A stretch of DNA of 64,000 nt, taken from positions 1 to 64,000 of the forward strand of contig CABZGO010000004.1 in the NCBI GenBank assembly GCA_902525355.1, given 5' to 3'. The translations under genes and the position numbers were made by a program. Source of the stretch: an uncultured Pelagibacteraceae bacterium. GTDB taxonomy: Bacteria; Pseudomonadota; Alphaproteobacteria; Pelagibacterales; Pelagibacteraceae. Under the pieces are notes generated by a model. It did no database searches, was not told the DNA's origin, and saw only the letters and a program-made list of their open reading frames with translations. Position 1 is the first letter of the stretch, and each line of letters opens with the position of its first letter. Shown here piece by piece: positions 1 through 64,000 of the stretch.

Positions 1-259
1 CATGCCTAATCTTAAAGAGGAATTTAATGATCTACCACACGAGAGAGGAACATTGTCAATGGCAAGATCTTCAGATCCTAATAGTGCAAACAGTCAGTTC
101 TTTATTTGTTTTGGTCCCACACCTCATCTCGATAGACAATATACAGTATTTGGAAAAGTAATTGAGGGTATGGAGTTCATTGATATGATTACAAAAGGAG
201 ATGGACCGAATGGGTCTGTTTCTAATCCAGATAAAATTATTAGCTTTAAATCTGAGTAG
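1..259 (+). CDS. Peptidyl-prolyl cis-trans isomerase, cyclophilin type (C-terminal part)
   Basis: Only the last 85 or so residues are in the window; the start lies upstream. The visible part has the cyclophilin signature: an E-F-N-D and H-E-R-G-T-L-S-M-A-R stretch, then NSQFFICFG (the family's S-Q-F-F-I) and LDRQYTVFGKV followed by a GM segment. Cyclophilins speed cis-trans isomerisation of X-Pro bonds during protein folding. The periplasmic or cytoplasmic form cannot be told because the N-terminus is missing. The stop TAG sits 10 bases before tgt, so the two are probably co-transcribed. Confidence 0.93.
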   Translation, partial: MPNLKEEFNDLPHERGTLSMARSSDPNSANSQFFICFGPTPHLDRQYTVFGKVIEGMEFIDMITKGDGPNGSVSNPDKIISFKSE

Positions 260-269
260 AATTTAATGA

Positions 270-1388
270 ATGGAAGACATAAAAAAAAATTTTTCTTTTA
301 GCGTAAAACATCAAAGTAAAAATTATCGTGTTGGATTAATTGAAACTCATCGTGGGGACATTAACACTCCTGCATTTATGCCTGTAGGAACTCAAGCAAC
401 GGTTAAAGGAGTTTTTATTGATAATATTATACAAACAGGAAGTGAGATAATTCTTTCTAATACCTATCATTTAATGATAAGACCTGGCACGGAAAGGATT
501 GAAGCAATTGGTGGATTACATAAATTTATGAATTGTAAACTTCCTATATTGACTGATTCTGGTGGTTATCAGGTGATGTCCCTATCTAAATTTAATAAAA
601 TTGATAGATATAAAGGAGCAATTTTTCAATCACACATTGATGGAAAAACTTTTATATTAAGTCCTGAGGAAAGTATTAAAATTCAAAAAAAACTCAACTC
701 AGATATTGTTATGGTAATGGATGAATGTCCAAAAAATACTAATGATTATTATAAAATTAAAAGCTCAATGAATTTATCCACTGAGTGGGCGATACGATCT
801 AAAGAAGAGTTTGGATCTAATCCGCATAAAGCTTTGTTTGGTATAGTTCAAGGAGGTCTATTTAAAGATTTAAGAAACGAGTCTCTTAATAAATTAATCG
901 ATATAGAATTTGATGGATATGCTATCGGTGGTTTGGCTGTAGGAGAAACTCAAAAAGAAATGTTTGATGTATTAGATGGCATAAAAGATAATTTGCCCAT
1001 AGATAAACCAAGATATTTAATGGGAGTAGGAACCCCTTCCGATATATTAGGAGCAGTCAAAAGAGGTGTAGATATGTTTGATTGTGTCCTACCTACAAGA
1101 TCCGGAAGAACTGGATTAGCTTTTACTTGGAACGGCAGGATTCAAATAAGAAATTCTGAAAATAAATTAGATAATACACCTTTAGATAGTAGTGTAACTA
1201 AGTTTGACCTTAATAAATACTCCAAAAATTATCTGAATCACCTTCACAATACCAATGAGATGTTGGCTTCAATGATTTTAACATTAAATAATATAAACTT
1301 TTACCAAGAACTTATGCATGAAATTAGAAAAAATATTAAAATGGGAACTTTTGAAGAATTTCATGACAAGTATATTAATATTTTGTAA
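270..1388 (+). CDS. tgt: Queuine/preQ1 tRNA-guanine transglycosylase lacking the zinc ligands
   Basis: Exchanges guanine-34 of GUN anticodons for preQ1 in bacteria (queuosine pathway). Length, 372 residues, is normal. The active site is intact: TDSGGYQVMSL with the general base at D96, VMDECP, IGGLAVGE, and the nucleophile D271 in MFDCVLPTR. The family's C-terminal zinc site (C-x-C-x2-C-x25-H, just before the N-Y-S motif) is gone: aligned positions are V309, K311, L314 and N340, while the flanking PLD, KYSKNYLNHL and NEML segments are kept. So the fold is recognisable but should not bind the structural zinc. Start: ATG at 270; another ATG at 266 is in a different frame. Confidence 0.95.
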   Translation: MEDIKKNFSFSVKHQSKNYRVGLIETHRGDINTPAFMPVGTQATVKGVFIDNIIQTGSEIILSNTYHLMIRPGTERIEAIGGLHKFMNCKLPILTDSGGYQVMSLSKFNKIDRYKGAIFQSHIDGKTFILSPEESIKIQKKLNSDIVMVMDECPKNTNDYYKIKSSMNLSTEWAIRSKEEFGSNPHKALFGIVQGGLFKDLRNESLNKLIDIEFDGYAIGGLAVGETQKEMFDVLDGIKDNLPIDKPRYLMGVGTPSDILGAVKRGVDMFDCVLPTRSGRTGLAFTWNGRIQIRNSENKLDNTPLDSSVTKFDLNKYSKNYLNHLHNTNEMLASMILTLNNINFYQELMHEIRKNIKMGTFEEFHDKYINIL

Positions 1389-1438
1389 ATTTTTACCATT
1401 GCCAAATATAAAAAAATCAATATAAGAATTTTCGTGTT

Positions 1439-1514
<76 letters not shown>

Positions 1515-1519
1515 ACGCG

Positions 1520-2341
1520 TTAGGCAATTGGTGGGTATTTTAAAATAATCTCGTTTATCCAATTACTGATCTGGTCAATTCTTCTCTCATTTGAAGGATG
1601 TGTGCTCATAAATTCAGGTGGTTCTTTGCCTTTGTTTGCTTTCTTCATTCTTTCCCATATTTTTGTAGTTTCTCTTATATTGTAACCAGATAACGAAGAA
1701 AAAATTAATCCTAAATAATCAGCTTCACTCTCTTGTTTTCTTGTAAAAGGGTTCATTATTCCAATTTGAGATAACAAGCCAACAGTATTCATTCCTGTAG
1801 TTCTATTTACCTGTGATAATTTTCCTCCAGTTGCAATATCTATTATTCCAGTAGTTGTGTTTAACAGAACTGTTCTACTTGCTCTTTCAACTGAATGTTT
1901 CGCAACTGCATGAGCAATTTCATGACCCATTACAGCTGCTAACCCATCGTCATTTTTGGTAATATCTAACATGCCAGTATAAACAGCAATTTTTCCTCCA
2001 GGCATACACCATGCATTTTTAACTTTTTTATTATCTATTAAAATATATTCCCAAGAAAAGTTTACAGTTGGGTCATCCATATTATTTTTATAAAAATATT
2101 CAGATATCGATGTTTCTATTTTTGATCCAATTCCAATAATTTTATCTAAACTTTCTTTATCGTCACTTAATTTGGCTTTTTGTTTTACTTTTTCATACAA
2201 CTCAGCAGCTTGTGCATTTAACTTTGATTCTGGGATTAATTTTAATTGTCTTCTATCTGTGATTGGAGCGGTAGTACAGGCGTGTAAACCAGCAGAAAGA
2301 CAGCCACAACCCATCAAATATATAAAATTTCTTCTATTCAC
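1520..2341 (-). CDS. M48-family zinc metalloprotease, lipoprotein
   Basis: A secreted metalloprotease of the LoiP/BepA-like M48 group, probably acting in quality control of outer-membrane or periplasmic proteins (role from family). The zinc motif HEIAH is at residues 140-144 and the third ligand is in ESEAD (204-208). The N-terminus has a lipobox ending at C22 (L-H-A-C) preceded by a short hydrophobic stretch; an R-R-N-F pair at residues 3-6 resembles a twin-arginine motif. The start codon appears to be GTG. The gene ends 6 bases from tRNA-Lys and is divergent from the DUF502 gene, 46 bases apart. No TPR domain follows, unlike BepA. Confidence 0.9.
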   Translation of the reverse strand: MNRRNFIYLMGCGCLSAGLHACTTAPITDRRQLKLIPESKLNAQAAELYEKVKQKAKLSDDKESLDKIIGIGSKIETSISEYFYKNNMDDPTVNFSWEYILIDNKKVKNAWCMPGGKIAVYTGMLDITKNDDGLAAVMGHEIAHAVAKHSVERASRTVLLNTTTGIIDIATGGKLSQVNRTTGMNTVGLLSQIGIMNPFTRKQESEADYLGLIFSSLSGYNIRETTKIWERMKKANKGKEPPEFMSTHPSNERRIDQISNWINEIILKYPPIA

Positions 2342-2387
2342 TTTTCCTGATATTTATATTACATGTAATTTATAATCAATTAAAGTT

Positions 2388-3012
2388 ATGTCGAAACTTA
2401 AAAAAAAAAAAATTTCATTTATAGCAAGATTAAGAAACTATTTTATAACAGGTATTGTTGTTTTAGTCCCTATTGGTATCACATTATATCTCACAACTTT
2501 TTTTATATCAATTTCATCCAAATTAATTCCACAAGGAATAAATCCAAATAGCTATCTACCATTTGCGATACCTGGTTTAGAAATATTACTTTCAGTAATC
2601 TTTATTACTCTTGTTGGTGGATTATCACTTTCGTTTATTGGTAAAAAGTTTTTACAGTTATTTAATGATTTATTAAAAAAAATACCAATTCTAAGAACAA
2701 TTTATTCTGCTATTGGACAAATGACAGAGACATTTGCTCCAAAAAAAAGGATCAAAAAAAAGTGTAGTTCTCATCCAGTATCCAAGAAAGGGCTCATGGG
2801 CAGTTGGTTTTGCGACAAAAGAGAATAAGGGTGAAATTTCAAAAAAAACTAATACTGAATTAGTGAATGTTTTTGTTCCTACTACACCAAACCCGACTAG
2901 TGGTTTCTTGCTGATGTTTCCAAAAAGTGAGGTTGTATATCTAGACATGACATTTGAAGAAGCTTCAAAGTTTATAGTTTCAGCTGGTACTTCTGATACC
3001 AAATCTAAATAG
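2388..3012 (+). pseudogene. DUF502-family inner-membrane protein, split by a frameshift in an A8 run
   Basis: The first frame (from ATG 2388) gives about 119 residues of a DUF502 protein with two membrane segments (about residues 18-38 and 60-82) and the typical GLSLSFIGKK and I-P-I-L-R-T-I-Y-S-A segments. Homology then continues in the next frame from about 2749 to the stop at 3010-3012: KSVVLIQYPRKGSWAVGF, NVFVPTTPNPTSGF. The frames would join exactly if the run of eight A at 2741-2748 had seven; the product would then be 207 residues, the usual DUF502 length. A second A8 run lies at 2754-2761. This may be a true mutation, a sequence error or a slippage site. The function of DUF502 is not established. 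Convergent with recG, overlapping by 8 bases. Confidence 0.8.
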
Positions 3013-5047
3013 TCTCATTAATTACAGCAACTTTATCGTAAAGTTTTATTAGCTTGTTAAAACTGTTTGTCTCAAAATTATTTTTTTCAATTTTTTTTAT
3101 TTCATTTTCAGCAATATTAAAAAGATCTTCATGCTGAATGGGGTCTGCGAGGTTGTATTTTTTTAAGCCACTTTGCTTAAATCCTAAAATATCCCCGTAT
3201 CCTCTTATTTTTAAATCTTCCTCTGCAATTTTAAAACCATCATTAGTATTCTTGAGAATAGTTATTCTCTTACGTGCGTTCTCACTTAGTCCTGTTTTAA
3301 ACATGAGTATGCACGATGCTTCATTATTACCTCTACCAACGCGTCCCCTCAATTGATGTAGCTGAGATAATCCATATTTATTTGAATTTTCAATCACGAT
3401 TACATTAGCATTTGGAAAATCAATTCCAACTTCTATTACAGTAGTTGAAACCAATATATCTATCTTTTTAAGATTAAACTTATTCAATACCTTATCTTTT
3501 TCTTCCTTACTCATTGATCCATGAACAATATCAACTTTATCTTTAAAAATTTTACTCAAATATTTATATTTTTCTGTTGCTGATTGATGATCCATTTTTT
3601 TTGACTCTTTTATTAGAGGGCAAACCCAAAAAACTTGATTTTTTTTTGCAATTTCACTTTTAATAAAGCTAATAACTTCATTAATTTTTGTCTCATTTTT
3701 ACTATATGTTTTTATCGGCAATCTATTTTTGGGTTTTGATTTAATTAAAGAAATATCCATATCACCATAAATTGTCATCATCATTGTTCTTGGAATAGGA
3801 GTTGCTGACATCACAAGCACATCACAATCTTTGCCACCTTTATCTGATAGTTTTTTCCTTTGATTCACACCAAATTTATGTTGCTCATCAATAATTATTA
3901 AACCCAAATTAAAATAAGAAATTTTTTCTTGAAAAAGGGAATGTGTACCTATCAAAATATCAATTTTATTTTTTAAGAGATCATTTAAAATTTTTTTTCT
4001 CTTTTTATATTCTGTTTTCCCAGTTAATATTTCAGGATTACAGTATTTATAAAAATTTTCTAATATAAATTTATAATGTTGCATAGCTAATATTTCAGTT
4101 GGAGCCATTATTGCAACCTGATAACCTGCTTTTATAACATTTAATGCGGCAATTACTGAGACTATTGTTTTTCCTGATCCTACGTCTCCTTGTAACAATC
4201 TAAACATTTTTTGTTTAGACTCCATATCTTTATTTATGTTTTTTAATGAAGATATCTGATCAATTGTTAGTTTGAATTTCAAGTTGTCAATTATTTTGTT
4301 TTGATGTTGATAATTGACAATTTTATTTTTTTTTTTAATTTTTTTAATTTTACTTCTAATATTAGAAGAGAGTAAAAAATTTGCAAAAATTTCATCAAAA
4401 ACTAACCTTCTAAAATATTTTGTGCTTCGAATTTTTGTTATTTCTTCTTTATGAATTTTAATAACACATTCCTTCCAAGTTACATGATCAAATAAACTTG
4501 ATATTGTTTGCGGCAACCACTCTTCTAACTCAGGCAAATTTTGAAAAACATTATTTATTACTTGATTATACTTATTTAATGTTAAACCATCAGAAAGACT
4601 ATATCTACTATCCTCATTTATAATATTTAAGTTAGTTGAATTTTTTGTTGTTGGATTAACAAATTGAAATTTATTTCTAAAGTTATTTACCTTTCCATGT
4701 ATTATTACCTCTTTATTTAGAGGTAATAATTTTTTGATATATCCTTCAAAACTATTAAAAAAAATACAATCTAATTTTGCTCCATTTTTTTCACATATGA
4801 CTTTATTGGGTAAATTTCTAATTCTTGGAAAATTATATTTAATCGCTGTAACCTTAATATTGTAATTTTTTCCTACTTGTAAGTCACTAATTTCTGTATC
4901 TTCTGCAGTTTCAATTTTTGATATGGGTAAATGCCATAGAAGGTCAAAAATTGTGAATATTTTTTTCTTGTTAAATGAATTTAATGTTTTTTTGCCTACA
5001 CCTTTAATATTATCTATGGTTGACAATAAATATTCAAAATTACTCAT
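3005..5047 (-). CDS. recG: ATP-dependent DNA helicase RecG
   Basis: Branch-migrating helicase that remodels stalled forks and Holliday junctions. In order: an N-terminal wedge/OB domain (first 260 or so residues), then the helicase core with Walker A GDVGSGKT near residue 287, motif II IIDEQHKFG, motif III SATPIPRT and motif VI LRGRVGRG, then the C-terminal TADR-like segment. About 680 residues, matching the family. The frame is open to 5083, but the Met at 5047 (MSNFEYLLST) fits the family start and leaves 26 bases before divergent sdhE, whereas 5083 would overlap it. Confidence 0.95.
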   Translation of the reverse strand: MSNFEYLLSTIDNIKGVGKKTLNSFNKKKIFTIFDLLWHLPISKIETAEDTEISDLQVGKNYNIKVTAIKYNFPRIRNLPNKVICEKNGAKLDCIFFNSFEGYIKKLLPLNKEVIIHGKVNNFRNKFQFVNPTTKNSTNLNIINEDSRYSLSDGLTLNKYNQVINNVFQNLPELEEWLPQTISSLFDHVTWKECVIKIHKEEITKIRSTKYFRRLVFDEIFANFLLSSNIRSKIKKIKKKNKIVNYQHQNKIIDNLKFKLTIDQISSLKNINKDMESKQKMFRLLQGDVGSGKTIVSVIAALNVIKAGYQVAIMAPTEILAMQHYKFILENFYKYCNPEILTGKTEYKKRKKILNDLLKNKIDILIGTHSLFQEKISYFNLGLIIIDEQHKFGVNQRKKLSDKGGKDCDVLVMSATPIPRTMMMTIYGDMDISLIKSKPKNRLPIKTYSKNETKINEVISFIKSEIAKKNQVFWVCPLIKESKKMDHQSATEKYKYLSKIFKDKVDIVHGSMSKEEKDKVLNKFNLKKIDILVSTTVIEVGIDFPNANVIVIENSNKYGLSQLHQLRGRVGRGNNEASCILMFKTGLSENARKRITILKNTNDGFKIAEEDLKIRGYGDILGFKQSGLKKYNLADPIQHEDLFNIAENEIKKIEKNNFETNSFNKLIKLYDKVAVINETI

Positions 5048-5073
5048 TAAATATATATATATGTTTATAAGTA

Positions 5074-5319
5074 ATGAATTCAAATAAACAAAATTTAATT
5101 AATAAAATCATTTATAGATCACAATATCGAGGCACAAAAGAAATGGACATATTTGTCAGTGGTTTTGTTAAATCTATTATTGATTCATTATCAATCGATG
5201 ATTTAAAAGATTTAGACACATTAGTTAACATGAATGATGAAGATATTTCTAAAATTTCAAAAAATGAAATGAGTTTTGAAAATAATAAATTAAAAAGATT
5301 GTTAGTTGATTTTAAATGA
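5074..5319 (+). CDS. sdhE: SdhE-type FAD assembly factor of succinate dehydrogenase
   Basis: Small helical protein (81 residues) that promotes covalent FAD attachment to SdhA. The family motif R-S-x-x-R-G-x-x-E-x-D is at residues 15-25 (RSQYRGTKEMD), including the Arg-Gly pair needed for function in studied members. Divergent from recG, a pairing common in alphaproteobacteria. The next feature is tRNA-Ser on the other strand. Confidence 0.9.
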   Translation: MNSNKQNLINKIIYRSQYRGTKEMDIFVSGFVKSIIDSLSIDDLKDLDTLVNMNDEDISKISKNEMSFENNKLKRLLVDFK

Positions 5320-5320
5320 A

Positions 5321-5410
5321 TGGCGGAGAGACTGGGATTCGAACCCAGGAAAGAGTTGCCCCTTTGTCGGTTTTCAAGACCGATGCTTTCAACCGCTCAG
5401 CCATCTCTCC
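5321..5410 (-). tRNA. tRNA-Ser (UGA)
   Basis: Minus-strand class II tRNA. Acceptor GGAGAGA/TCTCTCC with discriminator G and encoded CCA (5321-5323 on the plus strand), anticodon stem TCGGT/ACCGA around CTTGAAA with anticodon TGA, a long variable arm, and T arm CTGGG/CCCAG with loop TTCGAAT. Confidence 0.97.
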
Positions 5411-5494
5411 ATGAGCAAGGTTTTATTATTATTAATATATATTTCAACAATAAAATGACTTAAGTAGTTGCTTAAACTAATCAAATAATAAAAA

Positions 5495-6376
5495 ATGAAC
5501 AAAAAAAATTTTAATAAAGGAATTTTGTTAACATCCTTTGGTTCGTTTTGGTGGGGTTTCTTTGGTGTTATATACTTCAAATATATTTCTTTTGCAGGTC
5601 ATCTGGAAGTACTAATTCATAGAAGTGTTTGGACTGCTTTTTTATTAATCATAACAACATTCTTATTTTCTAAATGGAGAATTTTCAAAAATATCCTTAA
5701 AGATAAAAAAAAGTTACTTATACTCCTTATTTCTGGTTTCTTAATATTTATTAATTGGGGTGTTTGGATTTATGCAGTTAGTGTAGATAAAATAATAGAT
5801 GCTAGTTTTGGCTATTTCATAATGCCAATTATTAGTGTTTTCTTAGGTTATTTTTTTTTTAATGAACCGATTACAAAAAAAGGAAAAATTTCAATATTGT
5901 TAGTAATTATTTCAGTCAGCTATTTACTATTTTTAGATTTTGCTTCAATTCCATGGGTAGGCTTAATTGTAGCTTTTAGCTGGAGTTTTTATAATCTATT
6001 AAGAAAAAAAATTAATGTTGAAACTGATACAGGTCTTCTTATTGAGAGTTTATATATACTTCCTTTTGCATTAGTCGCTTTTTATTTTATTACAATAAAT
6101 AATTTTAATGATTTCAGTTTATCAAATCCATCTTTGATACCATTATTAATATTGGCAGGACCCATGACAGTGATTCCACTTTTTCTATATGTCAGAGGTG
6201 TAGAATTAGCAGGTCTAGGACCTGCAGGAATGATTTTTTATATTACTCCTACTTTGCAATTTATACTTGGTTTTTTCATTTATAATGAGCAATTTAATAT
6301 AAACCAGTTAGTTAGTTTTATTTTAATATGGATTGCTGTATTTATATATTTGAAAGATATTTATGAAAAAAATTAA
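5495..6376 (+). CDS. rarD: RarD-family EamA/DMT permease
   Basis: Inner-membrane protein of 293 residues with about ten hydrophobic helices in two EamA repeats. RarD-type markers are the opening K-G-I-L-L-x-S-F-G with WWGFFGVIYFKYI, the HLEVLIHRSVW segment, FINWGVWIYAVS and the SFGYFIMPIISVFLGY block. The substrate is unknown; E. coli RarD was named from a chloramphenicol-sensitivity phenotype. It starts a plus-strand run of overlapping genes and overlaps the next gene by 14 bases. Confidence 0.85.
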   Translation: MNKKNFNKGILLTSFGSFWWGFFGVIYFKYISFAGHLEVLIHRSVWTAFLLIITTFLFSKWRIFKNILKDKKKLLILLISGFLIFINWGVWIYAVSVDKIIDASFGYFIMPIISVFLGYFFFNEPITKKGKISILLVIISVSYLLFLDFASIPWVGLIVAFSWSFYNLLRKKINVETDTGLLIESLYILPFALVAFYFITINNFNDFSLSNPSLIPLLILAGPMTVIPLFLYVRGVELAGLGPAGMIFYITPTLQFILGFFIYNEQFNINQLVSFILIWIAVFIYLKDIYEKN

Positions 6377-7361
6377 AAATTGTATTTTTTTTCTGTTTGT
6401 TGTCATAAATTTTGATGTTTATGCTAATGAACTTGAATTTGAAGAGTGGAAAGCGAAGTTTAAATTAATTGCACTAGAAAGAGGCGTTACTTTAAAAACA
6501 ATTGAAAATACAATAGGTAAATCTTCTTTTTTAAAAAATGTCATTAAATATGATAGATACCAACCAGAATTTTATGAAGACACTAAGACCTATATTTCTA
6601 AAAGAGCCAACATAAAAAAAATCAAATCTGGTAAAAAAATCTATAATATAAACAAAAAAGTAATTGATAAAATAACTAAGGAATTTTCCGTAGATAAAGA
6701 TTTACTTTTGTCACTCATGGGAATTGAAACTAATTTTGGTAATTATTTAGGAAAAATGGATATAGTTTCATCCTTGTCAACTTTAAGTTATGATCAAAGA
6801 AGAAGCGAATTTTTTACTTCAGAACTTATAACACTTCTAATCTTATTCGATAATGGAATTATAAATCCAAATAATTATTTAGGATCTTGGGCAGGAGCAT
6901 TTGGTAATTTCCAATTCATGCCATCTACCATTAAAAATTATGCAATTGATTATGATAAAGATGAAACTATAAATTTAAAGAGTATAGAGGACTCTTTTGC
7001 ATCTGCTGCAAATTATTTAAATAAAATAGGATGGAATAATAATACTCCATGCTTTTATAAAGTTGAGCTTGTAAATGAAACACCTCATAAATATTTAAAT
7101 ACATCAGCAAAACAAATTAAAAATAAAAATAAAGTATCTTATTTAAAAAATTATATCAAGAATAGTGAAATTCTAGATAATCTTGATAATTTAGAAGCAG
7201 CATTTGTAACTCCAGATTATGATATTATTCCGGATGCGAAAAAATTAACTCCAGCTTTTTTAGTTTTTGATAATTATGAATTAATTTTAAAGTGGAATAG
7301 ATCTCTGAGATTTGCATTAGCTGTATGCACATTAAAAAGTAAGTTTAAGGATGCAATTTAA
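6363..7361 (+). CDS. Lytic murein transglycosylase, MltB family
   Basis: Cleaves the MurNAc-GlcNAc bond of peptidoglycan, forming 1,6-anhydro ends. Signal peptide of about 21 residues (cut after VYA). The SLT_2-type catalytic core holds E122 in GIETNFGN and the GSWAGAFGNFQFMPS block that is diagnostic of MltB. No C-terminal peptidoglycan-binding repeat is visible at 332 residues, and no lipobox, so it is probably soluble in the periplasm. It overlaps both neighbours and sits with RlpA-like and DacA genes as a wall-remodelling cluster. Confidence 0.92.
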   Translation: MKKIKNCIFFLFVVINFDVYANELEFEEWKAKFKLIALERGVTLKTIENTIGKSSFLKNVIKYDRYQPEFYEDTKTYISKRANIKKIKSGKKIYNINKKVIDKITKEFSVDKDLLLSLMGIETNFGNYLGKMDIVSSLSTLSYDQRRSEFFTSELITLLILFDNGIINPNNYLGSWAGAFGNFQFMPSTIKNYAIDYDKDETINLKSIEDSFASAANYLNKIGWNNNTPCFYKVELVNETPHKYLNTSAKQIKNKNKVSYLKNYIKNSEILDNLDNLEAAFVTPDYDIIPDAKKLTPAFLVFDNYELILKWNRSLRFALAVCTLKSKFKDAI

Positions 7362-8178
7362 ATATATTTTATACTTTATATTATTAACTTTGTTTGCTTG
7401 TGAGCACCATTCGCAAAATATAAGTATTAAAAATAAACCAGAAGAAAAAAAAATTGTTGTACAAAAAGAAAAAATTAAAGACATAGTAGGTAAAAAAGAA
7501 AAAGAGGAGATTGTTAATATAGTTTATTCTAATAAAGGATTTGCATTAATATTTGACAAAAATGCCAATTACTCTTTTGAGAATTACTTAGATAATACAT
7601 CACTAAATATATTAAGTCCTAGCTTACCAAATGGAACACCTGTTAGAATAACAAATATTATTAATGGAAGATCATTAATAACTGTTGTTAAGGACAAAAC
7701 TGTTTTACCCGTTTACTATAATTCTGTAATTACAAATAGAATTGTTAGCGAGTTATCAATAAATCCGAGTGAACCATATGTATATATTGAAACAATAAAT
7801 TCAAATAATTTGTATGTTGCAAATGATGTTAAAACATTTGATGAAGAAAAAGAGGTTGCTAATAAAGCTCCAGTCGATGATATTATGGTGCAAAGTATAA
7901 GCCTAGAGTCTGAAATTAAAGAATCTAAAACTGAAAATTTTGTAACAAATTTTAATTATATAATTAAATTTGCTGATTTTTATTTTGAAGATTCAGCTAT
8001 AATGTTAAAAAATAGATTATTGGAAGAATATAATATTGATAATATATTAATCAAAAAGTTGTCACAAAATAATTTTAGGGTTTATAAAGGTCCATATAAG
8101 GACTTTGAAAAATTAAAAAAAGGATTTCTTAATGTCGAAAATCTTGATTTTGATAGTATTGAAATAATTAAATTATGA
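7351..8178 (+). CDS. Divergent RlpA-like lipoprotein with SPOR domain
   Basis: 275 residues with a lipobox ending at C17 (L-F-A-C). A middle segment, SLPNGTPVRITNIINGRSL (about residues 89-107), matches the RlpA barrel core (L-P-x-G-T-x-V-R-V-T-N-x-x-N-G-R-S). However, the following catalytic N-D-R-G-P stretch is replaced by VVKDKTVLP and the early S-W-Y-G/H region is not recognisable. The C-terminal 75 residues look like a SPOR domain (NYIIKFADF, then RVYKGPYKDF), which binds denuded septal glycan. It is placed where alphaproteobacteria keep rlpA, directly before dacA (4-base overlap). Lytic activity is doubtful. Confidence 0.75.
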   Translation: MQFKYILYFILLTLFACEHHSQNISIKNKPEEKKIVVQKEKIKDIVGKKEKEEIVNIVYSNKGFALIFDKNANYSFENYLDNTSLNILSPSLPNGTPVRITNIINGRSLITVVKDKTVLPVYYNSVITNRIVSELSINPSEPYVYIETINSNNLYVANDVKTFDEEKEVANKAPVDDIMVQSISLESEIKESKTENFVTNFNYIIKFADFYFEDSAIMLKNRLLEEYNIDNILIKKLSQNNFRVYKGPYKDFEKLKKGFLNVENLDFDSIEIIKL

Positions 8179-9329
8179 GAATAAAAAATATATCATTAAT
8201 TTTAATACTTTTAACATTCCTGGCAAAACCAGTTTTTGCTAACTTTGATGTGAGTGCAAGAACTGCTATTGTTCAAGATTATTTGTCGGGCAAAATATTG
8301 TTCGAAAAAGATGCTGACAGGGAGATATTTCCAGCTTCAATGACGAAAATTATGACTTCAATAATAGTTTTTGATTTACTTAAAAGTGGTGAATTATCTT
8401 TAGACGATAAATTTTTAGTCTCCGAAAATGCATGGAGACTGTCTCAAGCAGGTTATTCTTCAATGTTTATTATGGTTGGAGATGAAATAAGTGTTGAGAA
8501 TTTATTAAGAGGCATCATTGTTTCATCAGGTAACGATGCTTGTATTGCACTTGCTGAAGGGATTGCCGGAACTGAGGAAGAATTTGCAATTATGATGACT
8601 GAAAAAGCAAGAGAAATTGGCATGGAAAATACTAATTTTACTAATTCATCAGGAATAAATGCTCCTGATAATTTATCAACAGTTAGAGATATATTAATCA
8701 TGTCCAATTATTTGATAAAAAATTATCCTAACTATTATGAATATTACAAAGAAACTGAATTTACATGGAATAGAACTGGCGGAGATCCAATTAAACAAGG
8801 TAATCGTAATCCTCTGCTTTATAAAAATATTGGAGTTGATGGAATAAAGACAGGTTATCTTGCTTATGAAAAATATTCACTTGCCTCAACTATAAAAAGA
8901 AATGAAAGAAGAATAATTGCAGTTGGGAGTGGTTTTGTATCAAAAAATTCAAGATCAAAAGAGTCACTTAAACTACTAACATATGGATTAACTAATTTTG
9001 ACACAATTAATATTGCTAAAAAAGATGAAATATTTGATGAATTAGAAGTTTGGCAAGGAACTAAAAAAACAGTTAAATCTTATATAAGTCAAGACGTTTA
9101 TAAAACAATTCCAAAAGCAAAAAAAAAATATCTAAAAGTTTCCATTAATTATCAAGGTCCACTTAAAGCTCCAATATTGAAAAATGACATATTGGGTAAA
9201 GTTAACATTTCATATAAAGATGAACAAATAGGAGAATACGATCTATTAGCATTCGAAGATGTAAAAAGACAAAATATAATCTCTAGGCTTATTTCTTCTA
9301 TAAATTTCCTAATTTGGGGTGATGTCTAA
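8175..9329 (+). CDS. dacA: D-alanyl-D-alanine carboxypeptidase, PBP5/DacA family
   Basis: Removes the terminal D-Ala of peptidoglycan pentapeptides in the periplasm. Signal peptide of about 22 residues (ends VFA-N). All three active-site motifs are present: S55-x-x-K58 in PASMTK, S118-G-N120, and K225-T-G227 in GIKTGYL. A C-terminal beta-rich domain follows, ending in a hydrophobic helix (ISRLISSINFLIW) that could hold it to the membrane. It overlaps tmk by 8 bases. Confidence 0.95.
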   Translation: MRIKNISLILILLTFLAKPVFANFDVSARTAIVQDYLSGKILFEKDADREIFPASMTKIMTSIIVFDLLKSGELSLDDKFLVSENAWRLSQAGYSSMFIMVGDEISVENLLRGIIVSSGNDACIALAEGIAGTEEEFAIMMTEKAREIGMENTNFTNSSGINAPDNLSTVRDILIMSNYLIKNYPNYYEYYKETEFTWNRTGGDPIKQGNRNPLLYKNIGVDGIKTGYLAYEKYSLASTIKRNERRIIAVGSGFVSKNSRSKESLKLLTYGLTNFDTINIAKKDEIFDELEVWQGTKKTVKSYISQDVYKTIPKAKKKYLKVSINYQGPLKAPILKNDILGKVNISYKDEQIGEYDLLAFEDVKRQNIISRLISSINFLIWGDV

Positions 9330-9939
9330 ATATCCTATAATAGTTTTTGAAGGAGTAGAGACTTCTGGAAAATCCACTAGTTTAAAAAAAGCTATTAAAT
9401 TTTTAAAAGAAAAAAAAATTAAATATATGACTTTCAGGGAACCTGGTGGCACTAATTTTTCTGAAAAATTGAGATCATTAATGTTAAATAATAAATCAAA
9501 ATTAAATAACAAAACAGATTTATTTTTGCTAATGGCTTCTAGATCAGAGAATATTGATAAAATTTTAAGAGAAAATTATAAAAATAAAGTTGTATTGATC
9601 GATCGGTTTGTAGACTCTACATTAGCATATCAGCATTATGGAATGGGATTTGATAAAGATTTAATTTTAAAAATGAATAATTTTTTATTAGGAAATTTAA
9701 AGCCAAATTTTACTTTTTTAAGTGTTGTAAATAAAAAAAATATGTTTGAGAGGCTAAAATCTAGAAAAAATAAAAATAAATATGATCATTTTAAATATAA
9801 TTTTTATAATAAAGTTCAAAAAGGTTTTTTAAAAATTGCAAAAAAAAACAAATCTAAATACTTAATTTTGGATAGTAATAAAGATAGTTTAAAAATAATC
9901 GAAAATAAATTAATTAATAAAATAAAGAAAATTTTATAA
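9322..9939 (+). CDS. tmk: Thymidylate kinase
   Basis: Phosphorylates dTMP to dTDP. P-loop EGVETSGKST at residues 10-19, DRFVDSTLAYQ (the family's D-R-Y/F-x-x-S) and a REPGGT motif. I chose ATG 9322; a GTG one codon earlier is also in frame. Length of 205 residues is standard. Placed between dacA and holB, the usual alphaproteobacterial order. Confidence 0.95.
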   Translation: MSKYPIIVFEGVETSGKSTSLKKAIKFLKEKKIKYMTFREPGGTNFSEKLRSLMLNNKSKLNNKTDLFLLMASRSENIDKILRENYKNKVVLIDRFVDSTLAYQHYGMGFDKDLILKMNNFLLGNLKPNFTFLSVVNKKNMFERLKSRKNKNKYDHFKYNFYNKVQKGFLKIAKKNKSKYLILDSNKDSLKIIENKLINKIKKIL

Positions 9940-9942
9940 TAA

Positions 9943-10863
9943 ATGAGAGAAACAAGTAAACTGATTGGTCACCAAACTCTGTTTAGAAATTTAATTTATC
10001 TTGACCAAATACAAAATTTTCCAAATAAAATTTTAATAAGTGGTCCAAAAGGTATAGGTAAAAAAACTTTAATTAATCACTTTCTGAACTATTTTTATTC
10101 AAAAAAGTATGACACAGTTTATGATTTAAGAAAAAATGAATTTAAACTAAATAATAATTTATCTAAGCTAATATCTGCCAACTCACATCCTAATATTTTT
10201 AAAATTAAAAAAAATAAAGATAAAAAAATAATTGAAATTGACCAAATTAGAGAGATGATTCAATTTCTTAATCAAACTTCTTTTAATAATGAAAGTAGAT
10301 TTATAATAATTGAGGATATAAATTTATTAGGTATTAACTCTGCTAACGCTTTACTAAAATCTATTGAGGAACCTAATAATAATACATTTTTTATTTTAAT
10401 TAATAATTCTGAATTTAAAATTTTAGAAACAATCAAATCAAGGTGTTTAGAATATAAATCGAATTTATTAAATTCAGAAGTAATTGAAATTGTGAATAAT
10501 TATTTTAACAGTGATATATATAAAGATATTAACTTAGATTTTATAAACAATTATAATTCCCCTTCATTTTTAATATCATTGGTAAATTTTGTAGAAAGTA
10601 ATGATTTATCTATAAATAACTGTAATATTGAAGATTTTTTAGCTTATGTAATAAAAAATAAATTATATACATCTGATGAATTTATTAAAGAATATCTGAA
10701 TTTATTTATTGAACTTTTTTTCTACAAAAATATAAATAACTCCAAGAAAATTTCATTCAAAATAAAAAAGTATTTTTATCTAAAACTTTCTTACGTTAAA
10801 AAATATAACTTAGACTTTGAATCATTTTTTCTAGAATTTAATGATAAATTATTAAGTGAATAA
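9943..10863 (+). CDS. holB: DNA polymerase III delta-prime subunit
   Basis: Clamp-loader subunit, 306 residues. P-loop-like GPKGIGKKT (residues 34-42), then DQIREMIQFL, the ANALLKSIEEP box and a K-S-R-C sensor segment. The zinc-binding Cys module found after the P-loop in E. coli delta-prime is absent: the stretch from residue 45 to 85 has no Cys. The C-terminal third is Asn/Lys/Phe-rich and poorly conserved. Flanked by tmk and metG; overlaps metG by 8 bases. Confidence 0.9.
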   Translation: MRETSKLIGHQTLFRNLIYLDQIQNFPNKILISGPKGIGKKTLINHFLNYFYSKKYDTVYDLRKNEFKLNNNLSKLISANSHPNIFKIKKNKDKKIIEIDQIREMIQFLNQTSFNNESRFIIIEDINLLGINSANALLKSIEEPNNNTFFILINNSEFKILETIKSRCLEYKSNLLNSEVIEIVNNYFNSDIYKDINLDFINNYNSPSFLISLVNFVESNDLSINNCNIEDFLAYVIKNKLYTSDEFIKEYLNLFIELFFYKNINNSKKISFKIKKYFYLKLSYVKKYNLDFESFFLEFNDKLLSE

Positions 10864-12394
10864 AAATTACTATATTACAACACCAATATACTATCCATCT
10901 GCGAAGCCGCATATGGGTCACGCATATTCAAGTATTATTGCTGATTTTTTTGCTAGATTAAAAAGAATACAAGGTTTTAATGTTTATTTTTTAACTGGCA
11001 CAGATGAGCATGGACAAAAAATACAACGAGCTGCAGAAGACAAAAAAATGGATCCTTTATTATTTTGTGATGAAATTAGCAAAACTTTTAGAGATTTATC
11101 TGAAACACTAAACTTATCTAATAATGATTTCATAAGGACTACTGAAAAAAGACATGCTAAATCTGTTCAAAATCTTTGGAATATTTTAGAAAAAAAAGGT
11201 GAAATTTACTTGTCAAAGTACTCAGGTTGGTATTCCGTATCAGATGAAGCATTTTACACGGAAAGTGAAATTGAAGATTTAGATGGTGTAAAAAAATCAA
11301 TTAGCTCAGGTTCAAAAGTAGAGTGGGTAGAAGAAGAGTCTTATTTTTTTAAATTATCAAATTGGCAAGATAAATTGATTGAGTTTTATAATAATAATCC
11401 AGATTTTATACTACCTGAAACAAGAAAAAATGAAGTTGTTAGTTTTGTTAAATCTGGATTAAAAGATTTATCTGTAAGTAGAAAATCATTTAATTGGGGC
11501 ATAAAAGTTCCATCTAACAAAGATCATGTTATTTATGTTTGGTTGGATGCTTTAACAAATTATTTAAGCGCTTTAAATTATCCAAATGAAAGTGATGATT
11601 TGTATAAATCTTTTTGGCCTGCAGATTTACATCTAATTGGAAAAGATATATTAAGATTTCATGCTATTTATTGGCCAGCTTTTCTATTAGCAGCTAACTT
11701 AAAACCACCAAAAAGAGTATTTGGTCACGGATGGATACTTTCTGGCGATGAAAAAATGTCAAAATCCAAAGGTAATATTTTAGACCCACTTGAGATTATA
11801 GATACTTATGGTTTAGATCCTTTAAGATATTACTTGATAAAAGAAGTTTCCTTCGGAAATGATGGAAATATTTCTCAAGATAAATTAGAGTCTTGTATAA
11901 ATAGTGATTTAGCAAATAATTATGGAAACCTTTGTCAAAGAGTACTAGCGTTTTGTGATAAAAATGCTAACCTAGAAGTTCCTGATACTGTTACCTTTAC
12001 TGATGAAGATAAATTTATCTTAGATCAATATTCTAAATATTATGATAATTTAATAAAATATTCTGATAATCAAGATATAAATTTATATATAAATTTTATT
12101 GTTGAACAGTTATTTTCAGCAAATAAGTATTTTAATGATCAAGAGCCATGGAAAAAAAAGAATGATAAATTAAGGATGAATACTATTATTTATGTTGCAT
12201 TGGAACTGATAAGAAAAGTAACTATATTACTATATCCAATTATACCTAGCTCATCTCTCAAAGTTTTAAAAATATTTGGTATAAAGGAAGATAAAATTGA
12301 TTTTGAGACAATTAAGGAAAATAATTATTTAAAGAATGGTCTTAAATTAAGTAAATTAGGTATATTATTTAAAAAGATTGAGAATAATGATTGA
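10856..12394 (+). CDS. metG: Methionyl-tRNA synthetase
   Basis: Class I synthetase charging initiator and elongator tRNA-Met. The HIGH-type motif is HMGH at residues 19-22, KMSKS at 300-304, and TGTDEHGQKIQ is the substrate-binding stretch. 512 residues with no C-terminal tRNA-binding (Trbp111-like) domain, as in many short bacterial forms. The start is GTG at 10856, inside the end of holB; it is the only start that keeps the conserved YYITTPIYYP beginning. Confidence 0.97.
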   Translation: MNKNYYITTPIYYPSAKPHMGHAYSSIIADFFARLKRIQGFNVYFLTGTDEHGQKIQRAAEDKKMDPLLFCDEISKTFRDLSETLNLSNNDFIRTTEKRHAKSVQNLWNILEKKGEIYLSKYSGWYSVSDEAFYTESEIEDLDGVKKSISSGSKVEWVEEESYFFKLSNWQDKLIEFYNNNPDFILPETRKNEVVSFVKSGLKDLSVSRKSFNWGIKVPSNKDHVIYVWLDALTNYLSALNYPNESDDLYKSFWPADLHLIGKDILRFHAIYWPAFLLAANLKPPKRVFGHGWILSGDEKMSKSKGNILDPLEIIDTYGLDPLRYYLIKEVSFGNDGNISQDKLESCINSDLANNYGNLCQRVLAFCDKNANLEVPDTVTFTDEDKFILDQYSKYYDNLIKYSDNQDINLYINFIVEQLFSANKYFNDQEPWKKKNDKLRMNTIIYVALELIRKVTILLYPIIPSSSLKVLKIFGIKEDKIDFETIKENNYLKNGLKLSKLGILFKKIENND

Positions 12395-13148
12395 TTCACA
12401 TTGTCACCTAGATCATGAACCTTTACTAAATAATATTGATGATATTTTAGCTAAATGTAAAAAAGAGGGTATTCAAAAAGTATTAACAATATCAACAACA
12501 TTAAAGGGTTTTCCTAAAATTTTAGAGATTATAGACAAAGATGAAATGATATTTGGAACCTTTGGTATACATCCGCATGAAACTAACAATGACCAACTAT
12601 CAAAAGACGAAATAATAAAAAAAATTAATATTAATAATAAAATAATTGGAGTAGGCGAGTCAGGTTTAGATTTTTATTATAATAATAGTGACAAAGATAA
12701 ACAAATAACGAGTTTTAAAAATCATGTAGATGCAGCATTAGAATTAGATATGCCTTTAATTGTACATTCTAGAAATGCAGAAGCTGAAACATATGAAATA
12801 TTAAAAAATTCTAATAAGAATTTAAAAATACTCATGCATTGTTTTACAGGATCCCTATCATTTGCTTCAAAACTAATGGAACTTAATTCTTACTTTTCAG
12901 CTAGTGGTATTATTACATTTAAGAATAGCACTGATCTTCAAAATACTTTCAAAGAATTACCATTAGAAAGGTTGCTAATTGAAACAGATAGTCCTTTTTT
13001 AGCACCTGAGCCAATGAGAGGCAAGAAAAATGAACCATCTTTTGTACGTTACACTTTAAAAAAATTATCAGATTTAAAAAATGTTGATAGTGAAGAATTG
13101 GATAAAATAACTACTGACAATTTTAATAAGTTATTCTTTAATAAATGA
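12387..13148 (+). CDS. TatD-family metal-dependent DNase/hydrolase
   Basis: TIM-barrel hydrolase; characterised TatD proteins are 3'-5' exonucleases. Metal motifs are all present: DSHCHLD at the start, GIHPHE, GESGLDFYY, PLIVHSR, HCFTG and ETDSPFLAP. I chose the ATG at 12387 (MIDSHCHLD), which overlaps the metG stop by 8 bases; a TTG at 12378 is in frame but less likely. The metG-tatD-MBL order is common in alphaproteobacteria. Confidence 0.92.
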   Translation: MIDSHCHLDHEPLLNNIDDILAKCKKEGIQKVLTISTTLKGFPKILEIIDKDEMIFGTFGIHPHETNNDQLSKDEIIKKININNKIIGVGESGLDFYYNNSDKDKQITSFKNHVDAALELDMPLIVHSRNAEAETYEILKNSNKNLKILMHCFTGSLSFASKLMELNSYFSASGIITFKNSTDLQNTFKELPLERLLIETDSPFLAPEPMRGKKNEPSFVRYTLKKLSDLKNVDSEELDKITTDNFNKLFFNK

Positions 13149-13918
13149 GCATAAAATTTACCATTTTGGGCTGTGGCAGTTCTCTAGGTATACCTCGAAT
13201 TGATGGATACTATGGAAATTGTGATCCAAAGAATAAAAAAAATGTACGGTCAAGATGTTCGGCTTTAATAAGTTCGAAGAACCTAAATATTCTAATTGAT
13301 ACTTCTCCTGATTTAAAATCTCAATTATTAAAAAATAAAGTTAAAAATATTGATACAGTTTTTTATACTCACTCTCATGCTGATCAAACACATGGAATTA
13401 ATGAGTTGAGAGTTTTCTCTTTAAAAAATAGAAAAAAAATATCAATTTATGCAGATCCTATCACAAAGAAAAATCTTAAAAATACTTTTGGATATTGTTT
13501 TAAAGATTATAGAAATTATCCGTCTATACTTGATGCTAAAACATTAAAAAAAAAGCATTTACTTAAAGATTTAAAAACAAAAATTATTATTAAATCTTTA
13601 AAGGTTCATCATGGATCAATAAAAAGTATTTGTTATATAATTAATGACAAATGTGCTTATGCACCTGATGTTAATAAGATAGACAACAAAGATTTAAAAT
13701 ATCTTAAGAATTTAAAATATCTCATTATAGACTGTTTACGATATAATTTTCATCCGACTCATTTTAATTTAGAGGATGTTTTGAAATTAATTAATAAAAT
13801 TAAGCCAAAGAATACAATTCTTACTAATTTAAGTAACGAAATTGACTATAATGAAATAAAAAAATTGTTACCTAAAAATGTAACTCCTGCACATGATGGT
13901 TTGACAATACTAATTTAA
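13145..13918 (+). CDS. MBL-fold metallo-hydrolase (PhnP-like) with an altered metal motif
   Basis: 257 residues with a metallo-beta-lactamase fold: ILGCGSSLGIPR at the start, IDTSPDL, the metal motif H76-S-H78-A-D80-Q81 followed by THGI, a later KVHHGSIKS and a C-terminal H-D-G. In the family the motif is H-x-H-x-D-H; here the last His is Gln (CAA codon), so the second metal site is changed. Close relatives act on cyclic phosphodiester-like substrates or are uncharacterised, and the substrate here is unknown. ATGA overlap with tatD; convergent overlap of 9 bases with the peroxidase gene. Confidence 0.85.
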   Translation: MSIKFTILGCGSSLGIPRIDGYYGNCDPKNKKNVRSRCSALISSKNLNILIDTSPDLKSQLLKNKVKNIDTVFYTHSHADQTHGINELRVFSLKNRKKISIYADPITKKNLKNTFGYCFKDYRNYPSILDAKTLKKKHLLKDLKTKIIIKSLKVHHGSIKSICYIINDKCAYAPDVNKIDNKDLKYLKNLKYLIIDCLRYNFHPTHFNLEDVLKLINKIKPKNTILTNLSNEIDYNEIKKLLPKNVTPAHDGLTILI

Positions 13919-14458
13919 TAGACTTTCTATTTTTTTAATAATTTTATTTGAGGTTGGTTTCGTTAAAGATGCATATGTATCTTCAATTTTACCCTCCTTA
14001 TTTACTAATATCTTGTAAAAATTCCATTTTGGAACAGCAGATTTCCCATAATTTGCTTTAGCCCATTTGTAAATTTCATGCGCGTTATCGCCTTTTACAT
14101 CAGTTATTTCTGTTAGTGGAAAGTTAATATTAAAATTAACCTCACAAAATTCTTTAACATCATTATTATTTTTCTTTTCCTGATTAAATGAATTTGATGG
14201 AATACCAAGTACAATTAATCCTTTATCTCGGTATTTATCCCATAATTCTTGCATATCGTCATATTGTTTTGTAAATCCACAATAACTTGCTGTATTTACA
14301 ATCAGAATAGGTTTTCCTTTAAAATCTTTAAAATCTATTACATCACCTGAGATACTGTTAATTTTAAAATCAAAGAAAATTTTTTCATAATCAGCATGCG
14401 ATGAACTTTTAAAAAAAATCATAATTATAGTGATTCCAATTACTAGTAGGTTTTTCAT
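13910..14458 (-). CDS. Glutathione peroxidase-family thiol peroxidase, exported
   Basis: Reduces peroxides using a catalytic Cys. C60 in NTASYCGFT, Q93 in FNQE and W145-N146 in PKWNFYK form the GPx catalytic set. The resolving-type Cys position of the thioredoxin-dependent class may be C105 (EFCEVN). A hydrophobic N-terminus of about 22 residues (LLVIGITIIMIFF, then SHA) predicts export to the periplasm. Eight bases separate it from nhaA upstream. Confidence 0.92.
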   Translation of the reverse strand: MKNLLVIGITIIMIFFKSSSHADYEKIFFDFKINSISGDVIDFKDFKGKPILIVNTASYCGFTKQYDDMQELWDKYRDKGLIVLGIPSNSFNQEKKNNNDVKEFCEVNFNINFPLTEITDVKGDNAHEIYKWAKANYGKSAVPKWNFYKILVNKEGKIEDTYASLTKPTSNKIIKKIESLLN

Positions 14459-14466
14459 TATTTAAA

Positions 14467-15639
14467 TTATCTATTTGGTGTAAGTAGTATTAAAAAGTAT
14501 CCAAATAAAGTGGATAATAATGACCCAGTCAAAACTCCAATTTTTACTCCATCCATATACTGCAAATTATCTGCAAATGCTAAATTTCCAACAAATAAAC
14601 TCATTGTAAAACCGATTCCCGTTAAAACTCCAACCCCATAAAAATTATACCAACTTGTATTACTAGGCATTTGAGCAATTTTTAACTTAATTGATACATA
14701 TGAAAATACAAATACACCCAATTGTTTTCCAAAAAACAAGCCAAGAACTATTCCTAGAGGAACTTTATCAAGCAAAGATGAAAAGGATAAACCTTCTAAT
14801 GACACACCTGCATTTGCAAAAGCAAAAATAGGCATTATTCCAAATGCAACATAAGGACTTATTGCATGCTCAACCTTAATTAAAAGTGAAAAATCTTTAT
14901 CTTTTTTTCTATGAGGAATTGTCATTGCTAGTAAAACACCGGCTATAGTTGCATGTATTCCAGAATTATGAGTAAAATCCCATAAGAAAATTCCAACTAC
15001 TAGATAGGGTAGAAATCTTTTTACTTTAAATTTATTGATAACTAATAGAGCAATAAATGCTAAAAGCATCAATGATAAATATTTGATACTTAAATCACCT
15101 GAGTAAAACAAAGCAATTATAACTATTGCTCCAAGATCATCAATAATTGCTAAAGCCGTTAAAAATACCTTTAAAGAAAGAGGCACTCTACTTCCTAATA
15201 ATGATAATACACCTAAAGAGAAAGCAATATCTGTAGCTGATGGTATTGCCCAACCTTTTAAGGTTTCTCCATCTCCTAGGTTTATAAAAACATATATTAG
15301 CGCAGGAACTACCATTCCACCTACTGCTGCTATTATTGGAAGTAGAGCTTGTTTAATATTCGACAATTCACCCTGTAAAAATTCTCTTTTAATTTCAAGT
15401 GTTACAAAAAAGAAAAATATTGCCATTAATGCATCATTTATCCAATGTAAAACTGAAAGTTTAAGACCAAAATTATTTATTCCAATAAATAAATATTTTT
15501 CTAATGTTGAAAAATATAACGTTGATAATTCAGAATTACTAATAATCAGGGCAATTATAGCTGCGAAAAGAAGAACTATTCCACTTGCTGCTTCAAGTTT
15601 AAAAAAAGATAGAAAACCTTTTGTAATTTTTTGAATCAT
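14467..15639 (-). CDS. nhaA: Na+/H+ antiporter NhaA
   Basis: Electrogenic Na+/H+ exchanger of the inner membrane, 390 residues, about 12 helices. The conserved acidic residues are present: D137 in PSATDIAFSLG and the pair D167-D168 in ALAIIDDLGA, matching D133, D163 and D164 of the E. coli protein. Relevant to life in sea water. Two bases downstream of the zinc-ribbon gene on the same strand. Confidence 0.97.
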   Translation of the reverse strand: MIQKITKGFLSFFKLEAASGIVLLFAAIIALIISNSELSTLYFSTLEKYLFIGINNFGLKLSVLHWINDALMAIFFFFVTLEIKREFLQGELSNIKQALLPIIAAVGGMVVPALIYVFINLGDGETLKGWAIPSATDIAFSLGVLSLLGSRVPLSLKVFLTALAIIDDLGAIVIIALFYSGDLSIKYLSLMLLAFIALLVINKFKVKRFLPYLVVGIFLWDFTHNSGIHATIAGVLLAMTIPHRKKDKDFSLLIKVEHAISPYVAFGIMPIFAFANAGVSLEGLSFSSLLDKVPLGIVLGLFFGKQLGVFVFSYVSIKLKIAQMPSNTSWYNFYGVGVLTGIGFTMSLFVGNLAFADNLQYMDGVKIGVLTGSLLSTLFGYFLILLTPNR

Positions 15640-15641
15640 AA

Positions 15642-16151
15642 TTAGTTAGCGAGATCTTTAAAAAAAAGTTTTAAATCTAACAAAGTTTCGTAAAGACTAT
15701 CAAATAAAGGAACTATACCAGGAAATATATTAGATAAATTATATTTTAATGTATCTAATAAAAAAATCAGACCCAATAAAGATATTAAAAAAATTGCAAA
15801 ATATATAAATATCATCTTAATTTTGAAGCCTGTCTCATTATTCACTCTTTCATCATTTTTTTCAGTTTCTGAACCATCAGTTTTTATTTCTGATATGACC
15901 TCTTTATTTATATCTGAAGTGTCCTTATCATTAATTTTTTCCTTAAATTTATTACCTTTTTTTGAGGTATCAATATCTATTTCAGAGATTTTGTCTTCAG
16001 ATATTTTTTTTTCATCAGTTTTTTTATTTAGGATTATTTTATAGTGCCAGACATGGTCACAATTACCACACTTAAGTGATCTACCGTTTTCAGGTATTAA
16101 CTTTTCATCAAGATTGAATTTTTTATTACAATTGGGACATTCTATGATCAT
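15642..16151 (-). CDS. MJ0042-type zinc-ribbon protein with C-terminal membrane helix
   Basis: Starts with a zinc ribbon (IIECPNC, then KCGNCDHVW), typical of the MJ0042 family in alphaproteobacteria. A charged, Lys/Glu/Ser-rich, probably disordered linker of about 70 residues follows, then one hydrophobic helix (about residues 110-132) and a short tail. The topology suggests a cytoplasmic zinc ribbon tethered to the membrane. ATG 16151 is preferred over an in-frame TTG at 16178. Function unknown; probably co-transcribed with nhaA. Confidence 0.8.
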   Translation of the reverse strand: MIIECPNCNKKFNLDEKLIPENGRSLKCGNCDHVWHYKIILNKKTDEKKISEDKISEIDIDTSKKGNKFKEKINDKDTSDINKEVISEIKTDGSETEKNDERVNNETGFKIKMIFIYFAIFLISLLGLIFLLDTLKYNLSNIFPGIVPLFDSLYETLLDLKLFFKDLAN

Positions 16152-16245
16152 ATGATCTCTTATAGCATTAAATATCAAATTTATTATAAATTTGTAACTA
16201 ATATACCTTTGAATTTTGTTTTATCTGCTGTATTAGTACAGCAAT

Positions 16246-16322
<77 letters not shown>

Positions 16323-16328
16323 TTAATT

Positions 16329-16610
16329 ATGAAAAAAGCTAAAATCTACAAACCATCTAAAACGGCTATGCAGTCAGGTATGAAAAAGTTCGATAAATGG
16401 ATTATTGAATTTATTACAAAAGATCCTGGCAAAAACCCACTTATGGGTTGGGAAAGTTCCTCGGATACTTACTCAGAATTAAATTTGGAATTTAAGTCTA
16501 AAGATTTGGCTATTGAGTATGCTAAAAAAAATAATATTGATTTTGAAGTTATTGAGCCACAAAAAAGAAAATTAACTAAAAAATCCTACGCAGATAATTT
16601 TATAAAATAA
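16329..16610 (+). CDS. NDUFS4-like accessory subunit of NADH dehydrogenase (ETC complex I)
   Basis: 93 residues matching the ETC_C1 NDUFS4 family across its length: ARIYKP-like KIYKPSKTAMQSG, a W-x-x-E-F segment, NPLMGWESSSDT, and the end Y-A-x-x-N-x-I-D-F-E-V-x-E-P. In mitochondria and alphaproteobacteria this subunit stabilises the NADH-oxidising arm of complex I. It is encoded apart from nuo genes here. Its stop overlaps the next start by one base (TAATG). Confidence 0.9.
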   Translation: MKKAKIYKPSKTAMQSGMKKFDKWIIEFITKDPGKNPLMGWESSSDTYSELNLEFKSKDLAIEYAKKNNIDFEVIEPQKRKLTKKSYADNFIK

Positions 16611-17611
16611 TGTTCAGGTTTTTTACAGTAAAAAAATGGTATTTATGGTCATGGGCAGGTTCATTTGTAATTTTGTCCTCTTTATGGGTACAAGTAAAAA
16701 TTGATGTCAAAATAAATGAGTGGTTTGGTGAATTTTATGACATGATCCAAAAAGCACTGGGTGCGCCCAATGCTATTACAATTGAGGAATATTGGGCTAG
16801 TTTATTTTCATTTATTATACTTGCGGCTATGTACGTGGGAGTTGCTGTAATTGTTAGTTATTTTACTTCACATTATTTATTTAGATGGAGAACAGCTATG
16901 GTTGAATATTATCATAGCGTTTACGAAAAGGCTCGAAAAATTGAAGGGGCTTCACAGAGAGTTCAAGAGGACACAATTAAATTTTCGAGAATAATGGAGT
17001 CTTTAGGAACAAGTTTAATAGAGGCAATAATGATATTAGTTGAATTCATGCCAATTTTATTTGGTTTAAGCATTGGAATACCAATATTTTTTTTTGGAGA
17101 TTGGGAGTATGGTCTGATTGTAGGAGCTCTTATATGGTCTATAGGTGGTACAATTTTTTTAATTATTTTAGGATTAATATTAAGATTAGTTGGTGTTGAA
17201 TATGATCTTCAAAAAAAAGAGGCTGCTTATAGAAAAATTTTAGTTATAGCTGAGGATGATGGCACTGTAAGACCAAAAACAATAGAGGAGCTATTTGAGG
17301 GTGTTAGAAGTATTCATTTTTTAAGTTATATTAGATATTTATATTTTAATATTGGAAGAATAGCATACTTGCAAGCGAATGTATTATCTGCATACGTATT
17401 TCTTGCTCCTGCTATAGTTGCTGGTGCTGTTACTCTTGGTGTAATGCAACAAATCATAAGAGCGTTTGGTCGTGTAGAAGGATCTATGCAGTATATTTTA
17501 AAAGCATGGCCAACAATTATTGAACTAGCAAGTGTTTACAAAAGATTAAGAGAGTTTGAATATAAGCTACAAGTTGAGGATAAAAGAAGCGAGAGTGAAT
17601 ATAAATTGTAA
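16610..17611 (+). CDS. SbmA/BacA-family peptide transporter-like membrane protein
   Basis: 333 residues, several membrane helices. It carries the family's RWRTAMVEYYHSVY and IEGASQRVQEDTIKFSRI blocks, a middle GVEYDLQKKEAAYR segment and the late RVEGSMQYILKAWPTIIEL segment. SbmA and BacA are proton-driven importers of peptides and peptide antibiotics. The protein is shorter than E. coli SbmA (about 400), mainly at the N-terminus. No ATPase domain follows, so it is not the YddA/ABCD type. Confidence 0.87.
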   Translation: MFRFFTVKKWYLWSWAGSFVILSSLWVQVKIDVKINEWFGEFYDMIQKALGAPNAITIEEYWASLFSFIILAAMYVGVAVIVSYFTSHYLFRWRTAMVEYYHSVYEKARKIEGASQRVQEDTIKFSRIMESLGTSLIEAIMILVEFMPILFGLSIGIPIFFFGDWEYGLIVGALIWSIGGTIFLIILGLILRLVGVEYDLQKKEAAYRKILVIAEDDGTVRPKTIEELFEGVRSIHFLSYIRYLYFNIGRIAYLQANVLSAYVFLAPAIVAGAVTLGVMQQIIRAFGRVEGSMQYILKAWPTIIELASVYKRLREFEYKLQVEDKRSESEYKL

Positions 17612-17614
17612 TTA

Positions 17615-18559
17615 ATGAAGTTAACAAAGGAATTATTAAATAATCTTATAGAAATAACCTCAAACTCTGCAATTGCTTGTTTTCCATATATTGGAAAGAA
17701 TGAAAAAATATTAGCAGATAAAGCTGCAACAGACGTGATGAGAGTGCAACTTAATAAATTAAATATTAAGGGTAAAGTTGTGATAGGTGAAGGTGAGCTT
17801 GATGAAGCACCTATGCTTTACATTGGTGAAGAGTTAGGAAGTGGAAATGGACCAGAAATAGATATTGCTGTTGATCCAGTAGAAGGTACTAATTTTGTGG
17901 CAAAAAATCTGCCGGGCTCAATGTCTGTTTTAGCTGTGGCAGAAAAAGGGAAATTATTAAATGCACCTGAAACTTATATGGAAAAAATTGCTACTGGTAG
18001 TCATATACCTAAAGGTAGTATGGATATTGATTTTACTGTTGAAAAAAATATTAATATTTATTCTGATATAACAAATAAAAAAAAATCAGATATAACAGTT
18101 TGCATTCTTAATAGACTAAGACATAGTAAAATTATAAGTGAATTAAAAAGGTTAAATGTTAATATAAAACTCATTACTGATGGAGATGTATCTGGAGCTT
18201 TACTTGTATCTGATAAGAAATATAATGTTGATATTTTCATGGGTATTGGCGGAGGTCCTGAAGGCGTAATAGTAGCTGCTGCATTAGACTCATTAAATTG
18301 TAATTTTCAAGGTAGATTTTTATTTAAAACTGAGAATGACATAAAAAGAGCAAAAGATATGGGTATAAAAGATTTTAATAAAAAATATGAGATTAATGAA
18401 ATAGTGAGAGGAGAAAGTTTTTTTTGTGCAACAGGCATCACTTCTGGAGAATTAATGAATGGTATAATTAAAGAAGACAATAATTATATAACTGAGACAA
18501 TTTTTACTTATAAAAAGTCTGACTTAAAAGTTGTAAAAAAAAAGGTTTCACTTACTTGA
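17615..18559 (+). CDS. glpX: Fructose-1,6-bisphosphatase, class II (GlpX)
   Basis: Gluconeogenic phosphatase, 314 residues. The metal and substrate motifs are clear: KAATDVMR, GEGELDEAPMLYIGE and D-P-V-E-G-T-N, then GGGPEGVIVAAAL near residue 213. Starts three bases after the sbmA-like gene. No class I Fbp is seen in this window. Confidence 0.95.
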   Translation: MKLTKELLNNLIEITSNSAIACFPYIGKNEKILADKAATDVMRVQLNKLNIKGKVVIGEGELDEAPMLYIGEELGSGNGPEIDIAVDPVEGTNFVAKNLPGSMSVLAVAEKGKLLNAPETYMEKIATGSHIPKGSMDIDFTVEKNINIYSDITNKKKSDITVCILNRLRHSKIISELKRLNVNIKLITDGDVSGALLVSDKKYNVDIFMGIGGGPEGVIVAAALDSLNCNFQGRFLFKTENDIKRAKDMGIKDFNKKYEINEIVRGESFFCATGITSGELMNGIIKEDNNYITETIFTYKKSDLKVVKKKVSLT

Positions 18560-18594
18560 TTAATTGAAAAAATTACAATAAAAGATCCATCATT

Positions 18595-18669
18595 GGTCCC
18601 TTCGTCTATCGGTTAGGACACATGGTTTTCATCCATGAAAGAGGGGTTCGATTCCCCTAGGGACCGCCA
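18595..18669 (+). tRNA. tRNA-Glu (UUC)
   Basis: Acceptor GGTCCCT/AGGGACC, anticodon stem CATGG/CCATG around TTTTCAT with anticodon TTC, T arm GGGGG-type stem with loop TTCGATT, discriminator G and encoded CCA. The bamE stop on the other strand follows directly. Confidence 0.97.
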
Positions 18670-19122
18670 TTATTTTTTTCTTCTAGTTGGTGCGTTAATT
18701 TTGTTTCTTAATGTTGACAACAGATTATAAACAAAATTATCTTGTGCAAATTTTTTCTCTGTTTTTTTCTCTGCAATCTTAATATCATTCATATCGTTTA
18801 GATCTAGTAATGTCTTATTTTTAACTAAACCCATATTGTTAAATTCAATAATTAATATGTTATTTCTTGAAATATTTTTTTTACCTAACTTAAATAGTGA
18901 TTGATTAGTTTTTTTTCTCTCAAAGTAAAGCCAAGAATCATTAAAAGTGCTCTTAGATGATGGTGGACCTATTGTTTTTCTTACATCATTTTTGTTGCTT
19001 TTATTAAGTTTAATTTTATCAAGTTTAGTGTCTATAAATCTAAATCCATGAAGATTTGAAACTTTATTTATAGAGCAATTAAGTGTAAAAAAAAATAAAA
19101 TAAGAAGAAATAAATTTCTCAT
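18670..19122 (-). CDS. bamE: BamE/SmpA-OmlA-family outer-membrane lipoprotein
   Basis: Accessory lipoprotein of the BAM complex that inserts outer-membrane proteins. Signal peptide with lipobox ending at C16 (T-L-N-C). The SmpA/OmlA fold markers are present: HGFRF, an I-K-L-N-K-S-N-K-N-D-V-R-K-T-I-G-P-P-S segment, and SWLYFER. Basic C-terminal tail (TRRKK). The start codon is directly back-to-back with that of the divergent chaperone gene (CATATG at 19120-19125), leaving no intergenic bases. Confidence 0.87.
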   Translation of the reverse strand: MRNLFLLILFFFTLNCSINKVSNLHGFRFIDTKLDKIKLNKSNKNDVRKTIGPPSSKSTFNDSWLYFERKKTNQSLFKLGKKNISRNNILIIEFNNMGLVKNKTLLDLNDMNDIKIAEKKTEKKFAQDNFVYNLLSTLRNKINAPTRRKK

Positions 19123-19596
19123 ATGAGTAACAATTATATAAATATTTACAATAATTTAGTGAGATTAACTAGAAATAAAAATCTTTATAGAACTTTAAAA
19201 AATAACGATACATTTTCTGATAGACTTATAATTCTTTTATTTCACTTTGCCTTTTTTCTAAAAGTTTACAAAGAAGAAGTTTCTAAAAAGGAGGCACAAG
19301 ATATTTTTGATTTTGTAATCAGACAAATAGAACTCTCTATAAGAGAGATTGGTTATGGAGATGTTTCTGTAAACAAAAAGATGAAAGATTACGTAAATCT
19401 ACTTTTTTCCATTATAGAAATTGTAGACACTTGGGAGACACTTCAAAATGCGAAAAAAATATCTTTAATTGCTGATTATATAAATATAGATATACATAAT
19501 GATTTATTTGTTAAGTATTTTGATAGATTTGGTGAATTTCTCGCAAAAAACTCTTTAAAAATCTTCACAAAAGATATATTAGAATTTAAATTTTAA
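19123..19596 (+). CDS. Ubiquinol-cytochrome c chaperone (Cbp3-like)
   Basis: 157 residues matching the Cbp3/UQCC1 family that helps cytochrome b assembly in the bc1 complex. Recognised by [14 protein letters not shown], an R[16 protein letters not shown] segment and the N-K-K-M-K-D-Y continuation. Divergence from bamE is the usual alphaproteobacterial arrangement. The YceD/DUF177 gene that often follows is absent; rpmF comes next, two bases downstream. Confidence 0.88.
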
Positions 19597-19598
19597 TT

Positions 19599-19778
19599 AT
19601 GGCTGTACCAAAACGAAAAACATCGAAATCTAGAGCGGGCAAAAGACGTTCACATATGAAGTTTTCTTCAAAAAATATAATAGAGGATAAAAAATCCGGT
19701 GAATACAGATTATCTCATCATTTAGATTTAAAAACAGGTTTATACAAAGGTAGACAAATTTTAGACAAAAAAGATTAG
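19599..19778 (+). CDS. rpmF: 50S ribosomal protein L32
   Basis: 59-residue reading frame beginning [19 protein letters not shown], which is diagnostic of L32, and ending [18 protein letters not shown]. It has no Cys, so it is the zinc-free form. It sits between the cytochrome chaperone gene (2-base gap) and plsX (5-base gap), the classic rpmF-plsX pairing. Confidence 0.97.
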
Positions 19779-19783
19779 ATATT

Positions 19784-20791
19784 ATGAACAACCCATTAAT
19801 TATTGCTGTTGACGCAATGGGTGGTGACGATTCTCCCAATAAAGTAATTGAAGGTATAAATATCCATTCAAGGAAATCTCCGAATATAATTTACAAAATT
19901 TTTGGTAACAAAAATTTAATAGATCCAATTATCAAGAAAAATAATATTTCAGCAGAGAGATATCATGTTATTCATACAGATAAAATTGTTGAAGGGAAAG
20001 ACACAGCTCTAAGTGCAGCAAAAAAAGGTAAAGACACAAGCTTATGGCTCGCCATTGACTCATTAAAAAATAACGAAGCTCATGCAATAGTATCTGCAGG
20101 TAATACTGGTGCACTTTTCCTAATATCAAAATTAAATTTAAAAATGATAGAAAATATTGACAAACCTGCTTTATCTGCATTATGGCCAAGCAAAAAAGGA
20201 ATGAGTGTAGTTTTAGATTTAGGTGCAAATATAGAATGCAGTTCAAAAAATTTAATTGATTTTTCAATAATGGGAGGAGCATTACATAAAGTTTTATTTA
20301 ATAAGGAGAAACCAAGAGTTGCCTTATTAAACATAGGTTCGGAAGAGTTAAAAGGTAATGCAGTTATAAAAGATACATATCAACAACTAACAGACAATAA
20401 AAATTCTTTATTTGATTTTGTTGGATATATAGAAGGTAACAATATTATGGATGGTGAAGTTAATGTTATTGTTGCTGACGGTTTTACAGGTAATATAGCT
20501 CTAAAAACTGCTGAAGGCACTTCAAATTTTATAATAAGTGAATTAAGAAATGCTTTAACATCAAATATAATTGGTAAAATTTCATCTACGATCAATTATA
20601 AAAATTTAAAAGAATTTAAAAATAAACTTGATCCAAGACTTTACAACGGAGCTATCTTATTAGGTTTAGATAAACCTGTTATTAAAAGCCATGGCTCAAC
20701 TGATTCTATAGGATTTGCTAATTCTTTAAAGGTCTGTGAACAAACAATAAGAGGAAATCTAATAGAGCAAATTAAAATTAATATAAATTAA
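19784..20791 (+). CDS. plsX: Phosphate acyltransferase PlsX
   Basis: Makes acyl-phosphate from acyl-ACP for phospholipid synthesis. 335 residues with the family hallmarks AVDAMGGDDSP at the start, SAGNTGA, LDLGANIECS, NIGSEELKGN and DGFTGNIALKTAEG. Directly followed by ihfA. Several antisense frames over it are open by chance and are not genes. Confidence 0.97.
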   Translation: MNNPLIIAVDAMGGDDSPNKVIEGINIHSRKSPNIIYKIFGNKNLIDPIIKKNNISAERYHVIHTDKIVEGKDTALSAAKKGKDTSLWLAIDSLKNNEAHAIVSAGNTGALFLISKLNLKMIENIDKPALSALWPSKKGMSVVLDLGANIECSSKNLIDFSIMGGALHKVLFNKEKPRVALLNIGSEELKGNAVIKDTYQQLTDNKNSLFDFVGYIEGNNIMDGEVNVIVADGFTGNIALKTAEGTSNFIISELRNALTSNIIGKISSTINYKNLKEFKNKLDPRLYNGAILLGLDKPVIKSHGSTDSIGFANSLKVCEQTIRGNLIEQIKININ

Positions 20792-21088
20792 ATGAAAAGA
20801 ACAAATTTAACAAAAAAAGATATAATTAATTCTATCTATATGCAAATTGGATTTTCTAAAGTTATAAGTGAAACTTTATTTTCTGATATTTTTGAGATTA
20901 TTTTACAGAACATCATAAAACATAAAAAAGTAAAAATTTCAAAATTTGGAACTTTTGAGTTAAGAGCTAAAAAACAGAGAATTGGAAGAAATCCAAAAAC
21001 AAAACAAGAAAAAATTATTTCGGAGAGAAATGTAATTTTATTTAAAGCATCAAAAGAATTTAAAAAGTTAATTAATAGAGATGAATAA
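20792..21088 (+). CDS. ihfA: Integration host factor alpha subunit
   Basis: 98-residue DNA-bending HU/IHF-fold protein. LTKKDIINSIY at the start, the ISKFGTFELRAKKQRIGRNP arm segment (the intercalating Pro is in RNP) and the KKLIN end fit the IHF-alpha subgroup. Starts immediately after the plsX stop; overlaps the merR-type gene by 8 bases. Confidence 0.93.
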   Translation: MKRTNLTKKDIINSIYMQIGFSKVISETLFSDIFEIILQNIIKHKKVKISKFGTFELRAKKQRIGRNPKTKQEKIISERNVILFKASKEFKKLINRDE

Positions 21089-21461
21089 TATTAAAGTTGA
21101 TAGTAAATACAAAACTATTGGACAAGTTGCCAAAATACTGAATTTAATAAATAAAAAAAATGGATCTTTATCAACTCATACGATCAGATTTTGGGAGAAA
21201 GAATTTGAGCAGATAAAACCATCAATCTTTTATGGTAAAAGAAGATATTATGATGAAAAAACAATAAATATTCTAAAAAAAATAAAATACTTACTAAAAG
21301 ATAAAGGCATGACAATAAATGGAGTCAAAAAGTCTTTAAATTCTGACATTTCTGATATTGACGTATTGTATAATAACACTATAAAACAAAAAAATATTAT
21401 TAAATCAAAGATACGCAATATAAAAAATATTTTAACTGAAATAAAAAAAAAAAATGGCTAA
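21081..21461 (+). CDS. MerR-family transcriptional regulator
   Basis: 126 residues. The N-terminal winged helix is clear: YKTIGQVAKIL, TIRFWEKEF (the MerR R-x-W/Y-E), then RRYYDEKTINILKKI. A long C-terminal helix of about 40 residues likely dimerises it; there are no effector-binding Cys. Found downstream of ihfA in many alphaproteobacteria; its target is not known. Confidence 0.87.
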   Translation: MNNIKVDSKYKTIGQVAKILNLINKKNGSLSTHTIRFWEKEFEQIKPSIFYGKRRYYDEKTINILKKIKYLLKDKGMTINGVKKSLNSDISDIDVLYNNTIKQKNIIKSKIRNIKNILTEIKKKNG

Positions 21462-21645
21462 GAAAACGCATGTAAAAGTTAGACTTGTCCCTGAAGCTAA
21501 ACCTGATAGTCCTTTTTTTTATTATGTTAAAAAACCGGCAGGAGGCGAAAAAGCTAAAGTCAAGTTAAAGGCTAAAAAGTATAATCCTGCTACAAGAAAA
21601 CATGAAGTTTTTGTAGAAAAGAAACTGCCACCACACAGTAAATAA
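21454..21645 (+). CDS. rpmG: 50S ribosomal protein L33
   Basis: 63 residues: MAKKTHVKVRLVPEA, FFYYVKKPAG, then KLKAKKYNPATRKHEVFVE, matching L33. It is a Cys-free (zinc-independent) form and slightly longer than usual because of an insert around residues 28-38. Overlaps the regulator gene by 8 bases. Confidence 0.95.
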   Translation: MAKKTHVKVRLVPEAKPDSPFFYYVKKPAGGEKAKVKLKAKKYNPATRKHEVFVEKKLPPHSK

Positions 21646-21646
21646 T

Positions 21647-21940
21647 TTATTTCTTTTTCTTAAAATTCCTTCGTTCGAAGTCTATATATGCGTAAATCAT
21701 ATTTTTCCAAATTTTGTTTGTGATTTTTGGATCAATATTATTCTTTATTGATTTTTTTTTAATATTTCTCAAAATTAAGTCAATTCTTTTTTGATCTACT
21801 ATTTGATTTTTTCTTTCCTTAAGTGCTAGAACTTTTTTAACAAGGTTAGTTCTTTTCTTGATTATTTTAATTAAATAATCATCTAATTTATCCAATTCTT
21901 TTCTTATTTTCCTGAGTTTTTCTTTTTTTAATGGCGACAT
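21647..21940 (-). CDS. Chorismate mutase, AroQ type
   Basis: 97-residue all-helical protein with the chorismate mutase type II pattern: L-R-K-I-R-K-E-L-D-K-L-D at the start, KRTNLVKKV with the active Arg, a Lys in LALKERK and an I-V-D-Q-K-R segment. It converts chorismate to prephenate for Phe/Tyr. Convergent with rpmG, one base apart; 43 bases from divergent ctaA. Confidence 0.87.
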   Translation of the reverse strand: MSPLKKEKLRKIRKELDKLDDYLIKIIKKRTNLVKKVLALKERKNQIVDQKRIDLILRNIKKKSIKNNIDPKITNKIWKNMIYAYIDFERRNFKKKK

Positions 21941-21983
21941 TTATATATTTGGATAATTAAAAAATTATTATATTTATCCAACT

Positions 21984-23015
21984 ATGTATAGCGAAAATCT
22001 TAAAGTTAATAATCAAATATCAATATGGCTAATAAGTATGTTTTGGATTATTTCTGCTATGATTGTTGTTGGAGGTTTAACAAGATTAACTGACTCTGGT
22101 TTATCTATCACTCAATGGCAATTATTCTCAGGTTTTTTACCACCACTTAATGATCCTGAATGGATTATGTATTTTGATTTATACAAAGAAATACCTGAAT
22201 TTAAATTACAAAATTATGATATGACCATGCAAGAATTTAAAGTAATCTTTTGGTGGGAATGGGCTCATAGATTTATGGGTAGGTTAATCGGCATAGCTTT
22301 TCTAATTCCATTATTATATTTCACTATTAGAATTAAATTTAAAAAATTAATAAGTCTTTATTTTATCTTTGCCTTAATATGCTTTCAAGGGTTTATAGGA
22401 TGGTATATGGTAAGCAGTGGACTTGTTGATAGGGTGGATGTTAGTCATTTTAGATTATCAGTTCATTTATTAGTAGCTTTTATTATCTTGTCCTTAATCT
22501 TTTGGAATTATTTAAAAATTAAAATTAAAAACAACGTTCAAAATACTATCAATATAATATATCCGTTATTTTTTCTTTTTTTGGTCTTTCTGCAGATTTC
22601 AATTGGCGCTTTTGTTTCAGGGATGGATGCAGGAAAAATTTATAATTCCTGGCCATTAATGGGTAATTCAATTTTTCCAGATGACAACTCTGTTTCTAAT
22701 CTTTTTAAATTGTCTGCTTTTAGCGATCCTTCTTTAGTACAATTTATTCACAGAAAATTAGCCTATATAATAGGATTTTTTTATCTATATATATTATTTA
22801 ATATTTATAAAAATAAAAAAAGCGATTTATATATATCAATTAATATTTTAGGTTTTTTTATAATTTTACAAATTATTTTGGGAATATTTACTTTATTATA
22901 TGGTGCACAGATACTGATTGCATCTATGCACCAAATTAGTTCTATTTTTTTGGTTACGTCTTGTATCTATTTTTTATTTCTAAACACAAAATCTAACTTA
23001 CAGCTTTCAAGCTAG
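21984..23015 (+). CDS. ctaA: Heme A synthase (COX15/CtaA)
   Basis: Oxidises the C8 methyl of heme O to make heme A for cytochrome aa3 oxidase. 343 residues, eight helices in two four-helix halves. Family markers are GGLTRLTDSGLSITQWQ, WWEWAHRFMGR (heme His), SHFRLSVHLLVAF, an IHRKLAY in the second half and a late SMHQISSIFL. The C-terminus overlaps the convergent metY gene by 23 bases. Confidence 0.95.
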   Translation: MYSENLKVNNQISIWLISMFWIISAMIVVGGLTRLTDSGLSITQWQLFSGFLPPLNDPEWIMYFDLYKEIPEFKLQNYDMTMQEFKVIFWWEWAHRFMGRLIGIAFLIPLLYFTIRIKFKKLISLYFIFALICFQGFIGWYMVSSGLVDRVDVSHFRLSVHLLVAFIILSLIFWNYLKIKIKNNVQNTINIIYPLFFLFLVFLQISIGAFVSGMDAGKIYNSWPLMGNSIFPDDNSVSNLFKLSAFSDPSLVQFIHRKLAYIIGFFYLYILFNIYKNKKSDLYISINILGFFIILQIILGIFTLLYGAQILIASMHQISSIFLVTSCIYFLFLNTKSNLQLSS

Positions 23016-24318
23016 GTTTTCCGGACGCACCTAAAGCTTGATCAAGATCAGCTATAATGTCATCTGGATGCTCTATACCTATTGATAGTCTGACATATCC
23101 TGGTGTAACACCAGCAGCTAATAGCTCTTCTTCAGTTAATTGGCTGTGAGTTGTTGTTGCTGGATGAATTGCTAAACTTCTTGCATCTCCAATATTTGCT
23201 ACATGGTAAAACATTTTTAATGATTCAATAAATTTTTTACCTGCCTCAACCCCTCCTTTAACCTCAATACCTACTAATGCTCCATTTCCTCCTTTAAGGT
23301 ATTTTTTAGATCTTTCACCAACTTCTCCCTCATGAAGACTAGGGTAGATAACTCTTTCAACATTTTTATGTTTTTTCAAAAAATCAACTGCTTTTTGAGC
23401 ATTAGAACAATGTTGTTTCATTCTTAAAGGAACAGTTTCAAGACCTTGTATTATTCCCCATGCGTTATCTGGCGCTAATGGAGCACCTAGATCTCTTAAT
23501 AGACACACACGAGCTCTAACTACAAAAGAAACATTTGCTCCAGTTAATTGTGGAACAACCTGACCCCACACAGCGCCACCATAACTAGCGTCTGGCTCGT
23601 TAAATAAAGGTTGTCTTTTTGGATCTTTAGTCCAATCGAAATTACCTCCATCTACAACGCAACCTCCAATAACTGTGCCATGTCCTCCAATAAATTTAGT
23701 TAGCGAGTGAACAACTACTGCTGCACCATGTTCAAGTGGTTTGCAGATTACTGGAGAAGCGGTATTATCCATTATTAGTGGTATGCTATACTTTCTACCT
23801 ATATCTGAAACCTCTTTTATCGGAAATACTCTTAAATAAGGATTTGGTAAAGTTTCTGCATAAAAACATCTTGTTTTATCATCAATTAGTTTTTCAAAAT
23901 TGCTTGGGTCAGATGGATCTGCATATCTGCACTCAATACCTAGCTTTTTTAGAGTATGAGTAAATAAGTTAACTGTACCACCATACAAATCAGTTGAACT
24001 AATAAAGTTATCTCCTGATTGACAACAGTTTAAAATTGCAAATGTTGATGCAGCTTGTCCTGATCCTACACTAACACATGCTAAACCACCCTCTAATGCT
24101 GCTACTCTTTTTTCTAGTACGTCATTTGTTGGGTTCATCATTCTTGTATAAATGTTTCCAAATTCTTTTAGTGCAAATAAATTTGCTGCATGATCTGTGT
24201 CATTAAATTGAAATGAAGTTGTTCTATAAACAGGAACAGCTACTGCTGTAGTTGCAGGATCACTTCTATAATCTCCTCCATGCAACGCTATTGTTTCTGG
24301 ATTTTTATTTTTGCTCAT
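22993..24318 (-). CDS. metY: O-acetylhomoserine sulfhydrylase (MetY), copy 1
   Basis: PLP enzyme that adds reduced sulfur (sulfide or methanethiol) to O-acetylhomoserine, giving homocysteine or methionine. 441 residues; the opening ETIALHGGDYRSDP, SVGSGQAAS, D184 in MDNT and PLP lysine K208 in HSLTKFIGG support this. The C-terminal IHPATTTHSQLTEEE block is the Cys/Met-metabolism signature. Related to but distinct from copy 2 at 25198. Its 64-base leader has a possible pseudoknot over the ribosome site, listed separately. Confidence 0.92.
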   Translation of the reverse strand: MSKNKNPETIALHGGDYRSDPATTAVAVPVYRTTSFQFNDTDHAANLFALKEFGNIYTRMMNPTNDVLEKRVAALEGGLACVSVGSGQAASTFAILNCCQSGDNFISSTDLYGGTVNLFTHTLKKLGIECRYADPSDPSNFEKLIDDKTRCFYAETLPNPYLRVFPIKEVSDIGRKYSIPLIMDNTASPVICKPLEHGAAVVVHSLTKFIGGHGTVIGGCVVDGGNFDWTKDPKRQPLFNEPDASYGGAVWGQVVPQLTGANVSFVVRARVCLLRDLGAPLAPDNAWGIIQGLETVPLRMKQHCSNAQKAVDFLKKHKNVERVIYPSLHEGEVGERSKKYLKGGNGALVGIEVKGGVEAGKKFIESLKMFYHVANIGDARSLAIHPATTTHSQLTEEELLAAGVTPGYVRLSIGIEHPDDIIADLDQALGASGKPSLKAVS

Positions 24319-24371
24319 TTTTTTCCTATATTGTTATTTATTTATATTAAACTAAAATGGAAAAATACAAT
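24319..24371 (-). promoter_or_regulatory. Possible pseudoknotted leader masking the metY ribosome site
   Basis: On the minus strand two interleaved complementary pairs occur in order. ATTGT (24371-24367) pairs with ACAAT (24334-24330), and TTTTTCC (24365-24359) pairs with GGAAAAA (24326-24320), which contains the metY Shine-Dalgarno bases. This A-B-A'-B' order is an H-type pseudoknot with loops of 1, 24 and 3 bases. SAM-II and SAM-V riboswitches have that architecture, and SAM-V is known upstream of metY in SAR11. The stems are AT-rich and could be chance, and I cannot match a riboswitch consensus from memory. Confidence 0.35.
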
Positions 24372-24382
24372 CAAGCTTTTTT

Positions 24383-25201
24383 TTAACTTGATAATGGGGG
24401 GTAATTAGTTGTTATAAACTTTTTTAAAACTGTTAAAACTCTATCTGCTTCTTCTAACAACATCATATGTCCACAATTATCTATAATATCAACTTGACTA
24501 CCATCAATTAAAGAAGCAAGTTTTTTTCCTTCTTTAACTGGGCACATTTTATCATCAGTTGCTAAAATTGAAAGAGTAGGGCATTTAATCTTTTTAGCTG
24601 CCTCAAATCCATTTTTATAATTATCACAGGCTCTAAAATCTACACCTAATGTATTCTGTATAGTTCTAGATTTTGCAAGCATTGTTCCCGTATTGATATG
24701 ATATAGACCAGGAACTGGATGACCACCAAAGTGACCTGCTGGACCATGTGCCCAGTCCATCATTAAATCGACTGCTTTTGGATCATTATTTTCTGCAAGT
24801 GAAAGTAGTTCAGGATTCATTGGTATTGCACCAGCTCCACCCATCAAACTAAGAGTTTTAATTTTATCTGGATATCTTGATGTACATTCTACTGTAACTA
24901 AACAACCTTGTGAGTGACCTACCAAAGAAGCTTCTTTATGACCAACTGCATCAATTACAGATCTTACCCAATCTGCCATCTCTTCAATTGATTTAAGGCT
25001 TTTTCCAGATGATAATCCGTGACCTGGAAGATCAACTGCCAACGCATTATAACCATGAAAAGCAAAGTATCTTGTTTGGAGAACCCAGGTCATATGGGTT
25101 AAACCACTTCCGTGAACAAATATAATTAGTGGTTTTTTTTTATCAAATGGTCTTCCACCAGTAGAGGCGAAAACCTCATGCCCATTGACTTTGAATTTCA
25201 T
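24383..25201 (-). CDS. Alpha/beta-hydrolase between two metY genes
   Basis: 272 residues with the alpha/beta-hydrolase fold: oxyanion HGSG at 30-33, nucleophile S97 in LVGHSQG, an acid in ATDDKMC and catalytic His in NCGHMMLLE. No signal peptide, so cytoplasmic. It starts inside the end of the upstream metY copy (4-base overlap) and precedes the other copy, so it is likely part of sulfur or homoserine-ester metabolism. The substrate is unknown. It is not a typical MetX acetyltransferase, which is larger and has a different nucleophile context. Confidence 0.85.
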   Translation of the reverse strand: MKFKVNGHEVFASTGGRPFDKKKPLIIFVHGSGLTHMTWVLQTRYFAFHGYNALAVDLPGHGLSSGKSLKSIEEMADWVRSVIDAVGHKEASLVGHSQGCLVTVECTSRYPDKIKTLSLMGGAGAIPMNPELLSLAENNDPKAVDLMMDWAHGPAGHFGGHPVPGLYHINTGTMLAKSRTIQNTLGVDFRACDNYKNGFEAAKKIKCPTLSILATDDKMCPVKEGKKLASLIDGSQVDIIDNCGHMMLLEEADRVLTVLKKFITTNYPPLSS

Positions 25202-26529
25202 TGATTTGAAACAAGCCTTGGTTTTCTTGCAGCCCTAAAACCAATCTCGAAATCATTTTTTATGTCATCTATGTCTTCGATACCAACGGATAACCTAATC
25301 ATGTCATGTGATAATCCAGCAAATTTTAAAGTTGCCTCATCCATTTGGGAATGGGTTCCAGAAGCAGGATGAATAACTAAAGTCCTAGTATCACCTACAT
25401 TTGCCAAATGCGATGCTAATTTAACATTATTAATAAATGCAACACCGGCATCTTTTCCACCTTTTATTCCAAATGCAATCATAGAACCTTTACCATTTGG
25501 AAGTAACTTATTAGCTAGTTCTGCATCTGGATGATTAGGTGCACTTGGATGAGAAACCCATGCAACACTTTCGTGGTTAGATAGATATTTTACCATTTCC
25601 TCAGCATTTGAACAATGTTTTTTCATTCTTACAGATAAAGTTTCTATGCCTTGTAAAACATTCCATGCGTTTTGAGGGCTCAAACAAGGACCAAAGTCTC
25701 TCATACCCTCAGCTCTTGCTTTCATAGTAAAAGCTGTTGGACCAAATTCCTCTGCAAAAGATAAACCATGATATCCTTCATATGGCTTGGTCATTGTTGG
25801 AAATTTATCATTTTGCATCCAATCAAATTTTCCACCTTCAATTAATATTCCTGCCATTGAAGATCCATGGCCTGCCATCCATTTTGTTAAGGAATGTATT
25901 ACTATGTCAGCACCATGCTCGAAAGGTTTACATAAGTATGGAGTTTGATAAGTAGCATCAACCATTAACGGAATTCCAGCATCATGTGCAATTTTAGCAA
26001 TCTCAGGCATATTCATTATTTCATTACCTGGATTTCCAACTAATTCTCCAAAAATTCCTTTTGTATTCTTTTGTATTGCTTTTTTAAAACCTTCTGTATC
26101 TCTTGGTTTAACAAAAGTGCATTTAATTCCAAATTTTGGCAAAGTAAGTCTAAACAGATTTACCGTTCCCCCGTAAAGTTGCGATGATACCACTAAGTGA
26201 TCGCCAGCTTCACATAAAGTCATTACTGTTAAAAAAATAGCACTCATTCCAGAAGAGGTAGCAAGAGCTGCTGTTCCACCTTCGAGAGATGCAACTCTTT
26301 CTTCTAATACACCAACTGTAGGATTTGAGATTCTACTGTAAATATGCCCACCTCTTTCCAAATTAAAAAGAGCTGCTGCATGATCTACATCATCAAATAA
26401 GTAAGATGTTGTTTGATAAATTGGAACTTGTCTTGAACCTGCATTTTTATGTGGCTGATAACCTGCGTGCAAACTCAGAGTATCAAATTTGTATGTATTC
26501 GGTTTTAATTCTTTTTTTTTATCACTCAT
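25198..26529 (-). CDS. metY: O-acetylhomoserine sulfhydrylase (MetY), copy 2
   Basis: 443-residue Cys/Met-metabolism PLP enzyme. TLSLHAGYQP opening, TSSGMSAIFL, D191 in MVDATYQTP (the usual D-N-T is D-A-T here) and PLP lysine K216 in HSLTKWMAG. The late VIHPASGTHSQM block is present. It diverges enough from copy 1 (about residues 100-200 differ widely) to suggest a different substrate preference rather than a recent duplication. A good Shine-Dalgarno (AGGAG) precedes the start. Confidence 0.9.
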   Translation of the reverse strand: MSDKKKELKPNTYKFDTLSLHAGYQPHKNAGSRQVPIYQTTSYLFDDVDHAAALFNLERGGHIYSRISNPTVGVLEERVASLEGGTAALATSSGMSAIFLTVMTLCEAGDHLVVSSQLYGGTVNLFRLTLPKFGIKCTFVKPRDTEGFKKAIQKNTKGIFGELVGNPGNEIMNMPEIAKIAHDAGIPLMVDATYQTPYLCKPFEHGADIVIHSLTKWMAGHGSSMAGILIEGGKFDWMQNDKFPTMTKPYEGYHGLSFAEEFGPTAFTMKARAEGMRDFGPCLSPQNAWNVLQGIETLSVRMKKHCSNAEEMVKYLSNHESVAWVSHPSAPNHPDAELANKLLPNGKGSMIAFGIKGGKDAGVAFINNVKLASHLANVGDTRTLVIHPASGTHSQMDEATLKFAGLSHDMIRLSVGIEDIDDIKNDFEIGFRAARKPRLVSNQ

Positions 26530-26636
26530 TAGGCTCCTTTAATTTATAATTTTATGAACACGTTTTATGTGGGCTATTATTACTAATAAATGGTCATAAT
26601 TCAATCAACCATTCAGTCCTATATAAATATAATAAA

Positions 26637-26665
26637 TTGACAATATAAGTAATTATAAGTATTAA
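26637..26665 (+). promoter_or_regulatory. Sigma-70-type promoter of rplM
   Basis: A perfect -35 TTGACA (26637-26642), 17-base spacer and -10-like TATTAA (26660-26665). Transcription would start near 26672, only a few bases before the rplM ATG at 26676, and no Shine-Dalgarno is visible, so the message may be almost leaderless. Confidence 0.5.
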
Positions 26666-26675
26666 TCCCGCATTC

Positions 26676-27134
26676 ATGACAAAGTTTGTTAAAAAAGACG
26701 AGGTAAATAGCGAGTGGTTTGAAATTGATGCTACTGGAGCAGTTGTAGGTAGAATTGCAACGGTTATATCAAAAATCATAAGAGGTAAAAATAAAACTAA
26801 TTTTACCCCACATATGGATCATGGAGACTTTGTAGTTGTTAAAAACGTAGATCAAATAAAATTTACCGGTAATAAATTTCAAAATAAAAAGTATTATAGA
26901 CACACAGGTTATCCTGGCGGAATTAAGGAAACAACTCCTGAAAAATTAATTGAGAAAAAACCAGAAGAAATATTAAAACTTGCAGTAAAAAGAATGTTAC
27001 CATCTGGTGCTTTAGCTAAAAAACAATTATCAAAACTCAAAATATACTCTGGCCAAGATCATCCTCATAGTGCTCAAAATCCAAAGATCATAGATATTAG
27101 CAAACTTAATGAAAAAAACTTAGTAAGAAATTAA
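26676..27134 (+). CDS. rplM: 50S ribosomal protein L13
   Basis: 152 residues: W-F-E-I-D-A-T-G-A-V-V-G-R-I-A at the start, then NVDQIKFTGNK and KYYRHTGYPGG, RMLPSGALAKKQL and YSGQDHPHSAQNP, all L13 signatures. Forms the usual two-gene operon with rpsI (one base between them). The AT-rich region upstream is shared with divergent metY copy 2. Confidence 0.97.
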   Translation: MTKFVKKDEVNSEWFEIDATGAVVGRIATVISKIIRGKNKTNFTPHMDHGDFVVVKNVDQIKFTGNKFQNKKYYRHTGYPGGIKETTPEKLIEKKPEEILKLAVKRMLPSGALAKKQLSKLKIYSGQDHPHSAQNPKIIDISKLNEKNLVRN

Positions 27135-27135
27135 T

Positions 27136-27567
27136 ATGGAAACCAATCAAATAATTTCTAAAAAAGTAAAATTAGATTTCAAGGAGAGCAAGTATGCGAC
27201 AGGCAGAAGAAAAAAATCTGTTGCTAAAGTTTGGTTAAAAAAAGGCACTGGTAAGTTTTATGTTAATGGCAAATCTCTAGACGAATATTTCCCAAGAGCA
27301 AATCATAAAATGCAAATCTTAAGACCATTTGAAATTATTAATCAATCTACAGATTATGATGTTAGATCAAGTGTAGTTGGTGGAGGACAAACCGGTCAAG
27401 CAGGTGCTTTAGTTCACGGAATTTCAAGAGCTCTATTAAAATTTGATGAAACTCTAAAATCAACACTTCGTAAGGAAAAATTAACTACTAGAGATTCAAG
27501 GTCTGTTGAGAGAAAAAAACCTGGTAGAGCAAAAGCTAGAAGAAGCTTCCAATTCTCTAAAAGATAA
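27136..27567 (+). CDS. rpsI: 30S ribosomal protein S9
   Basis: 143 residues. YATGRRKKSVAKVWLKKGTG, a GGGQTGQAGALVHGISRAL block and the C-terminal GRAKARRSFQFSKR tail that reaches the P-site tRNA in S9 proteins. Directly follows rplM. Confidence 0.97.
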   Translation: METNQIISKKVKLDFKESKYATGRRKKSVAKVWLKKGTGKFYVNGKSLDEYFPRANHKMQILRPFEIINQSTDYDVRSSVVGGGQTGQAGALVHGISRALLKFDETLKSTLRKEKLTTRDSRSVERKKPGRAKARRSFQFSKR

Positions 27568-27600
27568 TTTCTTTTTAAATTTCAACTGTTATATTAATTT

Positions 27601-28626
27601 ATGGATAAGAAAAATGTTCTTATATGTGGTGCTACTGGTTATATAGGATTACAATTAACTAAACTTTTATGTAAACACAAAAAAATAAATATTAAATATT
27701 TGTGTGGAAGTTCTTCTGTTGGAAAAAAAATAGAATTTTATGAAAAAGAATTAAAAAATTTCAAATTACCCAAAATATCAAAATTCAAAAAAGAATATTT
27801 ATCAGATGTTGATATAATTTTTACAGCGTTACCAAACGGAGAGGCTCAATCTATTTCAAAATTTTTAAATAAAAAAAATTTACTAATAGATCTCGCAGCG
27901 GATTTCAGACTTAATAATAAAAAAGATTATGAAAAGTGGTACAAAATTAAACATAAAGCATTTAAACAAATTAAAAAAAGCATTTACTCAATACCTGAAA
28001 TTAAAGGTAAAAAAATTAAAAAATTTCCAATAATATCTTGTCCTGGTTGCTATCCTACTTCTGTGTTAATTCCATTAATTCCATTAATAAAAAAAAACCT
28101 AATAAACAATAAAACAATCATTATTGATTCAAAGTCTGGCTATTCTGGAGCGGGCAGAAATGTGCATAAAAAATTTAAAGATAAAAATTTATATGAGTCT
28201 TTAAGCGCATATGGTTTGGCAAATCATAGGCATAATGTTGAAATACAACAAGAGCTCGATTTACAAACTGGCAAAAAAAATAAATTCCATTTTACACCAC
28301 ATCTTACACCAATGTTTAGAGGGATTTTGAGCACTATCTATATTGATTTAAAAAAGAATATTAACATAAAAAAAATTATTAAAGTTCTTAATGTTCAGTA
28401 CAAGAATCATAAATTTATAAAAATTGTCAAAATAAATACTTTCTTGAGTACTAATGATGTAATCAACACTAATAATTGCTTAATTTCTGTATGTAAAAGC
28501 AAATATAAAGATAAAATAATAATATTGTCTGTAATTGACAATTTGATTAAAGGTGGAGGAGGTCAAGCCGTGCAAAATATGAACAATTATTATGATTTTA
28601 AAGAGAGCGAAGGTCTAAATGTCTAA
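27601..28626 (+). CDS. argC: N-acetyl-gamma-glutamyl-phosphate reductase
   Basis: NADPH-dependent third step of arginine synthesis. 341 residues with Rossmann start LICGATGYIGLQL, FTALPNGEAQ, LIDLAADFR, catalytic C150 in SCPGCYPTS and SGYSGAGR. Overlaps the small lipoprotein gene by 8 bases; other arg genes are not in this window. Confidence 0.95.
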   Translation: MDKKNVLICGATGYIGLQLTKLLCKHKKINIKYLCGSSSVGKKIEFYEKELKNFKLPKISKFKKEYLSDVDIIFTALPNGEAQSISKFLNKKNLLIDLAADFRLNNKKDYEKWYKIKHKAFKQIKKSIYSIPEIKGKKIKKFPIISCPGCYPTSVLIPLIPLIKKNLINNKTIIIDSKSGYSGAGRNVHKKFKDKNLYESLSAYGLANHRHNVEIQQELDLQTGKKNKFHFTPHLTPMFRGILSTIYIDLKKNINIKKIIKVLNVQYKNHKFIKIVKINTFLSTNDVINTNNCLISVCKSKYKDKIIILSVIDNLIKGGGGQAVQNMNNYYDFKESEGLNV

Positions 28627-28825
28627 ATTTTTTTTTATAATTTTATTGATAATTTCATTATCACATTGCTCGATTAGTCCTTTTGATACAATTAGAAACA
28701 TAGATGGTGGTAAAGAAGATAATACAATTTCAAAACTTGATTTTAATAAAGAAACCTCTTTTGATGAATTTAAAAAAAATATTATTAAATATGGAAGTTT
28801 TAGTGACTTTCCAAAATTAGATTGA
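28619..28825 (+). CDS. Small lipoprotein of unknown function
   Basis: 68 residues. A hydrophobic signal segment (residues 4-14) and a lipobox-like L-S-H-C ending at C17 predict a lipid-anchored protein with a short acidic mature part. It overlaps argC by 8 bases and ends 4 bases before hom, so it is translated within this operon. No family is recognised. An antisense frame over it is considered a shadow. Confidence 0.65.
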   Translation: MSKFFFIILLIISLSHCSISPFDTIRNIDGGKEDNTISKLDFNKETSFDEFKKNIIKYGSFSDFPKLD

Positions 28826-28829
28826 TTAA

Positions 28830-30119
28830 ATGAAGAATAATATAAATATTGCTGTAATAGGACTTGGTCAAATTGGTTCATATGTTTTAAACGAGTTAAA
28901 TACAAAAAAAACAGATATAGAAACTAAAACTGGAAAGAAAATAAAAGTTATTGCTATATCTGCTAGGAACAAAAACAAGAAAAGAAAATTTAAAATTAAT
29001 AAGAAAATTTTTTATTCAGATCCTCTTGATATTCTCAAAATTAAAGAATTAGATATAATTATTGAAGCTATAGGCTTTTCAGATGGTATATCAAAAAAAA
29101 TTATTGAAACAGCTCTTAAAAATAAAATTCATGTGATAACTCCAAATAAAGCATTGATTTCGAAACATGGTGACAAACTCGCAGAATTAGCTGAGAAAAA
29201 TAAAGTTAATTTAGAATTTGAGGCATCTGTTGCAGGTGGTATCCCAATTGTACGAACAATTAAAGAAGGTTTGGCTACAAATAAAATCACAAAAGTTTAT
29301 GGCATTCTCAATGGTACTTGTAATTATATCATGTCAGAAATGGAGAGGACTAAAGATAGTTTCGAAAATGTTCTAAAGATGGCTCAAAAACTAGGTTATG
29401 CTGAACCAGGAAATCCAAAATTAGATCTTAACGGCTATGATGCATTAGCCAAAATAAAAATTTTGACATCATTAGCTTTTAATAAAAAAATTTCAAAATC
29501 TGAATGTTTAATGGAAGGTATTGAAAGCATTGATTATACTGATATTAAAATTGCCGATCAATTAAATTTTAGAATTAAATTATTAGGTATTACTGAGATT
29601 ATAAATAATAGTATTTTTGAAAGAGTTCATCCATGTTTAGTTAAAAAAGATTCTTACATAGGAAATGTAGATGGTGTAATGAATGCTGTTATATTAAATG
29701 GTTCACCTATTGGAGAGTCTGTATTACAAGGGGAGGGGGCTGGACCAGGACCAACATCCTCTGCTTTGATGTCTGACTTATTATCCATATTAAGAGGAAA
29801 TATAAAATATCCTTTTGGTATATCTAAAAATAAAAGATTAAAACCTAAAATATTTAATAAAGATAAATCATCAAATTCTCTGTATGTAAGATTAGAAGTT
29901 AAGGATAAGCCTGGCGTTCTATCTTCTTTAACAAAGATTCTGGCAAAATATAAAATTTCAATTCAAAGATTGATACAAATACCTGATCATAAAAGTAAGA
30001 CAGCCTCGATTGTTATTATTACTCATAATGCAAATGAACAAGACGCTCAAAGATGTGTTAAATCATTTAAATCAAATAAAAATATTATTAAAAATCCTAT
30101 TCTTATTCGATTATTTTAA
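28830..30119 (+). CDS. hom: Homoserine dehydrogenase
   Basis: NAD(P)H-dependent reduction of aspartate semialdehyde to homoserine, the branch to Thr and Met. 429 residues: VIGLGQIGSYV, N-K-A-L-I-S-K-H-G, EASVAGGIPI, NGTCNYIMSEM and D-A-L-A-K-I-K-I-L in the catalytic part, then an ACT regulatory domain (about residues 350-425, V-K-D-K-P-G-V-L-S-S-L) for feedback by threonine. Its product supplies the O-acetylhomoserine used by the metY enzymes nearby. Confidence 0.96.
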   Translation: MKNNINIAVIGLGQIGSYVLNELNTKKTDIETKTGKKIKVIAISARNKNKKRKFKINKKIFYSDPLDILKIKELDIIIEAIGFSDGISKKIIETALKNKIHVITPNKALISKHGDKLAELAEKNKVNLEFEASVAGGIPIVRTIKEGLATNKITKVYGILNGTCNYIMSEMERTKDSFENVLKMAQKLGYAEPGNPKLDLNGYDALAKIKILTSLAFNKKISKSECLMEGIESIDYTDIKIADQLNFRIKLLGITEIINNSIFERVHPCLVKKDSYIGNVDGVMNAVILNGSPIGESVLQGEGAGPGPTSSALMSDLLSILRGNIKYPFGISKNKRLKPKIFNKDKSSNSLYVRLEVKDKPGVLSSLTKILAKYKISIQRLIQIPDHKSKTASIVIITHNANEQDAQRCVKSFKSNKNIIKNPILIRLF

Positions 30120-31018
30120 TGGAACTTTACATAAAATTATTTGAAGTTCTTTTTCCAGTTTTCTTTATTGTTGGTATTGGATATTTTTTAGGAAAAAAAA
30201 ATCCAAACTTTGACACTTCTTTTATAACTACTTATTCCGCTAATTTTGGAACACCGTCTATAGTAATATTTTCTATATCTGCAAGCGGTGTTACTTTTGC
30301 AATGTTTTCTGAGTATTTTATATATGCAGTAATCCTATTATCATCCTTTTTAATTGTTGGTCTGATTTTTTTAATTTTAATGAAAAAAGATTATTTAAGG
30401 GAATTACCAACTTTTTTTTTACCAAATACAGGCAACATGGGCATTCCAATATGTTTATTTGCTTATGGTAAATTAGGTATGGGAATTGCAGCAGCTATAT
30501 CTTCTTTGGTAGTGCTTCTTCATTTTACACTTAATATTTTCTTAGCTAAACGAGAGTTCGACTTAAAGGTAATAATAAAAAGTCCATCGTTTTATGCAAT
30601 AATTGCAACGATTATTTTTCTTTATTACGAAATACCTATGCCGATATTTGTGTTGAATACAGTTATGCTTCTTGCTTATGGAATGATAGTAATGATTTTG
30701 ATGTCTTTAGGCGTTTCATTAACACAAATGAAAGTTTTTTCTTTTAAGGATGCTTTAATTACATCCACCGGAAGGGTTATTATAGGGCCTCTAATTGGTT
30801 TTTCGCTGATCTCTTTTTTTAACCTATCTGGGTTTGCTGCTGGTGTTCTTTTAATTCAGTCATCTATGCCAAGCGCAATACTTTGTTATCTTGTTGCTTC
30901 AATGTATTCACCTAAGAAAATTGTTGATAATATATCTAGCACAATAGTTGTTTCTACTTTAATGTCTCTTGTGACTGTGCCCATAACAGTATTCTTAGCT
31001 TTAAAATACTTTAATTAA
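30119..31018 (+). CDS. AEC-family (auxin efflux carrier-like) permease
   Basis: 299 residues, about ten helices in two halves. The opening FEVLFPVFFIVGIGYFLGK, LPNTGNMGIPI and the second-half SSMPSAILCYLVA are typical of AEC transporters, which move dicarboxylates such as malate or other organic acids. The substrate cannot be told. Overlaps hom by one base. Confidence 0.88.
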   Translation: MELYIKLFEVLFPVFFIVGIGYFLGKKNPNFDTSFITTYSANFGTPSIVIFSISASGVTFAMFSEYFIYAVILLSSFLIVGLIFLILMKKDYLRELPTFFLPNTGNMGIPICLFAYGKLGMGIAAAISSLVVLLHFTLNIFLAKREFDLKVIIKSPSFYAIIATIIFLYYEIPMPIFVLNTVMLLAYGMIVMILMSLGVSLTQMKVFSFKDALITSTGRVIIGPLIGFSLISFFNLSGFAAGVLLIQSSMPSAILCYLVASMYSPKKIVDNISSTIVVSTLMSLVTVPITVFLALKYFN

Positions 31019-31034
31019 GAGATAAGATTTTCAT

Positions 31035-31895
31035 ATGAAAGCTGTTATTCTAAATGCATCAGCTTGGATGATTGTTCCATTTATGGATGCTTTCGCAAAA
31101 TATTTAAGTTCATCTATGGATGTTTTGCAAATTACTTGGGCTAGATATTTTTTTACAGTTGTCTTCGCACTCTCAATAATGTTTTTTTTTGATAGAAAAT
31201 CCATAGTTTGGAGTAAAAAGCCTATGCTTCAATTGATAAGAGGATTGATTTTTGTATTTTCAACATATTTATTTTTTTTTGCAATATCTGAAATTTCTTT
31301 ACCCAAGGCCTTAACTCTAGCATTTGTTGCCCCAATTTGTGTAACTGCAATGTCACCCTTTTTTTTAGACGAAAAAGTAGGCTTAAGAAGGTGGACAGCA
31401 GTATCCATTGGTTTTATTGGTACCTTAATTGTAATTAGACCTGGATTTATAGAGATTAATTTAGCTACATTAGCAGCCCTGGGCAATGGTATTTGCTATG
31501 GTTTTTATTTAATTATTACAAGAAAATTAAGTACCTCTGATAACCCTCTTTTAACTTTATTATTTGCTGGCACAGTAGGGACTATTGTCATGTCTTTATT
31601 TATGCCTGGTGTTTGGATACAGCCATCAAATAGTCAGTGGATTATGATGGCTTTAATTGGCTTTATAGCAGCTATTGCCCACCTTTTTATAATTTTGTCT
31701 CTTAAATACGCTGATGCATCTAAATTAGCTCCCCTTGGCTATACTGAAATTATTACTAATATTTTGCTCAGTTATTATATATTTAAAGAATTGCCAGATA
31801 ATTGGACGTATTTAGGTCTTTCTTTAATAGTCCTTTGTGGTATTTATATTTCAAGAAGAGAGTATTACTTATCAAGACTTTATTTAGGTAAGTAA
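31035..31895 (+). CDS. EamA/DMT-family permease
   Basis: 286 residues with ten predicted helices and two EamA repeats. Markers include the WARYFFTVVFAL segment, a repeat of P-x-x-x-x-x-x-x-x-F-L-D-E-K and IGFIGTLIVIRPGF, then PLGYTEIITNILLSY in the second repeat. These are exporters or importers of metabolites with unknown substrate. It is the last gene before the long noncoding stretch. Confidence 0.9.
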   Translation: MKAVILNASAWMIVPFMDAFAKYLSSSMDVLQITWARYFFTVVFALSIMFFFDRKSIVWSKKPMLQLIRGLIFVFSTYLFFFAISEISLPKALTLAFVAPICVTAMSPFFLDEKVGLRRWTAVSIGFIGTLIVIRPGFIEINLATLAALGNGICYGFYLIITRKLSTSDNPLLTLLFAGTVGTIVMSLFMPGVWIQPSNSQWIMMALIGFIAAIAHLFIILSLKYADASKLAPLGYTEIITNILLSYYIFKELPDNWTYLGLSLIVLCGIYISRREYYLSRLYLGK

Positions 31896-32419
31896 TATTT
31901 ACTAATATATTAATGTAATACATTATGTTTATCTTATATATTATTGAAATTTAATACTTTTTTTTAATTGATATAATTATAGAATATTTTTCATTTTTTT
32001 TTCTTAATAATTAAAATCACAAAAAAAGTCTTATTTTTAATGAATTAATTCATAATTTTTTCCAAATTAGAAAATATCTGATAAGAATAGAGTAGGGGAT
32101 AAATACCAGTTTATAAATAAAATTAGAATTACTAAAACTTAGTGATAAATAAGTTAAAAAACAAGCAAATATGCCAATATTTTGATAATTACATGTTTCA
32201 AAGACATTTTATTAAGGTTTTTTAAATAATTATAATTAAATTTTTAGGGGAAAAAAGCTGATTTTGAAATAGCTCTGCAATATCCGAATATACCATTTAA
32301 AAGCCCAAAATTGGGTCTATTTTAAGCATTTGCAATTTTACGGTGCAACTTATAGGTGATATTATAAAATCAATACTAAATATTGTATATTTATAAAAAA
32401 ACATTGGTATTTAACATTT
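31896..32419. other. Gene-free AT-rich stretch of 524 bases
   Basis: No convincing reading frame or RNA gene is seen in this unusually long gap for so compact a genome. It holds a small AT-rich hairpin just after the EamA gene (TAATGT/ACATTA at about 31910-31924) and a GC-containing palindrome CCCAAAATTGGG at about 32308-32319, which could end transcription coming from the MGMT gene. It lies at the left edge of the accessory region. Confidence 0.6.
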
Positions 32420-32695
32420 TTAGAGCAAAATACCTTCTAATTTTAGCAATTTTCTCTTGGTATTTACTCCGCCTTTACCTGAATAACCACCTAAAGAGCC
32501 ATCTGACCTAATTACCCGATGACAAGGTATTTTTGGAGCATATGGATTTTTTCCTATGGCATTTGCTACAGCTCTTGCTGCTTTTGGCTTTTTGATTGCA
32601 TTTGCTACTTGAGAATATGTCCTTACCTGACCTTTTGGTATAGTTCTCAGATATTTCCAAACTTTTAATTGAAATTTTGTACCTTTTAGGATCAT
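32420..32695 (-). CDS. MGMT-family DNA alkyltransferase, single C-terminal domain
   Basis: 91 residues corresponding only to the DNA-binding and active-site domain of O6-methylguanine-DNA methyltransferases. Helix-turn-helix with R41 in AARAVANAIGKNP, catalytic C58 in IPCHRVI, and SLGGYSGKGGV. The Cys is kept, so it is not an alkyltransferase-like (Trp) protein. The N-terminal RNase H-like domain of Ogt/Ada is absent, and no remnant is apparent upstream, where a folded RNA lies instead. It starts only 6 bases after that RNA's terminator T-run. Confidence 0.85.
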   Translation of the reverse strand: MILKGTKFQLKVWKYLRTIPKGQVRTYSQVANAIKKPKAARAVANAIGKNPYAPKIPCHRVIRSDGSLGGYSGKGGVNTKRKLLKLEGILL

Positions 32696-32701
32696 AAAGA
32701 G

Positions 32702-32745
32702 AAAAAAACTCTGTTTCCTTGCACCTTTTCAGGTACAAAGAACAG
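32702..32745 (-). terminator. Intrinsic terminator of the structured RNA
   Basis: On the minus strand a stem of about 15 pairs (5' arm from CTGTTC at 32745, 3' arm ending GAAACAG at 32711, one bulged A) closes a GAAA tetraloop and is followed by AG and seven T (32708-32702). This is a textbook Rho-independent terminator between the RNA and the MGMT gene; read-through could still feed that gene. Confidence 0.85.
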
Positions 32746-32884
32746 TAGTTTTGGCACGTCGTTTTATGCGCTACCGCCATGCCTTCCACTCTACAATTTT
32801 AGCGCTACTCTGCAGAGTTTTCTGCCCTCTGGGCTTGAACCTCTCGGTTTTTCCCCAGATGGTCAGTTAAGAGTTGCCTCTTAA
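32702..32884 (-). ncRNA. Candidate structured RNA of about 183 nt, family unknown
   Basis: Much richer in G and C than its surroundings, and folded on the minus strand. In order: TTAAGAG-GCAA-CTCTTAA (32884-32867); TCTGGG/CCCAGA (32859-32854 with 32833-32828) enclosing AACC-GAGA-GGTT; GCAGA-AAAC-TCTGC (32825-32812); GGCAT/GTGCC (32783-32779 with 32757-32753); then a terminator hairpin. Three hairpins end in GNRA tetraloops in this strand only, which fixes the strand. A TATAAA box (32894-32889) would start transcription near 32882. I do not recognise tmRNA, 6S, SRP or RNase P signatures; marine IMES-type RNAs are a possibility. Confidence 0.7.
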
Positions 32885-32991
32885 TTCATTTATAACATTA
32901 TCAGATAGAGTAGGTTGTATGTATCACTTTATCGTTGAATATTATTAGTTTTTAACAGGTATGAATAGTGGGGATAACTTAAACTTAAGCT

Positions 32992-33465
32992 TTAAGTAAA
33001 CCATCTGAAACCCTCATACATTGCAATTCCGTAAATTGAGTGTCTGATTAAAAACATAATTGATGTTTTAATGGGTATTCCAGTCTTATTTGCAAATACG
33101 CCCTGTCCTGTAAATGGTAGAAATATCAGCAATGGAGCTAATGTTGTAAGAGCTCCAAATATAAAGCCTGAAATATATGTCATTTTTAGACCTACCATAA
33201 AAAAACAAAAATAATAGATTACAGCCCAACAAATCGATACATAATAGTGAAAAATCCAACCCAATAAGACCTCATACCTAAAATTGGGCATTTGAGTAAT
33301 GTTTGGGTTATAAAAAGTAGCATTTTTAAGCATATAATAAGTCCATCTTCCAACAATTCCCCACGATGGTTCCGGAATACCCATCAATTTGAGTAAATAA
33401 CCAAGAATATCAAGAATTATGCACGAAAATACCCCAGCAACTAAAATACTAATTATATCTATCAA
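32992..33465 (-). CDS. DUF2938-family membrane protein
   Basis: 157 residues, four predicted helices. Family markers are the D-I-L-G-Y-L-L segment, WGIVGRWTYYM, F-R-Y-E-V-L-L-G-W-I-F-H-Y-Y and FLPFTGQGVFA followed by a conserved H near the end (IRHSIYGIAMYEGF). Function unknown for the family. Start is TTG at 33465, with its GAGG ribosome site overlapping the stop of the small gene upstream, so translation is probably coupled. Confidence 0.8.
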   Translation of the reverse strand: MIDIISILVAGVFSCIILDILGYLLKLMGIPEPSWGIVGRWTYYMLKNATFYNPNITQMPNFRYEVLLGWIFHYYVSICWAVIYYFCFFMVGLKMTYISGFIFGALTTLAPLLIFLPFTGQGVFANKTGIPIKTSIMFLIRHSIYGIAMYEGFRWFT

Positions 33466-33471
33466 ATAACC

Positions 33472-33636
33472 TCAAAACATTAATAAAAATAGTAAAACAA
33501 ATATGCTTATAAAAAATATGCCAAAAATAACCATTAGTATTCTATTTTTTGTTTGTTCTTTTAGTCTAGGCCAATAATTCATAATAAAGAATGTTCCAAT
33601 AACAACAATTAAACCGATTAATACATATTTGGGCAT
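33472..33636 (-). CDS. Small two-helix membrane protein (54 residues)
   Basis: Reading frame MPKYVLIGLIVVIG to FVLLFLLMF with two hydrophobic helices (about residues 4-20 and 32-54) joined by a basic loop (RLKEQTKNR). ATG at 33636; stop at 33474-33472 lies 6 bases before the TTG start of the DUF2938 gene and its TGA overlaps that gene's ribosome site. No family recognised. Coding is supported by the coupling and by the basic loop between the two helices. Confidence 0.6.
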   Translation of the reverse strand: MPKYVLIGLIVVIGTFFIMNYWPRLKEQTKNRILMVIFGIFFISIFVLLFLLMF

Positions 33637-33659
33637 ATAGATTCTTTTATATTAAATAC

Positions 33660-33688
33660 TTGACTTATAAAATGTGTTATATTATATT
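33660..33688 (+). promoter_or_regulatory. Promoter of the tyrosine recombinase gene
   Basis: -35 TTGACT (33660-33665), 17-base spacer, -10 TATATT (33683-33688). Transcription would begin around 33695, inside the inverted repeat at 33687-33713, so a protein binding that repeat would control it. Confidence 0.55.
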
Positions 33689-33713
33689 TCCGATAATTAA
33701 TGGTTATCGGAAA
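33687..33713. repeat. Perfect 10-7-10 inverted repeat at the recombinase promoter
   Basis: TTTCCGATAA (33687-33696), spacer TTAATGG, TTATCGGAAA (33704-33713): the arms are exact reverse complements. It overlaps the -10 box and ends 5 bases before the recombinase ATG. Two 10-base arms around a 7-base centre is the layout of a tyrosine-recombinase core site; it could equally be an operator or an mRNA hairpin. I found no second copy in the window. Confidence 0.75.
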
Positions 33714-33718
33714 AAATA

Positions 33719-34636
33719 ATGAATGATATAATTTCAGACGTAAAAAAACTTGAGTTGGAAACAATCAATAACCTTAAAAGTTCTAAGGCTATTAATACTG
33801 TGAGAGCTTATGAATCAGATTTTAAAGATTTTAGTTTATTTTGTTTAAAAAATGGTCTCCAATATCTCCCTACTGAGCCTAAAATTCTCTCTATTTATTT
33901 AACACATTTATCTAAAACTAATAAATTCAGTACTTTAAAAAGAAGAATAGCATCAATTAAAGTTATTCATAAAATGAAAGGTCATTATTTGGATGCTAAA
34001 CATCCAATTATAATGGAAAATCTATTAGGTATTAAAAGAATTAATGGATCTTATCAGAAGTCAAAAAAACCATTATTAATTAATGATTTAAAGCTAATAC
34101 TTAATGTTATAGATGAGAAAGAAAAAAATGAGTATAAAAGAGTAAGAAATAAATCATTAATATTATTAGGGTTCTCAGGGGGGTTTAGAAGATCAGAACT
34201 CGTAAATATCGAATTAGATGATCTAGAATTTGTGAATGAAGGTCTAAAAATTTTCATAAAAAGATCAAAAACAGATCAAGTTGGAGAAGGTAGTACAAAA
34301 GCTATACCCTACTTCATAAATACTGAGTATTGCCCAGTAATTAAACTTAAAGATTGGATTAATTATAGAAATATTAAAAGTGGCAAAATATATGAAATTT
34401 CAGACAAATCAGTTTCTCTAATAATTAAAAAGTATGCAATATTAGCCGGGTTAGACTCAAATAAATATGGTGGACACAGTTTAAGGTCAGGGTTTGCTAC
34501 TGCAGCTGCAGAATCGGGAGCAGATGAGAGAAATATAATGGCAATGACTGGACATAAAACAACTCAAATGGTTAGAAGATATATAAAAGAAGCCAACCTT
34601 TTTAAAAATAACGCATTAAATAAGATTAAAATTTAA
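33719..34636 (+). CDS. Tyrosine-type site-specific recombinase/integrase
   Basis: 305 residues. A SAM-like core-binding domain (residues 20-105; NTVRAYESDFKDFSLF) precedes a catalytic domain with the full set: R157 in GFRRSEL, K184 in KRSKTDQ, H253-x-x-R256 in GGHSLRSGF, H279 in TGHKTTQ and Y288 in RRYIKE. It is more like mobile-element or plasmid-type integrases than XerC/XerD, which I judge from the N-terminal domain; the housekeeping role cannot be excluded. It borders the glycosyltransferase block and has the inverted repeat in front. Confidence 0.92.
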   Translation: MNDIISDVKKLELETINNLKSSKAINTVRAYESDFKDFSLFCLKNGLQYLPTEPKILSIYLTHLSKTNKFSTLKRRIASIKVIHKMKGHYLDAKHPIIMENLLGIKRINGSYQKSKKPLLINDLKLILNVIDEKEKNEYKRVRNKSLILLGFSGGFRRSELVNIELDDLEFVNEGLKIFIKRSKTDQVGEGSTKAIPYFINTEYCPVIKLKDWINYRNIKSGKIYEISDKSVSLIIKKYAILAGLDSNKYGGHSLRSGFATAAAESGADERNIMAMTGHKTTQMVRRYIKEANLFKNNALNKIKI

Positions 34637-35559
34637 ATTTTTTTCCATTCGTTAGGATAAAAATTTGGGTTACCTGATGGATTGATATTTGATGGGACAA
34701 CACAAATTTTTTGAGGATTTTCATTTAAATATGCACCCCACCAATGAAAAGTTGATCCACCAACTATGAAATGTTTAGCATAGGAAAAAAGGTTAAAATC
34801 ATTAATTGGATCATTACCAAGAATATAATTAAACTTAGATTTATTAAAATATTTTTCTAGGTTAGTAAAATCATTTGACCAAATAAAAAACACGGGATGA
34901 TCAACATTAGCCTCAAAATATTCTACAGATTTATTAATATATTGAATCAACTTATCAGCAAATATTTTAGATGATTGAACTTTGTTTTTATCTTTCTTCT
35001 CATGAGGTTGTTCAGTAAATTTATTTTGTCTGATATGAATAGATACTGAATTTGTTTTATTTAATTTTTCAATTATATTATTATTAGGTTTTACATATAT
35101 GTTTAGAGGTTTGTACATTCTGATTAGATCTTTTCTTATAAAATTAAAATAATTATAATCTTCATAATTCCCTTGAACGTAAATTGAATTTGACAGTTTT
35201 CTATAATCTAAATCAGTAAAAGATTTAGCTATTTTAATTCCATTTATTTTGGTTTTTTTTTCAATTAAAAATTTTTTCTTAGAACTAAATTTATCAATAA
35301 ATATTTGTATTTTTTTTTTATTTCTTTTAAAAATATTATCGTATCTGTAATCAGATAAAGCTAGCTTTTGATCAATGTTAAAATAATGTAACATATATTT
35401 TTGATGGTCGCGTAATTTATTTTTTCTCTTATAATATCCACTTGTACTGTCGATTTGAATCTTATAATCAAATTTTTTTGATAAAGAATATGCATGAGAA
35501 TACATAAATAATTGATTGCCTAGACCTTCAGCAATTTCAACAGTTAATATTTTATCCAT
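34633..35559 (-). CDS. Glycosyltransferase family 11 (alpha-1,2-fucosyltransferase-like)
   Basis: 308 residues. GT11 motifs: EGLGNQLFMYS near the N-terminus (donor binding), SIHIRQNKF for the H-x-R motif (the usual H-I-R-R-G-D is altered) and GGSTFHWWGAYLN followed by VVPSNI. Such enzymes add fucose to surface or lipopolysaccharide glycans. The end overlaps the recombinase by 4 bases, convergently. Lys/Asn-rich, as its neighbours in this block. Confidence 0.87.
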   Translation of the reverse strand: MDKILTVEIAEGLGNQLFMYSHAYSLSKKFDYKIQIDSTSGYYKRKNKLRDHQKYMLHYFNIDQKLALSDYRYDNIFKRNKKKIQIFIDKFSSKKKFLIEKKTKINGIKIAKSFTDLDYRKLSNSIYVQGNYEDYNYFNFIRKDLIRMYKPLNIYVKPNNNIIEKLNKTNSVSIHIRQNKFTEQPHEKKDKNKVQSSKIFADKLIQYINKSVEYFEANVDHPVFFIWSNDFTNLEKYFNKSKFNYILGNDPINDFNLFSYAKHFIVGGSTFHWWGAYLNENPQKICVVPSNINPSGNPNFYPNEWKKI

Positions 35560-36563
35560 TATATTAATTTTGATAATTTATTAATTGATTTTGAAAAATC
35601 TTTTTTAAGAATTGTAAATTGAAAATTAGATAATGGTGCCCACTCTTTGCAGGCAATAATTTGTTTAAAAATATCATTTTTATTCTTAAAGTTAAAGTGC
35701 ATTAAAGCCAAAGTTTTTTTATTCAGAAAACTACCAATGTGGGTAATGCCACTTTCTGGAGCAATTACATCATTGCACTGATAGATTGCATTAACCAAAT
35801 CTTTTCCTTCTATATTTTTAAGAAATAAAACATTATCATTATTTACTTTATTATATTTTTTTGTATTAAAATCATAACTGTTAAAATTTTTATAAAAAAA
35901 ATAATTTTTTTCCTTATTGTTGAGTTCAGACGAAAATACTATATAGTTTCTCTTTTTTGCCAAATAATGAATAAATTTTTTAATTTCAAAGTTTGACCAA
36001 TTAAGTTTTTCATCAAATAAATTATGTTTGTAATGAAAAAAAGTAGAATTCTCTGGAAATTCAAAGAAATTAAATTTATCGAAGTTAAAGGATACAAAAT
36101 CTTTACATTCGGTTTTATAATTAATTAAATTTTCGAGAACTTTATATACAGATAAAATTTTTGATTTATTATTTCTGTATAATGTTTCTTTGCTATATAA
36201 AAAGCTTTTTAAATAATTAGAAGGTCTACTTTTTTCTGATTCAATGCATATAGCATGAAATTTTATTTTTCTAAAAAAAATTGGTAAATAATAATAAAAA
36301 TTCTTTGGTGCTAAAATATAAATGTCGCTAATATTATTAAAAAAAAGATAAAAAAAAATTCTAATTTTCTCAAGATAATTTAAATTATAATTGAAAATTT
36401 TTATTTCTAAATTTTTAAAAATAAAATTAAATTTGTAATTTATTTTTGAGAGAAATATTTCTATATCTTTATCTTTATGCTTGTTTAAAATAAGATTTAT
36501 TGATGTGATTGATGTGAAATAATCACCTACTCTATCATTTTTTAAAATTAATACTTTTTGCAC
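35559..36563 (-). CDS. Glycosyltransferase family 9-like protein
   Basis: 334 residues. LILKNDRVGDYFTSI at the start and NAIYQCNDVIAPESGITHIGSFL near the end fit heptosyltransferase-type GT9 enzymes of lipopolysaccharide synthesis; the middle is very divergent, Phe/Asn/Lys-rich. Acceptor and sugar unknown. Overlaps the GT11 gene by one base. Confidence 0.78.
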   Translation of the reverse strand: MQKVLILKNDRVGDYFTSITSINLILNKHKDKDIEIFLSKINYKFNFIFKNLEIKIFNYNLNYLEKIRIFFYLFFNNISDIYILAPKNFYYYLPIFFRKIKFHAICIESEKSRPSNYLKSFLYSKETLYRNNKSKILSVYKVLENLINYKTECKDFVSFNFDKFNFFEFPENSTFFHYKHNLFDEKLNWSNFEIKKFIHYLAKKRNYIVFSSELNNKEKNYFFYKNFNSYDFNTKKYNKVNNDNVLFLKNIEGKDLVNAIYQCNDVIAPESGITHIGSFLNKKTLALMHFNFKNKNDIFKQIIACKEWAPLSNFQFTILKKDFSKSINKLSKLI

Positions 36564-36574
36564 TTATTAAATTA

Positions 36575-38686
36575 CTAGTTCCAATAGAATTTTGAATTTA
36601 TTCCTACTGATTTATCAACAATAAACTTTGCAACTAATGTTGAATTAAAATATTTGTGATATTTTAAACTACCTTTTCTTGCGATTAAACGTCTTAATTT
36701 ATCATCTTTTTTATATTTATAAATTTTTTCGGAAAGATCATCTAAATCATTATAAAATATCATTTCATCATTTTTAAAGAAGTCATTATAGAAAGTTTTC
36801 TTATCAATAAATGTAAGAAGACCATTCCCCATAAGTTGTGCTAGTCTATCACTACTATAATATTTGATAGGTCTACCCCTACTTAGATTTAGACCCATTT
36901 TTGACTTTGCAAGTTCATTTAGAAAATTATCTCCCCAAATTGGTTGTTTTCCAAACATTCCATATGTATCGATTACTACATCTTTGCATTTTTTTTTTAA
37001 TTTACTTATAAAAACTTCTCTTTCATCTTTTTTTCCTGTTCTTAACACTCCCCTATGAACACCATGACTTATTGCATAGAAAATATCATTATGTGGCATC
37101 TGATTATAATTTTTTAGATTATCTAGGGATTTATCACATGGGTTTGGCATAAAGTAAGAATTTTTAATTTTGAAATCTAAGGCGCTTGGACTTGTTGTTG
37201 TAAATGTACAGTCCATTGCATCTATTTTATTAAGTATTCTAGATTTATTCTTTATGTAGTCAGGACCTTGCTTTGATAAAGGATCTAGAAACCACTGAGA
37301 AATTCTTAGATTTTTAAATTTTTCTTTTGAGTCTATAAGCATTTCATTTTCGACTCTATCAGCATGACCAAGAATTACTAAATCAGGCTTGAAATTATTA
37401 ATTGTTTCTGAGATCAGATTATTTAAGTATTTAGAACCTGTAGGGTCTTTAAAAGATTTTGATATATTTATTAAATCTCTATCAGATAAGCTTATTACAT
37501 TGTGTCCAAGTCTTATTAGTCCATTATTAAGCCTAATGCCCGTATTATATTGCAGTCTACCATAGTATCTTTGATTAAAATTGGTTATGTGAATAATTTT
37601 TAATTTACTATTTTTATTGACGTTAAATTTATTTATTTTACTGTCATTAAAAATCTTAAATCTAGCTTTATCTATAATATCTGAGACATATTCATGAGTT
37701 AGATGAAAAGATTTATAATTTAATTTTTGAAATTTAGCTCTTAGTTTGGGTGAATTTATAAGTTTTTTAATTTCTATATATAAAGAATTTGTATCTAGTT
37801 TTTTTAATAAAACTGGATATTTAGTAGTTTCAGGTAATCCGCCTCTTTCAGTAATTATGGTGGCACAAGCCATACTTGACGCTTCTAGACTGGACCTTCC
37901 AAAAGGTTCTTCCCATCTAGAACAGGCTACAAATATACTCGTATACTTTAGAATATTTAATACATATGAATTTTCCTTAAAATTGATGATTTTAAGATTT
38001 TTGTGTTTAAATATATGTTTCTCTCTAGGTTCATCGCCTATTACTATAGATTTCCAATTTGGATATTCATTAAGAATTTTCAGAATAGCCCCGCCAAATA
38101 TGTCATAACCTTTTGCGGTATTAAGCTTACCTACGAATGAAATAATATTTTTTTTTTTACTTATATTAATTTTATTTTTTTTTGTGGATTGGTAACAAAT
38201 ACCAAAATTTGAAATATACTTATTTTCATCTATATTGGTAAAAAATTTATTTTTAGTCCACACACTATTAAAAAAAATATAATCACATCTGTCTAACAAT
38301 TCTAACCTATCAGATAAAGTTTTCGAACCTGACAGAGTTAATGGGTTGTTGTGAAAAAAAAGCATTATATTTGATTTTAAATTGTCAGAAATAGCTTTTA
38401 TATATGATGGCCTGTTATGTATTTCTATAAGATCTTGTGGTTTTCTTTTATTAATCTCAATAAATTTTTCTAAATATTTTTTATTATTACTTGAAAATAT
38501 GTTTTTATTAATTTTAATATTAAAAAAATTCTTTGATAAATATTTTTTTTTTAAAGTGTTACCAAAGACAATAGTTGTATTTTTATATTTTGAATATTTA
38601 ATTAAATTTGAAACGTGAATTGATACAGCTCCAGAGTATTTTGGTGTATAATCTTCTTTATAAGGTAATAAAATTCCAATATTCAT
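36575..38686 (-). CDS. Two-domain glycosyltransferase (tandem GT4-like)
   Basis: 703 residues. The first half (about 1-345) is a GT4 enzyme: GAVSIHVSNL, FVGKLNTAKGYDIF and the donor-site SRWEEPFGRSSLEASSMA. The second half (about 360-703) starts afresh with IIHITNFNQRYYGR and has a DUF3880/CgeB-like pattern: KSKMGLNLSRGRP, then YYSSDRLAQLMGNGLLTFID. The two could act in sequence on one glycan. Starts 1 base after the GIY-YIG gene. Confidence 0.82.
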   Translation of the reverse strand: MNIGILLPYKEDYTPKYSGAVSIHVSNLIKYSKYKNTTIVFGNTLKKKYLSKNFFNIKINKNIFSSNNKKYLEKFIEINKRKPQDLIEIHNRPSYIKAISDNLKSNIMLFFHNNPLTLSGSKTLSDRLELLDRCDYIFFNSVWTKNKFFTNIDENKYISNFGICYQSTKKNKINISKKKNIISFVGKLNTAKGYDIFGGAILKILNEYPNWKSIVIGDEPREKHIFKHKNLKIINFKENSYVLNILKYTSIFVACSRWEEPFGRSSLEASSMACATIITERGGLPETTKYPVLLKKLDTNSLYIEIKKLINSPKLRAKFQKLNYKSFHLTHEYVSDIIDKARFKIFNDSKINKFNVNKNSKLKIIHITNFNQRYYGRLQYNTGIRLNNGLIRLGHNVISLSDRDLINISKSFKDPTGSKYLNNLISETINNFKPDLVILGHADRVENEMLIDSKEKFKNLRISQWFLDPLSKQGPDYIKNKSRILNKIDAMDCTFTTTSPSALDFKIKNSYFMPNPCDKSLDNLKNYNQMPHNDIFYAISHGVHRGVLRTGKKDEREVFISKLKKKCKDVVIDTYGMFGKQPIWGDNFLNELAKSKMGLNLSRGRPIKYYSSDRLAQLMGNGLLTFIDKKTFYNDFFKNDEMIFYNDLDDLSEKIYKYKKDDKLRRLIARKGSLKYHKYFNSTLVAKFIVDKSVGINSKFYWN

Positions 38687-38687
38687 G

Positions 38688-38945
38688 TTATTTACTCATA
38701 TATTGACTTTTAATTTTATTACGTAGTCTGTAATTTTTTTTTAATTTATATTCTTCTCTCATAGCCGTAATTTTTTCATTATACTTCTTATAATAAATTA
38801 GTTTCCAAATATTACCTTTTGTATATTTAGCGCCCTTTGAATTATTGTGAAGGTGCAATCTTTTTTCAATGTTATTAGTATAACCAACATAAGATCTAAA
38901 TTTGTTGTGTTTTTTTGATAATATTAGATATACATAATATACCAT
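38688..38945 (-). CDS. GIY-YIG nuclease-domain protein
   Basis: 85 residues of the UPF0213/YhbQ type: YYVYLILSK (GIY), SYVGYTNNIEKRLHLHN (YIG, catalytic Arg) and a late E in REEYKLKK. Single-domain GIY-YIG proteins of this group have uncertain roles in DNA repair. Found here inside the glycan block, so it may be a marker of mobile or variable DNA. Confidence 0.85.
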   Translation of the reverse strand: MVYYVYLILSKKHNKFRSYVGYTNNIEKRLHLHNNSKGAKYTKGNIWKLIYYKKYNEKITAMREEYKLKKNYRLRNKIKSQYMSK

Positions 38946-38991
38946 TATGTTTTATATACAGCCAAAATGTTGTTAATTAAATATATAAATA

Positions 38992-39954
38992 ATGTTTCCG
39001 AGAAAATATAAAAAATTAAGTAGTTTTAAAAGACTTATGCTTAAACTTTTAAATGTTTATGCTTTAGATAGAGAAACATTAAACCTAGTTAATCCTAATT
39101 ATAAAAACTCAGGTAATAATACTTTTAAGCTCAATAAAGAAACTATAATACTTTCTAGTGGTTTTCTTAAATTAAAAAGAAAAGTTAAAAGCTTAGATAT
39201 TTTTTTCAGATATGCGCCAAATAATTCAATGTGGAATTCAACAAATAGATGGAAAAGAATAATTCCAAATATTACCAAAAGAGACCTTATATTGACTTGT
39301 TTAAATAGTCTGAAGAAAAGTATCATAAAGTTTTCAACGAATAATCAATTAAAAATCACAATCAATCTTATATCTGATAGTTCGGATAAAAAATTTGACG
39401 ATTGTATAAGTAAATTATTAAATGACCCTTTAATAAAAATTAATTTTATTATTTCTAAAATTAAGGGAAATAGAGGATCTTATCTTGAATGTTGTGACCA
39501 AGCAAAAAATTCAAATGATTTAATTTTTTTTATAGAAGATGATTATATTTTTGAGGCAGATTGTATTGAAGAAATGATAATTACATATTCAAGACTATCT
39601 ACTATTTTTGAAAAAGATGTATTTCTTTGTCCAAGTGATTATCCATTCTTTTATGATTCAAGTTATAAAACTTCACTATATATTGGTAAAAAATATAAAT
39701 GGAGAACAGTAGAAGAGACATTGTTAACATTTATGATGTCTAATGAATTATTTAATAGATATGAAAAAAATATAAGATTGGTAGGCGAGCAAGAGAATGA
39801 TCCTTTTGAAAAACCATTGCATGAAATTTACAAAAATAATTTATGTTTATCTCCAGTTAATTCTTTATCTTATCATATATCCAGAGATCATCCAGCAACA
39901 ACCGAAGATTGGTTAAAACTTTGGAATAAAAGTTATACAAAATTTATTAGCTGA
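38992..39954 (+). CDS. Glycosyltransferase, GT2/GT-A-like, of unknown specificity
   Basis: 320 residues. A short basic N-terminus, then a GT-A-like middle with LILTCLNSL and FFIEDDYIFEADCIEEM, an acidic E-D-D that could bind the metal of the nucleotide-sugar. CPSDYPFFYDSSY and LSYHISRDHPATTEDW follow; these are typical of a group of marine bacterial glycosyltransferases without assigned sugar. Plus strand, opposite to the rest of the block; stop is 1 base before that of hppA. Confidence 0.75.
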   Translation: MFPRKYKKLSSFKRLMLKLLNVYALDRETLNLVNPNYKNSGNNTFKLNKETIILSSGFLKLKRKVKSLDIFFRYAPNNSMWNSTNRWKRIIPNITKRDLILTCLNSLKKSIIKFSTNNQLKITINLISDSSDKKFDDCISKLLNDPLIKINFIISKIKGNRGSYLECCDQAKNSNDLIFFIEDDYIFEADCIEEMIITYSRLSTIFEKDVFLCPSDYPFFYDSSYKTSLYIGKKYKWRTVEETLLTFMMSNELFNRYEKNIRLVGEQENDPFEKPLHEIYKNNLCLSPVNSLSYHISRDHPATTEDWLKLWNKSYTKFIS

Positions 39955-39955
39955 A

Positions 39956-42061
39956 TTATCCTGCGATAACAGCAAGTAAAAGCAGAGCCACAATATTTGT
40001 AATTTTAATCATTGGATTAACTGCTGGACCTGCTGTATCTTTATATGGATCACCAACAGTATCACCTGTTACAGCAGCTTTATGAGCCTCTGACCCTTTT
40101 CCTCCAAATTTTCCATCTTCAATATATTTTTTAGCATTATCCCATGCTCCACCTCCGGCAGTCATTGAAACAGCAACAAATAGACCTGTTATAATAACTC
40201 CTAATAACATTGCTCCTAAAGACGATAATGCTGCTACTTGTCCACCTATAAAATAAATTACTACGTATAAAACAATAGGGGATAAAATTGGTAACAATGA
40301 TGGAATTATCATTTCTTTAATTGCAGCTCTTGTTAATAAATCAACGAGCTTTCCATAATCAGGTTTAGCTTTTCTTTTCATAATTCCAGGTATTTTTTTA
40401 AATTGTCTTCTTACTTCAATAACAACAGCACCACCTGCTCTACCTACTGCTTGCATACCCATTGATCCAAAAAGATAAGGAAGCATACCACCTATAAGAA
40501 GTCCGACAACTACGTATGGATTAGACAAATCAAAAGTAACAGCTATACCCTCTAAATTCGACCCTGCAACTTTTGAAAAATGTTTTATATCTTCAGTGTA
40601 TGCCGCAAAAAGAACCAATGCACCAAGGCCTGCAGAACCTATTGCATAACCTTTAGTTACAGCTTTTGTTGTATTTCCAACCGCATCAAGAGCATCAGTC
40701 GTTTTACGAACATTTTTCGGAAGATTTGACATTTCAGCAATACCGCCAGCATTGTCTGTAACAGGTCCATAAGCATCTAAAGCAACAACCATGCCAGCAA
40801 GCGCCAGCATTGTAGTGACAGCTATAGCAATACCATAAAGTCCTGCTATATGATTAGTCCATAAAATTCCTCCAACAATTATTAATGCTGGGACAGCTGT
40901 AGCCTCCATGGAAACAGCTAAACCTTGAATAACATTTGTACCATGACCTGTTGTTGACGATTCAGCCACACTTTTGACAGGTCTGTAATCTGTTCCAGTA
41001 TAATATTCTGTAATCCAAATTATTAGTCCTGTTATAACTAAACCGATGATTCCACAAAAATAAAGACTTAAACCATTGAATGACTTTCCATTAGCCACAT
41101 ATTCTGTCGTAAAGCCTATAACATGCTTTGTGATTGGAAACAAAATTACCAATGAACTAATAGCTGTTATTACAAATCCTTTATACATTGCTTTCATAAT
41201 ATTTTTATCACTTCCAAGAGTAACAAAAAAAGTTCCAAGAATTGACGTTAATATACAAGCACCGCCAATTGCTAAAGGATAGATCATCATATTAAAATCA
41301 TTTACAAAGAAAATAGATGAAAGAACCATTGTAGCAACAATAGTTACAGCATAAGTTTCAAAAAGATCAGCTGCCATACCAGCACAATCTCCAACATTAT
41401 CACCAACATTGTCAGCTATCACAGCTGGATTTCTTGGGTCGTCCTCTGGTATACCAGCTTCAACTTTACCTACTAAATCAGCACCAACGTCCGCTCCCTT
41501 TGTAAAAATTCCTCCACCCAGTCTTGCAAAAATTGAGATTAATGAAGCGCCAAAGCCTAATGCAACTAAAGCATTAACTATTTCTCTTTCTTCAACTCCA
41601 TTCTTTACTAAAAAATAATAATATACAGCTATTGCAAGTAAAGCTAATCCAGCTACTAACATACCAGTTACTGCACCTGATTTAAATGCAATTGATAAAC
41701 CACTAGCTAAACTTTTTCTTGAAGCTTCGGCGGTTCTGACGTTTGCTTGAACAGATACAATCATACCTACATAACCTGCAATACCTGATAATGCAGCTCC
41801 AATGAAATAACCTAATCCAACTAAAGGACTGAACAATATTGTAATTACAATCAGAACTACAATACCAACAATTGCAATAGTTTTATATTGTCTATTTAAA
41901 TATGCTCTAGCACCCTCCTGAATTGCAGATGCAATTTCTAGCATTTTAGCATTACCTGAGCTTGAATTTAAAATATTTCTTCCTGTTATAAAACCGTAGA
42001 CGATTGATAATATTCCAGCAGCTATAATGTAATACATTATTGTTTCAGTTGATGTGTTCAT
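39956..42061 (-). CDS. hppA: H+-translocating membrane pyrophosphatase, K+-independent type
   Basis: Pumps protons using PPi hydrolysis, 701 residues, about 16 helices. The PPi-site block [20 protein letters not shown] and [19 protein letters not shown] is complete. The [10 protein letters not shown] segment has Lys where K+-dependent enzymes have Ala, so this should be the K+-independent class (as in Rhodospirillum). It would save energy in oligotrophic water. A clear AAAGGAAC ribosome site precedes it. Confidence 0.96.
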
Positions 42062-42135
42062 TGGTTCCTTTGTTTATTAAATTTATGAAAAACATGTAAT
42101 ACAAAATATGATATAAAACGCAATATTTAACTTTA

Positions 42136-43095
42136 TTAGAAATTGTGCAAATAACCTTCATTATATGCATGTTTTATTCGTTTATTGCCATCAATAATTT
42201 CATTATTTTTTGCATCTTTAGTTAAATTGCCAATTAGTGTTACTTTCTGATTCATCTTTTTGAAAAATTTTTGAATATAATCTCTCTTTGATTTTGGGGA
42301 TGTAAATATAATTTGATAGTCATCGCCCTTTGAAATGAAGTTGATCTTCTTTTTTTTTGATTTAGAAAGATATTTTTTCAAATTTATTGAAATTGGAATT
42401 TTATTTAGTTCTACTTTATAAAATAATTCACTTTTATTGATTAATTTACTCAAATCTCCAAATAAGCCATCTGAAATGTCAATTGAGGAATTTGCAAAAT
42501 TTAAAAGGTTTGTGCTGATCTTAGTAGGCAAGTCAGGTAAATAGTATTTTTTAATAAAATATTTATACTTTTTTCTATTTAATAATATATTTCTTTGTAA
42601 TATTTGTAATCCTAAGTAGCTATCACCAATGTTGCCAGTTACATATATATCATCACCATTATTACATTTATTTCTTTGAACAATTTTTTTTGAATAACCT
42701 AATGACATTATTGTAAAGATTGTTTTATTTGATTTTGTAGTATCTCCACCAGATAGTTTAATATCATATTTCTTTTGCTCTTCTTTAAGACTTTTAGAAA
42801 TAATATTAAGATTTTTTTTTGAGAAAGAATTATTGTTTCCACTGGCAGCTATAAAAATAAATTTTGGTTTTACACCTTTACAATATAAATCTGATATTGA
42901 GGATCTTACTATTTTTTTTATTACTAAATCAGGATCTCTAAAGTTTATGAAATGAACACCTTCCACATAAGTATCAGTGGAAACAACAACGTTATGTTTT
43001 TTATCAAAAAAAACATCATCATTTAAGTCTAATGCAGATGGGTTATTAAAAGTTAATTTTTTAAAGTACTTTTGAATTAGAGCAAATTCATTCAT
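42136..43095 (-). CDS. thiL: Thiamine-monophosphate kinase
   Basis: Makes thiamine diphosphate from TMP, 319 residues. ATP-cone start LNDDVFFDKKHNVVVSTDTYVEGVHF, SISDLYCKGVKP, LSGGDTTKS and IDISDGLFGDL are AIRS/ThiL motifs. Ends the nusB-thiL pair (8-base overlap). SAR11 has an incomplete thiamine pathway and salvages precursors, which fits keeping ThiL. Confidence 0.94.
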   Translation of the reverse strand: MNEFALIQKYFKKLTFNNPSALDLNDDVFFDKKHNVVVSTDTYVEGVHFINFRDPDLVIKKIVRSSISDLYCKGVKPKFIFIAASGNNNSFSKKNLNIISKSLKEEQKKYDIKLSGGDTTKSNKTIFTIMSLGYSKKIVQRNKCNNGDDIYVTGNIGDSYLGLQILQRNILLNRKKYKYFIKKYYLPDLPTKISTNLLNFANSSIDISDGLFGDLSKLINKSELFYKVELNKIPISINLKKYLSKSKKKKINFISKGDDYQIIFTSPKSKRDYIQKFFKKMNQKVTLIGNLTKDAKNNEIIDGNKRIKHAYNEGYLHNF

Positions 43096-43492
43096 TGCTA
43101 ATTCTAATTTTTTTTGAAATTTTGTCTAATAATGCATTTAAATATTTAGTTTGTGAATCATCAATAAAAAAATTTGATGCTTTCAAATATTCATTAATAA
43201 TAATTTTGATTGAGGTATTAGGTTTGTATAAGAATTCAAAAATTGCACTTTTAATTATAATTTGAAAAACTTTATCCATATTTTTAATTTTTAAATCTTT
43301 CTCTAAATGATTATTAATTTCTATATTAATTAACTCTTCTCTTTCTAAAGTTCCGTTCACTATATCTTTTATAAATTTTTTAAATCTATGTTTAGGAAAA
43401 GTTATATTTTCCTCATTATTAAAAAGTTTCCCATAAAGTTTTTGTATAATTATTACTCTAGGATTTCTTTGTGGTGAAAATTGAACTGACAT
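43088..43492 (-). CDS. nusB: Transcription antitermination protein NusB
   Basis: 134-residue helical protein binding boxA RNA in rRNA antitermination. Recognised by R-V-I-I-I-Q-K-L-Y-G-K, and the C-terminal IKIIINEYLKASNFF with ALLDKI. It lies between ribH and thiL, a widespread gene order. Confidence 0.88.
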   Translation of the reverse strand: MSVQFSPQRNPRVIIIQKLYGKLFNNEENITFPKHRFKKFIKDIVNGTLEREELINIEINNHLEKDLKIKNMDKVFQIIIKSAIFEFLYKPNTSIKIIINEYLKASNFFIDDSQTKYLNALLDKISKKIRISNE

Positions 43493-43495
43493 AAT

Positions 43496-43882
43496 TTATT
43501 GAAATAGGACAGACAAAACTGCCTCCGCAGCCTCTGAACCTTTCCTGCCACGTGCAAATGCTTGTTTTTTGTTTAAGCAGGTAATTACACCATTTCCTAC
43601 AGGTTTCTTAGATGTGATTGATAATGTCATTAATGCGTCAGTAGTTGCTTTTGATATAAAATCAAAATGAGGTGTTTGACCTTTAATCACACATCCTAAA
43701 GCAATGAATCCATTAAATTTATTTAAATTTTTTGATATTGTTACAGGTATCTCAAACGCACCAGGTACATTAATCACCTTTATAATACACTTATTTTTAA
43801 TTTTATTTATTGCACTGTTTAATAAAGACCTAGCAATATTTTCATAATAATTTGCAACAACTATTAAAATTTTTTTTTTCAC
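43496..43882 (-). CDS. ribH: 6,7-dimethyl-8-ribityllumazine synthase
   Basis: Condenses DHBP with the ribitylamino-uracil. 128 residues, slightly short at the N-terminus. VPGAFEIPVT, ALGCVIKGQTPHFDFIS (substrate/phosphate site) and PVGNGVITC are standard. ATGA overlap with ribBA upstream. Confidence 0.95.
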   Translation of the reverse strand: MKKKILIVVANYYENIARSLLNSAINKIKNKCIIKVINVPGAFEIPVTISKNLNKFNGFIALGCVIKGQTPHFDFISKATTDALMTLSITSKKPVGNGVITCLNKKQAFARGRKGSEAAEAVLSVLFQ

Positions 43883-44994
43883 TTTATAATTTCCTGTTTT
43901 TTAATTTTTATTCCATAACCGTCTAACCCTATCACTTTTTTTTTTGATCTAGTAACAAGTATCATATTTTTAATATTTAAAGATTTAATAATTTGAGCCC
44001 CTATACCATAGTTTCTAATCAATTTGTCATGACCTTTTTTATAAAAAGTTTTACTTTTATACTGTTTGAGTGTTTGGGTTACTGATTTTAAATTAGGATC
44101 TCTTATAAATACAAGAACACAATTATTATATTTTTTGAAATACGAAATTGTTTTATCAAATGAATTAGGCAGTTTTTGATTAATTAAATAATTTTGAACT
44201 ACATTAGATGATATTACTCTTAATCTAGGGATAACTCCTTTCTTTAAGTTACCTTTTATCAGTGCAAAGTTTTCTGACCCATCAAGTATGTTTTCAAATA
44301 CTTTTATTTTAAATTTTTGTTTTTGAACAATTATTGAAGAGGTTTTTTTTAATTTAACAAGTTTCTCTCTCTTTAACCTATAAGCAATTAAATCTTCAAT
44401 TTTACCAATTTTAAGTTTATGTTTTTTAGCAAAATTAAATAAAGTTTTTCCTTTTGCCATTTTTCCATCATCTGCCATAATTTCGCAAATAACAGCTGAA
44501 TTATTTTTTTTAGCAAGTTTGGATATATCAACTGAAGCTTCAGTATGCCCTGCTCTAACGAGCACACCTCCATCTCTTGCTATAACTGGAAAAACATGTC
44601 CTGGAGATACAATGTCATTTTTTTTAGCGTTTTTATTTGATGCAGCTTTAATTGTTCTAGAACGATCATAGGCTGATATACCTGTTGTAACACCTTTTTT
44701 AGCCTCTATAGAGTAAGTGAAAGCAGTTTTGCTTCTAGATTGATTTATTGGTGAAGCCAAAGTTAATCCAATTTTTTTTGATTGTGCACTATCCATTGCT
44801 AGACAAATTAATCCTCTTGCGTATTTGGCCATGAAATTAATATGATTAGGATTAACAGCCGATGTGGAAATTACTAAGTCACCTTCGTTTTCCATTTCTT
44901 CATGTTTGCTTTCATCATCAACAAGAATATACATTCCATTTTTCTTAACTGTCTTAATTATGCTTTCTATTGAGCTAAAATTATTTTTTTTCAT
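43879..44994 (-). CDS. ribB: DHBP synthase fused to a degenerate GTP cyclohydrolase II domain (RibBA/RibBX type)
   Basis: 371 residues. Residues 1-205 or so form a complete DHBP synthase: LVDDESKHEEMENEGDLV, then SPGHVFPVIARDGGVLVRAGHTE and VICEIMADDG. Residues about 215-371 keep the outline of GTP cyclohydrolase II (R-L-R-V, then FIRDPNLKSVTQ, RNYGIGAQI, GLDGYGI), but the three zinc Cys of the S-E-C-x10-C-x-C motif are missing (ISSNVVQNYLI instead). So it supplies DHBP only; GTP cyclohydrolase II activity must come from elsewhere. Confidence 0.9.
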   Translation of the reverse strand: MKKNNFSSIESIIKTVKKNGMYILVDDESKHEEMENEGDLVISTSAVNPNHINFMAKYARGLICLAMDSAQSKKIGLTLASPINQSRSKTAFTYSIEAKKGVTTGISAYDRSRTIKAASNKNAKKNDIVSPGHVFPVIARDGGVLVRAGHTEASVDISKLAKKNNSAVICEIMADDGKMAKGKTLFNFAKKHKLKIGKIEDLIAYRLKREKLVKLKKTSSIIVQKQKFKIKVFENILDGSENFALIKGNLKKGVIPRLRVISSNVVQNYLINQKLPNSFDKTISYFKKYNNCVLVFIRDPNLKSVTQTLKQYKSKTFYKKGHDKLIRNYGIGAQIIKSLNIKNMILVTRSKKKVIGLDGYGIKIKKQEIIK

Positions 44995-45574
44995 TGATAA
45001 ATTTTTTTACATATTTTGACATAATATCAATCTCGACATTAACCAAATCATTTTTTTTTAATTTAATTAAATTAGTCAGTTTTAATGTGTGAGGAATAAC
45101 CCAAATTTCAAAAGAATTCTTTTTTATTTTTGATATTGTTAGTGATACTCCGTTTATTAATATAGAGGCTTTTTCTACTAATTGCTTCTTAAGTGATTTT
45201 GTTATTTTAAATTCAAAAATATTTGATTTATCTACCTTCTTAATACTTTTTACAGAACAAACTGTATCAACATGACCCTGACAGATATGTCCTGAAATAT
45301 TATCACCAAATTTTAAGGGTTTTTCTAAATTAATTTCATCTCCGATTTTAATATTTTGAAATTTTGATTTAGCCAATGTCTCATTTGAAAGATAAAATTC
45401 TAAAGTCTTATTTTTATAAGAAATTAAAGTAAGGCAAACTCCATCACAAGAAATTGAAATACCTAGGTTTTTATTCGAAACTTTCAATGAAGATCTTATA
45501 AATAAATTAACTCCCTTTGCTCTTTTTTTGATTCTGTTTATTGTGCCTTTATTAAATATAATTCCATTAAACAT
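44981..45574 (-). CDS. ribE: Riboflavin synthase, alpha chain
   Basis: 197 residues of two lumazine-binding repeats. MFNGIIFNKGTINRI opens repeat 1 and SCDGVCLTL with the GDNISGHICQGHVDTV segment starts repeat 2. SILINGVSLTI and IPHTLKLTNL follow. Dismutates two ribityllumazines to riboflavin. Overlaps ribBA by 14 bases. Confidence 0.94.
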   Translation of the reverse strand: MFNGIIFNKGTINRIKKRAKGVNLFIRSSLKVSNKNLGISISCDGVCLTLISYKNKTLEFYLSNETLAKSKFQNIKIGDEINLEKPLKFGDNISGHICQGHVDTVCSVKSIKKVDKSNIFEFKITKSLKKQLVEKASILINGVSLTISKIKKNSFEIWVIPHTLKLTNLIKLKKNDLVNVEIDIMSKYVKKFINEKK

Positions 45575-45575
45575 T

Positions 45576-46673
45576 TTAACAATAGTGAGTAAGAGTATCT
45601 TTATCTAAATATGTGTTTATTTTTTTTTTATTTTTATAGATTTTATTAATCATTTTTACTAATGAAGATATATTAATTTTATCTCTATTAGAGATTATTT
45701 TGTCGCTTTTAAAAAAGTAAAATTCATTTAATAAATTTTCGTTCAGAAAATTAGTCATTAAATCTTTGCCAGTCTCCACTAATAACCTATGTAGTCCTAA
45801 AGTATATAGTTTTTGACTAATTTTTTTAAGATTGAAATTCTGGCTGTTATCCACATTTTGATAAATAAGCTTAACACCTCTATTTTTTAACAATCTAATT
45901 TTAGAGATATTATTAGAACAGTGAAATATAATTAACTTACTTTTTGTTGAATTTTTAATTACATCAGCATTAATTTTTATTTTTAAGTTCTTATCGATTA
46001 CAACTACAGAAGGTGAAAATTTCTCTAATCCATTTAATCTACAATTAAGTTTAGGATTGTCTGTATTTATTGTTTTGTAAGAGGTTAATATTGCATGATT
46101 TTGATACCTTAAAATATGTGAAACATTTCGTGAATGTACATTTGTTATTGGAGAATTATTTCTTAAAATATTTAAATTTGATGAACTTGCGATTTTGCCA
46201 ATTATATAAGGGGCTTTGTTAGATCTTATATAATTATATTCTTTGTAGAGGTTCTTAACGTCTCTTTTTTGTAGCCCAGATATTGTAACTATTTTTTTAG
46301 ACTTTAAAATTTTTTTAGTTTTATTAAAAGTTCGTAAATCTTTATCCTCGATAGAGTAATAAACTCTCTTAACTTTATTTTTTATTATTGTATTTGTGCA
46401 AGGAGGTGTTATCCCGTGATGAGAACAAGGCTCAAGTGTTGAGTAAAGCGATGCTCCTTTGTTATATCTATTTTTATTTAAAGCAATGCTTTCTGCGTGT
46501 GGTCTACCACCATTATTAGTAGTTGCAAAAGATAAGATTTTATTATTTTTTACAATCACACAACCAACAGATGGATTTGTACCAGTTAAATACTTATTAT
46601 TCTCTGCTAAGTTTATAGCAAAGTTCATAATTTTTTTATCTGATGATTTATAATTATCTTTTTTTAAAGACAT
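45576..46673 (-). CDS. ribD: Bifunctional deaminase/reductase of riboflavin synthesis
   Basis: The N-terminal deaminase carries HAESIAL and the zinc motif [12 protein letters not shown]; the C-terminal reductase-like part is divergent but has VVIDKNLKI and L-L-V-E-T-G-K-D. About 365 residues from ATG 46673 ([13 protein letters not shown]), which overlaps nrdR by 20 bases; an in-frame start at 46745 lies deeper inside nrdR and is less likely. Confidence 0.92.
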
Positions 46674-47112
46674 CAATTCTATCCACAAATTGAACAAAGT
46701 CTTTTTCTTCTCTGAAGTTTCTATAGACTGATGCAAATCGTACATATGCTACAGGGTCAAGCTCTTTTAAACCCTCCATAACCATAGTACCGATTGTATT
46801 TGACAATATCTCACTTTGACCTAATTCTTCTAGTGCTCTGCTTATTTTTGAAATAAATTTCTCGGTTGTTTCAGTATCAATGGGTCTTTTCTTTAAAGCA
46901 ACATAAATAGATTTTGAGAGTTTTTCTCTATCAAAAGATGATTTTCTCCCATTTTTTTTAACTACTGTAAGTTCTCTAAATTGAACTCTTTCAAAAGTAG
47001 TAAATCTTTGTCCACATGTACAAAGTCTTCTTCTTCTAATTGTTGTACCATCTTCTGTGGGTCTTGAGTCGACAACAGATGTGTCGCCTTTTTTACATAT
47101 AGGACATATCAT
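46654..47112 (-). CDS. nrdR: Ribonucleotide reductase regulator NrdR
   Basis: 152 residues. Zinc ribbon M-I-C-P-I-C, later [11 protein letters not shown], and an ATP-cone ([17 protein letters not shown]). It represses nrd genes in response to dATP/ATP. Sits between glyA and ribD, a classic alphaproteobacterial order. Confidence 0.96.
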
Positions 47113-47121
47113 AAGCTTAAG

Positions 47122-48432
47122 CTAACCTAAGTGCTTATATATAGGAAAATTTGAACATAGGCTAACAACTTCTTTTCTTACCTCATCCTCAGTTTTAGAG
47201 TTATCTTCAGGATTTTCTGCCAATCCTTTTATAGTTTTTGTTATTAAATCACCTACTATTTGAAATTCTTTTAACCCAAATCCTCTTGTAGTAGCAGCCT
47301 GCGAACCAAGTCTTATACCAGATGTTATCATTGGGCTTTCACTATCAAATGGAATACCATTTTTATTACATGTAATATTAGCCCTAGAAAGGCTTTCTGC
47401 AGCAACATTACCTTTTACATTAAAAGGTCTTAGGTCAACTAACATAAGATGTGTATCTGTCCCACCTGAATAAATTTTAAAACCATTATTTTTTAATGTT
47501 TCAGCTAAAATCTTTGCATTTGCTAAAACAGTTTTTATATAATCTTTAAATTCAGGTTTTAATGCTTCTTTAAATCCAACAGCTTTTGCAGCTATAATAT
47601 GCATAAGTGGTCCACCTTGGTATCCGGGGAAAACTGCTGTATTAAATTTTTTAGATAAGTCCTCGTGATTAGTTAATATTATTCCACCTCTTGCACTTCT
47701 AAAAACTTTATGAGTAGTAGATGTAACTACGTGAGCATAGTCACATGGATTAGGATATCCCTTACCAGCAACCAAACCAGAAAAATGAGCCATGTCAACC
47801 ATTAGATATGCTCCAACTTTATCAGCTATTTCTCTAAATCTTTTAAAGTCAATCACTCTTGAATAAGCACTACCACCTGCAATTATAAGTTTTGGTTTGT
47901 GTTCAAGTGCAAGTTTTTCAACATTGTCATAATCGATAAGTTCAGACTCTTTATCAACTTCATATCCAATAGCATTAAACCATTTACCTGACATAGAAAT
48001 TTTTAAACCATGTGTAATATGTCCACCAGAGTTCAAACTCATTCCCATAAAAGTATCACCAGGTTTTAGCAAAGCTAAAAATACCGCTCCATTTGCTTGT
48101 GCCCCTGAATGAGGTTGAGCATTAGCAAATTTACAATTAAATAATTCTTTAAGTCTATCAATCGCTAATTGTTCAGCTACATCTACATGCTCACATCCGT
48201 TATAATATCTTTTACCAGGATAACCTTCTGCATATTTATTTGTTAATACCGAACCTTGAGCTTCAAGGACTGCTTGAGATACAATATTTTCAGATGCAAT
48301 TAATTCTATATGATTTTGTTGTCTTACTAATTCATCATTAATAGCTTTGTAAATTTCTGGATCACTATCTAATAAACTTTTTTCAAAAAAGTCTCTGTAC
48401 TCACTGTTTAAATATTTTGTTTCACTTGACAT
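47122..48432 (-). CDS. glyA: Serine hydroxymethyltransferase
   Basis: PLP enzyme interconverting serine and glycine with tetrahydrofolate. 436 residues; [37 protein letters not shown]-type PLP site (K in [12 protein letters not shown]) and NKNGIPFD present. Consumes or makes the one-carbon units linked to sarcosine and glycine use at the right end of the window. Confidence 0.97.
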
Positions 48433-48437
48433 ACTTT

Positions 48438-48857
48438 TTATATTTTTTTAATTCTTTTTAAATGTCTTCCACCTTCAAACTTAGTATTTAAGAAAGCATT
48501 TATACATTTAAAGGCTAAATTTTTACTAATCAACCTTTCTCCTAATGTAATAACATTTGCATCATTATGCAATCTAGATAATTTAACGTTTTTTACCGAA
48601 TAACATAATGCCGCTCTTATATTTTTATGTTTATTAGCTGTAATTGCCATACCCATACCCGAACCACATACCAAAATACCAAAATTCTCTTTTTTTATCT
48701 TTTTTGATAATTTATGTGCATAATCTGGATAGTTTACCGATTTTTTTGGATGCTTTGGACCTAAATCTAAAACTTCAAATTTTGAGGAAAATTTTTTTTT
48801 AATACTTTCTTTTAGTCTAAATCCAGCGTGGTCAGATGCGATAAAGATTTTTTTCAA
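48438..48857 (-). CDS. rpiB: Ribose-5-phosphate isomerase B
   Basis: 139 residues of the RpiB/LacAB family: [34 protein letters not shown] and [16 protein letters not shown]. Interconverts ribose- and ribulose-5-phosphate. Starts one base after the oxygenase gene. Confidence 0.95.
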
Positions 48858-48858
48858 A

Positions 48859-49503
48859 TTAATTAAATTTATAATCTAAAACACATGCAACTAGGTGTAT
48901 TCTATTTTCTTCACCACCATTAAATGCATTATGATATTTTGTATTGTTAGTAACCCAAACTGATCCATCAGCAGGCATATGCTTAGCTATATTATCGATA
49001 ACCATCAAGCATCCTGGATTTGTTATAATTGGTATATGCAACCTAGGTTCTGGATCTCTATGCCAGCTTAATGTTGATCTTGGTTCTTTTAATAAAATTC
49101 TTACTCTGCCTAATTTATATTTAGATGAAAGAACATCATAAACTTCTTTAAAATAAGTATTTTCGTAATCTCTTATAAATTCACTGTATTTAGATTCATC
49201 TATATCTACATCCCTTGAAACTTCTTTTCCAGATTTATCTGGTTTAGTCCAATAAACACCTCGAGCTTTGCTACCTTTTATTGAGTCTGGATCTCCAGGT
49301 ATTTGTGTTAATGAAATTGCACCGAAGTTAGTTACACCTCCTCCATCATCGAATTTTTTAATTTTTATGATTTGGTTATAAGCATCTTGAAGTTTATCAA
49401 TATCAAATTGTATAGTTTGTTTTTGAAAATCACTAAAGTCTAAAACTCTATCAGTTTGATTATGTAAACTTAAATTTACGATTTTATTTTTATTGTCAAT
49501 CAT
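48859..49503 (-). CDS. Aspartyl/asparaginyl beta-hydroxylase-like Fe(II)/2OG oxygenase
   Basis: 214 residues. The C-terminal double-stranded beta-helix has SWHRDPEPRLHIPI (H-x-D metal pair and the Arg-rich 2OG site) and the distal His in KYHNAFNGGEENRIH; this matches the Asp/Asn hydroxylase-type cupin. The N-terminal half is specific to marine homologues. The substrate is unknown; it could be a protein or a small amino acid derivative. Divergent from hemB. Confidence 0.75.
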   Translation of the reverse strand: MIDNKNKIVNLSLHNQTDRVLDFSDFQKQTIQFDIDKLQDAYNQIIKIKKFDDGGGVTNFGAISLTQIPGDPDSIKGSKARGVYWTKPDKSGKEVSRDVDIDESKYSEFIRDYENTYFKEVYDVLSSKYKLGRVRILLKEPRSTLSWHRDPEPRLHIPIITNPGCLMVIDNIAKHMPADGSVWVTNNTKYHNAFNGGEENRIHLVACVLDYKFN

Positions 49504-49571
49504 GAAGATTGTTTTCTACTCATTTATATATATATTTGTATAATAGATTTTGTCGCATAATAAAATACAAT

Positions 49572-50552
49572 ATGATTACAGGTAAATACCCAAATTTAAG
49601 GCTTAGAAGATCAAGAAAATATGCTTGGTCTAGAAAATTAGTACAAGAAAATTCTTTATCTTATAGTGATTTGATACTACCAATTTTTTTGATTGAAGGA
49701 AAAAATAAAAAAGAATCAATAAAATCTATGCCAAATGTATATAGGTATAGTGTAGACAAAATAAATACAGTTGTGGGTAAAGCAATAAAAAAAGGAATAC
49801 CCATGGTTGCTTTATTTCCATATACAAGTCCAACAAAAAAAGACGAAAAAGGTTCTGAAGCTTTAAATCCAGACAATTTAGTTTGCAAAGGTATAAAGTT
49901 TATTAAAAAGAAATTTAAGAATAAAATTGGCATTATGTGCGATGTGGCCCTAGATCCATATACTTCTCATGGCCATGATGGATTATTAAAGAAAAACAAT
50001 ATTCTAAATGATAAAACCGTAGAAATACTTATCAAACAAGCATTACTACAGGCAAAAATGGGGTGTGATGTTATCGCACCTTCAGATATGATGGATGGCA
50101 GAATTGGTAAAATTCGATCAGCTTTAGATAAAAATAATTTCAAGGATGTACAAATATTATCATATGCAGTTAAATTTTCATCTAGCTTTTATGGACCATT
50201 TAGAGACGCTGTTGGATCAAAAAAATTATTAAAAGGTGATAAAAAAACTTACCAAATGGATTTTAGAAATTCAGATGAGTCTTTGAGAGAAGTTTCATTA
50301 GATATAAAGGAAGGTGCTGATATGGTTATGGTTAAACCTGGTATGCCCTATCTTGATATAATAAAAAAAGTAAAAGATAATTTCAAAATACCAGTATTTG
50401 CATATCAAGTTTCTGGAGAATACAGTTTGATAATAAATGGAATTAATAAAAAAATAATAGATAAAGCTTCAATAAAAGAGTCTCTTATTTCATTTAAAAG
50501 AGCTGGAGCAAACAGTATTGTAACTTATTTTGCCGATCAAATTGATCTTTAA
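49572..50552 (+). CDS. hemB: Delta-aminolevulinic acid dehydratase, Mg-type
   Basis: Condenses two ALA molecules to porphobilinogen. 326 residues from ATG 49572 (ITGKYPNLRLRR); a frame extension to 49509 exists. The Schiff-base lysines are in YAVKFSSSFYGPFRD and MVKPGMPYLD. The metal block reads CDVALDPYTSHGHDG, with Asp/Ala in place of the zinc Cys, so it is the Mg/K type common in alphaproteobacteria. Confidence 0.96.
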   Translation: MITGKYPNLRLRRSRKYAWSRKLVQENSLSYSDLILPIFLIEGKNKKESIKSMPNVYRYSVDKINTVVGKAIKKGIPMVALFPYTSPTKKDEKGSEALNPDNLVCKGIKFIKKKFKNKIGIMCDVALDPYTSHGHDGLLKKNNILNDKTVEILIKQALLQAKMGCDVIAPSDMMDGRIGKIRSALDKNNFKDVQILSYAVKFSSSFYGPFRDAVGSKKLLKGDKKTYQMDFRNSDESLREVSLDIKEGADMVMVKPGMPYLDIIKKVKDNFKIPVFAYQVSGEYSLIINGINKKIIDKASIKESLISFKRAGANSIVTYFADQIDL

Positions 50553-51227
50553 TTATTTCAACAAATTAACAAATTCATTCCTTGAAGAGGGATAATTCTT
50601 GTTATTAGGTTTGATAATTGTTTTATCCAAAAAATCTCCAACTATGGAAAAACCATTATATATATCTTTAGAATTCTCAGGGCTGATATTTTTATCTATT
50701 AGAAAATTTGGTATGATTTTTTGACTTGAGTCTACAATATATTTAGTTTGACCATTAACCAGTTTATCAACAACGTAATCTTTAAAATTAATATCGTATC
50801 CAATAGACTTTAATATATTTAGCTCTAAATACAAAAATTCAACAAGCCAATTATCAAGTTCAATTATTTTGAATAATTTTTCTAGAAGATTGTATATTTC
50901 TACATTATTCTCATTTTCTGCTGTGAGAATTTTAATTAAATTCATACAATAAATAATACAAAATAATTTTTTTTTATTTTCTAAATAAACAGGCGTTTTA
51001 ATTTCATCTATTTCAACCTTTAGATATCCAAGCCTACCGTCCTCTCTTAATTTTGAATTTATGTGAAATTTATTCCCTATTAACAAATAACTCTTAATCT
51101 TTTTTGAGGTTGACCCGAAAATTACTCCAACTATTTTACCATTATTTTTAGTGTAAAATTCAGCTATTGATGAATTTTCATTGTATTTGTTTAAAGATAA
51201 CAAATATCCTTTATCTTGCCAATTCAT
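50553..51227 (-). CDS. recO: DNA repair protein RecO
   Basis: 224 residues. N-terminal OB fold begins WQDKGYLLS and has the G-K-I-V-G-V-I-F-G-S segment; the middle is helical (LVEFLYLELNILKSIGYDI). Loads RecA with RecF/RecR. Overlaps rnc by 17 bases with no era gene between them. Confidence 0.9.
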   Translation of the reverse strand: MNWQDKGYLLSLNKYNENSSIAEFYTKNNGKIVGVIFGSTSKKIKSYLLIGNKFHINSKLREDGRLGYLKVEIDEIKTPVYLENKKKLFCIIYCMNLIKILTAENENNVEIYNLLEKLFKIIELDNWLVEFLYLELNILKSIGYDINFKDYVVDKLVNGQTKYIVDSSQKIIPNFLIDKNISPENSKDIYNGFSIVGDFLDKTIIKPNNKNYPSSRNEFVNLLK

Positions 51228-51888
51228 TTTTGCTTAATTTTTTGAGAAGTTCTGAAGCTGCAGATTGCTCTGCATTTTTCTTTGAAGATCCTATTGCAAA
51301 AGTATATGTACCATTTTTAAGCTTTACCCCAACTTTAAAATTTGGCTTATGTCTTGGACCTGTATTAGACACTAATTTATAGATAGGTAATTTTTTAAAG
51401 ATTTTTAAAGAGTATTCTTGGAGTTGAGTTTTGGGATCCACAAATGTAGTTTCTGCATCATTTATTAAATTTTTCCATAGTTTAAGAATAAAATTTTTAG
51501 AAACTTCAAATCCTTTATCTAAATAAATTGCTCCAATTATTGCCTCACAGCAATCTGAAATAATTTTATTTTCAATGATATTTTTGTTCGACTTAGAATT
51601 ACTTGTAATAACAAATTCTTTAAGGTTTAATGAATTTCCTACTTCTAGACATTTATTTTTATTAACTAAAGAAGCTAATTTTTTATCTAAAGATCCTACT
51701 TTTTCATTTGGATAAAGTTCATATAATTTTTTTGAAACAACAAGTCCTAGTACTCTATCACCTAAAAATTCAAGATTTTCATAATTATAAATTGTATCAA
51801 AACTTTTATGAGTAATAGCTTGCAAAAGGATTTTTTCATTTTTGAAATCTACTTTAATTTTTTTTTGAAGTTTTTTAATAGGGCTCAT
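51211..51888 (-). CDS. rnc: Ribonuclease III
   Basis: 225 residues. NLEFLGDRVLGLVVS carries the signature catalytic residues and D-C-C-E-A-I-I-G-A-I-Y-L-D-K-G the second acidic set; dsRNA-binding domain from about residue 155 (D-P-K-T-Q-L-Q-E-Y). Processes rRNA and dsRNA. Two bases after lepB. Confidence 0.96.
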   Translation of the reverse strand: MSPIKKLQKKIKVDFKNEKILLQAITHKSFDTIYNYENLEFLGDRVLGLVVSKKLYELYPNEKVGSLDKKLASLVNKNKCLEVGNSLNLKEFVITSNSKSNKNIIENKIISDCCEAIIGAIYLDKGFEVSKNFILKLWKNLINDAETTFVDPKTQLQEYSLKIFKKLPIYKLVSNTGPRHKPNFKVGVKLKNGTYTFAIGSSKKNAEQSAASELLKKLSKNELAR

Positions 51889-51890
51889 AA

Positions 51891-52619
51891 TTAATCAATA
51901 AATTTGAAAAATCTATTTAACCTTAATATTTCGTTCCAATTCCAAAATTTAATAATACTTCCTATAAATGGATCTGACGAAAAAAATAAGATTTGAGCTT
52001 TACCAACAAGATTATTTTTATGGACATACCCAACTTCAGATAAAAATCTACTATCTTTAGAGCAATCCCTGTTGTCTCCCAAGAAAAATAAATGGTCTTT
52101 TGGAACTAAGTATTTATCTGAATTGGCAAAAGTAATATCAGTTCTGTAAGATGCTAAATAAACTTTACCATTTGGAAGTTTTTCTTCAAATGTGTTAACT
52201 TTTATTTTTGATTTGCCGCAATAATTAGTGATATTTTTTGATTTAATTGTTTTTAATATTTGATTACCATTAAGGTAAAGATCACCATTAATAAACTGAA
52301 TTGTATCACCTGGTAAACCAATTACGCGCTTTATATAATCAGTTCTATTATCTATTGGGGTTTTAAATACAGCCACATCACCTCTTTCAGGAATTTTAGT
52401 AAAAATACGATTTTCGAAAATAGGTGGACTAAATGGGAAAGAATGCTTGCTATAACCATATGTGAATTTAGTTACAAAAAGTCTATCTCCAACCAATAGA
52501 TTTGGTTCCATTGACGATGACGGAATATAAAAAGGTTGCAACAAAATAGATCTGATTAAAACTGCAATTATAAGAGCATAAATTAATGTTTTAAAATTTT
52601 CAATAATTATTTTTTTCAT
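51891..52619 (-). CDS. lepB: Signal peptidase I
   Basis: 242 residues. One N-terminal membrane helix (residues 11-29), nucleophile S36 in SSSMEPN and general base K97 in YIKRVIGLPGD, then FLGDNRDCSKDSR. Cleaves signal peptides on the periplasmic face. ATGA overlap with acpS. Confidence 0.96.
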   Translation of the reverse strand: MKKIIIENFKTLIYALIIAVLIRSILLQPFYIPSSSMEPNLLVGDRLFVTKFTYGYSKHSFPFSPPIFENRIFTKIPERGDVAVFKTPIDNRTDYIKRVIGLPGDTIQFINGDLYLNGNQILKTIKSKNITNYCGKSKIKVNTFEEKLPNGKVYLASYRTDITFANSDKYLVPKDHLFFLGDNRDCSKDSRFLSEVGYVHKNNLVGKAQILFFSSDPFIGSIIKFWNWNEILRLNRFFKFID

Positions 52620-53005
52620 ATTTTTTTATCTATAACAACAAACGCTATTGAATAATATTTCTCATCAGAAAGTGATAAAAAAACTTTATATTTTTTTATT
52701 TTAAATTTTTTTTGGAGGAAATTTTTTAATTTTTTTGATAATGCAATATATGGTTTTCCGTTTTTATAATTCTTAATTTCAATATCTATAAAATTTATAT
52801 CTGATCTAAAACCAGTACCAATTGCTTTAACAAATGCTTCTTTTGCAGCAAATCTTTTAGCATAAAAATTGATTTTATTTTTTAATTTTTTTCCTTGTTG
52901 AATTTCTTTTTCAGTAAAAACTCTATTTAAAAAACCTTTAATTTTTAACGAGCTATTAATTCTACTGTTTTTAATGATATCAACACCATTCCCTATAATA
53001 TGCAT
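52616..53005 (-). CDS. acpS: Holo-[acyl-carrier-protein] synthase
   Basis: 129 residues: GNGVDIIKNSRI with the metal Asp, R-V-F-T-E-K-E-I, and RFAAKEAFVKAIGTG. Transfers phosphopantetheine to ACP. It overlaps pdxJ by one base (TAATG), as in other alphaproteobacteria. Confidence 0.95.
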   Translation of the reverse strand: MHIIGNGVDIIKNSRINSSLKIKGFLNRVFTEKEIQQGKKLKNKINFYAKRFAAKEAFVKAIGTGFRSDINFIDIEIKNYKNGKPYIALSKKLKNFLQKKFKIKKYKVFLSLSDEKYYSIAFVVIDKKI

Positions 53006-53724
53006 TATCTTAATATTTTAACAAATTGTTTAACTACTTTTGAAATGCTATACAAAACTGACTCTCCAATTATAAAATGGCCTATATTAAATTCTTCAAT
53101 TTGTTTTATCTTATTTAGTATTTTTGTTGTCTTATAGTCCATACCATGTCCAGCATGAACCTCTAAACCTATATTTTTTGCATATACAGCACATTTTTTA
53201 ATTTTATTTAATTCTTTAGAATAATTTTTTTTCTGTTTAATTTGATTAGAAATCTTACCTGTATGTATCTCTATACATTTACTTCCTAGCGTTTTGGATA
53301 ATTTTATATCTTGAAGAGATGGATTTATAAATAAGCTAGTTCTAATATTATTTCTATTTAAAATTTCTAATATTTTTTTTATTTTATTTTTATTTTTTTT
53401 TAAATTTAATCCACCTTCTGTTGTAATTTCATTTCTTTTTTCGGGTACGAGACAAATGAAGGAAGGTTTATTTTTAAGTGCTATTTTAACCATTTTTGGG
53501 TCTGAAGCTATTTCTAAATTAATAGGGATAAATTTATTTGATGATAAGATTTTTAAATCAATATCTTTAATGTGTCTCCTGTCCTCTCTTAAATGAACAG
53601 TAATAGAATCTGCACCAGCCTTTAAAACATCTAACGCTACTGAATAAGGATCAGGATGTTTTTCGCCTCTAGCATTTCTCAAAGTTGCAACATGATCTAT
53701 ATTAACCCCTAGTCTTTTTTTCAT
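53005..53724 (-). CDS. pdxJ: Pyridoxine 5'-phosphate synthase
   Basis: 239-residue TIM barrel: LGVNIDHVATLRNARG, SITVHLREDRRHI, LEIASDP and VHAGHGMDY with FNIGHFIIGES. Condenses DXP and 3-amino-2-oxopropyl phosphate, giving PNP for the many PLP enzymes in this region. Four-base overlap with pyrE. Confidence 0.96.
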   Translation of the reverse strand: MKKRLGVNIDHVATLRNARGEKHPDPYSVALDVLKAGADSITVHLREDRRHIKDIDLKILSSNKFIPINLEIASDPKMVKIALKNKPSFICLVPEKRNEITTEGGLNLKKNKNKIKKILEILNRNNIRTSLFINPSLQDIKLSKTLGSKCIEIHTGKISNQIKQKKNYSKELNKIKKCAVYAKNIGLEVHAGHGMDYKTTKILNKIKQIEEFNIGHFIIGESVLYSISKVVKQFVKILR

Positions 53725-54311
53725 TTTAAAAATCTACTTCCGGGTTTGGTAATTGGAATTTTTTTTAGACTCTCAGGAATATTTTTTTCTTTAAAAGTTG
53801 GAATTATTAATTTTACTTGTGAGACGATTTTTTTTCTTTTAATTTTTAAAGTTTGTATATTAGACCTGTCAATTAAACATGCAAATCCTAATAAAATTGC
53901 ACGAGATTTTTTAATTAATTTAGCACACTCTAAACTTGATTTTCCTGTAGTTATGACATCTTCAATAATTAAAACTCTTGATTTTTTTTTTATATAAAAA
54001 CCTCTTCTTAACTTAAATTTTCCGTTAACACGCTCACAAAAAATTGTTTCTTTTTTTAAAACTCTTCCTATTTCATATCCAATTACAATTCCACCCATTG
54101 CTGGTGAAAGAATTAAATCAATATTTTTAAATGTTTTATTTATTTTATTAGCTAAAGATTTAGTAAATTTCTGAGATTTATTTGGCAAGCTTAGTAATTT
54201 TGCACATTGTACATAAGAAGGTGAATGTAGACCGGATGACAATACAAAATGCCCTTCTAACAAAGCATTAGTTTTTCTTAAAACTGCTAAAGAGTTTTTT
54301 AAAGAAAGCAT
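53721..54311 (-). CDS. pyrE: Orotate phosphoribosyltransferase
   Basis: 196 residues of the longer PyrE type: LLEGHFVLSSGLHSPSYVQ, LSPAMGGIVIGYEIGR, the PRPP loop VLIIEDVITTGKSS. Fifth step of pyrimidine synthesis. Its start overlaps the 3' end of the RSH gene by 44 bases; no other in-frame Met is close. Confidence 0.95.
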   Translation of the reverse strand: MLSLKNSLAVLRKTNALLEGHFVLSSGLHSPSYVQCAKLLSLPNKSQKFTKSLANKINKTFKNIDLILSPAMGGIVIGYEIGRVLKKETIFCERVNGKFKLRRGFYIKKKSRVLIIEDVITTGKSSLECAKLIKKSRAILLGFACLIDRSNIQTLKIKRKKIVSQVKLIIPTFKEKNIPESLKKIPITKPGSRFLK

Positions 54312-56010
54312 ATTTTTTATTTTTATGTCTTATAATTTTAAATTTATATTCTTTCTGTTTTAGTTCACTTATCAATTTTGTAAAGTTCTTAAGGTCATGT
54401 ATGATTAAATTAAATTTAAAATTAATCCTACCATTGAGTTTTTCTACCATTTCTACACTTGAAATATTAACAAAGTTTTCACCAATCATTGTTGTTACAT
54501 CACCCATTTTTCCAGGTTCGTCTGGAAGAGAAATCCAAAGTGTAGTATTGTATCTTTTTTCCTTAATCGGTTTGCTATTTTCTCGATACTGCCAATAACG
54601 TCTAATTGCAGCACGAGCTTTTCCTGTTTTGGTGCTAGTTAACCAATGTAGTGAAGGAGAGGCTTTTTTTGAGGTGATAATCTTAACTACATCTCCATTT
54701 CTTAATATAGATTGTAAAGCGCTTTCATTTCCATTTATTTCACAACCAACAGCTGCATCACCAATTTGAGTATGGACAGCATAAGCAAAATCTATTGGTG
54801 TAGCATTTTTAGGTAGTTTTATAATTGATCCTTTTGGTGTGAAACAAAAGGCGTTTTCTTGGAACATTTGAAGTTTTGTATATTCATAAGAGTCATCTGG
54901 ATTCTCGTTTTTATCAATAATTTCAACTAAATCTGCTAACCAATCATACTCTTTCCAAGTTAAAGAATTAAATTTTTCCGATGATTTATATTTCCAGTGA
55001 GAAGCAATACCTCTTTCTGCAAACTCATGCATTTGTTTCGTTCTTAATTGGATTTCAATTGGTCTTTTATTTGGTCCAATAATTGCTGTGTGTAATGATT
55101 GATATTTATTGATTTTAGGCGATGAAATATAATCTTTAAATTTTCCTGGGATACAATTCCACTTGCTATGGAAAATTCCTAAAGCTTTATAGCAATCATC
55201 AATATTATCTAAAATAATTCTAAAACCAATTATATCTGTTATTTGCTCAAGGGAAGTTCTTTTTTTTTGAATTTTTCTCCAAATTGAAAAAGGAGTTTTT
55301 TCTCTTCCAACTATTTTTGGGTCGATATTTTTAATTTTAAGTATTTCAGAAAATTCATCAGAAATGTTATTGAAATTTATAAGATTGTTTTCTTTGATTT
55401 TGTCTAATCTGTCTTTGATTAATTTTCTTGCGTCTTCATTTAAAACTTCAAACGAAAGATCTTCTAACTCATCCCTTATACGATGCATCCCCATCCTGTC
55501 TGCAAGTGGAGCATAAATTTCCATAGTTTCTTTTGCTTTTCTTATCTGCTTTTCTTTGTTAACCACTTTGATTGTACGCATATTGTGAAGTCTATCAGCC
55601 AACTTCACCAACAAAACTCGAATATCTTTAGAGGTGGCAAGTATTAATTTTCTAAAATTTTCTGCTTTAGAATTTGATATAGCTTGATTTTCAAACTCTG
55701 AAATTTTTGTAACACCATCAACTAAATCAGCGACCTCTTTTCCAAATTCTGCTTCTATTGTGTTGTAAGTTGCATGAGTATCTTCAATTGTATCATGAAG
55801 TAAACCAGTGGCTATAGTAGCACTATCTAGCTTTAACTCAGTTAAAATATTTGCAACTGCTATTGGATGAATAATATATGGCGAGCCTTCATCTCTTTTT
55901 TGTTTTTCATGAGCCTTCAAGGCAAAAGCATAGGCTTTTGATAAAGTTTTCGGATTAAGAAATTTGTTATAATTTTTTACCTTATTTATTAATTCTTCAG
56001 ATTTAAGCAT
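54268..56010 (-). CDS. RelA/SpoT homologue, compact form
   Basis: Synthesises and hydrolyses (p)ppGpp. HD hydrolase (H48, H72-D73 in LLHDTIEDT), synthetase (KDYISSPKINKYQSLHTA and E-I-Q-L-R-T), TGS (FCFTPKGSIIKLPKNATPIDFAYAVHTQ as segments) and a C-terminal ACT (LPDEPGKMGDV). At 580 residues it is about 130-150 shorter than usual, and the conserved-Cys/zinc-finger region between helical and ACT domains is not there. Confidence 0.9.
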   Translation of the reverse strand: MLKSEELINKVKNYNKFLNPKTLSKAYAFALKAHEKQKRDEGSPYIIHPIAVANILTELKLDSATIATGLLHDTIEDTHATYNTIEAEFGKEVADLVDGVTKISEFENQAISNSKAENFRKLILATSKDIRVLLVKLADRLHNMRTIKVVNKEKQIRKAKETMEIYAPLADRMGMHRIRDELEDLSFEVLNEDARKLIKDRLDKIKENNLINFNNISDEFSEILKIKNIDPKIVGREKTPFSIWRKIQKKRTSLEQITDIIGFRIILDNIDDCYKALGIFHSKWNCIPGKFKDYISSPKINKYQSLHTAIIGPNKRPIEIQLRTKQMHEFAERGIASHWKYKSSEKFNSLTWKEYDWLADLVEIIDKNENPDDSYEYTKLQMFQENAFCFTPKGSIIKLPKNATPIDFAYAVHTQIGDAAVGCEINGNESALQSILRNGDVVKIITSKKASPSLHWLTSTKTGKARAAIRRYWQYRENSKPIKEKRYNTTLWISLPDEPGKMGDVTTMIGENFVNISSVEMVEKLNGRINFKFNLIIHDLKNFTKLISELKQKEYKFKIIRHKNKKYAFFKKLFSSFKKN

Positions 56011-56026
56011 TACTATTTATATCATT

Positions 56027-56557
56027 TTATTGGGCAATTTTAATACCCAATAACTGATCTGAGGTTAAATTTAACATTAAAATGACTATATTTTTATTAA
56101 GTTTGGGGTGGACCCAATCTTTACTTAATTCATACAAAGGAAACAGAACAAAATTTCTATTATGCATTCTTTTATGTGGAGTATTAAGTTTGTGATTTCT
56201 AAGTTTTCTGTGGATAATTTCGCCATTATAATCAATTATATCTATATCACATACTCTTGGATGATTTTTTTTTGCCTTAGTTCTACCTAATTTTTTTTCA
56301 ATTTTTTTAATTTTTAAAAATAATTCGGCTATATTTAATTTAGTCTCAATCAATATGACAGAATTAATAAAGTCAGGGTAATTTTCATTTGGCCAGGATT
56401 TTGTGCTATAAAATTTTGATCTTTTCTTTATAAAAATCCCCTCTTTTTGGATTAAATCTATACTCTTGTTAAGATTATTTTTCTTATCACCTAGATTTGA
56501 ACCTAGCGCCAGATATACTAAATTAACTTGATTTTCTGATATATCTTGCTTTTTCAC
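56027..56557 (-). CDS. folK: HPPK, folate pathway pyrophosphokinase
   Basis: 176 residues. [29 protein letters not shown] and [18 protein letters not shown] are the family motifs; two Asp in C-D-I-D-I-I-D bind Mg. Transfers pyrophosphate from ATP to 6-hydroxymethyldihydropterin. Overlaps smpB by 35 bases. Confidence 0.95.
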
Positions 56558-56993
56558 GGTTCCAATCTCTTGTTTTTTTTGTCAGTCTTTTATCAAATTT
56601 TTTTTTACCTTTGGCTACTGCAATCTCTAATTTTGCCTTGCCCTTTTTAAAATACATTTTTGTTGGCACAATAGTTAAACCATCCTCATGAATTCTACCA
56701 ATAATTTTATTAATTTCTCTTTTATTCAATAAAAGTTTTCTTTCAGAGTAAGGTTTGTGGTTTGAATAACTAGCTTGTTTATAAATAGGTATATGAGAAT
56801 TTATTAAAAAAATTTCTCCATCTTTATCTACGGCATAAGAATCTGCTATATTAATTTTACCTAATCTTACTGATTTTATTTCCGACCCCTTTAAAACTAT
56901 ACCTGCTTCAAATATCTCTTTAAAAAAATAATTAAAAGATGCTTTTCTATTAATTGTTATAATTTTTAAACCAGAAATGGTTTTATTATTCAT
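56523..56993 (-). CDS. smpB: SsrA-binding protein SmpB
   Basis: 156 residues: [36 protein letters not shown], and a Lys/Arg-rich tail ([17 protein letters not shown]). It partners tmRNA in rescuing stalled ribosomes, so a tmRNA gene must exist elsewhere. Overlaps dapA by 8 bases. Confidence 0.96.
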
Positions 56994-57873
56994 TAATTAA
57001 TTCAGCAGATATAAGAGCTTTTTTTACCTCGACTTTTGTTTCATCTAAAACTGTTACTAAAGGTAATCTCACTTTATCATCACAGAGACCTATCAATTTA
57101 GCTGCGTATTTAACTGGTGATGGATTGCTCTCAATAAATAAGGATTTATGAACAGGTTGAAGTTTTTTATCTATCTCATCAGCTTTTTTTTGTTCATCTT
57201 TATTCTGCGATTTTGAAAATTTTTGCATATCTGAACACATTTTAGGTGCTATGTTGGCTGTGACAGAGATGCATCCTACGCCACCTCTTTTATTATATTC
57301 ATAAGCAAGACCGTCCTCGCCTGTTAATTGGATAAATTCATTCCCAATTTTTTTGAAAGTTTCATCTACTCTATTCAAATCACCAGTTGCATCTTTCACT
57401 CCAACTATGTTTTTCAGCTCAAATAACCTTGCCATAGTGTCTACTGTCATATCAATGACTGATCTGCCAGGAATATTATAAATTATGATTGGTATGCCAC
57501 ATTTGTCATTTATAGCCTTGTAATGCTGATATAAGCCCTCCTGAGAAGGTTTGTTATAATAAGGTGTTACTATCAAGGCACCATCTGCACCAGCCTTTTC
57601 TGCATGCTCTGTAAGTGATATGGCTTCTGCAGTAGAATTTGATCCAGTACCTGCAATAACTGGAATTTTTCCTTTAGCTTCTTGAATGCATAACTCTATA
57701 ACTTTTTCATGTTCTTTATGTGATAGAGTTGGAGACTCACCAGTTGTGCCTGCTGGCACAAGTCCATTTGTTCCATTTTCTAAATGAAAATTAATAATTT
57801 TTATATAAGTTTCCTCATCAAGACTATTGCCTTTAAATGGTGTTACTAAAGCTACATTTGAACCTTTAAACAT
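56986..57873 (-). CDS. dapA: 4-hydroxy-tetrahydrodipicolinate synthase
   Basis: 295-residue TIM barrel: T44-T45 in [11 protein letters not shown]132 in IYNIPGRS and Schiff-base K160 in VGVKDATGD. Condenses pyruvate with aspartate semialdehyde for lysine and DAP synthesis. Divergent from slt across 27 bases. Confidence 0.97.
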
Positions 57874-57900
57874 AAATATTTATATCATAAGTTATTAAAA

Positions 57901-60087
57901 ATGATTTTTAGAAAATCTAAATTACTACTAACAACTATATTTTTTTTAAACTTTTTTCAATCATCATATTCGAATGAAATAATAATACCTAAGAAAAAAC
58001 CTAAATCTAATAGTCAAATAATAGTCCCTCCTTTTAAACCTGGAACATTTAATGAAAAACAAAGTTTAAAGGGTGATAAAGATTTACCCAAAGAGATCTT
58101 CGGAATTTTGTTGCCTCCAAAAAAACCACTTATCGTAAAAAAACAAACATTAAGAAGTGTTAAAAAAACAAGATATTACAGTGAAAGGGATTTTGAATTT
58201 GCAAAACAAGCAATTAGATTCATGGAAAAATCTAATTGGAAAGATGCAAAAAATACTGCAAAAAAAGCAAGAGCTCAATCAATATATGATTTTATAGAGT
58301 GGAGACATCTTCTTACATCAGGAAACAAGGCAACCTTTTCAGAATATAAAAGATTTATTGATAGAGTTAAAGATTATCCAAGATTTGATAGAATTAAATA
58401 TCTTGCTGAACACAAAATAATTTTACAAAACCATTCTCCTACAGAAATAATTAAATGGTTTCAAACTAATGAGCCATTAAGCGGATATGGTAAAATGATG
58501 TTAGGAGAGAGTTTAATTAAGACTGGAAAGTCTTATGAAGGAGTAAAATTAATAAAACAGGGATTTATAAATGCGGATCTAAATACAAGTAATTTAAAAT
58601 ATTTCAGAAAAAAATTTAAAAATATTCTAGATACATCTGATTATGTAAATAGAGCAGATTATTATGCTTGGGAGGGTAAACATTGGGATCTAAAAAGAAT
58701 TATTAGATATCTGCCAAGTGAATATCAATTACTTTATACGGCAAGGCATATATTAATAACTAGAGGATATGGAGTTGATGAAGCAATTAAAAAAGTACCC
58801 AAAAACCTTAAGAATGATGCTGGTTTAAATTATGATAGGCTAAAATGGAGAAGAAAAAAAGGACGAGTAGATAGCTCGCTAGAAATTCTTAATAAAATAA
58901 AAAACACTGAAGAATATTTAATAAGACCTGAGAAGTGGTGGAAAGAAAGGTCAATAATTGGAAGATCTTTAATTTATAAAAAAAAATATAAAACGGCATA
59001 TAGAATTGTTTCAAATCATGCTATGAAACAAGGTGCAGACTATGCAGAGGCCGAATGGATGAGTGGATGGATAGCACTTAGCTTTTTAAAAGATGCAAAA
59101 CAAGCAGAAAATCATTTTTTAAATTTTTATAAGAACGTTAGCTATCCAATTAGCTTATCTAGAGGTGCATATTGGTTAGGTAAAACTTATGAAAAAATTG
59201 GTGATAAAGAAAATTCAAATAAATGGTTTTTTGAAGGAGCAAAATATTTAACAACATATTATGGTCAGCTTTCACACATGAAAGTGAAACCAAAAGAGAA
59301 ATTTGAACTAGATAAATTAATGTTTGTAGATGATGATTATGAACAAGAGTTTTATTCAAATAAACTTGTCGCAATTGTCGATTTACTTGATTATTTAGAT
59401 AAAGATAAATACACAAAACATATATTAAGATTTCTTGCAAATGATAATGTAGAAAAAGGCAGTGAAGCTTTAGCTGCTAAATTAGCATCAGATATATCAC
59501 GTTTTGATTTTGCTATACAAGTTTCTAAAATTGCCTCATATCAAAAAAGATTTCACAACCAGTTTAATTATCCAGTAATGAGTGTGCCAAGATTTGTTGG
59601 TGGAAGAAAAATTCCTGATCCAGCATTGATATTATCAATTATCAGACAAGAAAGTGAATTTGATACTTCTGCTAAAAGTAGAGTTGGTGCTCAAGGATTA
59701 ATGCAACTTATGCCGTATACTGCTAAAACTGTTTCAAAACAAGCTAAGCTGACTTACTCTAAATCAAAATTAACAACGGATCCTGAATACAATATAAATT
59801 TAGGATCTCATTATATTGCTGGTTTGATTAATAATTATAAAGGCTCATATCCCTATGCTACCGCTGCATATAATGCAGGACCTAAAAGAGTTAAGTATTG
59901 GAAGAAATTAAACAAGGATCCCCAAAAAAAACAAATAGATTATGTGGATTGGGTTGAGCTAATAAAATTTAAAGAAACCAGAAATTACGTTCAAAGAGTT
60001 TTAGAAAATTATAATGTTTATAGGTACATATTGTCTCAAAAACCAATTTATCTCAGCGATTTTTTTAAAAATAAGCCATTATATTAA
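57901..60087 (+). CDS. slt: Soluble lytic transglycosylase, Slt70 family
   Basis: 728 residues. Signal peptide (about residues 1-24), a Pro/Lys-rich linker, then a long alpha-superhelix of TPR-like repeats (about 90-555) and a lysozyme-like catalytic domain with E584 in IIRQESEFD, AQGLMQLMP and A-A-Y-N-A-G-P-K-R-V. Acts in peptidoglycan recycling in the periplasm. tRNA-Ser(GCU) starts next to its stop on the other strand. Confidence 0.95.
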   Translation: MIFRKSKLLLTTIFFLNFFQSSYSNEIIIPKKKPKSNSQIIVPPFKPGTFNEKQSLKGDKDLPKEIFGILLPPKKPLIVKKQTLRSVKKTRYYSERDFEFAKQAIRFMEKSNWKDAKNTAKKARAQSIYDFIEWRHLLTSGNKATFSEYKRFIDRVKDYPRFDRIKYLAEHKIILQNHSPTEIIKWFQTNEPLSGYGKMMLGESLIKTGKSYEGVKLIKQGFINADLNTSNLKYFRKKFKNILDTSDYVNRADYYAWEGKHWDLKRIIRYLPSEYQLLYTARHILITRGYGVDEAIKKVPKNLKNDAGLNYDRLKWRRKKGRVDSSLEILNKIKNTEEYLIRPEKWWKERSIIGRSLIYKKKYKTAYRIVSNHAMKQGADYAEAEWMSGWIALSFLKDAKQAENHFLNFYKNVSYPISLSRGAYWLGKTYEKIGDKENSNKWFFEGAKYLTTYYGQLSHMKVKPKEKFELDKLMFVDDDYEQEFYSNKLVAIVDLLDYLDKDKYTKHILRFLANDNVEKGSEALAAKLASDISRFDFAIQVSKIASYQKRFHNQFNYPVMSVPRFVGGRKIPDPALILSIIRQESEFDTSAKSRVGAQGLMQLMPYTAKTVSKQAKLTYSKSKLTTDPEYNINLGSHYIAGLINNYKGSYPYATAAYNAGPKRVKYWKKLNKDPQKKQIDYVDWVELIKFKETRNYVQRVLENYNVYRYILSQKPIYLSDFFKNKPLY

Positions 60088-60182
60088 TGGCGGAAGGAGA
60101 GGGATTCGAACCCTCGGTACACCTTTTCAAGCGTACGGCGGTTTAGCAAACCGCTGGTTTCAACCAGCTCACCCATCCTTCC
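60088..60182 (-). tRNA. tRNA-Ser (GCU)
   Basis: Minus-strand class II tRNA of 95 nt. Acceptor GGAAGGA/TCCTTCC, discriminator G, encoded CCA (60088-60090 on plus), anticodon stem GCGGT/ACCGC around TTGCTAA with anticodon GCT, long variable arm CGTACGCTTG-type, T arm GAGGG/CCCTC with loop TTCGAAT. Confidence 0.97.
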
Positions 60183-60207
60183 GTACGTAGATGTGTAACT
60201 TGAAATC

Positions 60208-60221
60208 ATTGAATATTCAAT
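60208..60221. promoter_or_regulatory. 14-bp palindrome upstream of the sox operon
   Basis: ATTGAATATTCAAT is a perfect palindrome 23 bases before the soxB start, between tRNA-Ser and the operon. It could be an operator for a dimeric regulator, or overlap the promoter. AT-rich palindromes occur by chance in this genome. Confidence 0.35.
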
Positions 60222-60243
60222 ATTAATCAAGTAATTTCTGGCA

Positions 60244-61500
60244 ATGATGAAAAACAAATATTCAATATTTTCACTTATTAAAAATGCTTTTTCGCAGCAT
60301 GAAAACTGGAAGCAAGCTTGGGGAGATCCTGAGCCAAAAAAAGAATATGAAGCTATTATAATTGGTGGTGGTGGCCACGGTTTAGCAACAGCTTACTACC
60401 TAGCTAAAAAGCATAACATGAGAAATATTGCTGTTTTAGAAAAAGGCTGGATTGGTGGAGGAAATACAGGAAGAAATACTACAATTATAAGATCAAATTA
60501 TTTGTGGGATGCAAGTGCTGGATTATACGACCATGCATTAAAGATTTGGGAAAATTTATCTCAAGAATTAAATTACAATATTATGTTCAGTCAAAGAGGA
60601 GTTATGAATTTAGCCCATAACCTTCAAGATGTAAGGGATTTAAAAAGAAGAACTCACGCAAACAGACTTAATGGCATTGATGCAGTGTGGTTAAATACAA
60701 ATCAAGTAAAAGAATTTTGTCCAATAATAAATACGTCCCCAGATATAAGATACCCTGTTCTTGGTGGAACATTACAAAGAAGAGCGGGAACTGCTAGACA
60801 TGATGCTGTTGCATGGGGTTATGCAAGAGGTGCAGATGAAATGGGAGTTGATATAATACAAAATTGTGAAGTTAAAGGTATAAAAAGAAATAGAGATCAA
60901 GTTGAAGGTGTTGAAACATCAAAAGGATTTATTAAAACAAAAAAAATTGGTGTTGTTGCAGCAGGACACTCAAGTGTAATTGCTAACATGGCAGGATTAA
61001 AATTACCACTGGAAAGCAAACCTTTACAGGCATTAGTTTCAGAACCAGTCAAACCAATAATTGATACTGTAGTAATGTCCAACGCTGTACATGCATATGT
61101 TAGTCAGTCTGATAAAGGTGAGCTAGTAATTGGCGCTGGTACGGACGCTTATGTTTCTTATACTCAAAGAGGTAGTCACGATGTTGTTGAAGGAACATTG
61201 AAAGCTATATTGGAGCTGTACCCTATTTTTAGCCGAATGAAAATGTTGAGACAATGGGGTGGAATTGTTGATATATGTCCTGATGCAAGTCCAATAATTA
61301 GCAAAACAAATATAAAAGGACTCTATTTTAACTGTGGTTGGGGCACAGGAGGTTTTAAAGCAACACCTGGATCTGGTGATTTATTTGCACACACTATTGC
61401 TAATGATGAACCACATAAATTAAATGCTGCATTTAATCTTAATCGATTTGTGAGTGGAGATCTAGTTGACGAACATGGTGCAGCAGCTGTAGCACACTAA
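60244..61500 (+). CDS. soxB: Sarcosine oxidase, beta subunit
   Basis: 418-residue flavoprotein of heterotetrameric sarcosine oxidase, which demethylates sarcosine to glycine with one-carbon transfer to folate. FAD-binding [14 protein letters not shown] at 41-54, the [12 protein letters not shown] segment, and [12 protein letters not shown] with H186, by context the covalent-FMN His. C-terminal [13 protein letters not shown]. First gene of soxBDA; one-base overlap with soxD. Confidence 0.96.
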
Positions 61501-61775
61501 TGTTTTTAATAAATTGTCCATATTGTGGTGAAAGAGACCAAAGTGAATTTTCATGTGGAGGTGAAGCTCACATAGTTAGACCCAAACAACCAACTGAGCT
61601 AAGTGATGATCAATGGGCAGAATATCTATTTATGAGAAAGAATATTAAAGGAATTCAGTTCGAAAGATGGAACCATGCTCATGGATGTAGGAAATGGTTT
61701 AATATGGTTAGAGACACATCAAATGACAAGATATATGCGGTTTATAAAATGGGCGAAAAATCACCGATAGAATAA
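61500..61775 (+). CDS. soxD: Sarcosine oxidase, delta subunit
   Basis: 91 residues. Zinc ligands C6, C9, H59 and C63 match those known for this subunit (CPYCGERDQSEF, then WNHAHGCRKWF). Small structural subunit of the heterotetramer, whose gene always lies between soxB and soxA. The soxA ATG follows its stop directly. Confidence 0.97.
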   Translation: MFLINCPYCGERDQSEFSCGGEAHIVRPKQPTELSDDQWAEYLFMRKNIKGIQFERWNHAHGCRKWFNMVRDTSNDKIYAVYKMGEKSPIE

Positions 61776-64000
61776 ATGATAAAATATAGAGTAAATAAGA
61801 CAAAACATGTAGATCAAACTAAAACAGTTTCATTCGATTTCGATGGAAAATCTTATCACGGTTTTGATGGTGATACTTTGGCATCTGCCTTACTTTCAAA
61901 TGGAGTTCATTTAGTTGGTAGAAGCTTTAAATATCACCGACCAAGAGGGATAATGTCTAGTGGATCCGAAGAACCTAATGCGATATGTCAAATAAACGAA
62001 AACACAGATTTAACAGAACCTAATGTTAGAGCTACAGAGATTGAATTGTATGAAGGTTTAAAAGCCTCAAGTCAAAATTGTTGGCCCAGTGTTAATTTTG
62101 ATATAGGAGGAATTAACAATTTTATATCTCCATTTATACCTGCAGGTTTTTATTATAAGACTTTTATGTGGCCTAAAAATTTCTGGAAAAAAATCTATGA
62201 ACCGCTGATAAGATGGTCAGCGGGATTAGGGAAATCTCCAACAAAACCTGATCCTGAATTGTATGACCATAAACATGTTCATTGTGATGTATTAATTATA
62301 GGTGGTGGTATTTCTGGAATAATAGCATCAAAAATTGCTTCTAAAAACAATTTAAAAACAATATTGATTGAAGATAAAAATATTCTTGGCGGGTCAACAA
62401 TATTTCAAAAGAATGAAAATTATAAAATTAATAATAAATATTCAGGTGAATGGATAGATGAAGAGATAGCAGAACTTAAAAAATTAGATAATTTAACAAT
62501 AAAAACTAGAACAAGCTTAGCAGCTTATCATAGCTATAATTACCTCTTAGCAAAAGAAAATATTTCAGACCACCTACCATTGGACAAAAGAAATGGTGAC
62601 ATCAGACAGAGATTATGGAAAATTAGAGCAGATAAAGTAATAGTAGCAACAGGTGCTATTGAAAGACCCCTTGTATTTAATAATAACGATAGACCAGGAA
62701 TTATGCTTGCTAACTCTGTAAAAAAATATTTAGATTTTTATGGTGTGTCTTGTGGATTTAATAATGTGATATTTACCAATAATGATAGTGCTTACGAAAC
62801 GGCTGTTTCGTTGAAAGAAAAAGGAATATCCGTCGAAATAATAGATATAAGAAAAAAATCTAATTCCAAAATTGTTAAAAATGCTGAAAAGCTTGGAGTT
62901 AAAATCTATTGGAACTCAACGGTAGTTAACACTTTTGGACATAGAAAAATAAATTCTATTGAGATAATGAATTTATCAGAAGATGGATCAAATATTGTTG
63001 GAGATAAAAATAAAATTAACTGTGATTGCTTAGCAGTAAGTGGTGGTTGGACACCAATGGTTCACATGCATACACAATCTGGTGGAAAATTAGATTTTAG
63101 AGAAAATGATCAAACCTTTATACCAACTGAAATCGACGAAAATCATATTAATGTTGGTTCATGTAATGGTGATTTTGAACTTGAAGAAATAATTAATAAT
63201 ACAAATAAAAAGGTGAAGAATTTTTTGAAGGTCAGCGAAACTGAATTTGACAACACTTCTGTACTAAACTCGAAAGAATTAGATAAAAGAAATATATGGC
63301 TACTACCAAATTATATATCAGAGGGTAAATGCAAATCATTTATTGATTTTCAAAATGACTCTACTGCAAAAGATATAAAACTTGCGCTTAGAGAAGGTTT
63401 TAAATCTATTGAACATGTAAAACGTTACACAACAACTGGTATGGCAACTGATCAGGGTAAACTATCCAACATGCATGCATTGGGTATTATTGCAGATACT
63501 GCTGGTGTTAAAATGGGTACATTAGGAACAACAACATTTAGACCACCGTTCACACCATTAACCTTTGGGTCAATAGTTGGAAGAAGTGTGGGTAAATTTT
63601 TTGATATTATAAGAAAAACGTCAATTCATGAATGGCATAGTCAAAATAATGCTAAATTCGAAAATGTTGGACAATGGAAAAGGCCTTGGTACTACCCTGT
63701 TAATGACGAAGGTCTTCATGATGCTGTTCAAAGAGAAAGTAAGGCAGCTAGAGATAGTGCAGGAATTTTAGATGCTTCGACACTTGGAAAAATAGATATT
63801 CAAGGAACTGACTCATCTGAATTTTTAAATAGAGTTTACACAAATGCATGGTCAAAATTAGGAATTGGAAAATGCAGATATGGATTGATGTTAAATGAAG
63901 ATGGCATGGTTTATGATGATGGTGTTACTACAAGATTAGGTGAAAATCATTACTTAATGACTACAACAACAGGTGGAGCGGCGAATGTTCTTTCAAAACT
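61776..64000 (+). CDS. soxA: Sarcosine oxidase, alpha subunit (N-terminal 741 residues)
   Basis: Open from ATG 61776 to the window end; the real protein is about 1000 residues. The N-terminal [2Fe-2S]-like domain without Cys has RSFKYHRPRGIMSSGSEEPNA. Then a NAD+/FAD-type GGGISG (about residue 178), a second dinucleotide region with ATGAIERP, and the start of the GcvT-like folate domain near residue 630 (YYPVNDEG, then GILDASTLGKIDIQG). soxG probably follows outside the window. Confidence 0.96.
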   Translation, partial: MIKYRVNKTKHVDQTKTVSFDFDGKSYHGFDGDTLASALLSNGVHLVGRSFKYHRPRGIMSSGSEEPNAICQINENTDLTEPNVRATEIELYEGLKASSQNCWPSVNFDIGGINNFISPFIPAGFYYKTFMWPKNFWKKIYEPLIRWSAGLGKSPTKPDPELYDHKHVHCDVLIIGGGISGIIASKIASKNNLKTILIEDKNILGGSTIFQKNENYKINNKYSGEWIDEEIAELKKLDNLTIKTRTSLAAYHSYNYLLAKENISDHLPLDKRNGDIRQRLWKIRADKVIVATGAIERPLVFNNNDRPGIMLANSVKKYLDFYGVSCGFNNVIFTNNDSAYETAVSLKEKGISVEIIDIRKKSNSKIVKNAEKLGVKIYWNSTVVNTFGHRKINSIEIMNLSEDGSNIVGDKNKINCDCLAVSGGWTPMVHMHTQSGGKLDFRENDQTFIPTEIDENHINVGSCNGDFELEEIINNTNKKVKNFLKVSETEFDNTSVLNSKELDKRNIWLLPNYISEGKCKSFIDFQNDSTAKDIKLALREGFKSIEHVKRYTTTGMATDQGKLSNMHALGIIADTAGVKMGTLGTTTFRPPFTPLTFGSIVGRSVGKFFDIIRKTSIHEWHSQNNAKFENVGQWKRPWYYPVNDEGLHDAVQRESKAARDSAGILDASTLGKIDIQGTDSSEFLNRVYTNAWSKLGIGKCRYGLMLNEDGMVYDDGVTTRLGENHYLMTTTTGGAANVLSK

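Follow-up and report, generated by a model that had tools for sequence, protein, structure and literature searches.

An IMES-2 family RNA in a Pelagibacteraceae genome: anatomy, promoter and host range

The locus and its assignment to IMES-2

The window, i.e., the whole stretch of 64,000 nucleotides analysed here, belongs to an uncultured Pelagibacteraceae bacterium. On its minus strand it carries a structured RNA between a one-domain MGMT gene and a gene for a DUF2938 membrane protein. The features of the region are the following.

32420 to 32695, minus strand: one-domain MGMT (Pfam PF01035 only, PCHR motif), outside the RNA unit, context not conserved in other genera
32702 to 32888, minus strand: IMES-2 RNA, approximately 186 nt with terminator (RF02035 match; ends placed from the -10 element and the U-run)
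32702 to 32751, minus strand: intrinsic terminator, a 3' hairpin (-23.1 kcal/mol) with GAAA loop, and U7
32753 to 32783, minus strand: hairpin P5, its loop containing the putative kissing element B (UAGCGC, 32773-32768); 88.8% of alignment cells paired
32788 to 32818, minus strand: hairpin P4, its loop containing the putative kissing element A (GCGCUA, 32805-32800)
32822 to 32866, minus strand: long hairpin P2/P3, interrupted by a symmetric internal loop (GAAA/CAAG) and capped by a GAGA tetraloop
32867 to 32884, minus strand: hairpin P1, capped by a GCAA loop; paired in 99.8% of cells, with changes on both sides at 5 of 7 pairs
32895 to 32903, minus strand: extended -10 element TGnTAtnnT, in the window TGATAATGT (alignment of 53 dereplicated upstream regions)
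32921 to 32938, minus strand: upstream box 2, TCAACNANNAAGTGATAC, located at the -35 position or slightly upstream of it; imperfect dyad (ATCA..TGAT), conserved in all gene contexts
32960 to 32977, minus strand: upstream box 1, similar to TTATCCMC-N3-WTTCACA, in the window TTATCCCCACTATTCATA, conserved across four gene contexts
32992 to 33465, minus strand: DUF2938 membrane protein (Pfam PF11158), stops just short of box 1, outside the RNA unit
33719 to 34636, plus strand: tyrosine recombinase (PF00589), same gene at about 47 IMES-2 loci

The MGMT protein (91 aa) retains the DNA-binding/active-site domain and is missing the usual N-terminal domain, a form that is widespread in the genus. The tyrosine recombinase is a constant neighbour in this genus (g1) and marks the border of a hypervariable region: the gene beyond it varies by genome (glycosyltransferases and others). 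An ORF for a GIY-YIG nuclease (PF01541, 85 aa; 38688-38945, minus strand) lies within the accessory region.

A cmscan search with Rfam 15 finds IMES-2 (RF02035) at 32751-32891 on the minus strand, covering model positions 1-141 with 166.2 bits (E = 6.5e-44). The match exceeds the gathering cut-off of 54.7 bits over the full model length and thus places the RNA within a known marine family. No other Rfam family appears in a 401-base stretch around the locus at E values up to 1, and 6S RNA (RF00013) yields no match at E ≤ 1. The initial annotation had called the RNA unidentified and placed it in "the IMES group, or new"; the first option turned out right, and the RNA is neither unidentified nor new. 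Its remark that the transcript is not a tmRNA, 6S, SRP or RNase P RNA or a common riboswitch agrees with IMES-2 as the sole match. Membership is further reflected in a covarying consensus structure and in the marine origin, the named matches all being Pelagibacteraceae or Pelagibacterales records.

The minimum free energy of 32698-32891 on the minus strand is -73.6 kcal/mol, compared with a mean of -45.75 in dinucleotide shuffles (n = 200; z = -6.55), and none of the 200 shuffles folds as well. The plus strand folds less well (-52.9, z = -3.26). The heavily folded minus-strand RNA proposed earlier is borne out by these values, and the three GNRA loops then named (GCAA, GAGA and GAAA, the last being the terminator loop) do occur in that strand only. 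The minus-strand structured RNA is a real, full-length IMES-2 member and not a new family.

To our knowledge, IMES-2 is an orphan marine RNA in Rfam whose function is not known, and a literature search returned no usable report on its function. Its original description reportedly presented it as an abundant transcript in ocean metatranscriptomes. A paper on the giant squid mentions that IMES-2 had been described from marine metagenomes, and regards it as a likely contamination in the squid data (PMC6962438). In comparison with the Rfam family, the window RNA gives a full-length match and keeps all consensus helices. Promoter, terminator and the predicted kissing helix, on the other hand, fall outside the Rfam covariance model, and the family is here assigned to named Pelagibacteraceae genomes.

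Covariation and a predicted loop-loop contact

The initial annotation had suggested a covariation analysis as a check. We built our own covariance model from 25 diverse copies and searched it against 99 sources, which gave alignment A2. When the Rfam helices plus the pairing of loops A and B are laid over A2, 94.9% of the cells are paired and 34 of the 45 pairs show double changes; control structures slid along the alignment reach 33-41% paired cells. The covariation score is 0.380; shuffles reach 0.164, and slid versions do not exceed 0.084. P2/P3 is paired in 94.9% of the cells, with double changes in 13 of 15 pairs, and P4 in 98.4%, with double changes in all six outer pairs. Covariation among the 99 relatives supports every helix of IMES-2, as well as the A-B pairing.

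TAGCGC elements lie at 32807-32802 and 32773-32768 (minus strand), and their repetition had been taken as a hint of a pseudoknot. Loop A (32805-32800) and loop B (32773-32768) can be joined in a six-base-pair helix with 98.4% of the cells paired, although alignment A2 was fitted to the nested helices and not to this pairing. Double changes occur at three of the six pairs (C-G to U-A, G-C to A-U, G-C to U-A); pairs 94-132 and 95-131 changed three and four times, respectively, on a tree from which those columns had been left out. Because loops A and B covary, the pseudoknot guess is supported, in the form of a loop-loop (kissing) contact, which the original authors may have drawn. The kissing element is nearly palindromic, so that the helix could also form between two molecules (dimerisation); the covariation fits an intramolecular and an intermolecular contact alike.

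At the 3' end, a hairpin at approximately 32751-32709 is followed by U7 at 32708-32702, and the near-perfect intrinsic terminator read from the sequence before is thus confirmed. A hairpin with T-run is present at 72 of 98 IMES-2 loci and at 3 of 98 shuffled ones. At the other 26 loci, most of which belong to the MnmA context, the hairpin is retained and a pyrimidine-rich tail takes the place of the T-run.

Promoter, gene contexts and distribution

Transcription probably starts at about 32888-32886. The initial annotation had taken TATAAA (32894-32889) as the promoter box; this motif is not conserved in relatives, and the conserved extended -10 element sits just upstream of it. Within 464 kb scanned, box 1 has only two sites above threshold, and boxes 1 and 2 occur together only at IMES-2. 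Box 1 resembles two DnaA-type boxes in tandem at a distance of 10 bp (in other genera, TTATCCACA...ATTCACA), and IMES-2 could be controlled through it by DnaA or a different factor. Due to this resemblance, the locus was tested as oriC. This reading was rejected, since the sampled GC-skew minimum of genome G015 is near 0.3 Mb, far from the RNA at 1.339 Mb. Box 2 has a single exact copy in its own genome; a box-2 regulon there was likewise discarded, as allowing two mismatches gives six further sites and the reversed control pattern gives five, which is the level of chance.

The IMES-2 unit, from the promoter boxes to the terminator, is found in four unrelated gene contexts with the same promoter elements throughout (apart from the Pfam-scanned window proteins, the neighbours are named from our reading of the sequences). 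In g1, which includes the window, recombinase and DUF2938 lie on one side and MGMT on the other. In g5, g6 and g9 the unit sits between MnmA and a membrane protein on the opposite strand, in g2 between a thermonuclease-like gene and an SRAP peptidase on the opposite strand, and in g8 between SelO and RmuC. The DNA-repair and recombinase genes pointed out in the initial annotation are indeed present, but they are not conserved partners, because the unit adjoins different genes in other genera.

Complete g1 genomes without IMES-2 still have MGMT. In several g1 negatives, the same upstream gene abuts MGMT and the unit from box 1 to the terminator is wholly missing; the absence from complete relatives holds with both the Rfam model and our own. 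Given the four unrelated neighbourhoods and the flanks that abut without the unit, IMES-2 is free-standing and not a leader of MGMT. The clean absence of the whole unit from related genomes points to a conditional function, which is dispensable within the family. An MGMT tree requires at least three changes between presence and absence of IMES-2 and thus suggests repeated loss; it is a tree of one short gene, which recombination may blur, and three of its negative rows (L091, L107, L108) carry IMES-2 elsewhere in the genome. As a separate observation, a hydrophobic ORF of approximately 55-60 aa (MGxIDGxI...) directly precedes MGMT at L092, L093, L097, L099, L101, L102, L104 and L106, all without IMES-2, and precedes the RNA in some IMES-2 genomes.

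Of 397 Pelagibacterales species genomes, 200 contain IMES-2, with one copy each. The carriers belong to six genera of family f1, and none to family f2. A sample of 385 alphaproteobacterial genomes yields three matches, all in f1, and in these genome samples IMES-2 is not found outside Pelagibacteraceae. Exact-pattern matches in a collection of named genomes are likewise all from Pelagibacteraceae or Pelagibacterales, with a pattern that favours close relatives. Members from g2 and g8 are strongly diverged (62-95 bits). Diverged copies hidden in the negative genomes were considered and rejected, as our own model gives nothing below an E value of 0.2 there. The pattern has no match in IMG/VR and blastn none in phages or plasmids, so that carriage by phages or plasmids was dropped as well.

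IMES-1 is a marine structured RNA without known function from the same discovery effort. In contrast to IMES-2, it (RF02034) has no match over the cut-off in 97 Pelagibacterales searched and none in the window's own genome; mutual exclusion with, or replacement by, IMES-1 was therefore rejected. Another RNA from this group of organisms, the fourth of the SAR11 motifs in Meyer et al. 2009, is a three-stem junction flanked by SAR11_0635/0636 and likely a separately transcribed RNA with variable neighbours (PMC2704228). IMES-2 shares with it the likely status of a separate SAR11 RNA and the variable neighbours, whereas structure and flanks differ.

Candidate modes of action

We propose that transcription proceeds from about 32888, off the extended -10 element and the two dedicated boxes, which would bind one or two regulators, and ends within the U-run, at position 32702. 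The RNA would fold into four hairpins plus terminator, with the loops of P4 and P5 locked by the six-base-pair kissing helix. Such a compact scaffold would act in trans by binding a protein, i.e., a regulator, a ribosome factor or RNA polymerase, whose activity would be altered under the condition that turns on the IMES-2 promoter. Transcription and trans action are deduced from the sequence; conditional expression is suggested by the two dedicated upstream boxes. On balance, we consider it probable that IMES-2 is a free-standing small RNA and a protein-binding trans regulator, and our doubt concerns mostly the mechanism and not the identity.

Outside the kissing helix, the longest conserved unpaired runs measure 4-5 nt. 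Hfq (PF17209) was found in none of 20 Pelagibacterales, while the same search is positive in five controls including Caulobacter and E. coli. 6S RNA (RF00013) was found in none of 41 Pelagibacterales, again with a search that is positive in Caulobacter and E. coli. Taken together, the short unpaired runs and the missing matches for Hfq and 6S favour protein binding over antisense action.

Some sRNAs act without Hfq, and regulatory sRNAs typically come, as IMES-2 does, as free-standing units that have a terminator and a promoter of regulated appearance. IMES-2 might thus be a trans antisense sRNA which pairs with mRNAs independently of Hfq, by its loops or its 5' end; once the kissing helix opens, targets could be reached by the 5' end or by the flanks of the loops. 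However, nearly all residues lie within conserved helices, and no conserved accessible run of at least 6 nt occurs outside the kissing helix. For an Hfq-dependent mode, neither an encoded Hfq in the 20 genomes nor a conserved unpaired seed was found. We hold antisense action to be unlikely.

A bolder reading, which we regard as quite improbable as a whole, is that in this lineage, with neither Hfq nor 6S RNA detected, IMES-2 would be a dedicated and tightly regulated RNA acting on a global protein machine, e.g., RNA polymerase or the ribosome; its loss or retention would then separate ecotypes of SAR11, the most abundant bacteria of the ocean. Still less credible is a Pelagibacteraceae stand-in for 6S RNA that binds RNA polymerase. 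Pelagibacterales may lack 6S, or their 6S may be of a kind that the RF00013 model does not capture, and IMES-2 resembles 6S in length (approximately 186 nt), in being free-standing with its own promoter and strong terminator, and in being structured throughout. But it consists of four serial hairpins and not of one long, bulged, open-promoter-like hairpin with a central bubble, RF00013 does not match, and many relatives have neither IMES-2 nor 6S.

Hardly tenable is a cis leader or attenuator of the downstream MGMT. In the window, and in most relatives of its genus, the distance from the end of the terminator to the MGMT start codon is indeed only 7-20 nt. But there are four contexts in place of a constant co-oriented downstream gene, and this rules out any conserved cis role; in g5, g6, g9 and g2 an unrelated gene follows, encoded on the other strand, and many genomes keep MGMT without IMES-2.

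Novelty is modest, as the family is known, with new anatomy, host range and genetics. Added here are the Pelagibacteraceae hosts, the unit boundaries, the kissing contact supported by covariation, the two-box promoter and pairs of genomes with and without the RNA. Box 2 provides a search handle for the regulator of IMES-2. With hosts, boundaries and presence/absence pairs with matching flanks at hand, the function of IMES-2 becomes testable between close SAR11 strains.
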